A DNA stretch of 46,628 nucleotides from Oscillospiraceae bacterium. GTDB lineage: Bacteria; Bacillota; Clostridia; Oscillospirales; Ruminococcaceae. The stretch is from the NCBI GenBank assembly GCA_022508925.1, contig JAFLUF010000008.1, positions 1 through 46,628 on the forward strand, read 5' to 3'. A program made the position numbers and the translations under genes. The notes below the pieces were generated by a model. The model did no database searches. It saw only the letters and a list, made by a program, of their open reading frames with translations, and was not told the DNA's origin. Shown one piece after another: positions 1-46,628 of the stretch (position 1 is the first letter of the stretch; every line of letters starts with the position of its first letter).

Positions 1-6
1 TGATAA

Positions 7-34
7 GGGCGCATTATTCGCCTGCGGCGAAAAA
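7..34. repeat. Left arm of a 28-nt inverted repeat
   Basis: These 28 bases reappear exactly, in reverse complement, at 1810-1837. Similarity continues inward as a degenerate hairpin sequence around TTTCTTCAGAAAG (left copy near 48-62, right copy near 1787-1803). The pair brackets the two hypothetical genes at 188-1552. It could be a dispersed intergenic repeat present twice or the ends of a small mobile cassette; no transposase is present between the arms. Confidence 0.85.
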
Positions 35-40
35 CGCTAT

Positions 41-72
41 GAGGGGAAACTTTCTTCAGAAAGTTTCCCCTC
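41..72. repeat. Near-perfect hairpin (15-bp arms)
   Basis: The arm 41-55 is the exact reverse complement of 58-72, so a strong hairpin can form with a very short loop. No T-tract follows immediately on the plus strand; on the minus strand a T-run follows only after about six bases. It belongs to the same dispersed repeat as the right-hand copy near 1787-1806. It may be the remains of a terminator or a palindromic repeat element. Confidence 0.7.
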
Positions 73-121
73 AGAAAAACAGTATGATGTTTATTTCTGC
101 GGAATTATTATAAAAAAACAC

Positions 122-150
122 TTGTAATAAAATTCAAATTGTGATATAAT
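122..150 (+). promoter_or_regulatory. Sigma-A promoter for the 188-1552 gene pair
   Basis: A -35 box TTGTAA (122-127) is followed after 17 bases by a perfect TATAAT (145-150), preceded by TG as an extended -10. Transcription would start near 157, about 30 bases before the first start codon, with the AAAGGAGG site between. Confidence 0.75.
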
Positions 151-187
151 TATTCCAACGAAAATCAACCGCAAAGGAGGAACTTTT

Positions 188-1012
188 ATGAAAAAAATAT
201 CATCAATCGTCTTACTTATAATCTGCTGTCTGCCCGTGCTGTTCATTGCGGGTTTCTTCAATACGGCTATGGTATTGCTTGGCATTCACAATGGCGAGTT
301 AGGTTTTCTTTTAGTTTCACTTACGGTTATAATGTCGCTCGGAGTTACTCTTCCTATAAACCGCGTGCAAAGACTGTTCAATGAAAAGCTCGGGATAAAA
401 GCTCCTTTATATTTTACGCTTGCTTATGCGCCCGCTTTTGCTTTTAATACGGTCTACGCGGTAATATTCAGCTCGCAGTACAGTGATTATCTTGCTGACG
501 AGATTCGTATCGGTTATCTGATATACGTTGGAGAAATCATACTCGCGGCGGCGATCTGGCAGCTTGTATTCCGGATAAGGAGCAAAGAAAGAATTTCCGT
601 CAAAAAAGGTGTATCTGTTGCTCTGCTGATCATCGGGGTATTGATCGTTTCGTTTATGCTGATGCTGTTGAATTTTTTTGCGACGATGATAGAAAATATC
701 GGCTACGCTATTGCTGCGGCAATGACCCTCGCCGCGTCGTTTGGCATTGACCGCATTCGCTTGGTGTTCCGCGAGAAATACGCGATTAATTCCGCTTTGT
801 TCTGGGTATTTGCGTATGTTCCCGTACTTCTTCTCACAGCAGTCTTTATCATTCAAATTACAGATCTCAACGCCTATTTCAGCGGATCATATTCATATCC
901 GTCTTACGTAATTCCGATAAGCAACATTACTTTCGCGGCGTCGGGAGCGTTCTGGATAATAGTATTCAAAATTGCGGAAAAAATGAGAGTAAGAAAAATC
1001 AAGTCGGAATAA
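188..1012 (+). CDS. Multi-pass membrane protein with internal duplication, function unknown
   Basis: The product is 274 residues and very hydrophobic, with about eight predicted membrane segments and a short basic C-terminus; I do not recognise the family. The two halves are related. Residues 57-84 (INRVQRLFNEKLGIKAPLYF...) align with residues 187-214 (IDRIRLVFREKYAINSALFW...), an offset of about 130 residues, and each is followed by a conserved AY-P motif and a further membrane pair. This points to an ancient tandem duplication of a four-helix unit. The start is supported by AAAGGAGG at 173-180 and an extended -10 promoter. The next gene begins 18 bases downstream, so the two are probably cotranscribed. 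A transporter-like or sensory membrane role is possible but not shown by any motif. Confidence 0.8.
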   Translation: MKKISSIVLLIICCLPVLFIAGFFNTAMVLLGIHNGELGFLLVSLTVIMSLGVTLPINRVQRLFNEKLGIKAPLYFTLAYAPAFAFNTVYAVIFSSQYSDYLADEIRIGYLIYVGEIILAAAIWQLVFRIRSKERISVKKGVSVALLIIGVLIVSFMLMLLNFFATMIENIGYAIAAAMTLAASFGIDRIRLVFREKYAINSALFWVFAYVPVLLLTAVFIIQITDLNAYFSGSYSYPSYVIPISNITFAASGAFWIIVFKIAEKMRVRKIKSE

Positions 1013-1030
1013 AATGAAAGGACTGTTATT

Positions 1031-1552
1031 ATGACAATTGAAAGTGTTTTAAGTGCGTTAAAAGTCTCGGAAAATACCGTACCCGTCCGTCAGAATAATT
1101 CAAGTTCGGACTTTGCCGAGCTTTTGTCGGAGCGCGCGAGTATTCAAGCCACAACCCGGAATTTGCCGAGAAAGCTCTCGGATAATTTGCAGGTCCCGCG
1201 AGGAAGAGTCATCGAACAGCGTCCCTGCTGTATAATCTGCGGATTGACGATCTCAGACGAGGGGACCTGTTTGTGCGAATATCCTACGGTAATCAACAAC
1301 TGCGGGGTAAATCTCAAACACAACCCCTCGGCGGAGGGCAGTTCCGTACAGCAGAAAACGGCCGCCGCGAATAAAACGCGGAAAATCTCGGATAATCTGT
1401 CAAACGACGCTAAGAAAATAAAATTACGGCATAAATGTCCGCTCTGCGGCGCTGTAACCGACGACGGAAACTGCGGCTGCGGCAATTTAAAAAGCGATTC
1501 GGATAAGTCGGCAGCGCCAAAGCCCGCGATCACTTTTAAACCGACATTTTGA
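1031..1552 (+). CDS. Small protein with two zinc-ribbon-like cysteine repeats, unknown function
   Basis: The 173-residue product has no signal peptide or membrane segment. It contains two tandem units about 70 residues apart. Each has an RK(L/I)SDNL stretch (residues 47-53 and 117-123) followed by a C-x2-C-G...C-x-C cluster (C67, C70, C80, C82 and C136, C139, C148, C150), which suits two small zinc knuckles. The linkers are rich in Ser, Asn, Lys and Pro and look disordered, and the C-terminus is Pro/Lys rich. An AAAGGA site at 1017-1022 precedes the ATG. The gene follows the membrane protein gene closely and is followed by hairpin repeats. The repeat architecture is directly visible; the function is unknown. 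Confidence 0.65.
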   Translation: MTIESVLSALKVSENTVPVRQNNSSSDFAELLSERASIQATTRNLPRKLSDNLQVPRGRVIEQRPCCIICGLTISDEGTCLCEYPTVINNCGVNLKHNPSAEGSSVQQKTAAANKTRKISDNLSNDAKKIKLRHKCPLCGAVTDDGNCGCGNLKSDSDKSAAPKPAITFKPTF

Positions 1553-1576
1553 TCTTGAAAGCTGTATTTTGAGTTT

Positions 1577-1648
1577 CCAAAGGGGCATTGCCCCTTTGGT
1601 GGGGGTGTGGGGTGGTCTCCCCCGGTGGGGGAGGTGTCACGAAGTGAC
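1577..1648. repeat. GC-rich intergenic hairpin array
   Basis: Three consecutive hairpins are visible: 1577-1586/1590-1599 (10 bp, loop ATT), 1617-1623/1627-1633 (7 bp, loop GGT) and 1636-1640/1644-1648 (5 bp, loop GAA). The G/C-run composition differs from the neighbouring coding DNA. It resembles REP-like intergenic repeats that recur in clostridial genomes. No T-tract follows, so it is not a classical terminator for the gene at 1031. Confidence 0.65.
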
Positions 1649-1809
1649 GGAGGGGCTGACCGACAGACCAAAGCCCCCACGGTAATTTTAACTTTATCTA
1701 CAGCCCGAGACCGCAGAAAGTTCTGCGGTCTCTTACCATAAAAGACTATCAAAACGAGAGTAAATCTTTTGGCTTTGTGGGAGAAAAACTTTCTGAAGAA
1801 AGGTTAGCT

Positions 1810-1837
1810 TTTTTCGCCGCAGGCGAATAATGCGCCC
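1810..1837. repeat. Right arm of the 28-nt inverted repeat
   Basis: Exact reverse complement of 7-34. It lies just beyond the stop of the last oxidoreductase gene, in the space between convergent transcription units. Confidence 0.85.
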
Positions 1838-1885
1838 TCGCACCCCTTTTTCAAAGACTTTTTGTATGCTCTCCTATTACTTTTT

Positions 1886-2416
1886 TTATATGCTCATTCC
1901 TATTTCTATCGCCTTGAAATTGTTTTTTATAAGCGTTTCCTTTGTCGGAGGCACGACCTTTTCGATTGCCTTCTTTACCGTTTCAAGCGTGAACAGCTTT
2001 GTTTCCTTTATTATCTTTCCGAGCAATATCATATTCGAGCCGCCCTGAAGGGCGTTTTCACTCGCAAGAGTAGTCGAAGGGAGATAATAACATGAAATGT
2101 CGCTCCTGCCGCACTTTGATTCAATTAGCGAGCTGTCGATAAATACCGAGCCGCTCGGCTTTACCGCGTTTATAAACTTGTCGTAAGACGGCTGGTTCAT
2201 AGCCACGAGAATATCGGGATATGTTACCACGGGAGAGCCTATCGGCTCGTCGGAAACGCAGACCGAACAGTTTGCCGTGCCGCCGCGCATTTCGGGTCCG
2301 TATGACGGGAGCCACGAAAGCTCCTTTCCGTCGATAAGCGCGCAGTACGCCAGGACCTTCCCCGCGAAAAGAACTCCCTGTCCGCCAAATCCCGCAAGCA
2401 GAATCTCTGTCGTCAT
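1886..2416 (-). CDS. 2-oxoacid:ferredoxin oxidoreductase, gamma subunit
   Basis: The 176-residue protein has the pyruvate/ketoisovalerate oxidoreductase catalytic-domain signature of the gamma chain: an early GFGGQG loop (residues 9-14), then SYGPEMRGG, and a C-terminal MILLGKI segment. In four-subunit enzymes this small chain completes the complex that oxidatively decarboxylates 2-oxoacids to acyl-CoA and passes electrons to ferredoxin. Length is normal for KorC/VorC. It is the last gene of the operon: its ATG overlaps the stop of the beta-subunit gene by four bases, indicating translational coupling. The substrate (2-oxoglutarate, branched-chain or aryl 2-oxoacid) cannot be decided from this chain. 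Confidence 0.92.
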
Positions 2417-3165
2417 TTTGCTCCCTCCCCCGAAATATCCTTGTATACCCCGAGCGGATAATACGGTATCATCTCGTCCTGCAGTCTCTTAATTGACTCG
2501 AGAGGAGTCAATCCCCAATTTGTCGGGCAGGTCGAAAGGACCTCGATTATCGACAGTCCGCGCTGTTCCTTTTCGTTTTCAAACGCCTTTCGTATCGCCT
2601 TTTTCGCCTCGCGTATATGCGGAACGCTGTCCACCGATACACGCTGAGCGAGAGCCACGCCCTCAAGCGTTGAAAGCATTTCGCACATCTTTATCGGATA
2701 ACCTGCCGTTTTTACGTCTCTGCCGTATGGGGTAGTCTGAGTTATCTGCCCGGGAAGTGAAGTAGGCGCCATTTGCCCGCCGGTCATTCCGTAAGTTGTG
2801 TTGTTGATAAATATGATAACGAGGTTTTCTCCGCGGGCCGCGCTGTGAACCGTCTCGCACGTTCCAATAGCCGCAAGGTCGCCGTCGCCCTGATATGTAA
2901 ACACAAACTTTTCGGGATTTGCGCGCTTTACTCCCGTAGCTACCGCGGGAGCACGCCCGTGCGGCGCTTCGATAACGTCGCAGCCGAAATAATCATAGGC
3001 CATTACCGAACAGCCTACGGGAACAACGCCTATCGTATCGCCCTCGATGTTCATCTCGTCAATGACCTCGCAGATGAGCCTGTGAACGATACCGTGCGTA
3101 CATCCGGGACAATAATGTGTAGGAACGTCAAGCAGCGACTTTGGTCTTTCAAATACGACTGCCAT
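2413..3165 (-). CDS. 2-oxoacid:ferredoxin oxidoreductase, beta (TPP-binding) subunit
   Basis: The 250-residue protein carries a thiamine-pyrophosphate-binding motif with GDGD at 93-96 and NN at 121-122, typical of the beta chain. CPGC at 19-22 is the conserved N-terminal motif of the family. This subunit holds TPP at the active site where the 2-oxoacid is decarboxylated. It is cytoplasmic. It overlaps the alpha gene by one base upstream and the gamma gene by four bases downstream, so the three genes are tightly coupled. Length and motifs fit the KorB/VorA type of four-subunit enzyme; substrate specificity remains open. Confidence 0.93.
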
Positions 3166-4232
3166 TAAAGCTCACCCCCTGTTGCCACAAGCCTTTTTAT
3201 CTCCTCTAAAACATCTGCAGGAACGGGAACCGCGCCGCCCGTTCTGCCGTTGAAATATACCGGCTTTGAGCAGTTTATCGCAAGCTTTACGTCGTCTATC
3301 ATCTGCCCCATCGACATCTCCACATCAAGCAATACCCTTGCAGTCTCTGCCGCTTTGTTAAGCTCTTTTACAGGGAACGGCCAAAGTGTTTTCGGACGGA
3401 ACAGCCCCGCCTTTATCCCGAGCTTTCTCGCGGAATTTACCGCGGTTTTGGCTACTCTCGCGGACGCGCCGTACGCGCACAGCAGGACATCGCAGTCCTC
3501 GGTAAGATACAGCTCGGCGTCGGTCTCGTTTTCCATTACAATTTCATAACGCCTGAATCTCTCCAGAACGAGCTTTTCCAAGTCATCGGGCTGAAGATAA
3601 AGCGAGTTTATGATATGATGCTCACGCTTGAATTTATGTCCGTCCGCCGCCCAATTGCTGTTGTCGCATTTGCTTTCCGAAGGCTCGGGAATAGTCACCG
3701 GCTCCATCATCTGCCCAAGCAACCCGTCAGCTAAAAGCACTGCGGGAATGCGGTATTTTTCGGCGGTATCAAACGCCTTTGATACCATGTCCACCATTTC
3801 CTGAACGGAAGCGGGCGCGAATACCAAAACGTGAAAGTCTCCGTGGCCAAGCGCCTTTGTCGCCTGCCAATAATCCGCCTGAGAGGGCTGTATCCCGCCA
3901 AGACCCGGACCGCCGCGCTGAACGTTTACGATAAGCGCGGGAACATCACAAGCCGCAAGATAGGAAATACCTTCGGATTTAAGCGAAATTCCCGGAGAGG
4001 ACGACGAGGTCATAGCCCTCTTTCCCGTAGACGCCGCGCCGAGCACCATATTTACCGCGGCTATCTCGCTTTCCGCCTGTAAAAAAACTCCGCCCGCCTT
4101 TGGCATACGCTTTGCCATATATGCCGCAAGCTCGGTCTGCGGCGTTATGGGATAGCCGAAAAAGCACCTGCACTGTGCGCGAATCGCCGCCTCTGCAAGC
4201 GCCTCGTTTCCCTTCATCAGATTTCTGTCCAA
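3165..4232 (-). CDS. vorB: 2-oxoacid:ferredoxin oxidoreductase, alpha subunit (VorB/KorA-like)
   Basis: The 355-residue chain opens with MKGNEALAEAAI and FGYPITPQTE, then AESEIAAVNMVLGAA, TSSSSPGISLK and QRGGPGLGG, all hallmarks of the alpha subunit of 2-oxoacid:ferredoxin oxidoreductases. From memory this exact motif series is usual for clostridial proteins annotated as VorB (2-oxoisovalerate ferredoxin oxidoreductase), but KorA proteins are similar, so the symbol is provisional. It sits after the ferredoxin-like gene and before the beta gene, giving the order delta-alpha-beta-gamma. Such enzymes link amino-acid catabolism or reductive 2-oxoacid synthesis to low-potential ferredoxin in anaerobes. 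Confidence 0.92.
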   Translation of the reverse strand: MDRNLMKGNEALAEAAIRAQCRCFFGYPITPQTELAAYMAKRMPKAGGVFLQAESEIAAVNMVLGAASTGKRAMTSSSSPGISLKSEGISYLAACDVPALIVNVQRGGPGLGGIQPSQADYWQATKALGHGDFHVLVFAPASVQEMVDMVSKAFDTAEKYRIPAVLLADGLLGQMMEPVTIPEPSESKCDNSNWAADGHKFKREHHIINSLYLQPDDLEKLVLERFRRYEIVMENETDAELYLTEDCDVLLCAYGASARVAKTAVNSARKLGIKAGLFRPKTLWPFPVKELNKAAETARVLLDVEMSMGQMIDDVKLAINCSKPVYFNGRTGGAVPVPADVLEEIKRLVATGGEL

Positions 4233-4244
4233 CTTTTCCCCACC

Positions 4245-4451
4245 TCACTTTTCCACAACTATCGCGCAGTCGGGACACATCATGGCACACATCGCGCAGC
4301 TTATGCATTTATCCTCGTCGGTGCAGACCGCGTAGAAATATCCCTTTTTGTTGCATTTTTCATTTTGCAGCGCCACGATCTCCTTCGGACACGCGGTAGT
4401 ACATAAACCGCAGCCCTTACAGCGCTCGGTGATGACTGTCATTTTTGCCAT
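4245..4451 (-). CDS. 2x[4Fe-4S] ferredoxin-like delta subunit
   Basis: This 68-residue protein has two complete C-x2-C-x2-C-x3-CP clusters (Cys 11, 14, 17, 21 and Cys 49, 52, 55, 59), the arrangement that binds two [4Fe-4S] centres. It is the electron-transfer subunit of the adjacent 2-oxoacid oxidoreductase, passing electrons from the TPP site to free ferredoxin. It lies 12 bases upstream of the alpha gene in the same operon. Length is normal for KorD/VorD. Confidence 0.93.
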   Translation of the reverse strand: MAKMTVITERCKGCGLCTTACPKEIVALQNEKCNKKGYFYAVCTDEDKCISCAMCAMMCPDCAIVVEK

Positions 4452-4472
4452 TTTCGCTCCCCCTGTTTTCCG

Positions 4473-5132
4473 TTATTTATCCCAAATGGGTCTAACATAT
4501 ATCTTTATCGGTAAGATGTTTTTTGCGTTTACCTGTTCGCAAAGCTCCTCAGAGCAAGCCGTAAACTTTATCGGAAGTCCGGTTTTCCGTGAAACCTCAA
4601 GCGCAAATCCTTCCGACTGTTCTATAATTTGGGCGGTAGTTTCAATGCCGAGGTTTGTGTTGTTTACTATTGCCGTGTGTTTCATTCGCGAGGCGCGTTC
4701 TATTTCGTACATAAGCTCAACCGCCTCTTCCGCGGTTTGGGTGAGAAATCTGCGCTGATTTATCACATACAGCATTTCCACATCACAGTACGCGTTAAGC
4801 TCTCCCGAAAACCTCCCGAGAGCAAACGCTCCCGCGTCGTCTCCGCCCACATCAACGATCAAATTATCATAGCTTTCCGCAAGCCGCGCCAAGTCAAACT
4901 GAAGCGACGGAATATCAAGGTTTGTGTTAGCGAAATCGGGCGCGATAAACGTTATTCCCGACTTTTCAAACAGCTCGCGAAAATCCGCCGCCCTGAAATA
5001 CGGATTTACAATATCCAGATCAACAACGGCCGCGTTTTTTGAAGCATTGCTTCTCGCCTTTACCGCAAGATTTACCGATAAATTGGTTTTTCCGCTGCCG
5101 TAATGTCCTGTGACAACGGTAATTTTCTTCAT
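4473..5132 (-). CDS. P-loop ATPase of the MinD/ParA/CobQ type
   Basis: Read from the ATG at 5132 the protein has 219 residues and begins MKKITVVTGHYGSGKTN, a deviant Walker A loop at residues 9-17. DLDIVNPYFR and VDVGGDDAGA follow, the expected Walker A' and B regions of the SIMIBI class. The longer frame starts with GTG at 5165 and adds 11 residues not typical of the family; GGGGGA lies a suitable distance before the inner ATG, so I prefer it. It is the first gene of the oxidoreductase operon, 21 bases before the ferredoxin gene. It may help assemble or insert cofactors or iron-sulfur clusters in that enzyme (inference from context). There is no evidence for a partitioning role. Confidence 0.8.
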   Translation of the reverse strand: MKKITVVTGHYGSGKTNLSVNLAVKARSNASKNAAVVDLDIVNPYFRAADFRELFEKSGITFIAPDFANTNLDIPSLQFDLARLAESYDNLIVDVGGDDAGAFALGRFSGELNAYCDVEMLYVINQRRFLTQTAEEAVELMYEIERASRMKHTAIVNNTNLGIETTAQIIEQSEGFALEVSRKTGLPIKFTACSEELCEQVNAKNILPIKIYVRPIWDK

Positions 5133-5194
5133 CCGCCATTCCCCCGCCACTTTACTTTCACACACCGCATATCTTTTTCATTACGGCAAAAGTG

Positions 5195-6298
5195 TTATTC
5201 CATGCGTTGTTTCATTTCCGCTTCTACCGCGTCCAGAGCAGCCCGAATGACTTTATCCATATCGAAATACCTGTACATTCCCAGCCTGCCGCCGAAAATA
5301 ACATCACGACGCGATCCGGCAAGCTTGGCATATTCGGAATACAGCGCCGTGTTTCTTCCGTCATTTATAGGATAGTACGGTTCTGCTCCGGAGCACCATT
5401 CTGCGGAGTATTCGCGGGAGATAACGGTACTTCTCTGTGTTCCGAATTCAAAATGCTTGTGTTCGATTATTCTGGTATAAGGGATATCGGCAGATGTGTA
5501 ATTCACCACGGCGTTGCCCTGAAAATTGTCCGTATCAAGAATTTCATTTTCAAACCGCACAGAACGGTATTCAAGCCTGCCGAGACCGTACTCGAAAAAC
5601 TCGTCTATACAACCTGTAAACACTGTTTTCTTCGCGATTTTTTCGTTCTTCAGAGCCGAATAGTCGGTATCAAGCCTTAGTTCTGTTCCCTTGAGAAGCT
5701 TTTCAAAGATCTGAGTATATCCGCCGATCGGTATCCCCTGAAATCGGTCGGTAAAATAGTTGTTGTCGTATGTGAACCTCAGCGGAAGCCGCTTTATTAT
5801 AAACGCCGGAAGCTCGCTGCACTTACGTCCCCACTGCTTTTCGGTATAACCCTTTATCAGCTTTTCATACACATCGGGTCCAACCAACGACAGAGCCTGC
5901 TCTTCAAGATTTTCAGGTTTGGTGATGTTAAGCCCCGCAAGCTGTTCGGCTATCTTCGCTTTTGCTTCGGAAGGAGTTTTTACTCCCCACATCTTGCTGA
6001 AGGTATTCATATTGAACGGCAGATTATACAGTTCGTCACCGTATATTGCAACGGGAGAATTGATATAATTGTTAAACTCGGCAAACCGATTCACATAATC
6101 CCATATCTCTCTGTCGGAGGTGTGAAAAATATGCGCTCCGTATTTATGAACGTTAATTCCTTCAACAAGCTCGGTATAGCAGTTTCCGCCTATGTGTGAG
6201 CGTCTGTCTATAACAAGACATCTCCGCCCGCGCCCGGTCATCTCATAAGCAAAAACCGCACCGAATAAGCCGGAGCCTACAATCAGATAATCGTACAT
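5195..6298 (-). CDS. glf: UDP-galactopyranose mutase
   Basis: The 367-residue flavoenzyme has the N-terminal FAD-binding loop GSGLFG (8-13), IDRRSHIGGN, KYGAHIFHT and EKQWGRKCSEL. These are diagnostic of UDP-galactopyranose mutase, which interconverts UDP-galactopyranose and UDP-galactofuranose in the cytoplasm. The length is standard. It follows the DUF4422 glycosyltransferase gene with a one-base gap and shares its promoter at 7228-7256. Its product, UDP-Galf, is the expected donor for the GlfT2-like transferase encoded at 27416-29104, so the two ends of the glycan locus are functionally linked. Confidence 0.96.
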   Translation of the reverse strand: MYDYLIVGSGLFGAVFAYEMTGRGRRCLVIDRRSHIGGNCYTELVEGINVHKYGAHIFHTSDREIWDYVNRFAEFNNYINSPVAIYGDELYNLPFNMNTFSKMWGVKTPSEAKAKIAEQLAGLNITKPENLEEQALSLVGPDVYEKLIKGYTEKQWGRKCSELPAFIIKRLPLRFTYDNNYFTDRFQGIPIGGYTQIFEKLLKGTELRLDTDYSALKNEKIAKKTVFTGCIDEFFEYGLGRLEYRSVRFENEILDTDNFQGNAVVNYTSADIPYTRIIEHKHFEFGTQRSTVISREYSAEWCSGAEPYYPINDGRNTALYSEYAKLAGSRRDVIFGGRLGMYRYFDMDKVIRAALDAVEAEMKQRME

Positions 6299-6299
6299 T

Positions 6300-7136
6300 T
6301 CAGCCTTTCCTTTTTACGAGTCTCTTTACCAAAAATCTTCGTTTGCTTTCGGGAGGAAGCAGCTTATATAAAAGCCGCTTTTTGACGGGACACTCCGTAT
6401 CCAGCCGGGGAAGTTCTTTTATTCTCGCACCGTTTTCACTGCAGTAACCGACATATATGCCGGTAAATATCTCTCCGAGATATCCGTCTGTTCTGTCCGA
6501 CTGAAAATCTCCGTGTACCGTTTTGCGTTTATCAAATTCCTGTAATACAGCAAATAAGATTTCACAGTATTCAAAGAAATATTTTCCGCTCATTACAAAC
6601 ATATTGCAAAAATACTGTCTGTTCTGAGAGAGATATTTATCCATCGCTCCGATCAGTTGCGGCGACTTCTCCCGCAGTATCTCAGCAAACAGCTCCAGAT
6701 CCTCGGTATAATGAAACCTCGAGGTGCAGTAATGCTCACGGGTACTAAGTCCCATATCCTCGCTTCGCGGAACAATAATATCGTATTTCCGAACAAGCCT
6801 CTGCCACTGCTCCTCGTTCAGAAGAAGCTTTCCGTATTCTTTTTCGGAAAGAGTTCCCCTTACCGTATACGGCGGACCGACAGTCTCGTCGGCGCAAAAA
6901 AAACGCCGATAATGGCAAAATCCGTAATAATCGGCGGTCACATTCTTCCACACGCAATAATGGGCAGTCAGCTCGCAGTATTCACGGTTTTTGGCTGAGA
7001 TATTCTCTCCGATATCATCAGCAGCAGCACCCTCAACAGGCTGGTTTAGCGCGCTGCCGCACTGTATGGGAATACACATCGGCGGAACTGTTTCATACGG
7101 CTTGTGGCAGCACATAAATATTTTTATATCACTCAT
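6300..7136 (-). CDS. DUF4422-type glycosyltransferase
   Basis: The 278-residue protein begins with the DUF4422 pattern IKIFMCCHKPYETVPP. ISAKNREYCELTAHYCVWKN and YYGFCHYRRFF follow, as is typical of this family of capsular-polysaccharide glycosyltransferases with a GT-A-like fold. It has no membrane segment and should act at the cytoplasmic membrane face. It is the first gene of a two-gene unit with glf, driven by the promoter at 7228-7256. Pairing with glf suggests that it may add or accept galactofuranose, but the donor cannot be read from sequence. Confidence 0.85.
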   Translation of the reverse strand: MSDIKIFMCCHKPYETVPPMCIPIQCGSALNQPVEGAAADDIGENISAKNREYCELTAHYCVWKNVTADYYGFCHYRRFFCADETVGPPYTVRGTLSEKEYGKLLLNEEQWQRLVRKYDIIVPRSEDMGLSTREHYCTSRFHYTEDLELFAEILREKSPQLIGAMDKYLSQNRQYFCNMFVMSGKYFFEYCEILFAVLQEFDKRKTVHGDFQSDRTDGYLGEIFTGIYVGYCSENGARIKELPRLDTECPVKKRLLYKLLPPESKRRFLVKRLVKRKG

Positions 7137-7227
7137 AATTAGCCCTTTTCCGGCAGTTTCCCGGTATAAGCCTCTCAGGATCGAAGAAGCTTCAATACCT
7201 CACGGAAATATATCATTCATACTACGA

Positions 7228-7256
7228 ATTATATCACATTTCACACAAGAAGTCAA
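7228..7256 (-). promoter_or_regulatory. Sigma-A promoter for DUF4422-glf
   Basis: On the minus strand a TTGACT -35 box (7251-7256) and a perfect TATAAT -10 box (7228-7233) are separated by 17 bases, with an upstream TG making an extended -10. Transcription would start near 7221, about 85 bases before the ATG at 7136. Confidence 0.82.
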
Positions 7257-7398
7257 GTAAATATTCTGCTCTCGCTGATGTTTTGGCAGATTTACATCGG
7301 AAGAGAGCAACAACTATAAAAACAAAACCAGAGCCAAATAAAGCGAAAATGCGGGAAAAACGGCCGATTTTACTGACGGTATGCCATGTATTCCGAGC

Positions 7399-7436
7399 AA
7401 AAAACCAACCGCACCCGAAGATCCGAGTGCGGTTGG
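7399..7436 (-). terminator. Intrinsic terminator of the 16822-7632 operon
   Basis: The arms 7427-7436 and 7405-7414 pair perfectly over 10 bp. On the minus strand the hairpin is followed by six T residues (7399-7404). It lies downstream of the GtrA gene and separates that operon from the DUF4422-glf unit. Confidence 0.85.
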
Positions 7437-7631
7437 TCTGCATAAATACAGTTTCATACAAAACATGATCATTCATCTTATATATAAAGTTTTCACCGCT
7501 TTTTAAATCATAAACAGTAATACCCGTCACCCTACAACCGCTTCCTGAAATATAAACGATTTGATCTTTATCCTTATCTGCCGCCAACAGCCCGGCGTAT
7601 CCGTATCATCACTTCGCAAAATTCATCTCAA

Positions 7632-8063
7632 CTATATTTTTTCAGCAATAAACCTAACGACTAAAAAATTGCATACCATGATTACCGGTGTGATCAGGAC
7701 CTTGCAGACAAGCTTGCTGTATTGCAGTATCAAGTCCACATTTATGTATGTAATAATCAGCTCGTTGATAAATTCTCCGAGCTTAGACACCAAAAAGATC
7801 AACAAAAGCTGATATACTATGTAGACCGCATATTTTGCCGGCATTGGAAGAATGCCTTTGCCCTTTTCAAATATTTTATGCGTAGAAACGAAAAAAACAA
7901 AAACCGCTCCGATAATAGAACTTATACAATTAGCATACAACACCTCAAAATTCATCAACTGAGTAAGAATCGTATATGTTACAAAATCCATAATAAATCC
8001 TATGCCGGAGGTAAAAAAGAATTTTATGAATTTTTTCCAAAAAGAATCCTTTTTCTCGTCCAT
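7632..8063 (-). CDS. GtrA-family membrane protein (putative lipid-linked sugar flippase)
   Basis: The 143-residue protein has four membrane helices and the GtrA pattern: KFFFTSGIGFIMDFVTYTIL near the N-terminus, then NCISSIIGAVFVFFVSTHKIF. GtrA-family proteins are thought to move undecaprenyl-phosphate-linked monosaccharides across the membrane for extracytoplasmic glycosylation. It is the last gene of the minus-strand operon, 22 bases after a DPM1-like GT2 gene. With that GT2 and the large membrane protein at 9825-13808 it makes a plausible three-component glycosylation system. The next feature downstream is a terminator. Confidence 0.88.
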   Translation of the reverse strand: MDEKKDSFWKKFIKFFFTSGIGFIMDFVTYTILTQLMNFEVLYANCISSIIGAVFVFFVSTHKIFEKGKGILPMPAKYAVYIVYQLLLIFLVSKLGEFINELIITYINVDLILQYSKLVCKVLITPVIMVCNFLVVRFIAEKI

Positions 8064-8085
8064 ATCGCTTTTCTCCTATCCCAAG

Positions 8086-8877
8086 TCATGGCTTATACGC
8101 ACCGAAAAAGTTTTTGATAAGAATTTTCATAAGCTCGCTGTTGCCTTTGAAAAAACTGATCTTTGTAGGTGTTTTTCCTTTCTTGGGATATGCTCTTGTA
8201 ACAGGAATCTCGCAGGCTTTGTATCCTATTTGCGTGGCGCGCACAGATAAGTATGCCAGAAGCTCATAGGTCATAAAAACATCTCTGAAAGGCTTTACAC
8301 GCTTGTCTTTAAGATATTCCGCGGAGTATCCCCTGAAAGCATTGGTAGTATCCGTAAATCCATGACGAGCAGTCAGCGATATGATCGGCGCATGAATAAA
8401 CCGCACAGATACATTTCTTATAAACGGTGTATTTACAGCCTTGCCGCCATTGACAAAGCGCGAGCCCTGAACCAAGTCATAACCTTCCTCAAGCTTCTGA
8501 ATAAAACGAGGAACATCCTCGATGCTGTCCTTATTATTGCCGTCAATTGTGATTATCCCTTTATAGCCTCGTTTAAGAGCCCACCACATACCCATTCGCA
8601 GCTGTGCTCCCTGCTTGCCGGAATCCTTTTTTACAAGCAGAGTGTTTACATCCAATTTGCGTAATTTCCGTTCATCTGTGCAGCCGTCTGACGAATCCCC
8701 GTCGCATATAACGATATCGGCAAATCTTGATATATTATGCTTCTGCGCCCGCCTGAGCTCCTTATGGATACGGTCGCCTTCGTTGATTATAGGGATAAGA
8801 ACAACATACTCGCTTTTTTTGGGCGCGTATTCCGTACACTCAAACTGAGGAACGCCGGATCGTCTTTGAAATATCAT
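8086..8877 (-). CDS. GT2 glycosyltransferase, DPM1/polyprenyl-phosphate type
   Basis: The 263-residue protein has the GT-A fold pattern VVLIPIINEGDRI (25-37), IVICDGDSSDG (55-65), the Lys-Gly-rich LVKKDSGKQG, and a metal-binding IDGNNKD (111-117). It lacks membrane helices and resembles dolichyl- or polyprenyl-phosphate mannosyl/glucosyltransferases. It should transfer a sugar from a nucleotide donor to undecaprenyl phosphate at the inner membrane face. AGGAGTG precedes the ATG. It neighbours GtrA, its usual partner. The donor sugar is unknown. Confidence 0.87.
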   Translation of the reverse strand: MIFQRRSGVPQFECTEYAPKKSEYVVLIPIINEGDRIHKELRRAQKHNISRFADIVICDGDSSDGCTDERKLRKLDVNTLLVKKDSGKQGAQLRMGMWWALKRGYKGIITIDGNNKDSIEDVPRFIQKLEEGYDLVQGSRFVNGGKAVNTPFIRNVSVRFIHAPIISLTARHGFTDTTNAFRGYSAEYLKDKRVKPFRDVFMTYELLAYLSVRATQIGYKACEIPVTRAYPKKGKTPTKISFFKGNSELMKILIKNFFGAYKP

Positions 8878-9035
8878 ATGATCACTCCTTTAACCGGTTT
8901 TAAGAAAAGGGTCCGAAGTTTTGCGGATTCTTCTGTCAAATTACAGACCTTGCTGCAATCATTAATACCAAATCTTAAATTCCGCGATACATTACGATTG
9001 ATCGCGCGCGGACTAAGACCCCGACACACAGGCTG

Positions 9036-9821
9036 TCACCGAAATACAGACTTAATATATTCAAGTGTTGGCTCGATCACGCCGCGACCATCCTTTCCCA
9101 TCTCAACAGAAACAAACCTGTCATATGATTCCGACGCGAGAAGTTCAAGCAGTTCCCTGTGCATATCCCGTCTTTCTATTGGCTTGAGTCCGGGCTCGCT
9201 TATGTGAACATGGTTGATGGATTTGACTCTTCCCTCAAGCAAGCTTATCGGTTCATTGTTGTGTAACATTGTCCCGATATCCAGGTTGAGCAAAAATCCC
9301 TTACAATCCACTTTTTCAATAAGCTCCAGAGCAGAGGGGGTATCATTGATAAAGTTTGTATTGTAAATGGGCGGGTTGGCCTCCATTCCTATAACAGTAC
9401 CTTTGGAAAGAGCGTATTCTCCGATTATGCGAAAAAAATCCACCGCGCCCGAGCTGTCCGCACCATCCGGAACGCTTCTGTTTCGCGGGCAACCGAACAC
9501 AAGGTTTTTACAATTGAGAGCCGAGGCAAAATCTATCGCCTTTTTTGTGTAATCGATAAGGGCTTTTCTTTCCTCGCTGCTCCCGAATATCTTTTCCTGT
9601 CGCCCAAACCATATTGACTGCATCGAAGGGATAACAAATCCATAAGCCCTATTCAGCCCTTCATACCACTCAACAGCCGAGGGAATGTTATCATATGGAC
9701 ATTCGGAAATAATGCGCGTAGGCGCGATCTCAAGTCCGCAAAAATCGTATTTTTGCATGAGGCTATAAACATACTCATCATCTTCCGGTGTCCACGCTAT
9801 ATTTGAAATGGATAATTTCAC
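9036..9821 (-). CDS. TIM-barrel sugar isomerase/epimerase (xylose isomerase-like)
   Basis: The 261-residue protein fits the AP_endonuc_2/xylose isomerase-like TIM barrel. The expected metal ligands appear in order: Glu in IGMEAN, Asp in LNLDIGTM, His in NHVHISEP and Glu in VSVEMG. Such enzymes isomerise or epimerise sugars or sugar derivatives using a divalent metal. The start is a GTG at 9821 preceded by GAAGGAGA, three bases after the stop of the large membrane protein gene, so the two are coupled. In this operon it probably helps make an unusual sugar for membrane-side transfer (inference). A 158-base gap to the next gene holds nothing recognisable. Confidence 0.82.
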   Translation of the reverse strand: MKLSISNIAWTPEDDEYVYSLMQKYDFCGLEIAPTRIISECPYDNIPSAVEWYEGLNRAYGFVIPSMQSIWFGRQEKIFGSSEERKALIDYTKKAIDFASALNCKNLVFGCPRNRSVPDGADSSGAVDFFRIIGEYALSKGTVIGMEANPPIYNTNFINDTPSALELIEKVDCKGFLLNLDIGTMLHNNEPISLLEGRVKSINHVHISEPGLKPIERRDMHRELLELLASESYDRFVSVEMGKDGRGVIEPTLEYIKSVFR

Positions 9822-9824
9822 TGA

Positions 9825-12800
9825 TCAGTCTCCTTCTAACACACACATCTTTACATTGTAAATATTCGAGCCACACTCGATCACCGCGGAGTTGATGTTT
9901 GCAACGTTCCAATAGTAGTCGCTGCTTACTCTGAAAATATAATCGTGCTTTCCTTCCTGTACGGTAAAACTATAGGAGTACATACTGACAAACTTTTCGT
10001 TCAAAACTCCCATTCTCAGCACGGCATTGCAGCTTTCATCATCATTTCCGGTAAATCCGGCCGTGTCATTACCCGGGTAATCAACGCTTACAAGCAGATA
10101 CTTTCCGTTATCATGGCTCATATGCGCGCTTTCGACATCAGTAAACACATATACTCCGCTGTCATTTTTAACCGTATCCGATAATACCTGATTCTGCGAC
10201 GCGCCCTTTTTATCGCGCTCTGCCCAGATAAGCGGAAGCTTATTGATGTTGTAAGAATGTATTTTGTCATCATACCCGTAATCGGCGACAGGTGTGCTTG
10301 TCATATACATATGATATATCTGAACACAACTGTCATCCGGGATATCAAACCTCAACTGAGTGTATTCATTAAACGGAATCTTCATTGAAACCGTGCGCTC
10401 TCCCGCTATAACAGATATTTTTACAGATTTTTCCTCTGAAAATCTCTCGTCAGGTTCTGTGGTATAATACATTTGTATTGTACCGCTTTTATCCGAAAAC
10501 AGAGAAATATTAAGACCGGCATCTTCACGCGGAAACGCCTCAAACAAATTATGGAATCTGTATACGGACGGATCAGTGCCTGTTGCGGTAATGGATATTA
10601 CGCCGTCGTTGTTATCTATTTTACAATTATGACCATCAAGCGTGTTAAAACGGTTCAAATCAAACTTCTCAGCCGGCAGCTTTAATCTTTCTATATAGCT
10701 TTCATAACGGTCATTCAGGCACCATATTGCTGAATCGTTCAGATAACACAGGGGACGATAATTTTCATAAATATATTCCGCTACTTTATAGTATCTGAAA
10801 TTATTCATGATTCCGTCAAGAGATTTGCTGTAGCTAAAAGAAATGTTCATCGGCATAATTGCTATCGGAACATTGTTTTTTTCAATATCCGAGATAAACT
10901 GCATCTGAGAGAATTCTCCCGAAAGATGTCCCGGCGATTGAGATACATAAACAGGATCATATCTGTTTAATACCGAGTACAAAAAGGTGTAATTAACAAA
11001 ATCCACATACGTTTCATTGTCTTCAAGCAACAGATCAAATACCATGTTATAATTATCGATCCTCTGCTGCAGCTCATCCGGATATTTTACGCGCTGAACT
11101 ATTGTTTTATCTTTTTTGATATCTTCCCAGTATGTTGTGCCATCATCTTCAGTAAACCAGCTCTCATTTATATTACTGATCTTTAAAGATGCGGTATCGA
11201 TCACGGAAGAAGATGTAACCCCATTTGGATCCTTTACTGCTGCATTGCATACTATGGCAAAGGCAAATACCGGGAGAAAGAGGGACTTCTTTTTAAAATT
11301 AACAGCAAAAAAGCAAGCTAAAAAGAGCCAACCAGTCCAATACATACATTGCTGTGTCATTTCAACCATTGAATGACGAACGAGCGATCTTGAAAAATTA
11401 GCAAAATACGAAAAAGCCAATACATACAGTATTATGGATTGCGCGTTGAGCTTACCTGAAAATCTCTTTGAAATAAACAGGCAATATACAGTTATGCAGA
11501 TTATTGAAAAAGGGAGTATAAGATATGTCAACAAGAATATGAAATTATTCGTATCCCCTATAGTCGCTCTTCCCCAGGTTTGGTTTGACGCGCTTATCAC
11601 TATAAACTCAACAAGTCTTGTAACAGGATTGATACCTTTTGCAAAGCAGATTACAAACCAGGCAACGCCTACCGCGGCTATTGTTGCGGCAAGCGTTATA
11701 AATAATTGCTTTATACTTTTTTTGTCTTTAGTTTTCAGAGACAGCAAAACCAGTGTTACTACCGCGGCTATGCCATAGGCAGCTCCAAGGTCAAGCCGGT
11801 ATAAAACGGCTATGACGCACATGATCCATATGATCTCCGCTCTTATCCATGTGTTTTTCTTATTATAGTTAATTATCGCCAACGCGACTATCATACCCAG
11901 GCCAAAATATGACCAATAGATATATGTATCCATAAAGGGGAAAAGCAAGGATATAAAAAACGCATAATCTTCATCGAGAAGATTTTTCAGCATACAGTAA
12001 AATATCAAAACCAGTATCGGATTGATATATACGGCATAAGGACTGAATGCGGCGCCGATAACGTCCTGATTTATCCATCCGTACATGATGCCCGAAACAA
12101 CATCAGTCAGCATATGTCCGCCGTAATGCTCAACTATAGGTATCTTGCCGAAATTCAGAAAATCCGTTATCAGAACGCTGTAATTCGCCGATTCAAATAT
12201 ATCGTACCCTTTTGTTATGACCAACGGAAGCTGAACGCTGATAAAAGCTATCCCCAGAAGGAACATCGGATACATATATTTTTTTATGTCAAAGGTTATT
12301 GTGCGATTTTTCTTTATCAAAAAAATTCCCGAAGCAATCGACAGGATCAAAATAAAAAGTATGACCAGAACATAATTTCTCAGAGGTTTGCCGATAAATA
12401 TCCCGCGCTGGTTAAGTATGTTTATCATCTCGATATATACCGATGTGATAAACGGAACAGCCGAAAAGAAAATAACCAAAGAATCGCAGATGCATATTGA
12501 ATTCTTGTTAAATACTTTTTTGGGTAAAACGCAAAACGCAGCGATTATAAGTACTGTAAACACAAAACAGAAAATTATAAGGGAAAATACCGAATTATTG
12601 TTTTTGAAGAATATGCCGGACGACATAAATGATAGTGGGAAACTCAGCAATAACCCAACAAATACAACTTGAACATATTTATCAAAAATAATTTTCCTGT
12701 CAAGATCAAATAGGATATACGCTATAATTGCTGCGCCTATCAGATATATGGTAAACAAGGAATATACATTCCCCTGTTCCCATACGGTTTCGGAAAAAAA

Positions 12801-13808
12801 ATGCTTATATTTGAAAACAATAACAACTAACCCAACAGCACAAAGCTTATGAAGAAAATCGAATGCTTTGCGATGTTCTTCGGAACGCGATTTGCCCACA
12901 TAATAACATAAAAGCATATGGAATGAAACAAAAGAAAGCGCCAATACCGCAAGCCAAAGAGTAAAATTAACAATAAATCGGCTTACGTCAAAATCTGCTA
13001 CAGTCGCCTGACCAATAACCCTTGAAAACTCTGTGATCGTATTCTCCCCAGGATAAACCGGAATGTATATCAGCGAAAAGGTCAGAGCGCCGAACACCGA
13101 CATTATAAGGTTTTTCTTTCTGTCCGTTGAAAAATAGTTATCCTTAATAGCTTTGAAGTTGAAGATAACATAGCAGACAGGTAATGTGACAATCGCCATT
13201 CCCGCAAAAATTATGACCGCAAACAGTATTATTACGTTATTGAACGTCAATGCGGACACAGTACCGACAACAAGCCTGCCGTCTATAGTATTTCCTGAAA
13301 CAGCGCAGCTTCCAAATGCGTCACTGTAAGATCCGCTGAGATCTGTAAGCAGAGTGACCTGAGCCGCAGACTCACCGGTATATATTTTTAAGATATACTC
13401 ATCTCCGATCTTCAGATTATTGCAGCTTACATCAACGGTATTCCACCTGTCACAAACAATGTCACTCAACAGTATACCCGTATTAAAAACAACTCCGAAA
13501 GCATCCGAAACTTCTATATAAAGCTTATCGTCAGACTGATATTCGACGTTTTTCGGATAAAGCCTGACGCTGTTAAGTATATCTCCATCAGCAAAATATT
13601 TCTGCTCAATTATTTTATCTTTCGAGCATATTACTTCGCTTACATCAACAGGCTCAACACTGCTTTGGACAGCAGTGTAAAAATACCTGTTCAGATCAAC
13701 CGAAAAAACCTTGTATACATTCAAGCCAAAAACAAATAAGCATAAAACCAATTTAACGATGTTACACCGTTTTGCATTGGCGATCCCATTTTTTATCATT
13801 TGCTTCAC
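9825..13808 (-). CDS. Giant polytopic membrane protein, candidate GT-C glycosyltransferase
   Basis: The 1327-residue product has about 19-20 predicted membrane helices. After one N-terminal helix (about 16-37) there is an extracytoplasmic domain of about 150 residues, then a helix-dense core to about residue 850, then a soluble C-terminal region of about 470 residues that should lie outside the cell. I recognise no named family with certainty. The architecture, and its place beside GtrA and GtrB-like genes, suits a GT-C enzyme using a polyprenyl-phosphate sugar. GTG at 13808 is chosen as start because AGGAGAAG lies just upstream; an internal ATG at codon 4 is possible. A polymerase or ligase role is the main alternative. 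Confidence 0.75.
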   Translation of the reverse strand: MKQMIKNGIANAKRCNIVKLVLCLFVFGLNVYKVFSVDLNRYFYTAVQSSVEPVDVSEVICSKDKIIEQKYFADGDILNSVRLYPKNVEYQSDDKLYIEVSDAFGVVFNTGILLSDIVCDRWNTVDVSCNNLKIGDEYILKIYTGESAAQVTLLTDLSGSYSDAFGSCAVSGNTIDGRLVVGTVSALTFNNVIILFAVIIFAGMAIVTLPVCYVIFNFKAIKDNYFSTDRKKNLIMSVFGALTFSLIYIPVYPGENTITEFSRVIGQATVADFDVSRFIVNFTLWLAVLALSFVSFHMLLCYYVGKSRSEEHRKAFDFLHKLCAVGLVVIVFKYKHFFSETVWEQGNVYSLFTIYLIGAAIIAYILFDLDRKIIFDKYVQVVFVGLLLSFPLSFMSSGIFFKNNNSVFSLIIFCFVFTVLIIAAFCVLPKKVFNKNSICICDSLVIFFSAVPFITSVYIEMINILNQRGIFIGKPLRNYVLVILFILILSIASGIFLIKKNRTITFDIKKYMYPMFLLGIAFISVQLPLVITKGYDIFESANYSVLITDFLNFGKIPIVEHYGGHMLTDVVSGIMYGWINQDVIGAAFSPYAVYINPILVLIFYCMLKNLLDEDYAFFISLLFPFMDTYIYWSYFGLGMIVALAIINYNKKNTWIRAEIIWIMCVIAVLYRLDLGAAYGIAAVVTLVLLSLKTKDKKSIKQLFITLAATIAAVGVAWFVICFAKGINPVTRLVEFIVISASNQTWGRATIGDTNNFIFLLTYLILPFSIICITVYCLFISKRFSGKLNAQSIILYVLAFSYFANFSRSLVRHSMVEMTQQCMYWTGWLFLACFFAVNFKKKSLFLPVFAFAIVCNAAVKDPNGVTSSSVIDTASLKISNINESWFTEDDGTTYWEDIKKDKTIVQRVKYPDELQQRIDNYNMVFDLLLEDNETYVDFVNYTFLYSVLNRYDPVYVSQSPGHLSGEFSQMQFISDIEKNNVPIAIMPMNISFSYSKSLDGIMNNFRYYKVAEYIYENYRPLCYLNDSAIWCLNDRYESYIERLKLPAEKFDLNRFNTLDGHNCKIDNNDGVISITATGTDPSVYRFHNLFEAFPREDAGLNISLFSDKSGTIQMYYTTEPDERFSEEKSVKISVIAGERTVSMKIPFNEYTQLRFDIPDDSCVQIYHMYMTSTPVADYGYDDKIHSYNINKLPLIWAERDKKGASQNQVLSDTVKNDSGVYVFTDVESAHMSHDNGKYLLVSVDYPGNDTAGFTGNDDESCNAVLRMGVLNEKFVSMYSYSFTVQEGKHDYIFRVSSDYYWNVANINSAVIECGSNIYNVKMCVLEGD

Positions 13809-13830
13809 TCTGCCGCTTCTCCTTTATTCC

Positions 13831-14751
13831 TTAATTACTACTCTTAACAAATGTGTCTATCTCTCTGAGGATATCTTGTTTACCGCATATATATCCGTTT
13901 GCTCCGCCGTATAAATTATCATACTTAGTCCTGTAATCATACTTTGCGGGCTCTCCGGGCAGCTCGTTTACAAACTTATCGCCCGTGAGATATTCATATA
14001 TCTCTCCCGCCGAGACCGGCTCAGTTGCCGGATGCCACAACGGTATACCATTATCGAGCGCTATCTGAATATCGTCCCACAAACGGCTTAAGGGATAAAA
14101 CTGATAAATGCTTCTGCTGTCCGTAAAATTCAAAGCGCTGAATCCGATATTCTTAAATTTTTCTTTGAGTACCCGCCTGTCATCATCACTCAGATCTTTA
14201 ACACGGTAGAAATCATTCCCCTGACCTTGATAGTATTGTCTTATATCCGGGTCAATTGCCGTAAGCTCATCAAATTTGGAGCTTTTAAGCATAAAGGGAA
14301 TAATATTTATAAAATCATATATGAAATTTTTCTTTATGTTTATTCCGAAAAGCGCAGGCAGTCTTACGATGACCGCGTCATGATAATTATCGCGCACCCA
14401 GCACTCCAGCCTATATCTGTTTAATCCGTATGGGTGAAGTCCGTCACAATATATTTCCGATGTTTCATCAACATTTACAGGATCTTTAAATACATCAACA
14501 GTCGATATAAGCACTATTTTTTTCGGATCTATTCCTTTTATATTTTCTTCTGCCTCACAAATAAGCTGCATATCCTTTTCGGGAGCATTGTTGGCAAGGT
14601 ATTTTTCAGCGCGCAGTCCCGCGTATATAAGAAGGTCGGGACTTGCTCCGTATGCTTGTGCAATGTTTTTTGAATTAAACGCCCTGTCAATTTTTCCTTT
14701 GGCGTAAATATTGCTTCCTACAAAGCCTGTATACCCGACCAGCATATTCAT
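13831..14751 (-). CDS. Atypical NAD-dependent epimerase/dehydratase (extended SDR)
   Basis: The 306-residue protein has a Rossmann opening MLVGYTGFVGSNI (glycine loop at 6-12) and an LISTVDVF strand with Ser83/Thr84. In the catalytic position it shows YGLNR at 108-112, so the usual YxxxK reads YxxxR. RLPALFG follows, as in extended SDRs. It may modify a nucleotide- or lipid-linked sugar, or have lost classical catalysis. It sits between the giant membrane protein gene and a GT2 gene, in the same minus-strand operon as an FAD oxidoreductase and a TIM-barrel isomerase. Substrate unknown. Confidence 0.8.
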   Translation of the reverse strand: MNMLVGYTGFVGSNIYAKGKIDRAFNSKNIAQAYGASPDLLIYAGLRAEKYLANNAPEKDMQLICEAEENIKGIDPKKIVLISTVDVFKDPVNVDETSEIYCDGLHPYGLNRYRLECWVRDNYHDAVIVRLPALFGINIKKNFIYDFINIIPFMLKSSKFDELTAIDPDIRQYYQGQGNDFYRVKDLSDDDRRVLKEKFKNIGFSALNFTDSRSIYQFYPLSRLWDDIQIALDNGIPLWHPATEPVSAGEIYEYLTGDKFVNELPGEPAKYDYRTKYDNLYGGANGYICGKQDILREIDTFVKSSN

Positions 14752-14769
14752 AACATATCCTCCGACAAT

Positions 14770-15705
14770 TCATTTAGTCAGTTTTTCAATACTCTCAAAA
14801 TTATAACTTTTCCGTTTGAAAACAAGGTTGACAATAATATCAAGGTATTTTATTACGATCGACAAAATACCGAACAGTCCGAAAAAAGCAAATGACAAAA
14901 ACAATACCGTGGTAGTCCACCCCTCTGCGGGTATGCTCATAAAGTAGATCAATACGGAATATACAGCCATGCTTGCCGATACGATCATCATTATAACAGT
15001 CATTGTAACCGAAAAAGCATATCCTACGTCCGTAAACAGAAGCAAAGCGTCGGTCGCGAGCTTTCGCCTGTACCTGCCGTTATTTCTGTTTTTGGCATTT
15101 GACTTTGAAATACAGCTGTACTGTATATTTATCGTTTTAAGCCCGCAGTTTGCATAGACAGCTTTACGATACGGAACCGTCCTGCTTAAGCTGTTTACTC
15201 TGTTTATCACGCGTCTGCTTAGGATCCTGAATCGTTCGGTAGATAAATTACCCGGCAGATCCGAAAACTTATTGAATACTTTGTAAAAAAGTGTCGAGGA
15301 AAATGTTGGCTTTCTATTCGGAGAAGCACTGACAATATCAAAGCCCTCAAGAGATTTTCTGTAAACATTCATAATTTCAGATCTGTCAAAATCAGCAACA
15401 GTCGAATCAAATTCAAAAACAAAATCTCCTATGGACAGGTCCACGCCGGCATTCATGGCTGATTCTATCCCGTGAAAATAGCTCATGTTCAAAACAGATA
15501 CCGTCGTGTGTTTAGCGGTTTTACTTGCCTCCTTTATTTCACCGACAGTACTGTCAGCGGAATGATCATTGACGCATATGATCTCTGAGTCATTAAAATT
15601 GCTTTCCATCACATCAATGATCATAGACAAAAAATTTCCGACTGATTTTTCACAGTTGTGACAGTAGATAACAGCGGAAATAAAATTCTTTTCCTTATTA
15701 TTCAT
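14770..15705 (-). CDS. GT2 glycosyltransferase with two C-terminal membrane helices (GtrB/CsbB-like)
   Basis: Read from the ATG at 15705 the protein has 311 residues. An N-terminal GT-A domain has VIYCHNCEKSVGNF, IICVNDHSADST and a metal-site EFDST; two strong membrane helices follow near the C-terminus. That architecture matches polyprenyl-phosphate glycosyltransferases such as GtrB and CsbB. An upstream ATG at 15720 overlaps the ribosome site GAGGTG (15713-15718), so the start must lie at one of the next two ATGs (15708 or 15705). It is the second lipid-linked-sugar GT2 in this operon, so two lipid-linked intermediates may be made. Confidence 0.82.
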   Translation of the reverse strand: MNNKEKNFISAVIYCHNCEKSVGNFLSMIIDVMESNFNDSEIICVNDHSADSTVGEIKEASKTAKHTTVSVLNMSYFHGIESAMNAGVDLSIGDFVFEFDSTVADFDRSEIMNVYRKSLEGFDIVSASPNRKPTFSSTLFYKVFNKFSDLPGNLSTERFRILSRRVINRVNSLSRTVPYRKAVYANCGLKTINIQYSCISKSNAKNRNNGRYRRKLATDALLLFTDVGYAFSVTMTVIMMIVSASMAVYSVLIYFMSIPAEGWTTTVLFLSFAFFGLFGILSIVIKYLDIIVNLVFKRKSYNFESIEKLTK

Positions 15706-15775
15706 CATCCAACACCTCATCCAAATCGTACACCGTATTTATTTTGCCCGAAAGCACGCTTACACACCTCGGTTT

Positions 15776-16822
15776 TTACGAACAAACCTTTATGACCGTA
15801 GGTCGTGAATCGTCAATTTCCGAACTCATAAGAATAGGCTTCATCGAAAACAAGGACTTGTTGTAAGAAAATCTATAATCGTCTTTCAAGTACTTTTCGG
15901 CAAGATTAGCCATATAAGGCCACGCCGATACGGGTTTTGCCTGACAGTCATTGCAATTGCCAAGATGAAAGGGCTCACAATATCCGTTGCTTAATTTCTG
16001 GCACGCAAAGACGGGAGTAGGATCAAAACTTGTGGTATGAGGAGTGAATGTAACTGACGTAAGCGAATGAAAACCCGTTTTACCGAATGGCATTATTGAA
16101 AAAAACGGACCGTCCATAACGGTAAATCCATATTCCTTCAAGCTCTCGTTTACATCACACAATATGATCTCACACAATTCATATTTGATCTTGAATTTCT
16201 CGTATCCAAGCATATCGAGGATCTGGTTTGTTGAAGCGTAGGTCGCATTTAACAAATAGCCTGTCCGGAATTTTTCGCCGCTGTTGGCAGTAATTTCAAA
16301 AGTATCCTGATTTTTTTCAATACTTTTTATTGTGATGTCATACTTGATCTCCACATTTTTGATATCTGACAATTTTTCAAGAAAATAATCTTTCAAAATC
16401 ATTGCGTCGTAAGTATACTCACGCGTCAAAAACGCTCCGTCGCACATATGTGATTTGAAATACCGTTCCGGATTTAATTCCTCGCACGGAATGTTTGCGG
16501 CCTCGCAAAACTTTTTGAACTGACTTCCGTCTGTCCATGAGTACTCGTGTGATGTAGCGTAAACCTTGTTGAATTCCTTGTTTATACAAAATCCGTAATC
16601 TTTGTTAAACCGTTCAAAATATCCCGCGGATTTCATAGCTGTAGAAATTGAACGCGGATAATGATATCCCTGATGTACACGGGCCTGGTTGATATATGTC
16701 GCTCGTCTGAACGGCGTCGGGTCGCATTCTAACACCAGGATATCCTGGTCTTTTTGTCCGGCATAGAGTGCCGAATACAATCCATACAGACCTGCACCAA
16801 TTATTATTTTATCATATTTCAA
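15776..16822 (-). CDS. FAD-dependent oxidoreductase (DAO superfamily)
   Basis: The 348-residue protein opens with KYDKIIIGAGLYGLYSALYA, a dinucleotide-binding loop with GAGLYG at 9-14, then LVLECD, and an FRRATYINQARVHQGYHYP segment typical of DAO-type flavoproteins found in polysaccharide clusters. It should be cytoplasmic or membrane-peripheral and oxidise or reduce a sugar or amino-sugar intermediate. It is the first gene of the operon ending at 7632. By analogy with the DprE1/DprE2 pair it might work with the SDR at 13831-14751 on a lipid-linked sugar, but its fold class differs from DprE1, so that is only a hypothesis. Confidence 0.8.
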   Translation of the reverse strand: MKYDKIIIGAGLYGLYSALYAGQKDQDILVLECDPTPFRRATYINQARVHQGYHYPRSISTAMKSAGYFERFNKDYGFCINKEFNKVYATSHEYSWTDGSQFKKFCEAANIPCEELNPERYFKSHMCDGAFLTREYTYDAMILKDYFLEKLSDIKNVEIKYDITIKSIEKNQDTFEITANSGEKFRTGYLLNATYASTNQILDMLGYEKFKIKYELCEIILCDVNESLKEYGFTVMDGPFFSIMPFGKTGFHSLTSVTFTPHTTSFDPTPVFACQKLSNGYCEPFHLGNCNDCQAKPVSAWPYMANLAEKYLKDDYRFSYNKSLFSMKPILMSSEIDDSRPTVIKVCS

Positions 16823-17068
16823 CCTTTTCCCTGCCCTTCGTTAAAAAACAGACTTGTTTTTTGATAATCAGGTTTTTAACCATGTTTATTACAATATAAC
16901 TATTTGCTTTTTTCGTATATCCTATAATGACAATACCCGGTCAAATAAAAACATATAAATTTCAATACATTTTGTATCGCTCGTTTGCTTAGAAGGTTAC
17001 ATTCTATTTCTTTATGCGTATTTCAAAACAAAAAATATCACCGGCAAGATCCGCTGTCGCTTTACATC

Positions 17069-17386
17069 CTATTCCTGAAGCAATCCTTGCAGATACGCCT
17101 GTAATTTAGCCTTTTGAAAATTATCGAGCCGCTTAAAGCCGAACAATAAATATTTTTCGTCATTGGACAGACCGTAAGCGGACACACTGATCTTATCATC
17201 ACTGATATCGAGCAAATAGTCCGTCGATACGCCAAACAGTTGTACGATTTGCCGTATCATAGCTATGTCGGGCTCGCAGATATCCAGTTCGTATTTACTT
17301 ACCGTAGCCTGTGCGATATTCAGCTCTATCGCAAGCCTTTGCTGGCTCATTCCACGTTCTTCGCGTAAAATTTTAAGTCGTTTCAT
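17069..17386 (-). CDS. XRE-family helix-turn-helix regulator
   Basis: The 105-residue protein begins with a Cro/C1-type HTH: LKILREERGMSQQRLAIELN, AQATVSKYELDICEPD, then LFGVSTDYLLDIS. The C-terminal tail of about 35 residues may mediate dimerisation. AAGGAGGT sits upstream of the ATG. It is transcribed away from the large plus-strand glycan operon and shares a regulatory interval with the promoters at 17450-17478 and 17760-17788. Direct repeats at 17416-17437 and 17483-17503 in that interval may be its operators. It is the only obvious transcription factor in the window and a good candidate regulator of the locus. Confidence 0.88.
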   Translation of the reverse strand: MKRLKILREERGMSQQRLAIELNIAQATVSKYELDICEPDIAMIRQIVQLFGVSTDYLLDISDDKISVSAYGLSNDEKYLLFGFKRLDNFQKAKLQAYLQGLLQE

Positions 17387-17415
17387 AATACCTCATACCT
17401 CCTTAACTCTATGAT

Positions 17416-17503
17416 ATAACTTTTTGGAATAAAAAAATATTATCAAAGGTTGTAAAAATAAAACGCATATGGTATAATTATCATAACTTTTATGAAATAA
17501 AAA
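17416..17503. promoter_or_regulatory. Candidate XRE operator: imperfect direct repeats
   Basis: ATAACTTTTTGGAATAAAAA (from 17416) and ATAACTTTTATGAAATAAAA (from 17483) lie 67 bases apart, one just upstream of the XRE ribosome site and one immediately after the -10 box of the plus-strand promoter at 17450-17478. The placement would let one protein repress both directions. The assignment as an operator is inference from position. Confidence 0.4.
17450..17478 (+). promoter_or_regulatory. Extended -10 promoter divergent from the XRE gene
   Basis: TTGTAA (17450-17455), a 17-base spacer and TATAAT (17473-17478), with TG one base before the -10. Transcription would start near 17485 and enter the small ORF at 17523-17732. 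It may also feed the LicD operon. Confidence 0.72.
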
Positions 17504-17522
17504 GGTCAGGTGAAGGCATTAA

Positions 17523-17732
17523 TTGCGGGATCATAATACGCTTGCACAGCTTGTACTTTTTCAAAGCCGCACATGCATAAATACCGAATTGTTTCTCTAT
17601 TGCGGCATATTCGCCGTTTACTGTGCAATCAAAACTAAAAAACGATCAAAATTATTTTCCGGTTTGGGAGCAATGAACAATAAATTGAATAAAATTCGCT
17701 GTACACAAGTACCGAGATACGATCAAAGCTGA
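17523..17732 (+). CDS. Possible small protein with TTG start, unknown
   Basis: The 69-codon frame has no recognisable domain; it has a mildly hydrophobic centre and a Lys-rich second half. In its favour it lies directly downstream of a strong extended -10 promoter, has AGGTGAAGG about seven bases before a TTG start, and is divergent from an XRE regulator, an arrangement common for regulator/target pairs. Against it are the rare start, the short length, and low-complexity AT-rich surroundings. It may equally be a decayed gene remnant or untranslated leader. Confidence 0.25.
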   Translation: MRDHNTLAQLVLFQSRTCINTELFLYCGIFAVYCAIKTKKRSKLFSGLGAMNNKLNKIRCTQVPRYDQS

Positions 17733-17759
17733 CATTTTTCGTTTTTGGCATTTTGGTAC

Positions 17760-17788
17760 TTGACAAAACAGTGAATTTATTATATAAT
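17760..17788 (+). promoter_or_regulatory. Perfect consensus promoter of the plus-strand glycan operon
   Basis: TTGACA (17760-17765), exactly 17 bases, TATAAT (17783-17788). Transcription would start near 17795, leaving a leader of about 170 bases before the LicD ATG at 17967. The flanks (GTACTTGACAAAA and TTATATAAT) are shared with the promoter at 39181-39209. Confidence 0.88.
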
Positions 17789-17966
17789 TAAAGGTATGTT
17801 GATGTAAAAGGGCTATTTGTGTCTAAAATGAAGCGAAAATGTAAAAAATTGGAAATTGTGATTTATAGAAGCACTTGATTTATAGATTTCTTTACGTTAC
17901 GTATGATGCGGGACACATATCGTGGCACAACAAACAGAAATAACCATACTCGGGAGGACCAAATCA

Positions 17967-19088
17967 ATGGGTTTGAAACAGGCTATCAAAGGCATTCTGC
18001 TGAAAATCAGTCCGACGTATAAAAAGGTAAATGCGATACAAGATAAGGCAAACGGATTACAGGACAGAGAGGATGCTATACAGGGCACGGTAAACATAAT
18101 ACTGGGCCAGGTCAGCGTAATACAGAGCCAGATCAGCGAATTGCAGGCACAACTCTCACGTATTGAACGCAATATGGCGAGTTATCAGATACAGACAAGA
18201 ACCATGTTATGGTGGCTTCAGTCGGACGAGCCCGCTAATGTAAAAATGCTGCAGAAGAAGTTCTGGATGCGCTATCCCAGAGCCGAAGGAGATATGCGTA
18301 TTGTTCAGGCCGGAAATATGTATGTTCTTCGTGCGCTTAAGAAAATATGCGATGAAAACGGTCTTAAATTCTGGCTGCACGGCGGAACTCTTATCGGCGC
18401 TATGCGGCATAACGGTTGCATCCCATGGGATGACGACGTAGATGTCGCGATGATGAGAGAGGATATTGACAAGCTGTTTGAAGTGCTTGAAAGCAATACG
18501 AAATTCAAACTTAACACATATTATCATGATAATCATACTTTTTCACGCGGTTATCAGTTTAAGTTGGCAAATGGGGAAATACCGAATTTTGTTGATATTT
18601 TCGTGTTTGATAGCTGCAACGTGGAAACGCAGGAGGACGTTGCTGAACACATCAGGATTTTCAGTGAAGCGAGAGGTTCAATGATTGAAGAATTCCTTGC
18701 ATACGAGCCTCAGATGATCGTACAGGATATCGGCTGCAATCATTGGGGTCCTTTTAGTGAAGAAAACGCAAAGATCGCCGATGAGATGATCGAGCGCGGT
18801 CTTGAACAAATGGGTGACAGAAAAAACGGAAACAGCATCTACTACGCCATTGACAATTATCCGTTTCCGTATCCTGTTATCCCTAAAGAAGAGATGTTTC
18901 CGACCATCGAGCATGAGTTTGAGGGTGTAATGTATGATATCCCCAGAAACCCGGATTTGTATCTGAGAGGCTATGGAGACTACTGGCAGGTTCCTAAGGA
19001 TATCGAAAACGCGCCTCACTTCTATTATTTTGAACCTCATATCCAGGAAATCGAAGAATTTTTGAAATCCAAAGATTTCTTTATCTGA
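17967..19088 (+). CDS. licD: LicD-family phosphotransferase with N-terminal coiled coil
   Basis: Starting at the ATG at 17967, served by GGGAGG at 17952-17957, the protein has 373 residues; an upstream in-frame GTG at 17922 has no ribosome site. Residues 20-75 form a heptad-rich coiled coil. From about residue 115 comes the LicD domain with WLHGGTLIGA (137-145) and the acidic IPWDDDVDVA (152-161), which bind metal. LicD enzymes transfer phosphocholine, or related phospho-groups, from a CDP or CMP carrier to a cell-surface glycan. Here CMP-AEP from the phosphonate genes at 32480-36868 is a plausible donor, which would make this a phosphonate transferase; that is inference. It is the first gene of the plus-strand operon. 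Confidence 0.88.
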   Translation: MGLKQAIKGILLKISPTYKKVNAIQDKANGLQDREDAIQGTVNIILGQVSVIQSQISELQAQLSRIERNMASYQIQTRTMLWWLQSDEPANVKMLQKKFWMRYPRAEGDMRIVQAGNMYVLRALKKICDENGLKFWLHGGTLIGAMRHNGCIPWDDDVDVAMMREDIDKLFEVLESNTKFKLNTYYHDNHTFSRGYQFKLANGEIPNFVDIFVFDSCNVETQEDVAEHIRIFSEARGSMIEEFLAYEPQMIVQDIGCNHWGPFSEENAKIADEMIERGLEQMGDRKNGNSIYYAIDNYPFPYPVIPKEEMFPTIEHEFEGVMYDIPRNPDLYLRGYGDYWQVPKDIENAPHFYYFEPHIQEIEEFLKSKDFFI

Positions 19089-19110
19089 CTAAATTGGGAA
19101 ACAGTATAAC

Positions 19111-20214
19111 ATGGATAACACAATTAAACCTGCTTTTGATTTAAACAACGTTGCTGTATGTCTTGCATGCAGCAATGCTTATTCTGTCTTCGCGTGTGTA
19201 ACTATCAATTCATTGATACAAAACTCTTCGGCGGATAACAACTATGACATCATTGTGATGAATACAGACATTTCAGAAAACAATATGGACAAGATCCAAA
19301 GCATCTCTGACGGCTATGATAATGTGTCCATCCGTTTCTTTAATGTTTCGGAGTTCATTGGAAATAAAACATTTTATACATGGGGACCATTTACAAAATT
19401 CACATATTACCGCTTGTTGGTTCCGGATATTTTCGAACAGTACAGAAAGATAATATATCTGGACAGCGATATCATCGTGAACCACGATATTGCGGAATTG
19501 TTCAATACCGATGTAAATGGCTGGCTGATGGCTGCCGCAAGAGATACACATGTTATGGGAAGACTTTGCAGCCCGGAAATAAACGATGTGTCACACTTTA
19601 TTGAAGATGTAGGCGTTGACGACGGAATTTCATACTATCAGTGCGGCGTTCTTGTTTACAATATAGACGAATGCCGTAAAGCGTTTCCGCGCGGATATCT
19701 TCTGCAGGAGGGCTCAACCAGACAGCTTAAATGGCTCGACCAAGATCTGATTAACATACTTGCAAAGGGAAAGATATATACTCTTGAAAACAAGTGGAAT
19801 GTTATGATTAAGAATAATCCGATAATCGACGAAGATTATCTGATAGAGCCATACAAGTCAAACTACTATACGGCAAGAGAAAATCCTTATATAGTTCATT
19901 ATATAGGTCAGAGTATGCCGTGTTACAAACCCGCTGCCGATTTCTACGAATTGTACTGGAAATACGCGCGCACCACGCCCTACTATGAACTTATGATCTC
20001 AATGATGATAGACGTCAAAATAGGCAGGTTCAAACAAAGTCTGGTTGAAGAATATCAGCTTGCCGGAAAAGTGGAAAAGTCTTCATCACCGAAAAAAAAA
20101 TTCAAGGAGAAGGTCATTATGCCTGTTGTAAATTTATTCTTCCCCAAAGGCTCCAAAAGACGTCAGTCCTTAAAACGAGCGTATTTTAAAATGCGCGGCT
20201 GGGAGTGCGAGTAA
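19111..20214 (+). CDS. GT8-family glycosyltransferase (first of a tandem pair)
   Basis: The 367-residue protein is a retaining GT8 enzyme with NVAVCLACSNAY at the N-terminus, YRLLVPDIF and the metal-binding DSD at 118-120 within IIYLDSDIIVNHD, then QCGVLVYN and HYIGQSMPC. The C-terminus (KVIMPVVNLFFP, then MRGWECE) is basic and amphipathic and probably binds the membrane. It is closely related to the next gene, so the pair arose by tandem duplication. The likely role is adding hexoses from UDP-sugars to the growing glycan in the cytoplasm. The ribosome site is weak (GGGAAA). Confidence 0.9.
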   Translation: MDNTIKPAFDLNNVAVCLACSNAYSVFACVTINSLIQNSSADNNYDIIVMNTDISENNMDKIQSISDGYDNVSIRFFNVSEFIGNKTFYTWGPFTKFTYYRLLVPDIFEQYRKIIYLDSDIIVNHDIAELFNTDVNGWLMAAARDTHVMGRLCSPEINDVSHFIEDVGVDDGISYYQCGVLVYNIDECRKAFPRGYLLQEGSTRQLKWLDQDLINILAKGKIYTLENKWNVMIKNNPIIDEDYLIEPYKSNYYTARENPYIVHYIGQSMPCYKPAADFYELYWKYARTTPYYELMISMMIDVKIGRFKQSLVEEYQLAGKVEKSSSPKKKFKEKVIMPVVNLFFPKGSKRRQSLKRAYFKMRGWECE

Positions 20215-20217
20215 GCC

Positions 20218-21306
20218 ATGATATACAAAAGCCGAGATGATCTAAAACCCGTGTTTTCCTCTAATAATGTCGCCGTCTGTCTGTCAAGCAGCGATGAATA
20301 TTCGATTTTTGCGGGTGTTGTAATTCATTCTATTGCCTTAAACTCTTCTTCGGACAGGCAGTATGATATCACTATCCTTACCACGAATATGTCTGAGCCT
20401 AATATGGAGTATATCAACCGGTCTGTTGAATCTTATCCCAATATTTCGGTAAGGTTTTTCAATATCAACGATATTGTCAGCGGCATGAATTTCTATACCT
20501 GGGCGAGCTTTTCGGTATACACTTATTTCAGGCTGCTTATCCCCGATCTGTTTGTCAATTATGATAAGGTCATTTATCTTGACAGTGACATTATCGTAAA
20601 CCATGATATAGGCGAGCTGTATGATACAGATGTCTCGGGATATCTGCTTGCTGCCGCAAGAGATACTCATGTTGTCGGCAGTATTCAGAATACCGAAATG
20701 AAGGTACAGCAGTTCGATTATTATATGGAGGTTATCGGTGTAACAGACCTCTGCTCTTATTTTCAGTGCGGGGTATCTCTGTATAATATCACAGAATTCA
20801 GGAAAAGCTTTGCGGAGGGATACCTGATATCGGAAGCTTCCTCAAGAAAGTTATTGTGGCTTGACCAGGATCTTATGAACATCATTGCCAAGGGCAGGAT
20901 ACTCGCGCTTGATAACAAATGGAATGTTATGGTTATAAATGATCGCAATAACGTTGACGAAGATCATCTAATACCCGAATTCTATTCCGCTTACTGGGCT
21001 GCGAGAAAAGATCCGTATATAGTCCATTATGTCGGTAAGAGTATGCCGTGTTATATGGAAAACTCAGATCTCGGCGACTTATACTGGAAATATGCCAGGA
21101 CCTCTGTTTTCTATGAGCGGCTTATTATGTTGATGTGTCGATCTGATGCGGAAAGGATCAGACAAGGCACTTCCTTTAAGAGTAAAGTCAAACACCGAAT
21201 AATTATGCCGGTTGTTAATGTTTTTTTCCCTCCGTATACAAACAGAAGAAAAAAGCTGAAAAAGTTTTATTTTAAATTGCGTGGCTGGGACTGCGACGCG
21301 TTTTGA
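20218..21306 (+). CDS. GT8-family glycosyltransferase (second of a tandem pair)
   Basis: The 362-residue protein is a paralogue of the preceding gene. It shares NVAVCLSSSDEYS, FRLLIPDLF, the DSD metal site at 122-124, QCGVSLYN, HYVGKSMPC and the same C-terminal pattern (IIMPVVNVFFP...LRGWDCD). The two are clearly diverged over their lengths, so they probably have different acceptors or linkages. It begins three bases after the upstream stop, suggesting coupled translation. Confidence 0.9.
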   Translation: MIYKSRDDLKPVFSSNNVAVCLSSSDEYSIFAGVVIHSIALNSSSDRQYDITILTTNMSEPNMEYINRSVESYPNISVRFFNINDIVSGMNFYTWASFSVYTYFRLLIPDLFVNYDKVIYLDSDIIVNHDIGELYDTDVSGYLLAAARDTHVVGSIQNTEMKVQQFDYYMEVIGVTDLCSYFQCGVSLYNITEFRKSFAEGYLISEASSRKLLWLDQDLMNIIAKGRILALDNKWNVMVINDRNNVDEDHLIPEFYSAYWAARKDPYIVHYVGKSMPCYMENSDLGDLYWKYARTSVFYERLIMLMCRSDAERIRQGTSFKSKVKHRIIMPVVNVFFPPYTNRRKKLKKFYFKLRGWDCDAF

Positions 21307-21321
21307 CTTGGAAGGAGAAAT

Positions 21322-22101
21322 ATGAAAGTAGTTATTCTCGCCGGTGGCTTCGGCACGCGTATCAGCGAAGAAAGCCAATTCAAACCCAAGCCCATGGTGG
21401 AAATAGGTGATAAACCCATACTGTGGCATATTATGAAGCTGTACTCCGCATACGGCTTTAATGAGTTCGTCATTTGCGCGGGCTATAAGCAGCACGTCAT
21501 CAAAGAGTATTTCGCGGATTATTTCCTTCACCAGAGCGATATTACCTTTGATTTCTCCAATGAAAACGAGATGATAATCCACCACAATGTCGCGGAGCCG
21601 TGGAAGGTCACGATCGTTGATACGGGACTTAATACAATGACCGGCGGACGCGTAAAGCGCGTTAAGCCGTATATCAATGACGAACCCTTTTTCCTGACCT
21701 ACGGCGACGGTGTTTCAAATGTGGATATCGCAAAAGTTCTGGCGTTCCACAAGGCGCACGGCAAGCTTGTCACAATGTCCGCGTATAACGCGGGTCAGCG
21801 TTTTGGCGTACTGGACATCGACGAGGGCGGGCATATCAAGGAATTCCGCGAGAAAACAAAAGGCGACGGAAACCTTATCAACATCGGGTTTATGGTATGT
21901 CAGCCGGAATTTATGGATTATATTGACGGCGACAGTACTGTCCTGGAGAAAGCTCCGCTGGAAACGGTCGCGCGCGAAGGTCAGCTTATGGCGTACAAGC
22001 ATGACGGCTTCTGGCAGTGCATGGATACTGTACGCGAGAAAGAGCAGCTCGAAAAGATGTGGGCAAGCGGAAACGCTCCTTGGAAAGTGTGGACAGATTA
22101 A
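21322..22101 (+). CDS. rfbF: Glucose-1-phosphate cytidylyltransferase
   Basis: The 259-residue protein begins VVILAGGFGTRISEES and KPKPMVEIGDKPILWHIMK, the nucleotidyltransferase signature of RfbF. It then shows FSNENEMIIHHN, TYGDGVSNVD and FWQCMDTVREKEQLE, all characteristic of this enzyme. It makes CDP-glucose from CTP and glucose-1-phosphate, the first step of CDP-6-deoxyhexose synthesis. Standard length, AAGGAGA ribosome site, and a one-base overlap (TAATG) with the dehydratase gene that follows. Confidence 0.96.
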   Translation: MKVVILAGGFGTRISEESQFKPKPMVEIGDKPILWHIMKLYSAYGFNEFVICAGYKQHVIKEYFADYFLHQSDITFDFSNENEMIIHHNVAEPWKVTIVDTGLNTMTGGRVKRVKPYINDEPFFLTYGDGVSNVDIAKVLAFHKAHGKLVTMSAYNAGQRFGVLDIDEGGHIKEFREKTKGDGNLINIGFMVCQPEFMDYIDGDSTVLEKAPLETVAREGQLMAYKHDGFWQCMDTVREKEQLEKMWASGNAPWKVWTD

Positions 22102-23156
22102 TGTATAAGCTTGATTTTTACAACGGAAAAACTGTTCTTGTGACCGGTCATACCGGATTTAAAGGAAGCTGGATGTGCAGAGTGCTGACAATGCACGGCG
22201 CGAATGTTGTAGGCTATTCGCTTGAACCGCCCACCTCCCCTTCCCTGTTTGAAACCGCAGAAATATCAAAGGAGATAACTTCGGTCATCGGGGATATCCG
22301 CGATCTGGACAAGCTTTGTGATATTATTCACAAGTACAGCCCGGATATCGTTATACACATGGCGGCGCAGCCTATCGTGCGTGAAAGCTATTCAAACCCG
22401 GTGTACACATACGAAACCAATGTTATGGGGACCGTAAACATCTGCGAGGCTGTTCGTTTGTGTGACAGCGTAAGATCCTTTGTAAACGTCACGACAGATA
22501 AAGTTTATCTTAATAACGAGTGGGAATGGGGATACCGAGAAACGGACGCTCTTGACGGTTACGACCCGTATTCCAACTCCAAGTCCTGCTCTGAGCTGGT
22601 GACCTCCTCCTATAAAAAATCGTTCTTCAACGTAAAGGATATCGCTGTTTCAACTTGCCGTGCAGGCAATGTGATCGGCGGAGGGGATTTCGCAAAGGAC
22701 AGGATAATTCCCGACTGTGTAAGGGCGATGCAGAACGGTTCCGAAATAATCGTCCGTAATCCGTATTCAACAAGGCCGTATCAGCATGTCTTAGAGCCGG
22801 TCACTACCTATCTTATGCTTGCGGAAAGACAATATAAGGATCACTCTCTTGCGGGCTGCTACAATATAGGTCCCGATGACTGCGACTGCGTTTCTACGGG
22901 AGAGTTGGTGGATATCTTCTGCAATGTGTGGGGCGACGGAGCAACCTGGAAGAACGTGGCAGAGGGTAACGCTCCTCACGAGGCAAATTTCCTGAAGCTC
23001 GACTGCTCGAAAATAAAGTCCGCTTTGAAATGGAGACCCCGCTGGCACATTGCTGACGCGGTGGAAAAGACCGTTGAATGGAGTAAGGTGTATCTTTCGG
23101 GCGGCAATATCAATGGGGTAATGGAAAAACAGATCAAAGAATATCTGGAGGACTGA
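22101..23156 (+). CDS. rfbG: CDP-glucose 4,6-dehydratase
   Basis: From the ATG at 22101 the protein has 351 residues. It shows the Rossmann loop GHTGFKGSW, AAQPIVRESY, TTDKVY and the catalytic YSNSK (YxxxK), with GNVIGGGD further on, matching RfbG. It converts CDP-glucose to CDP-4-keto-6-deoxyglucose. The frame is open 28 codons further upstream, but that region overlaps rfbF and lacks family similarity, so ATG 22101, overlapping the rfbF stop by one base, is the true start. The next gene overlaps its stop by one base. Confidence 0.96.
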   Translation: MYKLDFYNGKTVLVTGHTGFKGSWMCRVLTMHGANVVGYSLEPPTSPSLFETAEISKEITSVIGDIRDLDKLCDIIHKYSPDIVIHMAAQPIVRESYSNPVYTYETNVMGTVNICEAVRLCDSVRSFVNVTTDKVYLNNEWEWGYRETDALDGYDPYSNSKSCSELVTSSYKKSFFNVKDIAVSTCRAGNVIGGGDFAKDRIIPDCVRAMQNGSEIIVRNPYSTRPYQHVLEPVTTYLMLAERQYKDHSLAGCYNIGPDDCDCVSTGELVDIFCNVWGDGATWKNVAEGNAPHEANFLKLDCSKIKSALKWRPRWHIADAVEKTVEWSKVYLSGGNINGVMEKQIKEYLED

Positions 23157-24064
23157 TGATGAAAAAGGCACTTGTGACGGGCGCTAACGGATTTGTCGGA
23201 AGCGCGCTTGTCCGTGAACTTGTGAATAACGGCATAGAAGTGATCGCGCTTGACCGCGACGGCTGCAACAACAATATACCGGACGGCGTAACGTTTGTAC
23301 CGCATGAGCTGGCTGAATCAGCAAGGCTTCCGGAGCTTATAACAGACCGTGATATAGATGTATTTTATCATTTCGCGTGGACCGGTTCGGCAGGCGCAGC
23401 GCGCGCGGATACCGCGCTGCAGCTTAATAACGTGCAGTGGACGGTTGACTGTCTGCGCGCGGCTAAGGATATGAACTGCGCAAGATTTGTATGCGCCGGT
23501 TCCATTATGGAACACGAGACTATATCCGCGGCATACACGCAAGGCAACAAGCCGGGACTTGGTTATATCTACGGCAGCGGAAAGCTGGTCGCTCATACCA
23601 TGTGCGCGTCTGTTGCGGCTGATATCGGTATTGACCTCGTATGGGCAAAGATCACCAACGCCTATGGAGCGGGCGAGCTCTCTCCCCGTTTTGTAAATAC
23701 AACGATCCGGAAAATAATCAACAACGAGCCTCTGCAATTCACCTCTGGAACACAGAATTATGATTTCGTCTATATTGATGATGTTGCGCGGGCTTTCAGA
23801 CTTATCGGAGAAAACGGCAAGCCATTCTGTCATTATCTTATAGGCAGCTCGAATGCCAAGCCTCTGAGAGAATTTATTCTGGAGATGAAAGAAGCGCTTG
23901 CGCCGGACAAAAATTTTATTTTCGGCGATGTTCCGTTTACGGGAGTTAATATGCCGCTTGAAGATTTCGACTGCTCTATCACCGAAAAGGATACGGGCTT
24001 TAAAGCCGAGATATCTTTCAGCGAAGGAGTAAGGAGGACTATGGAATGGATAAAGCAGCTATGA
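23156..24064 (+). CDS. NAD-dependent sugar reductase/epimerase (SDR), CDP-4-keto-6-deoxyhexose acting
   Basis: The 302-residue extended SDR has the glycine loop GANGFVG (9-15) and a canonical YGSGK catalytic motif. It follows rfbF and rfbG with overlapping codons, so its substrate is very probably CDP-4-keto-6-deoxyglucose or its epimer. It could be a C4 reductase (as in CDP-abequose or CDP-paratose type enzymes) or a C3/C4 epimerase. No E1/E3 deoxygenase genes (ascC/ascD type) are present, so the end product is more likely a 6-deoxyhexose than a 3,6-dideoxyhexose. Start could be the first or second of two adjacent ATGs. Confidence 0.88.
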   Translation: MMKKALVTGANGFVGSALVRELVNNGIEVIALDRDGCNNNIPDGVTFVPHELAESARLPELITDRDIDVFYHFAWTGSAGAARADTALQLNNVQWTVDCLRAAKDMNCARFVCAGSIMEHETISAAYTQGNKPGLGYIYGSGKLVAHTMCASVAADIGIDLVWAKITNAYGAGELSPRFVNTTIRKIINNEPLQFTSGTQNYDFVYIDDVARAFRLIGENGKPFCHYLIGSSNAKPLREFILEMKEALAPDKNFIFGDVPFTGVNMPLEDFDCSITEKDTGFKAEISFSEGVRRTMEWIKQL

Positions 24065-25172
24065 CAATGACAGCAGCCAAGACAAATCCTTCGAGAAATT
24101 ATCAGCTTGATTTTCTTAAATTGGTTTTTACTTTCTTTTTGATATTTCAGCATTCATCTGTATTTGTTGGAGAAAATACTCGTATAACTATCCCGCCTAT
24201 GATGGGAGCAGTGACTGTGCATTTCTTTTTCATTGTATCCGGAATGCTTATGGCAAACAGTATTGTGAAAAAAGAGCCCGATATCCTATCATCAGGGCGT
24301 TCTGCAATGCAATTTGTACTGAACAAACTCAAAAATATATTATTGCAATATTGGTCGGCGCTTCTTGTGTTCATGACTATATATATATATATATGCACAA
24401 CACTTCAGCAATCAAAAACATTTTTACTTTATTGCTGAGAATTTTTCCGGAATTGTTTCTGGTAAGTAATTCCGGTATTTTAATAGAATACAATTCTCCG
24501 ACCTGGTATTTATCCGCTATGTTTATATGTATGTTGCCTCTTGCATATATGCTTTATAGACACAGGGATTTTACGCTATATGTTTTCTCGCCGTTAGCTG
24601 CGCTAATTTCATTCGGATATATGTGTATAAGCAACAATTTTGCGATAATAGACCGCAATACATTTCATGGTATTGTTATAGGTGGAATCATTCGTGCTTT
24701 GTGCGGACTTTGTTTCGGAATTACAGCATGGCTTATCTATGACCGCATAATCAAATGGAAACCGGATAAAAACGGTCAAATTTTCCTGACAATATCAGAG
24801 GTTCTTATATATATCATTTTCTTCGTGTCATGGTTTATTATCAGGGATGTTAAGGCTATTGATTCGACGCTGCTTATTCTTCCTATAGCTCTTGCAATCA
24901 CTTTCAGCGGCAAGAGTTATATTGGTAAGCTGTTCAGATTCAAGTGGATGAAATATTTTGCTCCCGCCTCGCTTGCGATTTATTTGAATCATTGGGCAGC
25001 AAGAAATTTGGTCGTACAATACTTCCCGGGTTGCAGCTATAAAAAAGGAGTAGCTTTAATGGCGGCTTTTACTGCTGTTAACTGTGCTGTTTATTTTGCG
25101 TTAATTGCTTTAGGCAAATTGCTATGGAATAAAAAGCTAAAAAAATTGTTTGTAAACAAGGAGAAAGTATGA
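24046..25172 (+). pseudogene. Acyltransferase-3 family membrane O-acyltransferase, frameshifted at a (TA)n tract
   Basis: Two overlapping frames encode one protein. The first (24046-24438, 130 codons) starts after AAGGAGG at 24031-24037 and gives the acyltransferase-3 N-terminus: RNYQLDFLK, FQHSS with the family's conserved His (residue 35) and HFFFIVSGM. It runs out of frame at the TA tract 24378-24394 and stops 14 residues later. The second frame carries the remaining membrane helices (WYLSAMFICMLPLAYM, FAPASLAIYLNHWAAR) to 25172. Removing one TA unit, or adding two, fuses them into about 374 residues, a normal length. The family transfers acetyl or other acyl groups to extracytoplasmic glycans. 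The gene is probably phase variable and OFF here; an assembly error or recent decay are the alternatives. The 3' end overlaps the next ATG by four bases. Confidence 0.88.
24378..24394 (+). repeat. (TA)8.5 simple sequence repeat inside the acyltransferase gene
   Basis: Seventeen bases of uninterrupted TA alternation sit within codons 112-116. The repeat has no stop codon in any frame on this strand, so changing its length by two bases changes only the downstream frame. At 17 bases the downstream frame is closed; 15 or 21 bases would open it. Confidence 0.95.
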
Positions 25173-25747
25173 TCCAGAAGTTTGAGTTTCACGAAACGGA
25201 GATTCCGGGGCTTATTGAAATCACCCCATTCAACGCGGACGATATCCGCGGGTGCTTTACCAAGGACTACTCAAAGGAGGTCTTTGAAGCAAACGGGATA
25301 ACTCACGACCTTGCAGAGGTATTCTACACGACTTCATACAAGGGAGTTATACGCGCGCTGCATTTTCAGCGTGACCGCCAACAGGCAAAGCTGGTTCGCT
25401 GCATTCACGGTCATGTTTTCGATGTTGTCGTTGATCTTAGACCGGACAGTCCGGCGTTCAAAAAGTGGCTTGGATTCGACCTTATCGGAGAAAAGCACAA
25501 CGAGATACTTGTTCCGGGCGGCTGCGCGCACGGATATCTGGTGTTGGAAGAGTCAATAGTTTCATACAAATGCGGTGAAAAATTCTATGGAGAATTTGAC
25601 GACGGCATTATGTGGAATGACCCGGATATAGGTGTAGAATGGGGTCTTGAGCGCATCGGCGGTATAGATAATCTTATCCTTGCGGACAAAGATAAAAATT
25701 TACAGAGCTTCGCTGAATTTATGAACAGATATGGCGGGCTGAAATAA
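25169..25747 (+). CDS. RmlC-like 3,5-epimerase for a CDP-4-keto-6-deoxyhexose
   Basis: The 192-residue cupin has the dTDP-4-dehydrorhamnose 3,5-epimerase signatures: DDIRGCFTKDY, RALHFQ with the catalytic His (65), AKLVRCIHG, DVVVDLR, CAHGYLVLEE, and WNDPDIGVEW near the C-terminus. In this operon the neighbours are CDP-sugar enzymes (rfbF, rfbG) and no rmlA/rmlB are visible, so it should epimerise a CDP-4-keto-6-deoxyhexose at C3 and/or C5 before reduction by the SDR at 23156. AAGGAGAAAGT precedes the ATG, which overlaps the acyltransferase stop. Confidence 0.9.
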   Translation: MIQKFEFHETEIPGLIEITPFNADDIRGCFTKDYSKEVFEANGITHDLAEVFYTTSYKGVIRALHFQRDRQQAKLVRCIHGHVFDVVVDLRPDSPAFKKWLGFDLIGEKHNEILVPGGCAHGYLVLEESIVSYKCGEKFYGEFDDGIMWNDPDIGVEWGLERIGGIDNLILADKDKNLQSFAEFMNRYGGLK

Positions 25748-25761
25748 AAAGGGTTGTTTTT

Positions 25762-26535
25762 ATGAATATTTTCCTAAAACTCAAACAGAACCGTTTCCTG
25801 TTTGAAGAGCTGGTAAAACGCGACTTTACAAAGAAGTATAAGCGAACCGTGCTCGGTATGCTGTGGAGCGTGCTTGGACCTCTGATGAGCTTAGGAGTAA
25901 TGGCGCTTGTCTTCACGCAGTTCTTCGGACGTAATATGGAGCATTACGTCATCTACCTGTTCTGCGGGAACCTTTTATACGGTTATTTTAAGGAATCCAC
26001 AGTAACCGGCATGACGTCGCTTTATGATAACGCAAGTATTTTTTCCAAAGTAAATGTTCCGAAGTATATGTTCTTGCTGTCAAAAAATATTTCCGTGCTT
26101 ATCAACTTCGGGATCAATCTCGTAGTACTGTTTATTTTCTGTTTGATAGACGGCGTAACGTTTACCTGGAAGTTTGTGCTGCTTGTCTATCCTGCGGCCT
26201 GTCTTATAGTTTTTAACATCGGAATGGGACTTATCCTCTCCGCTTTATATGTTATGTTCCGCGATATGAAATATCTGTACGATATTTTTACATTGCTGCT
26301 GATGTACGTTTCGGCGATATTCTATTCTATCGACTCGTATGAACTTAAGGTGCAGTATTTGTTCTACCTTAATCCTGTTTATGTGTATATACGTTATTTC
26401 AGGAAAATTATCCTTGAATCGGTCATACCTCAGCCGTCGTTCCATTTGCTCGCGGCAGGATACGCTATTGTTGCTATCATAATCGGAGCGATAATTTACA
26501 AGAAAAACAACTATAAATTCCTGTACTATATTTGA
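25762..26535 (+). CDS. ABC-2 polysaccharide exporter permease (TagG/Wzm type)
   Basis: The 257-residue protein has six membrane helices and the ABC-2 permease layout: LVKRDFTKKYKRTVLGMLW at the N-terminal cytoplasmic interface, LFCGNLLYGYF, and a C-terminal YLFYLNPVYVYI segment typical of teichoic acid and O-antigen exporters. It pairs with the ATPase encoded 12 bases downstream to move a lipid-linked glycan across the membrane. Its position among glycosyltransferase genes indicates the substrate is the polymer made by this locus. Confidence 0.93.
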   Translation: MNIFLKLKQNRFLFEELVKRDFTKKYKRTVLGMLWSVLGPLMSLGVMALVFTQFFGRNMEHYVIYLFCGNLLYGYFKESTVTGMTSLYDNASIFSKVNVPKYMFLLSKNISVLINFGINLVVLFIFCLIDGVTFTWKFVLLVYPAACLIVFNIGMGLILSALYVMFRDMKYLYDIFTLLLMYVSAIFYSIDSYELKVQYLFYLNPVYVYIRYFRKIILESVIPQPSFHLLAAGYAIVAIIIGAIIYKKNNYKFLYYI

Positions 26536-26547
26536 TTAGGTGATAAT

Positions 26548-27306
26548 ATGAACCCTATAATAGAAGTAAACGATATTGAGGTTAAATATATCACGGGTGA
26601 CCTCAGAAACATTGGTCTCAAAGAGTTTTTTATGAAGAAACTCACTCGCAACTACCGTGTTGAGAACTTTATGGCTGTGGACGGAGTGTCCTTTGTTCTC
26701 GAACAGGGAGATATGCTGGGCATAATCGGCACAAACGGAGCCGGCAAATCCACACTGCTGAAGGTAGTAACGGGAATTATGACGCCTTCAAGAGGAAGCG
26801 TTACAGTAAACGGAAAAATTGCCGCGCTTCTTGAGTTGGCAAGCGGATTTGACGGAGAATTGAATCTTAAGGAAAACGCGTATCTGAGAGGAGCAATGTT
26901 GGGATATACACGCAAGTTTATGGATGAAAAGTACCCTGATATACTTGCGTTTTCTGAGCTTGAATGCTTTGAGGATCGGCCCTTCAAGCAGCTTTCAAAC
27001 GGAATGAAATCCAGAATAGCTTTTTCGATCGCAAGTATGGTTGAACCGGAGATACTTATTCTTGACGAGGTGTTGTCCGTGGGAGACGGCTCATTCCAGC
27101 ATAAGAGCGAAGAAAAAATGCGTGAGATAATACAAAACGGCAAGGCTACGATACTGGTCTCACATTCTATCGCTCAGGTAAGGAGAATGTGCAACAAAGT
27201 TCTTTGGCTTGACCACGGAAAACAGATCGCCTTTGGAGATACAGAGCCTTTGTGCGATTTATATGAAGAATTTCTTAAAACCGGAAAGCTGCCTGAAATA
27301 ATTTGA
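26548..27306 (+). CDS. ABC exporter ATPase (TagH/Wzt type)
   Basis: The 252-residue protein has Walker A GTNGAGKST (61-69), a signature region LSNGMKSR in place of LSGGQ as is usual in Wzt/TagH proteins, Walker B ILILDEVLSVGD and the switch His in LVSHS. It stops after the nucleotide-binding domain, so it lacks the C-terminal glycan-recognition domain of some Wzt proteins; this suggests export independent of a terminal-cap signal. It powers the permease at 25762. A terminator-like hairpin follows at 27345-27374. Confidence 0.94.
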   Translation: MNPIIEVNDIEVKYITGDLRNIGLKEFFMKKLTRNYRVENFMAVDGVSFVLEQGDMLGIIGTNGAGKSTLLKVVTGIMTPSRGSVTVNGKIAALLELASGFDGELNLKENAYLRGAMLGYTRKFMDEKYPDILAFSELECFEDRPFKQLSNGMKSRIAFSIASMVEPEILILDEVLSVGDGSFQHKSEEKMREIIQNGKATILVSHSIAQVRRMCNKVLWLDHGKQIAFGDTEPLCDLYEEFLKTGKLPEII

Positions 27307-27344
27307 TGACAGATCATAGCCGCTACACCCGGTATATATTGCAA

Positions 27345-27374
27345 ATGTGCACCGCAAACGGTGCGCATATTTTT
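27345..27374 (+). terminator. Intra-operon terminator or attenuator after the exporter genes
   Basis: The arms 27345-27354 and 27359-27368 pair over 10 bp (one G-U) with a four-base loop, followed by ATTTTT. It would reduce transcription into the GlfT2-like and signal peptidase genes. No new promoter is obvious in the short remaining gap. Confidence 0.6.
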
Positions 27375-27415
27375 CATATCTATGATGATAGAACAGGAAT
27401 TGAAGAGGTGAGATA

Positions 27416-29104
27416 ATGCGTCTGCAGAGTGTGATCATCCCCGATGATGGACAACTGCCATCTGAGATGTATTTCAAAGGAGATACAGTGCTTTCAAGTG
27501 GCAAAGCCATTTCTTTTGACACATTCTATAATTGTTTTTCTTATGTGAAGTACCTGGAATACACTATGGTAAAGTCAGTTAGCTTTTCCTGCAAATTCAA
27601 TGGAACAGCCAGGGTTGACCTCTGTGTATATGACGGCAGTGAGCATATCATATGCTCAGGTGATTTCACGGAGTCTGCAGAGCTTTCCGCAGAGCTTTCC
27701 GATCTTCCGGACAGAGGTTTTTTATATCCGAGACTGACCGCTCTGACAAATCTCACATTTATCAGCGGTGAATATCACACAGACAGTAAGCCGCGTGATA
27801 TTTCCTGCTGCATAGCGATATGCACATATAAAAGAGAAAAATATATCGCAAAGAACACAGAGCTTTTTAAAAAGTTCAGCTTTAGCTTTATAAACCGTGT
27901 TTTTGTTATTGATAACGGAGGGACACTTGACGTTGATTCTGTATCGGATAAGACGGTCAAGGTAATTGCCAATAAAAATCATGGAGGCAGCGGCGGATTT
28001 ACAAGAGGACTTATTGAGGCGCTTGACGGCGGATTCTCTCATGTTGTTTTTATGGATGACGATATCGAGTTTCACCCGGAATCGTTGGAACAGATGACTG
28101 TGTTCATGTCCCTGCTTAAAGACACTCATATCTGCGACTGGTTCTCAGCGGGAATGATCCCGATCGACACTCCTGAGATACAATATGAACTTGGAGCGTA
28201 CTGGGACGGCAGAACTGCCCGTGTAAACAACAATAATCTGGATATGACCGATTTACGGAATATCCTGAAAAATATGGATAAGCCTCAAATCAATTATGGC
28301 GGCTGGTGGACGCTGTGTATGCCGCTGGCAGTTGTTGATAATGGGTTTCCGTATCCTTTCTTTATTAAATTTGATGATATCGAATACGGACTGCGCAGGC
28401 CTCAGGGCGTGGAAATAATCACAGTGAACGGCATTGCTGTACGGCATGAAGCCTTTGATAAGAAAACTAATTTTACGTTGGACTACTACAACCTGCGAAA
28501 TCAGCTCGTGGTCAATTCATTGTATAATCGGTCAGCAAGAGAAGCCGTAAGATTATTTATGAAGGCGGTATTCAAACAACTGGTCCTGTATCGCTACGAT
28601 AATATTCCAATCGTTATACGGGCTGTGAAGGATTTTTTGTCCGGAGTCGATTTTTTTCTGTCAACAGACAGCGAACATCTCAATTCAGAGCTTATCAGGG
28701 GAGTTATGCAGATGTCTCCTCTTGAGGAGCTTTCTTCTTGGAATGAGGGATTGCGTTGTGACGATCACATAAAAGATACAAAAATTACTCCGATCATGGC
28801 AATAACCGGCGCGGGACATCTTATTCCCCGCTTCGCGTTAAAAAAAGGAGTCATTGCAGTACCGCTGTCGAGAGCGTCTGCAAAGGATTGTTTTCGTCAA
28901 AGAGCGGTTATTCAGTATCAGTTGGGTGGAGCTAACGGGCTGTACACTGAAAGGAACTTCGCGAAGTTTGTGCGCTACGGTTTCAAGTCCGTTGGGATCG
29001 CATTGCTATTGCTTTTTCGCTATAATAATGCAAGCGCGGATTATCAACAGCGAAAAAGTATGATCACCTGCAGAGAATTCTGGAATAAGGATCTGGGAAT
29101 ATAA
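27416..29104 (+). CDS. GlfT2-like galactofuranosyltransferase (GT2)
   Basis: The 562-residue protein has the domain order of GlfT2: an N-terminal beta-sandwich (about 1-125), a GT-A domain starting CCIAICTYKRE (131-141), the Gly-rich NHGGSGGFTRG (188-198), a DDD metal triad (214-216), then YGGWW, FIKFDDIEYG and an HEAF catalytic-region motif, with a helical C-terminus. GlfT2 polymerises galactofuranose from UDP-Galf. The presence of glf at 5195-6298 supports this donor. GAGGTGA precedes the ATG. It lies after the terminator-like hairpin at 27345-27374, so its expression may be lower than that of the upstream genes. Confidence 0.88.
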   Translation: MRLQSVIIPDDGQLPSEMYFKGDTVLSSGKAISFDTFYNCFSYVKYLEYTMVKSVSFSCKFNGTARVDLCVYDGSEHIICSGDFTESAELSAELSDLPDRGFLYPRLTALTNLTFISGEYHTDSKPRDISCCIAICTYKREKYIAKNTELFKKFSFSFINRVFVIDNGGTLDVDSVSDKTVKVIANKNHGGSGGFTRGLIEALDGGFSHVVFMDDDIEFHPESLEQMTVFMSLLKDTHICDWFSAGMIPIDTPEIQYELGAYWDGRTARVNNNNLDMTDLRNILKNMDKPQINYGGWWTLCMPLAVVDNGFPYPFFIKFDDIEYGLRRPQGVEIITVNGIAVRHEAFDKKTNFTLDYYNLRNQLVVNSLYNRSAREAVRLFMKAVFKQLVLYRYDNIPIVIRAVKDFLSGVDFFLSTDSEHLNSELIRGVMQMSPLEELSSWNEGLRCDDHIKDTKITPIMAITGAGHLIPRFALKKGVIAVPLSRASAKDCFRQRAVIQYQLGGANGLYTERNFAKFVRYGFKSVGIALLLLFRYNNASADYQQRKSMITCREFWNKDLGI

Positions 29105-29162
29105 AACGCAACAAAATCTGCATCTTATTTCAGTTTATAACGGTAAATGGTCGGTGGATTTG

Positions 29163-29657
29163 ATGAACGAAATCGGTAAAAGGCGCAGAATTAATATCAA
29201 AGTCCTATGGATAATCGTTATTCCGGTGATTATAGGCCTCTCTTACTATATATCGACATATCATTTTCAGTTGGTGATGATACAGGGTAATTCTATGGAG
29301 CCGGCGTATCATGAATATCAGATAGTTTTGATCGATAAACATATCAGACCGTATTCTTACGGTGATGTTATTGTATTTAAATGCAATAATTCGGACTATA
29401 TTCTTATAAAGAGAGTTGCTGCGATCCCCGGCGACGTTGTTTATATAAATGAGGGAACACTTTGGATAAACGGCGAAAAAAGCACGGTTTATCCTGACGA
29501 AGGCGTATTTGTTCAGAATGAGACCGCATCTCAACCTCTTACTTTATTTGAGGGACAATATTTTGTTATCGGGGATAATATTATGGCAAGCATAGACAGC
29601 CGATTTTATGAGGTCGGTCTTGTGGACAGCGCAAATATCTGCGGTGTGGTATGCTGA
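29163..29657 (+). CDS. lepB: Type I signal peptidase
   Basis: Read from the ATG at 29163 the protein has 164 residues (a GTG at 29154 is an alternative start). One N-terminal membrane helix is followed by the catalytic Ser in QGNSMEP (Ser44), the general-base Lys in ILIKRVAAIPGD (Lys83) and the GDNxxxSxDSR box near 138-147. All the signal peptidase I boxes are present, so it should be active at the outer membrane face, cleaving signal peptides. It closes the plus-strand operon. A locus-specific peptidase could serve secreted proteins of the same locus such as the one at 36865-37149; that is inference. Confidence 0.9.
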   Translation: MNEIGKRRRINIKVLWIIVIPVIIGLSYYISTYHFQLVMIQGNSMEPAYHEYQIVLIDKHIRPYSYGDVIVFKCNNSDYILIKRVAAIPGDVVYINEGTLWINGEKSTVYPDEGVFVQNETASQPLTLFEGQYFVIGDNIMASIDSRFYEVGLVDSANICGVVC

Positions 29658-29745
29658 CTATCGTATAACAATTTTTTTCGCGACTGATCGGGATAATATT
29701 TCCCGACCTTCGCAGCACAGTATTTATGAGACTTATACCAGCCAA

Positions 29746-29776
29746 AAAAGAGCAGCGATAATTTCGCTGCTCTTTT
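29746..29776. terminator. Bidirectional intrinsic terminator between convergent operons
   Basis: Arms 29746-29758 and 29764-29776 pair perfectly over 13 bp with a five-base loop. The stem ends are A-tract and T-tract, so it can terminate both the plus-strand glycan operon and the minus-strand phosphonate operon. A smaller hairpin (CGGGA/TCCCG) lies just upstream at about 29689-29707. Confidence 0.9.
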
Positions 29777-29832
29777 ACTGAGTTTAAAGCTATGTCTTGA
29801 ACTTGAATTATCAAAGGCACATCAAAGCAGGA

Positions 29833-30972
29833 TCAGTACACCTCGGCATCATACGCGTATCGGCCTTCTGATAGCTCGGTTATTACCGGAGTAGCACGCA
29901 TTGAAGGTCTTATATCCACCTCAGGCACATCCGGAGTGCTGTATATCTGATAGTATCTCTGGCACTTCATAAGCTCTGTGGCCGGTTCAGGCGGAGAATA
30001 CGGGGTCGCAGTGTTTCCTAACTCAAGCTTTATCCATTCGATCTCCACATTTTCAACAAATGTAGTCAGGACGATCCAACTACCGCATTCATTGATATAA
30101 CGTGAAGCGCGAATCTCAGAATCAAGATACATAATAAAAGAACTATTATCTTTTTCAAATACAAAACTCGATGAACGGACTACTCCATTTACTTTCATTG
30201 ATATAGTCATTAACTGATTGTCAAAACTCTCGCTTTTGTTAATCAGCTGACGAATCACAGCTTCACTGTCCAACTTAATTTTACCGTCATCAACCGTCAC
30301 AGTTCCGGCACGGTTTTTGAACCAATGATCCACCGTGTAGGTACGTCCGGTATACTCGGTCTGACCACGCTGATTTATACTGAAATCAGAATTTATAAGC
30401 AAATTTTCTCCCGATACCGCGGTTACCGCAGATGACGCATTTGCGCTGTTCTCCAATATCTTTTCACTCTTTGATATCTCGTAAAAATCATTTTCCGTTT
30501 TGCGGAAAATACGATCCGTATCAACTACACCGTATATTTCTTCATTATCAACAACATTCAGATAAACCTCATAATCTCCCTTTGGGATCATATACGTTGA
30601 AAACTGCGCGTATGCCGCTCTTTTGATTGATCCGTATTGTTGGGCCTCATTGTAGCAAATATATCCTATATCGTCATCGATATCATAGTTTTTAAAAACA
30701 ATGTTTATTTTTCTTCCCTCTGAGAGCTTTACATCGCAGTAAGCGTTTGCCTGAACATACACCTCTTCCTTTATGCCGCCTAAATATGACAGCCATAAAC
30801 CGTCAAACGTAGGCTCAACTGTTTCCTGCAGATCGCTGAACTTTATCTGTGATATTGGTGATTCTTCGTTTCCGAAAACCAAAACAAGATCATTGGCAGC
30901 GAACAGATATATTATCACCAGAAGCATACAAACGCAGTAAATGATTATCTTAGGAGTCAATATTTTTTTCAT
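29833..30972 (-). CDS. Membrane-anchored protein with phage-tail-type C-terminal domain
   Basis: The protein of about 379 residues starts at the ATG at 30972 (GAGGTG seven bases upstream). A single N-terminal helix IIIYCVCMLLVIIYLFA acts as signal anchor, so the rest is extracytoplasmic. From about residue 195 comes the domain NLLINSDFSINQRGQ...YTVDHWFKN, known from phage tail fibre and neck-appendage proteins, ending in CQRYYQIYST and RPSMRATP. The same domain occurs at 39804-40847 with strong similarity. The middle region has no recognised motif. It is the last gene of the phosphonate operon, so it may bind or organise the phosphonate-bearing glycan; that is inference. Confidence 0.8.
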   Translation of the reverse strand: MKKILTPKIIIYCVCMLLVIIYLFAANDLVLVFGNEESPISQIKFSDLQETVEPTFDGLWLSYLGGIKEEVYVQANAYCDVKLSEGRKINIVFKNYDIDDDIGYICYNEAQQYGSIKRAAYAQFSTYMIPKGDYEVYLNVVDNEEIYGVVDTDRIFRKTENDFYEISKSEKILENSANASSAVTAVSGENLLINSDFSINQRGQTEYTGRTYTVDHWFKNRAGTVTVDDGKIKLDSEAVIRQLINKSESFDNQLMTISMKVNGVVRSSSFVFEKDNSSFIMYLDSEIRASRYINECGSWIVLTTFVENVEIEWIKLELGNTATPYSPPEPATELMKCQRYYQIYSTPDVPEVDIRPSMRATPVITELSEGRYAYDAEVY

Positions 30973-30973
30973 A

Positions 30974-32407
30974 TCACGGCACCTCAACTATCGGAAGATC
31001 TTCACCAAACTGTTTCTGAAGAATAACTCTGAGTGAATTTACACCGGAAAGACCCTCTGTCTCAGAAACAGGCTCGCCTTTGTAATAAATACATTGCAAG
31101 ATATGAGTTATTTCTTCCGCGGGTATCTCCGGATTGCTGCGCGCACCGTGATCCGAGGTTATAAAAATTATGCTGTTGGGGTCATTGGCAATAATTGTTT
31201 CAACGATCGTTTTGACCCTGCCCAGAGTGTATCTGTAATAATTGAGATAATATTTCGGATCTTCCCAATTGGAAAAATTAGAAGTTGAGTTAAGATTTCC
31301 GCTTTCATCCAGATAAAACGGCTGATGCGGAGAATTTATATGGGCATAGGTAAATCTTGAGCTTACATCAAAGCTGCATGTATCAAAATAATCCAACCCA
31401 TTAAGGATGCCTTTGAGCTGTGCTATGGGTTCAGCAGCATAAAGCGGATAGAGGAATGTATTATCCATAAGCATCTGGGTAAAGGTTTCGCCTGATATAG
31501 TCGTTGCAACGTTTGAGCTATCCGCAGTTACGGACGGAACCCCGGCGGACCCTGATGCGCCTACTCCTACAACCTCATATCCGTTTCTTGTAAGCAGCTG
31601 GACCAGCGGGGGGTTTGCGACTGCGGCATTTATCTCACTGCTGGACATACTGAGGTCAACGACATAATCAAGATTGAATATATTCGCCATAACGACATAA
31701 GTGCCATCAGAATCATTATATGAATTATCTGAGATCGTAAAGTTATTGTCGGTCAGAAATTTTCTTAAATCCGCGGCGTCATAACCGTAATAGTCCCTAA
31801 GAGTCGGAAACGAGGCTCCTTCGTCAAGCACAAAATAATAGATATTTGCCCCGTCATTTTCATAGTCACCCGAAATTATACCGGTATCTCCACTCTCATC
31901 CGGTATGTCTGATGATGAGATCATATTAGGAACAGCAGTAATAATGTTTAAAAGCACCAGTGCGGCAAAAATCAGACCGGTAATGCAGGATACGATTTTT
32001 GCAATATCGTCCTTCAGGAGTCTGTATAAAAGATAATCGATATGCAGGACGATAACCAGCAAAATTACTATTATATGCCAGTATCTGAGAACCGGAAACA
32101 CATATCTTATAACATTTTCTGCCATATGATAGTTTTCAAGAAGAAGTATGACCAGCGAGCTGTTTATAGCCGCCTTAAAAAAAGACTTTGTAAAAAACAG
32201 CATTACCCAATATACCGCGAGACCTATTCCTATAAATACCCCCAGAGGCATAAGAATCTCCCCGAATCCTACCTCGAGCGAATTAGCCGAAACCATAAAG
32301 ACGGGCATATATGCCGCGACAAATACGACTGTCAGCAATGACATGGCGCATTGTACGCTTCTTTTGTCCAAAAACTTACTTTCGCTATTATTAACTTCCT
32401 CAGCCAT
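30974..32407 (-). CDS. LTA-synthase-like membrane enzyme of the sulfatase/alkaline phosphatase superfamily
   Basis: From the ATG at 32407 (GGAGG six bases upstream) the protein has 477 residues. About five membrane helices (to residue 160) are followed by an extracytoplasmic sulfatase-fold domain with the metal-site VLDEGAS (about 193-199), a likely Thr nucleophile in SDGTYVV (Thr236), SPHQPF and TSDHGARS. This architecture is shared by lipoteichoic acid synthases and phosphoethanolamine transferases, which move a phospho-group between lipid and acceptor outside the cell. Its place in an aminoethylphosphonate operon suggests a phosphono- or phospho-group transferase or hydrolase. The next gene starts one base before its stop region. 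Confidence 0.8.
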   Translation of the reverse strand: MAEEVNNSESKFLDKRSVQCAMSLLTVVFVAAYMPVFMVSANSLEVGFGEILMPLGVFIGIGLAVYWVMLFFTKSFFKAAINSSLVILLLENYHMAENVIRYVFPVLRYWHIIVILLVIVLHIDYLLYRLLKDDIAKIVSCITGLIFAALVLLNIITAVPNMISSSDIPDESGDTGIISGDYENDGANIYYFVLDEGASFPTLRDYYGYDAADLRKFLTDNNFTISDNSYNDSDGTYVVMANIFNLDYVVDLSMSSSEINAAVANPPLVQLLTRNGYEVVGVGASGSAGVPSVTADSSNVATTISGETFTQMLMDNTFLYPLYAAEPIAQLKGILNGLDYFDTCSFDVSSRFTYAHINSPHQPFYLDESGNLNSTSNFSNWEDPKYYLNYYRYTLGRVKTIVETIIANDPNSIIFITSDHGARSNPEIPAEEITHILQCIYYKGEPVSETEGLSGVNSLRVILQKQFGEDLPIVEVP

Positions 32408-32479
32408 AATAACCTCCGTTTTAATAATCATTATGAAGTTGCGTTGGTGCAAGCTGAAAATAATAAATTATTACATTAG

Positions 32480-33604
32480 TTATTTCAATTCGTTGAGATA
32501 ACCCATGAAGTTCTGCTTGTTTTCCAGAGCAGTTGTAGTCGGCCTTCCGAGATCACTTCTCGCTCCGATAGAACTTCTGACTTCAATTAGACTAAGCGAA
32601 TCTCTGTCCCTTGCACTTATCAGTTCTCTGTCAAGATCGCTGAAATTGTCCACACAAACAGCATATGGATATCCGCACGCTTTTGCCACTCCTACAACAT
32701 CAATTGAGTTTGCCACTGTCGGCATTCCTCCCACAGTCTCATGAGAACCGTTGTTTATAACTATATGGACCATATTTTTCGGAGCGTTTGCGCCTATCAC
32801 CGCAAGAGCTCCCATGTGCATCAAGGCTGCTCCGTCACCGTCAAGACACCAGATCTTCGTTTCAGGCTTATTGATCGCAACGCCAAGCGATATTGACGAG
32901 CAATGTCCCATAGACCCGACAGTCAGAAAATCATATTTATGGCTCTGACCTTTGGCTTCGCGTATCTCAAATAATTCTCGGCTCGCCTTGCCGGTAGTGG
33001 AGATTATAGGATCCTCACCTGTTACCTCAACGATATGGCGTATGATCTCCTCGCGTGACATAGTGTTTTCGTTGGCATAATCGATCTTACCGTCATAGCT
33101 CAACGCGTCCTTGGCAATTACAAACGCGACATTCTTCCCTTTGCCGAGAAGCTCTCTGAATTGCTCCATTGCATGAGCCGCCTCGTTGTCTGACGTAGAC
33201 TTGCGTATAACAAACGCCGATATATCCATATCTTCAAGAAGCTTAAGCGTGACCTCTCCCTGGTAAATATGCTGAGGCTCATCGTGTATACCGGGCTCGC
33301 CTCTCCATCCGATGATAAACACCATCGGAATTGCGTATACCTTATCGTTAAGCAGAGACGCAACGGGATTAATAATATTTCCCTCTCCGCTGTTCTGCAT
33401 ATACACCACCGGAATTTTACCTGTAGACAGATTGTATCCCGCGGCAATTGCCGTACAGTTACCCTCGTTTGCCGCTATGATGTGATGATTGCTGTCTATC
33501 CCATAGGTGTTCATAAGGTAATTGCACAATGACTTCAGCTGTGAATCAGGAACCCCGGTATAAAAATCAGCACCGATTATCTCAACGAGTTTTTCAACCT
33601 TCAT
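32480..33604 (-). CDS. ppd: Phosphonopyruvate decarboxylase
   Basis: The 374-residue TPP enzyme has the short form typical of phosphonopyruvate decarboxylases: FYTGVPDSQLKSLCNY at the N-terminus, AANEGNCTAIAAGY, HIYQGEVTLKLLE, and the TPP motif GDGAALMHMG with a downstream NNGSHETVGG. It irreversibly converts phosphonopyruvate to phosphonoacetaldehyde, pulling the unfavourable PepM reaction forward. GGAGGT precedes the ATG. It lies between the cytidylyltransferase and the sulfatase-like genes in the phosphonate operon. Confidence 0.95.
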   Translation of the reverse strand: MKVEKLVEIIGADFYTGVPDSQLKSLCNYLMNTYGIDSNHHIIAANEGNCTAIAAGYNLSTGKIPVVYMQNSGEGNIINPVASLLNDKVYAIPMVFIIGWRGEPGIHDEPQHIYQGEVTLKLLEDMDISAFVIRKSTSDNEAAHAMEQFRELLGKGKNVAFVIAKDALSYDGKIDYANENTMSREEIIRHIVEVTGEDPIISTTGKASRELFEIREAKGQSHKYDFLTVGSMGHCSSISLGVAINKPETKIWCLDGDGAALMHMGALAVIGANAPKNMVHIVINNGSHETVGGMPTVANSIDVVGVAKACGYPYAVCVDNFSDLDRELISARDRDSLSLIEVRSSIGARSDLGRPTTTALENKQNFMGYLNELK

Positions 33605-33663
33605 ATAACGACCTCCGCTAATTTCATTGACTTGACGCGCCTTGGATATCTGAAACAGAACGT

Positions 33664-34368
33664 CTATCGCGCTTCGGCGATCCTTCGCTCAACAGCTTTC
33701 AGCTCGTCCACAGTATCTATTTCTATGATCTGCTCTGCTAAAACAGGGTGTATAGTTAATGGAAGCTTATCTATATGCATATTCACAATGTCGTCCCAAA
33801 ACAACTCACTCCGGCCGGGAAGACTGTATTCCGTTTCAATAAGATCGGCAAGCATATCAGCCTCTTTAGCCCTGAAGAATGATATACCTACCATATTATA
33901 GCAGTCTGTACCCTTCTTGCCTACTCTTGTTATCAGACCGCCATCGTCAAGGTCAAAAACCCAATCGTCAGAATAACCTTTTACCATTTTGCCGAAATAG
34001 CATGAGTCCATTGTTCCGCAGCAAAAGATATCCTGATCAGCTACATAAAGATCCGCCTCGCATATAAAGCAGTCCCCGAGTCTGAGTATGTCCCTTGCGG
34101 CATATACCGATGAAATATTATTTGCCGAAGCGTATACCTTGTTTTCAATGAGCGACACCCGCGGATATTTGTCAGTAAGGTATTCAAACTGCTCTTTAAG
34201 ATATCCGACTACGATATATATGTGTTCAACGCCGCGCTTTGTCAGAGCATTGATAACTGTTTCAACCATAGGCGTTGAGCCGACTTTTATCAGCGGTTTG
34301 GGAACCGATTCTGTAAGAGGCCGCATTCTTGTGCCCAGTCCAGAAGCCATAATAATAGCGTTTTCCAT
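33664..34368 (-). CDS. pntC: CTP:phosphonate/phosphocholine cytidylyltransferase (PntC/LicC-like)
   Basis: The 234-residue nucleotidyltransferase begins AIIMASGLGTRMRPLT and PKPLIKVGSTPMVE, with NNISSVYAA and EADLYV as seen in LicC and PntC. LicC activates phosphocholine with CTP; PntC activates 2-aminoethylphosphonate to CMP-AEP. Because the flanking genes are the AEP pathway and no choline kinase or uptake gene is seen, AEP is the more likely substrate. Its product would feed the LicD enzyme at 17967 or the glycerophosphotransferase-like domain at 37133. The symbol is functional inference. GGAGG precedes the ATG. Confidence 0.85.
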   Translation of the reverse strand: MENAIIMASGLGTRMRPLTESVPKPLIKVGSTPMVETVINALTKRGVEHIYIVVGYLKEQFEYLTDKYPRVSLIENKVYASANNISSVYAARDILRLGDCFICEADLYVADQDIFCCGTMDSCYFGKMVKGYSDDWVFDLDDGGLITRVGKKGTDCYNMVGISFFRAKEADMLADLIETEYSLPGRSELFWDDIVNMHIDKLPLTIHPVLAEQIIEIDTVDELKAVERRIAEAR

Positions 34369-34411
34369 TGTTCCTCCGGTTGGATAAGGTTATTTGTCAG
34401 TCTTATACGAC

Positions 34412-35707
34412 TTACAACGTATCGATAAGCGAAATGATCTCTTTTATGGACATGAGCCTGCTGTCCACTTCCTGTGCTCTGTGATATTTCAGAATATCCT
34501 TGGCTGTTTGCTCCATCGCGGGGAATGCGCTTCTTATAAGCTGATTTGCGTATATAACTATATTTACTCCCGCAGCAGCAAGTTCGTCCTCGGTAATCGA
34601 ATTAAAAGACGTCGGCACGACAACGACCGGAGTAGTTGTGTTTTTTTCTCTGAAGCGGCGGCAGAATTCAAGTATTTCATCAGGAGACTTTCTGCGGCTG
34701 TGGATCATTATACCGTCAGCACCGGCATCTACAAACGCAAAAGCCCTTTCAAGAGCGTCTTCCATGCCTTTTTCTAAGATCAGGCTTTCTATACGCGCGA
34801 TTATCATAAAATCGTCTGTAAGCTGCACCTTTTTGCCGGCCTTTATTTTCTCACAGAAATGCTCGATAGTATCCTGCGTTTGCTCAACTTCAGTCCCAAA
34901 GAGAGAATTCTTCTTAAGTCCGATCTTATCCTCAATGATGATCGCTGAAACGCCCATTCTTTCCAGCGTTCTCACGTTATATACAAAATGTTCGATCTGC
35001 CCTCCGGTATCACCGTCAAATATTATAGGCTTGGTAGTTACCTCCATGACATCGTCTATCGTGCGTGATCTTGACGTCATATCCACAAGCTCAATATCCG
35101 GCTTGCCTTTATCTGTTGAATCGCATAACGAGCTTATCCACATCGCGTCAAACTGATTAAGCTCTCCGTTATGCGCAACAACAGTCTTTTCAGCGATAAG
35201 ACCCGTAAGACCGCTATGAACTTCTGTTGCCTTTACTATGGGGCACAACTGTATAAGCTGTCTTAACCTTTTTCTTCTGAATTCGGGCATGGCCAGCCTT
35301 TCCTTAATCCGGTCATCTACCCTTTTAACATTTTCACTGTATGTGTACGGAACTTCTATAATTTTTCCGCCGTATTCCGAAAGAAGCTGCTCAACATTAT
35401 CCCTTATCGAACGCATGGGCTCTTCTATCCAGTTATCCCCGTGAATAACAAAGTCGGGACGTATGCTGTTTATAATGTTATCGTACATTATTTCATTCTG
35501 AGTAACGACCCTGCTTACACCGTCTATATTTTTTATCATCTCGACGCGTTCCTCAAATGTAACGGTAGGAAAGCGATTGAATTTTATCATAGCGCGGTCG
35601 CTAAGTACGCCTATTATCAATTCTCCGTATTTTTTAGCTTCTTTTACGATATTCAGATGTCCCTCATGGATCACATCGGTGCAAAAACAAGTATAAACAA
35701 CTGCCAA
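34412..35707 (-). CDS. pepM: PEP phosphomutase with N-terminal nucleotidyltransferase domain
   Basis: The 431-residue protein has two domains. Residues 1-130 form a cytidylyltransferase-like domain with VIHEGHLNIV (an HxGH motif) and VIHGDNW. Residues about 150-431 are PEP mutase, with IFDGDTGG (229-236) and the diagnostic EDKIGLKKNS (259-268). PepM rearranges phosphoenolpyruvate to phosphonopyruvate, forming the C-P bond that starts nearly all phosphonate biosynthesis. The start is a TTG at 35707 supported by GGAGGT. The fused N-terminal domain is a recurrent architecture; it may activate a product or bind nucleotides. It is central to the operon. Confidence 0.95.
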   Translation of the reverse strand: MAVVYTCFCTDVIHEGHLNIVKEAKKYGELIIGVLSDRAMIKFNRFPTVTFEERVEMIKNIDGVSRVVTQNEIMYDNIINSIRPDFVIHGDNWIEEPMRSIRDNVEQLLSEYGGKIIEVPYTYSENVKRVDDRIKERLAMPEFRRKRLRQLIQLCPIVKATEVHSGLTGLIAEKTVVAHNGELNQFDAMWISSLCDSTDKGKPDIELVDMTSRSRTIDDVMEVTTKPIIFDGDTGGQIEHFVYNVRTLERMGVSAIIIEDKIGLKKNSLFGTEVEQTQDTIEHFCEKIKAGKKVQLTDDFMIIARIESLILEKGMEDALERAFAFVDAGADGIMIHSRRKSPDEILEFCRRFREKNTTTPVVVVPTSFNSITEDELAAAGVNIVIYANQLIRSAFPAMEQTAKDILKYHRAQEVDSRLMSIKEIISLIDTL

Positions 35708-35722
35708 GATCTTACCTCCGCA

Positions 35723-36868
35723 TTAATTATCATATTTGACCGGAACAGCAACATTATTGTATTCCAACGCTTCTCTTAGCACGACAAAGAAATCCTCGAT
35801 ATCCTTCTCATCGATTGCCCCCAGCGCACATAGCCTGAACGTGTTGGTAGACGATATTTTTCCCGGATAAATGGTAAATCCGCGAGCATAGCAATAATCA
35901 TGGATTTTTGAGAAATCCCAGTTTTTATCGTCCGGGTATATGACCGAAACCACAAGACCGGCCTGATACTCCCTTTTGATAAGATCCCTGAAGCCAAGCT
36001 TATCAAGCCCCGCATGGATCGCTTCAAATACCCTTGTATGTCTGTTCCACTTTTCTGACTCTCCCTCGGCAAAATACTCCTTAAGAGCCTGCACGGTCGC
36101 ATAAATTGTCTGAACAGGCGGCGTGAAATGCATCTCGCCCGTCTCCTCAAAGAAATTATACTGAAGAAAGAGATTGCAATAATATGAACGCTTGGGATAA
36201 TTTTTTGAAGCCTCTATTATTTTTTTATTGCCTATTATGAATGATAATCCTGTCATCGCCATCAGACCCTTTTGAGCAGAAGCCATACAGAAATCAATGT
36301 TGTCCTGCGCGATGTCAATGGGACGCATCGCAAGAGTAGATGTAGTATCAACCGTAAACACAGCATTATATTTATGCACTATCCCGCCGATTTCACGAAC
36401 AGGGTTAAGAAGACCCGTACCCGTTTCATTATGAGTTGTATGAACAAGCGCGATATCCGGGTTATCCTGAAGCGTTTTTTCAATAACAGCCAAATCCGGC
36501 TGAGAATCAACCGGAAATTTCAGATCAATATAAGGCAGCCCGTAATATTGGCATACTTCAACGGCTCGTGTGCTGTACGCACCGTTGTTGATTATCAGCA
36601 CCTTCTTATTTTCGGGAAGAAGCGAGTTTATGCATACATCAATATTTATCGTACCGGAACCGCAGAACAAAACAGATGTGTATATCTCGGGATCTGCATG
36701 CACTACCTTCAGCAAATCAGACCTGAGTTCTCTCATCATCTCGGCAAACTCTTTTTCGCGCGGACAGATATCCGGAACGACCTGAGCCATTTTTACCGTG
36801 TCGGTTGTTGTTGACGGCCCGGGATTAAGCAGTATATTTCTTTTTATAGAAATACTTTCACTTGTCAT
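35723..36868 (-). CDS. phnW: 2-aminoethylphosphonate:pyruvate aminotransferase (PhnW family)
   Basis: The 381-residue class V PLP enzyme has NPGPSTTTDTVK, CGSGTINIDVCINSLL, THNETGTG and the cofactor lysine in ASAQKGLMAMTGLSF. It interconverts phosphonoacetaldehyde and 2-aminoethylphosphonate. With ppd and pepM beside it, the reaction runs toward AEP synthesis here rather than degradation; no phosphonatase gene (phnX) is seen. Its ATG overlaps the stop of the small membrane protein gene by four bases. Confidence 0.93.
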   Translation of the reverse strand: MTSESISIKRNILLNPGPSTTTDTVKMAQVVPDICPREKEFAEMMRELRSDLLKVVHADPEIYTSVLFCGSGTINIDVCINSLLPENKKVLIINNGAYSTRAVEVCQYYGLPYIDLKFPVDSQPDLAVIEKTLQDNPDIALVHTTHNETGTGLLNPVREIGGIVHKYNAVFTVDTTSTLAMRPIDIAQDNIDFCMASAQKGLMAMTGLSFIIGNKKIIEASKNYPKRSYYCNLFLQYNFFEETGEMHFTPPVQTIYATVQALKEYFAEGESEKWNRHTRVFEAIHAGLDKLGFRDLIKREYQAGLVVSVIYPDDKNWDFSKIHDYCYARGFTIYPGKISSTNTFRLCALGAIDEKDIEDFFVVLREALEYNNVAVPVKYDN

Positions 36869-37149
36869 TGCTTGTCCTCCGTATCATCGATGTTTACTGT
36901 TATTTCATCGGACTCAACTTCTTTGTTTTTGTTTTCATCTATGCCCAGCTTATTATTGAGTTTCTTTTTAGCACGGCGAATTCCGATCCCGACAGCAGCT
37001 GCCACAGCGATACCGACGCCGGCTATAGCCTGAATAAGATACGTCATAACCGACGGATCAAGATACGCGCTTGCGTTTGCGCCGAACATAAGCATCGATA
37101 ATGTACTTACAACAAACAAGACTCCTAAAACTTCAGCTATTTTTCTCAT
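36865..37149 (-). CDS. Small membrane protein with AYLDPS motif
   Basis: The 94-residue protein has a signal-peptide-like N-terminus (LGVLFVVSTLSMLMFGANASA), the motif AYLDPSVMTYLIQ, one strong membrane helix (about 40-58), then a basic stretch and an acidic tail (EVESDEITVNIDDTEDKQ). Similar small proteins with a YLDPGTGS-like motif sit beside surface-glycan genes in other Firmicutes as far as I recall; their role is not known to me. Its ATG lies inside the end of the YidC-fusion gene (17-base overlap), and its stop overlaps the PhnW start, so the three are translationally coupled. Confidence 0.8.
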   Translation of the reverse strand: MRKIAEVLGVLFVVSTLSMLMFGANASAYLDPSVMTYLIQAIAGVGIAVAAAVGIGIRRAKKKLNNKLGIDENKNKEVESDEITVNIDDTEDKQ

Positions 37150-39049
37150 GATTCGTTTTTCCTTTCATAGATACCTTTTCTTGGATCGCATTGATGATAT
37201 ACTTAGCACCCGCAGCCGATGAATGATCCAGATTATAGAGATATTTGTGCGCAAGAGCGTCTATCTTTTCTCTGTATTCATCCTGCTTTGCCAAAAGCTC
37301 TCCGACAACCGTATTGACCTTATCAAGGTCATTGACATCAAGATTTCTGCCTATCTCATTCCTGAGAAGAATATTTATCGGTACAACGCTGATCTCCTTG
37401 TAATCGGGATTCATAACCTTCATAGGGGTGTTAATAAACAGTACAGGCCTGAGTGTTGAAAAAGAATACTCCCAACTTATATCGGACCAGTCCGTTATAA
37501 GCAGGTCTGCCTCAAGAACAGGATTGTTTGAAGTGAAATCAGTCTGTACCTCTATCCCGGAAGAGGCATACTTCATCCGTATAGCCTCCATATATTCCTT
37601 TTTCAGCCTGACCTCCTGCGGGTGAGGGCGGACTATTATCTCATAATCCGTCTTTTTCAGCTCGTCCAGAAGCTGTTCAAGACAACCGTCAATTATATTG
37701 TCTTTCTGCCACGATGGAGCGATCAATATCTTTTTCTTCTCATTTACTGTATGCGGCAGTGATTCATATTTTTTACGCATATCATCGATAAGAGGATAAC
37801 CGATCTCAGCCAACGTGCGTTCAGGAAGGTCGCGCGCAGCGGCAAATTCTACCTCCTCTTCTTTCTGGTGTATGCCGGCACAGAATATCGTATCAAAATG
37901 ATCTGTGGCGCATTTTCTGAACGTCAGATTATTGCTGCCCATGCCATGCTGAACGAATATATACTCCACATCGTTTCTCACATAACTGCGCTTTATATGG
38001 AAATTCCCAAGATCAGGCATGGTCATGACAACAACATCGGCGTCCATCTTCATCATCAGGGTGATAAGCTTGTTTTCGCCGATATAATATGCTCTTATGT
38101 GCTGATTTTCCGCGGCCTTTTCAAATATTGAATCGTTCGGATCACTGGTAATATAATGGATTGTAATGTTAGTATTCTTGAGAATATATTCGATGAAGCC
38201 CTTGAAATATTTGTAAAAACCGTTGCTTTCAGAGTAGAATACAAGATGTTTGTTTACCACAGAAAAGAATCTTTTATAGTCCTCTCTTTCACGTTTTTTG
38301 TTCGCGGAAAAAAAGCCTTCCTTTTTATCCTTGCCTACATTCTGAACCTCACTGAGTGCTTTTCTGCTTTCTTCCAACCGATTGTAATCAATATATTTGG
38401 ACGGTTTGATGATAAAGTTCAAAATATACATCTGTATTATCGCGAGTATGTTGCTGCAGACCCAGTAAAACGCAACGCCAATGGAAACAAACCACCCCAG
38501 ATAAAGAGAAAGAGCCACAGAGAAAGCCATTGTTCCATATTTGTTCAGTTTTGACTGTTCTGCCTGAAGAACATTGCTGGCATTCTGAGTTACACACAGC
38601 AGAAAAGATGACAGACCGGCTACAATGGGAGACCAGATAAGACCAAAGCCCTCTTCACTCGGCACAAGTCCAAGATTTGTAAACAGGAATCCCATATCAA
38701 TGCTTGAGTCTGCTATCCCGGCCTTTATTACTTCAATAACACCTGCCAAAAGCAAAAGTTGGATGATAGTAGGTATAGTAGTCGCTAAAGGATGGTATTT
38801 ATTCTTTTTAAACAAAACGGATTGTTCGTCAGCTATCATATCCGACTGACCGTAAAACTTTGCTTTGATAAAGTTGATGTCTGGCTGCATCCTGATCATC
38901 TTTATCGAGTTAAAATGTGTCCATACGGAAACGGGGATCAATATTATCTTGCTTATTACAGTAAACACAATGATCGCGTATCCATAATTGCCGCACAGCT
39001 CATAGCACCAGGCCATTACCCATTTTAACGGGGCAATCAGAACATCCAT
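37133..39049 (-). CDS. YidC/Oxa1-type membrane domain fused to a CDP-glycerol glycerophosphotransferase domain
   Basis: The 638-residue protein starts at the ATG at 39049, nine bases after AAGGAG; an adjacent upstream TTG is less likely. Residues 1-215 match the YidC/Oxa1 core: NYGYAIIVFTVISKIILIPV, KMIRMQPDI, then four further helices. The conserved YidC groove arginine is replaced by Lys34. A charged linker (220-260) leads to a TagB/TagF-type domain with FVQHGMG (365-371), RPHP (474-477) and TDWSDISWEYSF (519-530). Glyphos_transf enzymes transfer glycerol- or ribitol-phosphate from CDP donors to wall polymers. As first gene of the AEP operon it may use CMP-AEP or CDP-glycerol (inference). 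The YidC part may be an anchor or a lipid or peptide handling module. Confidence 0.9.
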   Translation of the reverse strand: MDVLIAPLKWVMAWCYELCGNYGYAIIVFTVISKIILIPVSVWTHFNSIKMIRMQPDINFIKAKFYGQSDMIADEQSVLFKKNKYHPLATTIPTIIQLLLLAGVIEVIKAGIADSSIDMGFLFTNLGLVPSEEGFGLIWSPIVAGLSSFLLCVTQNASNVLQAEQSKLNKYGTMAFSVALSLYLGWFVSIGVAFYWVCSNILAIIQMYILNFIIKPSKYIDYNRLEESRKALSEVQNVGKDKKEGFFSANKKREREDYKRFFSVVNKHLVFYSESNGFYKYFKGFIEYILKNTNITIHYITSDPNDSIFEKAAENQHIRAYYIGENKLITLMMKMDADVVVMTMPDLGNFHIKRSYVRNDVEYIFVQHGMGSNNLTFRKCATDHFDTIFCAGIHQKEEEVEFAAARDLPERTLAEIGYPLIDDMRKKYESLPHTVNEKKKILIAPSWQKDNIIDGCLEQLLDELKKTDYEIIVRPHPQEVRLKKEYMEAIRMKYASSGIEVQTDFTSNNPVLEADLLITDWSDISWEYSFSTLRPVLFINTPMKVMNPDYKEISVVPINILLRNEIGRNLDVNDLDKVNTVVGELLAKQDEYREKIDALAHKYLYNLDHSSAAGAKYIINAIQEKVSMKGKTNHEKNS

Positions 39050-39180
39050 CAATATATTCTCCTTACGTTATGTATTACCCAACAAACGCTTAATGCATAA
39101 AATTACTGTTTTACGCATAGCCGTATTTGCATACAAATTTCTACTAATTCACAGCTTGACAAGCAATCGTCGCCTTATAC

Positions 39181-39209
39181 ATTATATAACAACTTTGTAT
39201 TTTTGTCAA
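39181..39209 (-). promoter_or_regulatory. Perfect consensus promoter of the phosphonate operon
   Basis: On the minus strand TTGACA (39204-39209), exactly 17 bases, TATAAT (39181-39186). Flanking bases GTACTTGACAAAA and TTATATAAT match the promoter at 17760-17788, suggesting the same polymerase holoenzyme and coordinated expression of the two large operons. Confidence 0.88.
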
Positions 39210-39437
39210 GTACTTAAATCGTCATAGTGAACAAAATAATTATTCTGGTTCAACCATAAGCCATAAGCATTTTTACAAAAACAGCCGTCTTTAAAAAATC
39301 ACATCTGTCATTTCGGCATATTGTCCGTAAGGGATCAAACAATCAAAAAAGTCTGCATCATAAAAGCAGTAACTCTGGTCAGTTGCATATACCTAAAACA
39401 GTAATTATACGTTAAAAGTTTACTGTTGAACAACTGC

Positions 39438-39473
39438 AAAAAAATCCGCAGAATCAAAGAGTTTCTGCGGATT
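39438..39473 (-). terminator. Intrinsic terminator after the phage-like gene pair
   Basis: Arms 39463-39473 and 39443-39453 pair perfectly over 11 bp, followed on the minus strand by seven T residues (39438-39444, the innermost shared with the stem). It ends the transcript of the genes at 39536-40847 before the phosphonate promoter. Confidence 0.88.
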
Positions 39474-39535
39474 CAAACATTTTATTATATCATGTTTCAG
39501 ATAGATCTGTTCGCTTATCTCAACTAATATTGTTA

Positions 39536-39784
39536 TTATTGTTTCATAACAGGTCTTCCGTCAATAAGCTTGTAGTTATATTCGCCGTTTTTATTCAGCA
39601 AAGACTTCTCGAGATAATGATTCTGGGCGTGGGCGAATTTATCGCCGTGCCCGCTGTCTATTTTTATCCAACCGGTAAAATCATCAATGAATATCTCGCT
39701 GTTGATGGCCGTTATATTGCCGTCGGTGTCATTCTTTACATAAACCTTAACAGGCTCGCTGTATAGTCCGTTTATTATTTCCAC
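39536..39784 (-). CDS. Small phage-tail-associated protein homologue
   Basis: From a GTG at 39784 preceded by AAGGAG the protein has 82 residues. The pattern (ITAINS..FIDDFTGWIKIDSGHGDKF, then HAQNHYLEK, YNYKLIDGRPV) resembles small proteins encoded after tail fibre genes in Firmicutes phages. An upstream ATG at 39844 would overlap the preceding gene and lacks a ribosome site. It is paired with the tail-domain gene at 39804 and followed by a strong terminator. It has no signal peptide. The role is unknown. Confidence 0.7.
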   Translation of the reverse strand: MEIINGLYSEPVKVYVKNDTDGNITAINSEIFIDDFTGWIKIDSGHGDKFAHAQNHYLEKSLLNKNGEYNYKLIDGRPVMKQ

Positions 39785-39803
39785 AACATATCTCCTTTCC
39801 GTT

Positions 39804-40847
39804 TCACGAGTAAATTTCAGCGTCATAACTATAAGAGCTTCCATTTGCTTTTGAGGTAGGTGTGATCCTCATAGACGGGCGCAGATCAACATCAGGAACA
39901 TTGCCTGTGCTCCTTAACTGGTAGTATTTTTGACACTTTAGCAACTCCGTTGCGGGGTCAGGATGAATAAACGGTGTTGCCTTATCGCCAAATTCGAGCT
40001 TCACCCATTCTATCTCAATGGTTTCCCCGGCTACCACGGGCGAAAAAACTATCCATGGGATATAGAGTGCATCCGTATATCGGGTTATGCGGAAAACAGT
40101 ATCATTGTAAAAAGTAAATCCAGTCTGAGAAGGTTCCGGATATGTGAAAGTCCCGGTCTTGACCTCTCCGTTTACAAGTGCTGAGAGAGTCATTACGTGT
40201 CCCGCAAAATCGTTTTCGTTTTCAATAGGCTGACGAATCAAAGCGCTTTCACCGCTGAGTATAATTTTATCCCCCTCAACCGTTATGGTTCCGGCGCTGT
40301 TTTTATACCAACGGTCAGCGGTATAGCAGGGACCCGTATATGCGCTTTGTCCTCTCTGATTTATCCTGAAATCGGGATTTATCAGCAGGTTGGGGTTGAT
40401 GATTTGGGATTGAAAAGCGTAAATCTTATTTTGGATAAAGGCGTGAGCGCTCTCGTCATTGTTGTGAGCAGCATCTTTGTTATCCGCGTATGTTCTGCCC
40501 GATTCGAGCGTCGCACTGTCTCCATTGTCAACATACGCCTTTGATAATACTTTACTGTCTCCGCCGGAATTGCCCCCGACGGCGGGCTTAAAAAAATTTC
40601 TTATGTCATCTGTACCTATCAGAACTATCGGTCCGGTACCAAGAATATAGACCGTACCCTTGCAGTCAGGCAATACGGCGCTCTCCTCCGCCATGATCGG
40701 CAATACTCCTTCTTCAGCGTCGGGATTTATGTCAGGTTTCGCAGACGCGTATACCGCTTCCGGGCTGTTGTTCTTTATACATACATGGTTTCCACCTGTA
40801 AATATTTTGATTTCTTTTCCTGTCAATGTTTTCCTTCTAATGGCCAT
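39804..40847 (-). CDS. Phage-tail-type protein with carbohydrate-binding-like domain
   Basis: The 347-residue protein has an N-terminal region without signal peptide, a Gly-rich linker (about 92-96), a helical stretch (KAYVDNGDSATLESGRTYAD), then from about residue 152 the domain NLLINPDFRINQRGQ...YTADRWYKN found in phage tail fibre proteins, ending CQKYYQLRST and RPSMRITP. The domain is strongly similar to the C-terminal part of the protein at 29833-30972. AAGGAGG precedes the ATG, with a hairpin just upstream (40868-40887). With the 82-residue gene after it, it forms an isolated two-gene unit. Without structural phage genes nearby it is not part of a complete prophage. Confidence 0.8.
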   Translation of the reverse strand: MAIRRKTLTGKEIKIFTGGNHVCIKNNSPEAVYASAKPDINPDAEEGVLPIMAEESAVLPDCKGTVYILGTGPIVLIGTDDIRNFFKPAVGGNSGGDSKVLSKAYVDNGDSATLESGRTYADNKDAAHNNDESAHAFIQNKIYAFQSQIINPNLLINPDFRINQRGQSAYTGPCYTADRWYKNSAGTITVEGDKIILSGESALIRQPIENENDFAGHVMTLSALVNGEVKTGTFTYPEPSQTGFTFYNDTVFRITRYTDALYIPWIVFSPVVAGETIEIEWVKLEFGDKATPFIHPDPATELLKCQKYYQLRSTGNVPDVDLRPSMRITPTSKANGSSYSYDAEIYS

Positions 40848-40867
40848 AATAATCCTCCTTATATTTT

Positions 40868-40887
40868 TTAGGGTAAATCTACCCTAA
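40868..40887 (-). promoter_or_regulatory. Palindrome abutting the ribosome site of the phage-like gene
   Basis: TTAGGGTA (40868-40875) and TACCCTAA (40880-40887) form an 8-bp stem with a four-base loop, about six bases upstream of the AAGGAGG of the gene at 39804-40847. It may be an operator or a translation-modulating hairpin. Just upstream, TGCA recurs at 40901, 40911 and 40921, one helical turn apart. A TATAAT on the minus strand at 40940-40945 could be the -10 box, with no good -35. Confidence 0.5.
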
Positions 40888-40962
40888 AATTAGATTAACC
40901 TGCAATAAACTGCATTTTACTGCAACATCATCCCGCTTAATTATAAAACAGATGCACAGGAC

Positions 40963-40987
40963 AAAAAAAGCGCCGCAAAACCGGCGC
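40963..40987 (-). terminator. Intrinsic terminator of the capA operon
   Basis: Arms 40982-40987 and 40970-40975 (GCGCCG/CGGCGC) with a six-base loop are followed on the minus strand by seven T residues (40963-40969). It lies 158 bases after the capA stop codon and separates that operon from the phage-like pair. Confidence 0.85.
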
Positions 40988-41144
40988 CAAAGTGATATGA
41001 AAAACAGAAAGACAGCAAACAGTGTTCGGACGCTTGCTTATAATCTGCCCGTTTGTTTGTAATAAAATTTCCGCAGCTTGTTTTAGATCGACTTACCGCA
41101 TGATCCCAAAACAAACCGCATCCGCGTGGCGAAAAGAACTGTTT

Positions 41145-42353
41145 TTACGGCAGATAATCAACAATTTTAAGCTGATTTTCAAACGTCTTTTTTGCCAGGC
41201 TGTAGGTAAACGAAGGACAGCCGTGTTTTTTCGCAAGCTCCTCGGTGTAATTATCCCAACGGTATATCTTAAGGTTGGAATGCGAGCTGTTGTTGTCATA
41301 ATGCGTAACTATCGGTATAGCTTCGGGTTCGGAAAGAATGATCTTTCCCGTTTCGAGATCTTTGGTTACGGTGAGTTGCCCGATCATTCCAAACATCCCG
41401 AGAGGCACGTCCATATGCGAAACAAGGTTTCCGAGGCAGTAGAACACGAACGCCTCTCCGCCGTCGGGCTTTGTCACATACTCCATGGGCTGAACGGTAT
41501 GCGCCTGCGTTCCGATTATAATGTCAGCCCCCCAGTTAACAAGATTCTGCGTTATCTGCTTTTGCGAAGCCGAGACCACCCCCGTAGTTTCAACGCCGTA
41601 GTGCGGGCTTACCACAACAACGTCCGCAAGCTCGTCAGCCCTCTGAACGAGCTTTTTGATCCTCTCGGTCTCATAAAGATAGGTTATGCTAAATCCCGAG
41701 TCGCGCGGGAAAGGAACGTCGTTCGTATGTTCCATAAATCCGAGAAAGGCGAATGTAATACCGTTTATATCAACAATTGGTATATCGTCCTCTTTTTCTT
41801 TTGTCGACGCTCCGTATACAAGAATGTCGGGGTGTTTTTCAGACCAGTATTTAAGCGTTGATCTGAGACCGCTTATGCCCTTGTCAAGCAGGTGGTTGTT
41901 GCTTACTGACATCGCGTCAAAACCGATATCCACCATATGGTCTCCGCACGCGCCGGGCGTTACGAAAGTCGGATAATTCGACGGCTCAAACTCGTCCGTG
42001 ACGATAGTTTCCTGATTTAAAACGGCATAATCCGCGTTTTTGATAAGATCCGCGACTTCCTCATAGACAGGTCCGAAATCATAGCCGTTTCCGCCTGTTC
42101 TGTTGTACGCCTGCTTGTAGATAGTGCTGTGGATAAGATTATCTCCCGCGCAGAGAAGCTTTACCGTCGGGTTTTCAACAGGCTCGGGAGTAGACTCGTG
42201 CCCTGAGGTCTGCTCAGGACCTGACTGCTCATCGGAAGAGTTGTTTTCAACATCCGAGGATGAGTTATCGTCGGAAGAATCGACGACTATCTGCGTCTGG
42301 GTACAGCCCGTAAACAACAATACACATAAGAATAATAGCAAAAACTTTTTCAT
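41145..42353 (-). CDS. capA: CapA-family lipoprotein (metallophosphatase fold)
   Basis: From the ATG at 42353 (AAGGGGG upstream) the protein has 402 residues; the frame is open further upstream but without a signal sequence start. A lipoprotein signal ends LLFTGC with lipid-anchor Cys17, followed by a Ser/Asp/Glu-rich linker to about residue 60. The CapA domain has CAGDNLIHS, LNQETI, SNNHLLDKG, VVSPHYGVE and GTQAHTVQP, the family's metal-site motifs. CapA/PgsA proteins act outside the membrane in capsule or poly-gamma-glutamate attachment. It is the last gene of a three-gene operon ended by the terminator at 40963-40987. No pgsBC genes are seen, so a polysaccharide role is likelier. Confidence 0.9.
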   Translation of the reverse strand: MKKFLLLFLCVLLFTGCTQTQIVVDSSDDNSSSDVENNSSDEQSGPEQTSGHESTPEPVENPTVKLLCAGDNLIHSTIYKQAYNRTGGNGYDFGPVYEEVADLIKNADYAVLNQETIVTDEFEPSNYPTFVTPGACGDHMVDIGFDAMSVSNNHLLDKGISGLRSTLKYWSEKHPDILVYGASTKEKEDDIPIVDINGITFAFLGFMEHTNDVPFPRDSGFSITYLYETERIKKLVQRADELADVVVVSPHYGVETTGVVSASQKQITQNLVNWGADIIIGTQAHTVQPMEYVTKPDGGEAFVFYCLGNLVSHMDVPLGMFGMIGQLTVTKDLETGKIILSEPEAIPIVTHYDNNSSHSNLKIYRWDNYTEELAKKHGCPSFTYSLAKKTFENQLKIVDYLP

Positions 42354-42414
42354 TGTTATTCCCCCTTGATATAACATATGTAAAGAAAAATCAAACACCG
42401 TTTCCAATACGGTT

Positions 42415-43533
42415 TTATCTGACAATAAAAGCGTCGGGCAGCTTCCATGATGACTGGCTGTAATAAAAAGTAACGCTGTTCTGGAGATATTCTCCGTTGT
42501 AGTACATACAGGTGGAGCTTCCGCCGTCGATATTCGCGGCGTTTACCGCGCCATAGCGCGTCATTATTTCGATAAGGTCCGCCGCGGACGCTCCGACATG
42601 ACCGTTTGAGCCGCGTCCGTCCGTAACAAGAAGCATGATAGCTCCGTCCGCGCGCTGCCCGATAGCCGTGCGAGGATTAAGTCCGCTTCCCGCGCCCTTT
42701 ACATCTCTCGGAACTCCGTTTAATACAAGCTGTACAAAATGGTTATTGTCGATGCTTGTCTGCTCCTGAAAGCAGACCGCGTCGCGTATCCCCATTTCTT
42801 TTATCATCTTCTCGGTTTCCGCGGCGTTCATTTTGCTTATGTCGATTATCTGCAGAATGTTGTTATCGGTAAGCCCGACAAGAACCAGTCCGGACGCTTC
42901 ACTCGGACGGTTTCTGATGACAACGCCGTCCGCTACGACAATTCCGTAAGCGTGTCCGCCGACGTTGTTGTGAGAATTGTAAAGTCCTCCGTTTACGCCG
43001 CCAATCGCTCCCGCTTTTTCCACTATGTTCTTAAGCGGTATTCCCTCTTCAAGCCATTCGTCGGGAGCTGACGCGGTACAGGCTACCGCCACCCTCGAAG
43101 GATCCTGAATTATCATAAGTGTGGCTTTATATGTAAGTCCCGCGATCTCAACTATCTCTATGCTTGACATATCCACGCCCTCGGGCGTTTCGCCGTTTTC
43201 ACCCTGCTGCGGAAGAGAGATCATTCCCTCGTTTATGTTTATGTCTCCGACAGCCTCAAGCTTTGTACCGTCGATAATTTCCTGTATTTCGCTCTCGGAA
43301 AGGACAAGCGAAGCTAAAAACTTCATCTGTCCCGTTTCAAGAACAGTCGTTACAAACGTGTTTTTTGAAGCCCCGTAGGCGCAAATCACCTTAAGCATTA
43401 CGAACAGCGTGACCGCGACTATCAGTATAAACACGCCTACAAACGCGAAAAACTGTCCGATCCTTTTCGGGACGGAGGTTCTCGCGACGGCAGGCAGCTT
43501 TGAAGCTTTTTTCTCCTTTTCCTCAACAGTCAT
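42415..43533 (-). CDS. Membrane-anchored phosphodiester glycosidase (NAGPA domain)
   Basis: The 372-residue protein has one N-terminal helix (about 28-52) and an extracytoplasmic NAGPA domain with GAIGGVNGGLY, NPRTAIGQRADGAIMLLVTDGR and ANIDGGSS, the family's catalytic-region motifs. These enzymes hydrolyse phosphodiester alpha-N-acetylglucosamine linkages and are common in Gram-positive exopolysaccharide loci. It is the middle gene of a three-gene operon: three bases after the upstream gene and 61 before capA. In a locus rich in phospho-substituents it could remodel phosphodiester-linked glycans at the cell surface (inference). Confidence 0.9.
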   Translation of the reverse strand: MTVEEKEKKASKLPAVARTSVPKRIGQFFAFVGVFILIVAVTLFVMLKVICAYGASKNTFVTTVLETGQMKFLASLVLSESEIQEIIDGTKLEAVGDININEGMISLPQQGENGETPEGVDMSSIEIVEIAGLTYKATLMIIQDPSRVAVACTASAPDEWLEEGIPLKNIVEKAGAIGGVNGGLYNSHNNVGGHAYGIVVADGVVIRNRPSEASGLVLVGLTDNNILQIIDISKMNAAETEKMIKEMGIRDAVCFQEQTSIDNNHFVQLVLNGVPRDVKGAGSGLNPRTAIGQRADGAIMLLVTDGRGSNGHVGASAADLIEIMTRYGAVNAANIDGGSSTCMYYNGEYLQNSVTFYYSQSSWKLPDAFIVR

Positions 43534-43536
43534 AAT

Positions 43537-45054
43537 TCATTCTTCCTCCAGATTCTCCTGCATGAGCGCGATTCTCCAGCTTCCGTCGTCGATCTTGACA
43601 AAGTAGACGATGCTGTTGAAAACATCGGTTCGGTACCCGATAAATCTGTCCTCATAGATCAGCGTCATGTGTTTTTCAAAATAAACATTGCACGAAAAAC
43701 AATCGCCGCCGTAGCTTGTGAAATTTGTGACGCTTTCTTTTGAAAAACCGTCCAAGGTGTGGAGACTTGTAAACTTAATGTCGGGTCCGTATGCCCACTG
43801 CTTTGCGTAAGTATAATACTCCGAATCGGGAATAAGATATTCCGCCATTGTGTAAAAGCCGTTATCCTCTCCGCCTATGTCGTTTGTCATAAACTTGCTC
43901 CATAGCTCGGTTACAAAAAGGATATCGACCTCTTTTGCGATACGCTCGGGAATCTCTTCGAACGTTTCGACAGAAATACGTGAGCTTCCGCTGGAAACAT
44001 CAAAGCTTTTGGGATTTGTACCGTCCGTAACCTTCGCCGATATGCTTTCGCTGAACAGTGAGAACGTATAGCGCTTTTCCTTCGGAAGTTCAACTCCCGC
44101 ATATTTCAGAAGATTTACAGCGTCGGGATTATCCGCTATCTCCGGCTCGGGAAGTGTCATTCCCTCAACCGAAAGCACACAATCCTCCGGAACAGACACT
44201 GTATAATCAAACAGCGGTATTTCCTCGCCGTCAATATACTTATGCTCTTTTCCCATGGCGTCCTTTATTACGACCGCGGGCTTGTCCATTTCGCGGATAT
44301 GATAAACTTCATCCTTTCCGCTCGGGGTGCCGGAAAGCTCTTTTCCGTTTACCAAAACGCTCACGCCCTTTGGAAGAGTGATACGGTAGTCAAAAAACAC
44401 GGGTTTTACAATGTTGTTTTCCACCGTATACCCGATATTCTTCCCCTCTTTGTCGGTATATGTGATCTCGGGAGCGTTAAACAGTCCCGAAACGGCATAT
44501 ACGGGAGTCTCGTACATATCGTCAAGTTCTTCTTCGGTCGGTTCAATGCCGTTGATCTTCGCGGTAATTCCTTCGGGACAGTATATATGCAAATTATAGA
44601 CCGAGTCCGTTACGACGGGTGAAAAACCGCTTAAACTCCATTCCGCCGATGTAAAAAACAACAGCCTTGTTTTGGGATCTTTCCCGTCAAGCTTTATTTT
44701 ACCGACATTTTCATCTCCGCTTTTTACAAGATAGGTTTTGGAAAGCTCGCTGCTTTCCGAAGCAACGATGTTGTATGTAAGCTCCTTTCCGATAACCTTA
44801 GACGAGTAAGCCTGTCTGAACGCTTCGGGGTCATTGTTTTCATATCGGTTATTGCACAGAGCCGCGAAATCGATCTGTGACACAAGCGCGCCGCTTTGCA
44901 GCCCGTTTATCTGCTCCTCTACTATCCGCTCGGGCTGAACCCTGTCAAAATCACTGACGGTTATATTCACGTAAATTAAAAACGCTCCGCAGAGAACTGT
45001 CAGAATACCCGCGAAAATAATCAGCGCTTTGACAAATCTGCTTTTTATTTTCAT
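43537..45054 (-). CDS. Single-pass membrane protein with three TcaA-like repeat domains
   Basis: From the ATG at 45054 (GGGAGGAA upstream) the protein has 505 residues; the extra 53 codons upstream overlap the promoter and are not coding. One helix (about 8-28) anchors an extracytoplasmic chain. Three repeats share the pattern Y-x-(V/I)-x-x-P-(E/K)-G/D-x3-x-(V/I)-(N/E)-G at about 154-170, 222-240 and 282-302, resembling the immunoglobulin-like modules of TcaA/YvbJ-type envelope proteins. The C-terminal third (about 380-505) resembles an NTF2-like fold, with aromatic residues near FYTMAEYLIPDSEYYTYAK, but that is a weak judgement. It leads the NAGPA-capA operon. It probably has a cell-wall sensing or scaffold role. 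Confidence 0.72.
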   Translation of the reverse strand: MKIKSRFVKALIIFAGILTVLCGAFLIYVNITVSDFDRVQPERIVEEQINGLQSGALVSQIDFAALCNNRYENNDPEAFRQAYSSKVIGKELTYNIVASESSELSKTYLVKSGDENVGKIKLDGKDPKTRLLFFTSAEWSLSGFSPVVTDSVYNLHIYCPEGITAKINGIEPTEEELDDMYETPVYAVSGLFNAPEITYTDKEGKNIGYTVENNIVKPVFFDYRITLPKGVSVLVNGKELSGTPSGKDEVYHIREMDKPAVVIKDAMGKEHKYIDGEEIPLFDYTVSVPEDCVLSVEGMTLPEPEIADNPDAVNLLKYAGVELPKEKRYTFSLFSESISAKVTDGTNPKSFDVSSGSSRISVETFEEIPERIAKEVDILFVTELWSKFMTNDIGGEDNGFYTMAEYLIPDSEYYTYAKQWAYGPDIKFTSLHTLDGFSKESVTNFTSYGGDCFSCNVYFEKHMTLIYEDRFIGYRTDVFNSIVYFVKIDDGSWRIALMQENLEEE

Positions 45055-45121
45055 AATTCCTCCCAAATGCTGTGAATAATACTGCGAATAAGACTTAAAA
45101 TAATTTTTGGCACCACATTTA

Positions 45122-45150
45122 ATTATACCACACACACTTGTTTTTTTCAA
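45122..45150 (-). promoter_or_regulatory. Extended -10 promoter of the TcaA-like/NAGPA/capA operon
   Basis: On the minus strand TTGAAA (45145-45150), 17 bases, then TATAAT (45122-45127), with TG one base before the -10. Transcription should start near 45115, about 60 bases before the ATG at 45054. Confidence 0.82.
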
Positions 45151-45308
45151 GATATTTTTCGCTATTTTGTTCTCAAATATCAGGGATTTATGAAACAAAT
45201 GACAAAATCGCACGTTCTCGGATACAATTATCCGTTTTTTCGTATCACCTCAATACTAATAAACAGAAAAAATGCCGCCCGCGTCACTTTTTATTCAAAA
45301 AATTTTAC

Positions 45309-45435
45309 AAAAAAATCTCCGGCGTTATTAGGGATCGTGTGATATAGAAGTATCGCACGATTCGAGCTGCAACCTTTGACAATGTTTCACGCATGAGACG
45401 TATTGCCGAAGGCGGCTCGCCTTGACTCCGGAGAT
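45309..45435 (-). ncRNA. Candidate structured RNA or structured 3' UTR of mnmA
   Basis: On the minus strand an 8-bp closing stem joins 45428-45435 (ATCTCCGG in RNA sense) to 45315-45322 (CCGGAGAT), followed at once by a run of T residues (45309-45315), as in an intrinsic terminator. Inside are a 6-bp hairpin AAGGCG/CGCCTT (about 45408-45422), a short stem around 45396-45408, and a strong 10-11-bp hairpin (45334-45344/45351-45361). The multibranched layout is more than a terminator needs. It could be a processed 3' end or an independent small RNA; I do not recognise a known family. Confidence 0.4.
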
Positions 45436-45456
45436 GATTATTCGGTTAGAAATGAA

Positions 45457-46527
45457 TTACAAAATCGTTCCGCCGCCGACAACCGTATCGCCGTCGTAAA
45501 GCACGACAGCCTGTCCTCTTGTAATGGCGCGCTGAGGCTCGTCGAATGTCACCTCGAGCTTATCGTTTACCTGAATGACAGTCGCGGGCTGCTCGGTGTG
45601 GCGGTAGCGTATCTTCGCCTTTACTCTCATAGGCTTGTCTATCTTTTCAACCGAAATGAGATTTATATTTCCCGCCGTAAGCCGATTTGAATAAAGCTCG
45701 CTGTCCTTCCCTACCGTTACGGTATTTTTATCCTTGTCGATATTAAGCACATACAACGGTTCGGTGTATGATATTCCAAGCCCCTTTCGCTGACCGATGG
45801 TATATCTGATTATTCCCTTGTGCTCGCCGAGAACGTTCCCCGACGTATCCACAAAATCTCCGCCCGGATATGTCCGCTTTGTGTAGTACTCGATAAAATC
45901 CGCGTAGCTTCCGTTCGGCACAAAACATATATCCTGACTGTCGTGCTTTTTCGCGTTTAAAAAGCCCTGCTCTTCGGCAATTTCCCTTATCTCGGGCTTT
46001 GTGTAATTTCCGAGCGGGAACATCGTGTGTGCGAGCTGTTCCTGCGTCATCGCATACAGCACATAGCTCTGGTCCTTTTCGGGATATGCCGCTTTTTTCA
46101 GCAGGCAGCGTCCCGACTGTTCGTCAAGCTCTATCCGCGCGTAATGCCCTGTTACGATATAGTCGCAGTCAAGTTCTCTTGCCCTGTGATAGAGCTTATC
46201 GAATTTGAGATAGCGGTTGCAGTCGATGCACGGGTCGGGAGTTTCTCCGTTTTCGTATGCCGTGACAAAGCGGTCGATGACCTTTTCCTTAAACTCATCG
46301 GAAAAATTAAACACATAATGCGGCATATCCATGGCAAACGCCACTCTCTGAGCGTCGTTTACATCGTCGAGCGAACAGCAGGTCTTATCCCGGGAAACCT
46401 CAATATCCTCGTTGTGAAACAGCTTCATCGTAACTCCAATGCAGTCGAAGCCGTCCTTTTTCATCAGATACGCCGCAACGCTTGAATCAACTCCGCCGCT
46501 CATAGCAATAACAGCCTTTTTATTCAA
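45457..46527 (-). CDS. mnmA: tRNA-specific 2-thiouridylase MnmA
   Basis: The protein of about 356 residues shows the PP-loop AMSGGVDSSVAAYLM, MKLFHNED, the first catalytic Cys region TPDPCIDCNRYLKF, TGHYARI, KDQSYVLYAM, the second catalytic Cys in HDSQDICFVP, and IGQRKGLGI. It thiolates U34 of Lys, Glu and Gln tRNAs using ATP and sulfur relayed by a desulfurase. I prefer the TTG at 46527 (giving MNKKAVIAMSGG, with GGGGTG six bases upstream) over the GTG at 46536. It is a housekeeping gene flanking the glycan locus, with the structured element at 45309-45435 after its stop. Confidence 0.95.
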   Translation of the reverse strand: MNKKAVIAMSGGVDSSVAAYLMKKDGFDCIGVTMKLFHNEDIEVSRDKTCCSLDDVNDAQRVAFAMDMPHYVFNFSDEFKEKVIDRFVTAYENGETPDPCIDCNRYLKFDKLYHRARELDCDYIVTGHYARIELDEQSGRCLLKKAAYPEKDQSYVLYAMTQEQLAHTMFPLGNYTKPEIREIAEEQGFLNAKKHDSQDICFVPNGSYADFIEYYTKRTYPGGDFVDTSGNVLGEHKGIIRYTIGQRKGLGISYTEPLYVLNIDKDKNTVTVGKDSELYSNRLTAGNINLISVEKIDKPMRVKAKIRYRHTEQPATVIQVNDKLEVTFDEPQRAITRGQAVVLYDGDTVVGGGTIL

Positions 46528-46563
46528 CCCGCTCACCCCTATTTAAATAGAAATTTCAAAACC

Positions 46564-46590
46564 ACTCAACGTGCCTTTGGCACGTTGAGT
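46564..46590. repeat. Perfect hairpin near the right end
   Basis: Arms 46564-46575 and 46579-46590 pair over 12 bp with a TTT loop. The following sequence to the window end is GC-rich and again palindromic in character (CACTTCACACTCCG...CTTCGTGT), resembling a dispersed intergenic repeat. No T-tract follows closely. Confidence 0.75.
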
Positions 46591-46628
46591 TAGCCAAACG
46601 GCACTTCACACTCCGCTGCGCTTCGTGT

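Follow-up and report, generated by a model that had tools for sequence, protein, structure and literature searches.

The wall teichoic acid polymerases TagF/TarL (3l7k, 8va1) and the YidC/SpoIIIJ/Oxa1 insertases (3wo7, 6al2) are the closest described systems to the two domains of the fusion protein analysed here. With TagF/TarL it has in common the GT-B fold, the PF04464 family and the invariant His/RPHP/DWS motifs, but it differs from these polymerases in the YidC core placed in front, in a low PF04464 score and in an operon that supplies aminoethylphosphonate (AEP) instead of glycerol phosphate. With the insertases it shares the five-helix core, the C1 hairpin, a positive groove residue, Q97 and W196, whereas it belongs to a clade separate from the standalone YidCs tested and its C-terminus is occupied by the transferase. 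A partner enzyme retains residues D210, T251, D434 and H435 of the LtaS-type AP-superfamily phosphotransferases (2w5q, 4uop), but it occurs next to YidC and a nucleotide-using transferase, or joined to them in a single chain. In LicABCD/PntC tailoring (PMC6697681) a small head group is also nucleotide-activated, and the cassettes described below resemble LicC/PntC, choline kinase and PepM; however, the transferase of the fusion is TagF-like and joined to YidC, not LicD-like. The pathway steps after C-P bond formation are called enigmatic in PMC6697681, and YidC, CDP-glycerol and TagF do not occur in its main text. No description of a YidC-transferase fusion was found in the full-text literature, a search that covered papers outside subscription, and the fusion may well be named already in sequence databases.

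In the window (the whole stretch of DNA analysed, 46,628 nucleotides of an Oscillospiraceae bacterium), the fusion gene heads a tight AEP operon in which the later genes follow on the same strand, overlapping or separated by short gaps. The features concerned are the following:

37133..39049, minus strand: YidC-TagF fusion protein, 638 amino acids (open frame; PF02096 and PF04464; AlphaFold model)
38411..39049, minus strand: YidC/Oxa1 five-helix core of the fusion, residues 1-213, with Lys34
37166..38257, minus strand: TagF-like GT-B transferase domain of the fusion, residues 265-628 (PF04464 over 265-539)
36865..37149, minus strand: YLDP protein, 94 amino acids (ORF; 2 predicted membrane helices flanking the AYLDPSVMTYLIQ motif, by hydropathy)
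35723..36868, minus strand: PhnW/AepZ, 2-aminoethylphosphonate aminotransferase (TIGR03301, 457.5 bits, cut-off 360.8)
34412..35707, minus strand: cytidylyltransferase-like domain fused to PEP mutase, PepM (TIGR02320, 416.3 bits, cut-off 319.55; PF01467)
33664..34368, minus strand: LicC/PntC-type nucleotidyltransferase (PF00483 and PF12804 over cut-off)
32480..33604, minus strand: phosphonopyruvate decarboxylase, Ppd (TIGR03297, 451.3 bits, cut-off 312.5)
30974..32452, minus strand: LtaS-like AP-superfamily ('Sulfatase') membrane enzyme (PF00884, 30.4 bits, cut-off 25)
29833..30987, minus strand: membrane-anchored protein with a phage tail-fibre-like C-terminal half (phrog_4492, E 4.2e-18, residues 185-372)

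A sequence-only reading of this DNA had placed a YidC core and then a TagF-type transferase in a single 638-residue frame, and this has been confirmed by the open frame, the Pfam matches and the model. The structure prediction proposed in that reading recovered both the five-helix YidC core and the TagF-type GT-B domain (pLDDT 88.3), and the whole C1 helical hairpin, predicted to be cytoplasmic, is retained in the modelled YidC core (residues 38-82). The fusion scored 93.7 bits against PF02096 (cut-off 35), fell narrowly under the cut-off of the NCBIfam YidC domain model TIGR03592 (81.2 versus 84.3) and reached 48.3 bits against PF04464 (cut-off 22.1). This last score is low; the best TagF-like protein of the family sample reaches 227 bits. 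TagF was the best Foldseek match of the transferase domain (E 1.8e-12) and also came first among the VIA matches, and no TagF chain was retrieved by the sequence profile of this domain. Residues H368, R474-P-H476-P and D520-W-S522 are invariant in the fusion TagF domains; the two catalytic histidines of TagF itself are 444 and 548, those mutated in 3l7k and 3l7m. Since the PF04464 match is weak, and the transferase domain of the fusion in one family genome (G077) was not detected by PF04464 at E 0.001, the donor may differ from that of TagF. By homology to YidC, the TagF domain would be cytoplasmic.

The position of the fusion at the head of an AEP operon was borne out, with PhnW, PepM and Ppd all over curated cut-offs. 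The LicC/PntC-type nucleotidyltransferase is predicted to produce CMP-AEP, a specificity suggested by the enzymes of PMC6697681, and the cargo handled by this operon is likely to be AEP. None of the operon proteins scanned exceeded the cut-off of TIGR01518 (glycerol-3-phosphate cytidylyltransferase), against which the cytidylyltransferase domain fused to PepM scored 26 bits (cut-off 165). The YLDP gene is the next after the fusion; neither this gene nor the AP-superfamily enzyme of the same operon was considered in the sequence-only reading, nor were the triple fusions found elsewhere, which are invisible from the window. The protein encoded at 29833..30987 has one predicted membrane helix by hydropathy, and N-terminal parts related to its own adjoin the AP-superfamily gene in L036 and L037, but its membership of the machine is uncertain. 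Its phage tail-fibre-like domain, phrog_4492, is shared by the product of 39804-40847 (minus strand), so that both flanks of the operon carry it. The window genome contains a single PF04464 match, the fusion, and 2 PF00884 matches in 2.18 Mb, 1 of them in the fusion operon; the assembly is 89.85% complete and absences are therefore soft.

The PF02096/PF04464 fusion and PepM were searched by profile in a sample of 148 genomes of the family. The fusion was found in 10 of them, its match being split into two pieces of one frame in 3, and PepM was over its cut-off in 16, namely 7 of the 10 fusion genomes versus 9 of the 138 others (Fisher p 4.3e-6). PepM lies a few kb from the fusion in G000, G026, G123 and G140, and on another contig or far from it in G071, G077 and G097; no PepM match was found in the fusion genomes G111, G129 and G136. 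The fusion of G111 is the closest relative of the window fusion in the family sample (65% identical). In 7 of the 10 fusion genomes the fusion is the sole PF04464 match, G026 and G071 having more, while the single PF04464 match of G077 is a different gene. A scan of GTDB contigs gave at least 569 relatives among 597 stretches, and the same fusion recurred, at full length in 76 of the best 80 loci examined from these at least 569, with the remaining 4 cut by contig ends. Recurrence across genomes rules out an assembly artefact as the origin of the fusion, and a YidC core joined to a TagF-type transferase in one chain is confirmed as real.

Most carriers among the scan loci are MAGs of Lachnospiraceae, Oscillospiraceae and Erysipelotrichaceae type, and the record titles of many of them point to animal guts. 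Fusion loci were also seen in MAGs labelled Candidatus Saccharibacteria (L095, L097, L100, L102, L104, L105, L106). Nearly full-length fusions occur in the phage-filed records MT838376.1, MT836777.1 and MT836947.1 (97, 97 and 96% query coverage), short unannotated faecal records that reflect either phage carriage or misfiled bacterial DNA.

A census of gene neighbourhoods was made of 90 loci (the window, 9 family genomes and the best 80 of the at least 569 scan loci), which are partly dependent, as L057/L061 are 98% identical and the pairs L081/L088 and L084/L089 each come from the same MAGs. The AP-superfamily enzyme was found near the fusion in 67 loci, YLDP in 72 and either of them in 81, with neither seen in 9. 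In the 50 well-flanked loci (5 kb or more on each side) these figures were 39, 40 and 46, respectively, and the AP-superfamily enzyme was not detected in 11. Its family conserves D210, T251, H371, H376, D434 and H435, all kept in the window protein; D210 is present in 81, T251 in 73, D434 in 82 and H435 in 82 of 83 aligned enzymes. LtaS was the best solved match of the family profile (E 4.7e-8, over a 65-residue stretch), and by hydropathy analysis the window protein has 4 predicted membrane helices, while 52 of 70 relatives have 4 or 5. The N-terminus of YidC lies outside the membrane. The AP-superfamily enzyme probably faces outwards, because of its likeness to LtaS and of the triple fusion, in which it is joined to the YidC N-terminus.

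At least one of these partners is present in all 14 fusion-bearing PepM loci (the AP-superfamily enzyme in 10, YLDP in 13). By profile search, neither was found in the 9 PepM loci of fusion-free family genomes, a control that includes 2 short contigs (8.7 and 9.6 kb) and from which distant versions could escape, the SULF and YLDP profiles having been trained on fusion-side genes. By this distribution (14/14 with the fusion, 0/9 without it), the two partners go with the fusion, not with the phosphonate pathway. Some fusion-free PepM loci carry other possible AEP consumers by eye, such as a LicD-like gene in L135.

The partners also occur joined to the fusion. The AP-superfamily enzyme, YidC and TagF form one chain of about 1200 amino acids in 5 of the best 80 scan loci (L057, L060, L061, L075, L096), and Pfam named all three domains in the two examples L057 and L075; given the 98% identity of L057 and L061, the independent lineages with a triple fusion number about three. 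In 7 of the 90 census loci, YLDP itself is joined to the AP-superfamily enzyme. Other joined forms are YidC-Sulfatase fusions of about 922 amino acids (L044:7343-10111, L045:4877-7648, L046:2893-5670), each beside a TagF-like gene, although the Sulfatase match in L046 is under cut-off (18 bits). In these distant cousins, which come from G059, G001 and G039, the TagF-like gene precedes the YidC-Sulfatase fusion. Their TagF-like proteins start with YIDPGTGS in L044 and L045, and the third gene is cut. Joined protein parts usually work together, so the AP-superfamily enzyme, YidC, TagF and YLDP, which are fused in these several ways, probably form one machine.

The supply genes near the fusion vary. 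PepM is present in 14 of the 90 census loci and a CobD-like protein in 25, with a LicC-like domain fused to it in 20 and separate in 5; choline-kinase-like (4), TagD-like (9) and IspD-like (3) cassettes were also found, and none was detected in 34 loci, many of them on short contigs. PepM and CobD-like cassettes overlap in none of the 90 loci (chance 0.007, or 0.002 within the 50 well-flanked loci, both uncorrected for kinship), and thus these two supply cassettes are interchangeable. The LicC/PntC-like nucleotidyltransferase fused to a CobD-like PLP domain was observed as L050:12678-14501 and as similar ORFs of about 600 amino acids. The L050 protein matches CobD-like 6oux and 1lc5, PntC 6pd1 and LicC 1jyk, and scores 186 bits against the CobD equivalog, under its cut-off of 290.55. 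From these matches, it would decarboxylate phosphoserine to phosphoethanolamine and then form CDP-ethanolamine, a possible one-protein route; no paper on CDP-ethanolamine from a CobD-type phosphoserine decarboxylase was found in the full-text literature. The near-isosterism of phosphoethanolamine and AEP would account for the swapping of the two cassettes. Near the fusion in L073, L107, L048 and L040, nucleotidyltransferase ORFs end in a part that resembles choline/ethanolamine kinase (by Pfam in L073 and L107), hinting at phosphocholine as a further head group.

The sequence-only reading had raised a dedicated phosphonate- or glycerophosphate-transferase, with co-occurrence with pepM as a check. 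PepM is enriched in fusion genomes, but just 14 of the 90 fusions have it nearby, which rules out a strictly phosphonate enzyme. The dedicated phosphonate role was not upheld, given these 14 loci, the CobD-like protein found instead in 25 and the genome G111, in which no PepM match was found. That proposal was also to be doubted if most fusion loci lacked phosphonate or teichoic genes; this is the situation for phosphonate alone, whereas a nucleotidyltransferase-type supply cassette is present in 42 of the 50 well-flanked loci (none detected in 8). Across the fusion family, several activated head groups seem to be used, and its more regular companions are the LtaS-like AP-superfamily enzyme and YLDP.

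A phylogenetic tree of 52 YidC domains (31 fusions, 18 standalone proteins and 3 YidC-Sulfatase cousins) placed the fusion YidCs on one side of a branch with support 99/100, and the YidC of the fusion is therefore a monophyletic paralog; the cousins sit on a very long branch. Residues K34, Q97, S181, W196 and N200 do not vary among the 31 fusions, and Lys34 was seen in 62 of 62 in a larger set. At position 34, 13 of the 18 standalone YidCs have Lys and 5 have Arg, so Lys34 as a peculiarity of the fusion, suspected at first from the sequence, was dropped. The groove signature is under strong constraint, with Lys34 itself ordinary. The groove Lys/Arg is replaced by Asn in 3 of 3 YidC-Sulfatase cousins, which indicates that the groove charge is dispensable in that variant. 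Each of the 10 fusion genomes of the family carries another PF02096 match besides the fusion (only partial in G071). This rules out the fusion as the sole YidC of its genome, and the fusion need not be the general insertase. The window genome has one other YidC, in what we take to be an rnpA-yidD-yidC-jag-like gene order.

We consider it reasonably probable that the fusion is a head-group transferase bound to the membrane, which acts together with the AP-superfamily enzyme in envelope decoration. PepM, Ppd, PhnW and the cytidylyltransferases of the operon would make AEP and activate it as CMP-AEP, and the cytoplasmic TagF-like domain would move the head group from the nucleotide to an inner-leaflet lipid or lipid-linked acceptor. 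The YidC core would keep the transferase at the membrane while its polar groove takes up the lipid product, which the outward AP-superfamily (LtaS-like) enzyme, aided by YLDP, would use at the cell surface. CMP-AEP is the presumed donor, and the acceptor, the step order and the role of the groove are likewise putative. Purified E. coli YidC, Oxa1 and Get1 are reported to scramble lipids in liposomes (PMC10491306), and the Oxa1-family proteins tested there to do so in simulations as well; the idea is repeated for YidC in PMC7618853. These in vitro reports make lipid translocation by the YidC core of the fusion plausible, and a lipid-moving role of this core, taken alone, is possible but falls short of being probable. 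The complete scheme, in which YidC is a recruited lipid translocator, TagF builds an AEP-, phosphoethanolamine- or phosphocholine-lipid and the AP-superfamily enzyme uses it outside (make-flip-use), is offered tentatively and is rather doubtful as a whole. The suggestion that a YidC-derived module anchors the transferase stands in so far as YidC is fixed to a TagF-type enzyme in a surface-decoration setting with a phosphonate link above chance, but nothing was found that points to presentation of a nascent surface peptide.

The YidC part might instead be a mere anchor or docking platform for the TagF-like domain and the AP-superfamily enzyme, with the product exported by a separate flippase or ABC exporter. 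The loss of the groove charge in the YidC-Sulfatase cousins fits this, as do the TagF-like proteins unjoined to YidC in L044-L046, since another anchor, such as the YIDPGTGS start in L044 and L045, can serve; however, the five invariant groove-signature residues of the 31 fusions would be unexpected in a mere anchor and the entire C1 hairpin is retained, so that this explanation is somewhat unlikely. It is unlikely, too, that the YidC part serves as an insertase or chaperone dedicated to the AP-superfamily enzyme and YLDP, acting in cis for complex assembly. Insertion of small and polytopic membrane proteins is the established job of YidC, and YLDP is small, with 2 predicted helices and its gene directly after the fusion, but the fusion has no free C-terminal tail, as the TagF domain follows helix 5, every fusion genome checked has another YidC match, and in the triple fusion the AP-superfamily enzyme is upstream of YidC, where self-insertion by the C-terminal part would be awkward.

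An ordinary teichoic acid glycerophosphotransferase with a YidC anchor, using CDP-glycerol and unrelated to AEP, would agree with the naming of PF04464 for CDP-glycerol transferases, with TagF/TarL as the nearest solved relatives of that function and with the TagD-like cytidylyltransferase in 9 of the 90 loci, that of L105 passing TIGR01518. This explanation is very improbable when set against the window operon, which is without a glycerol-3-phosphate cytidylyltransferase, the enrichment of PepM in fusion genomes and the swapping of PepM and CobD-like cassettes. The preferred reading remains the membrane-bound head-group transferase.

These results suggest that the YidC-transferase and the AP-superfamily enzyme are a machine that adds small charged groups, AEP for example, to the cell surface. 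The conserved fusion module names concrete candidates for the transfer and export steps that would take nucleotide-activated head groups, AEP among them, from the cytoplasm to the surface. If the make-flip-use scheme is true, the machine would be a single polypeptide in some species, and it would represent a physiological, substrate-dedicated use of the in vitro scrambling reported for E. coli YidC and Oxa1 proteins (PMC10491306). With another YidC in all 10 checked, the fusion genomes offer a natural context for studying possible lipid movement by an Oxa1-type groove in vivo. Surface zwitterions of the gut carriers could matter for their contacts with host and phage.
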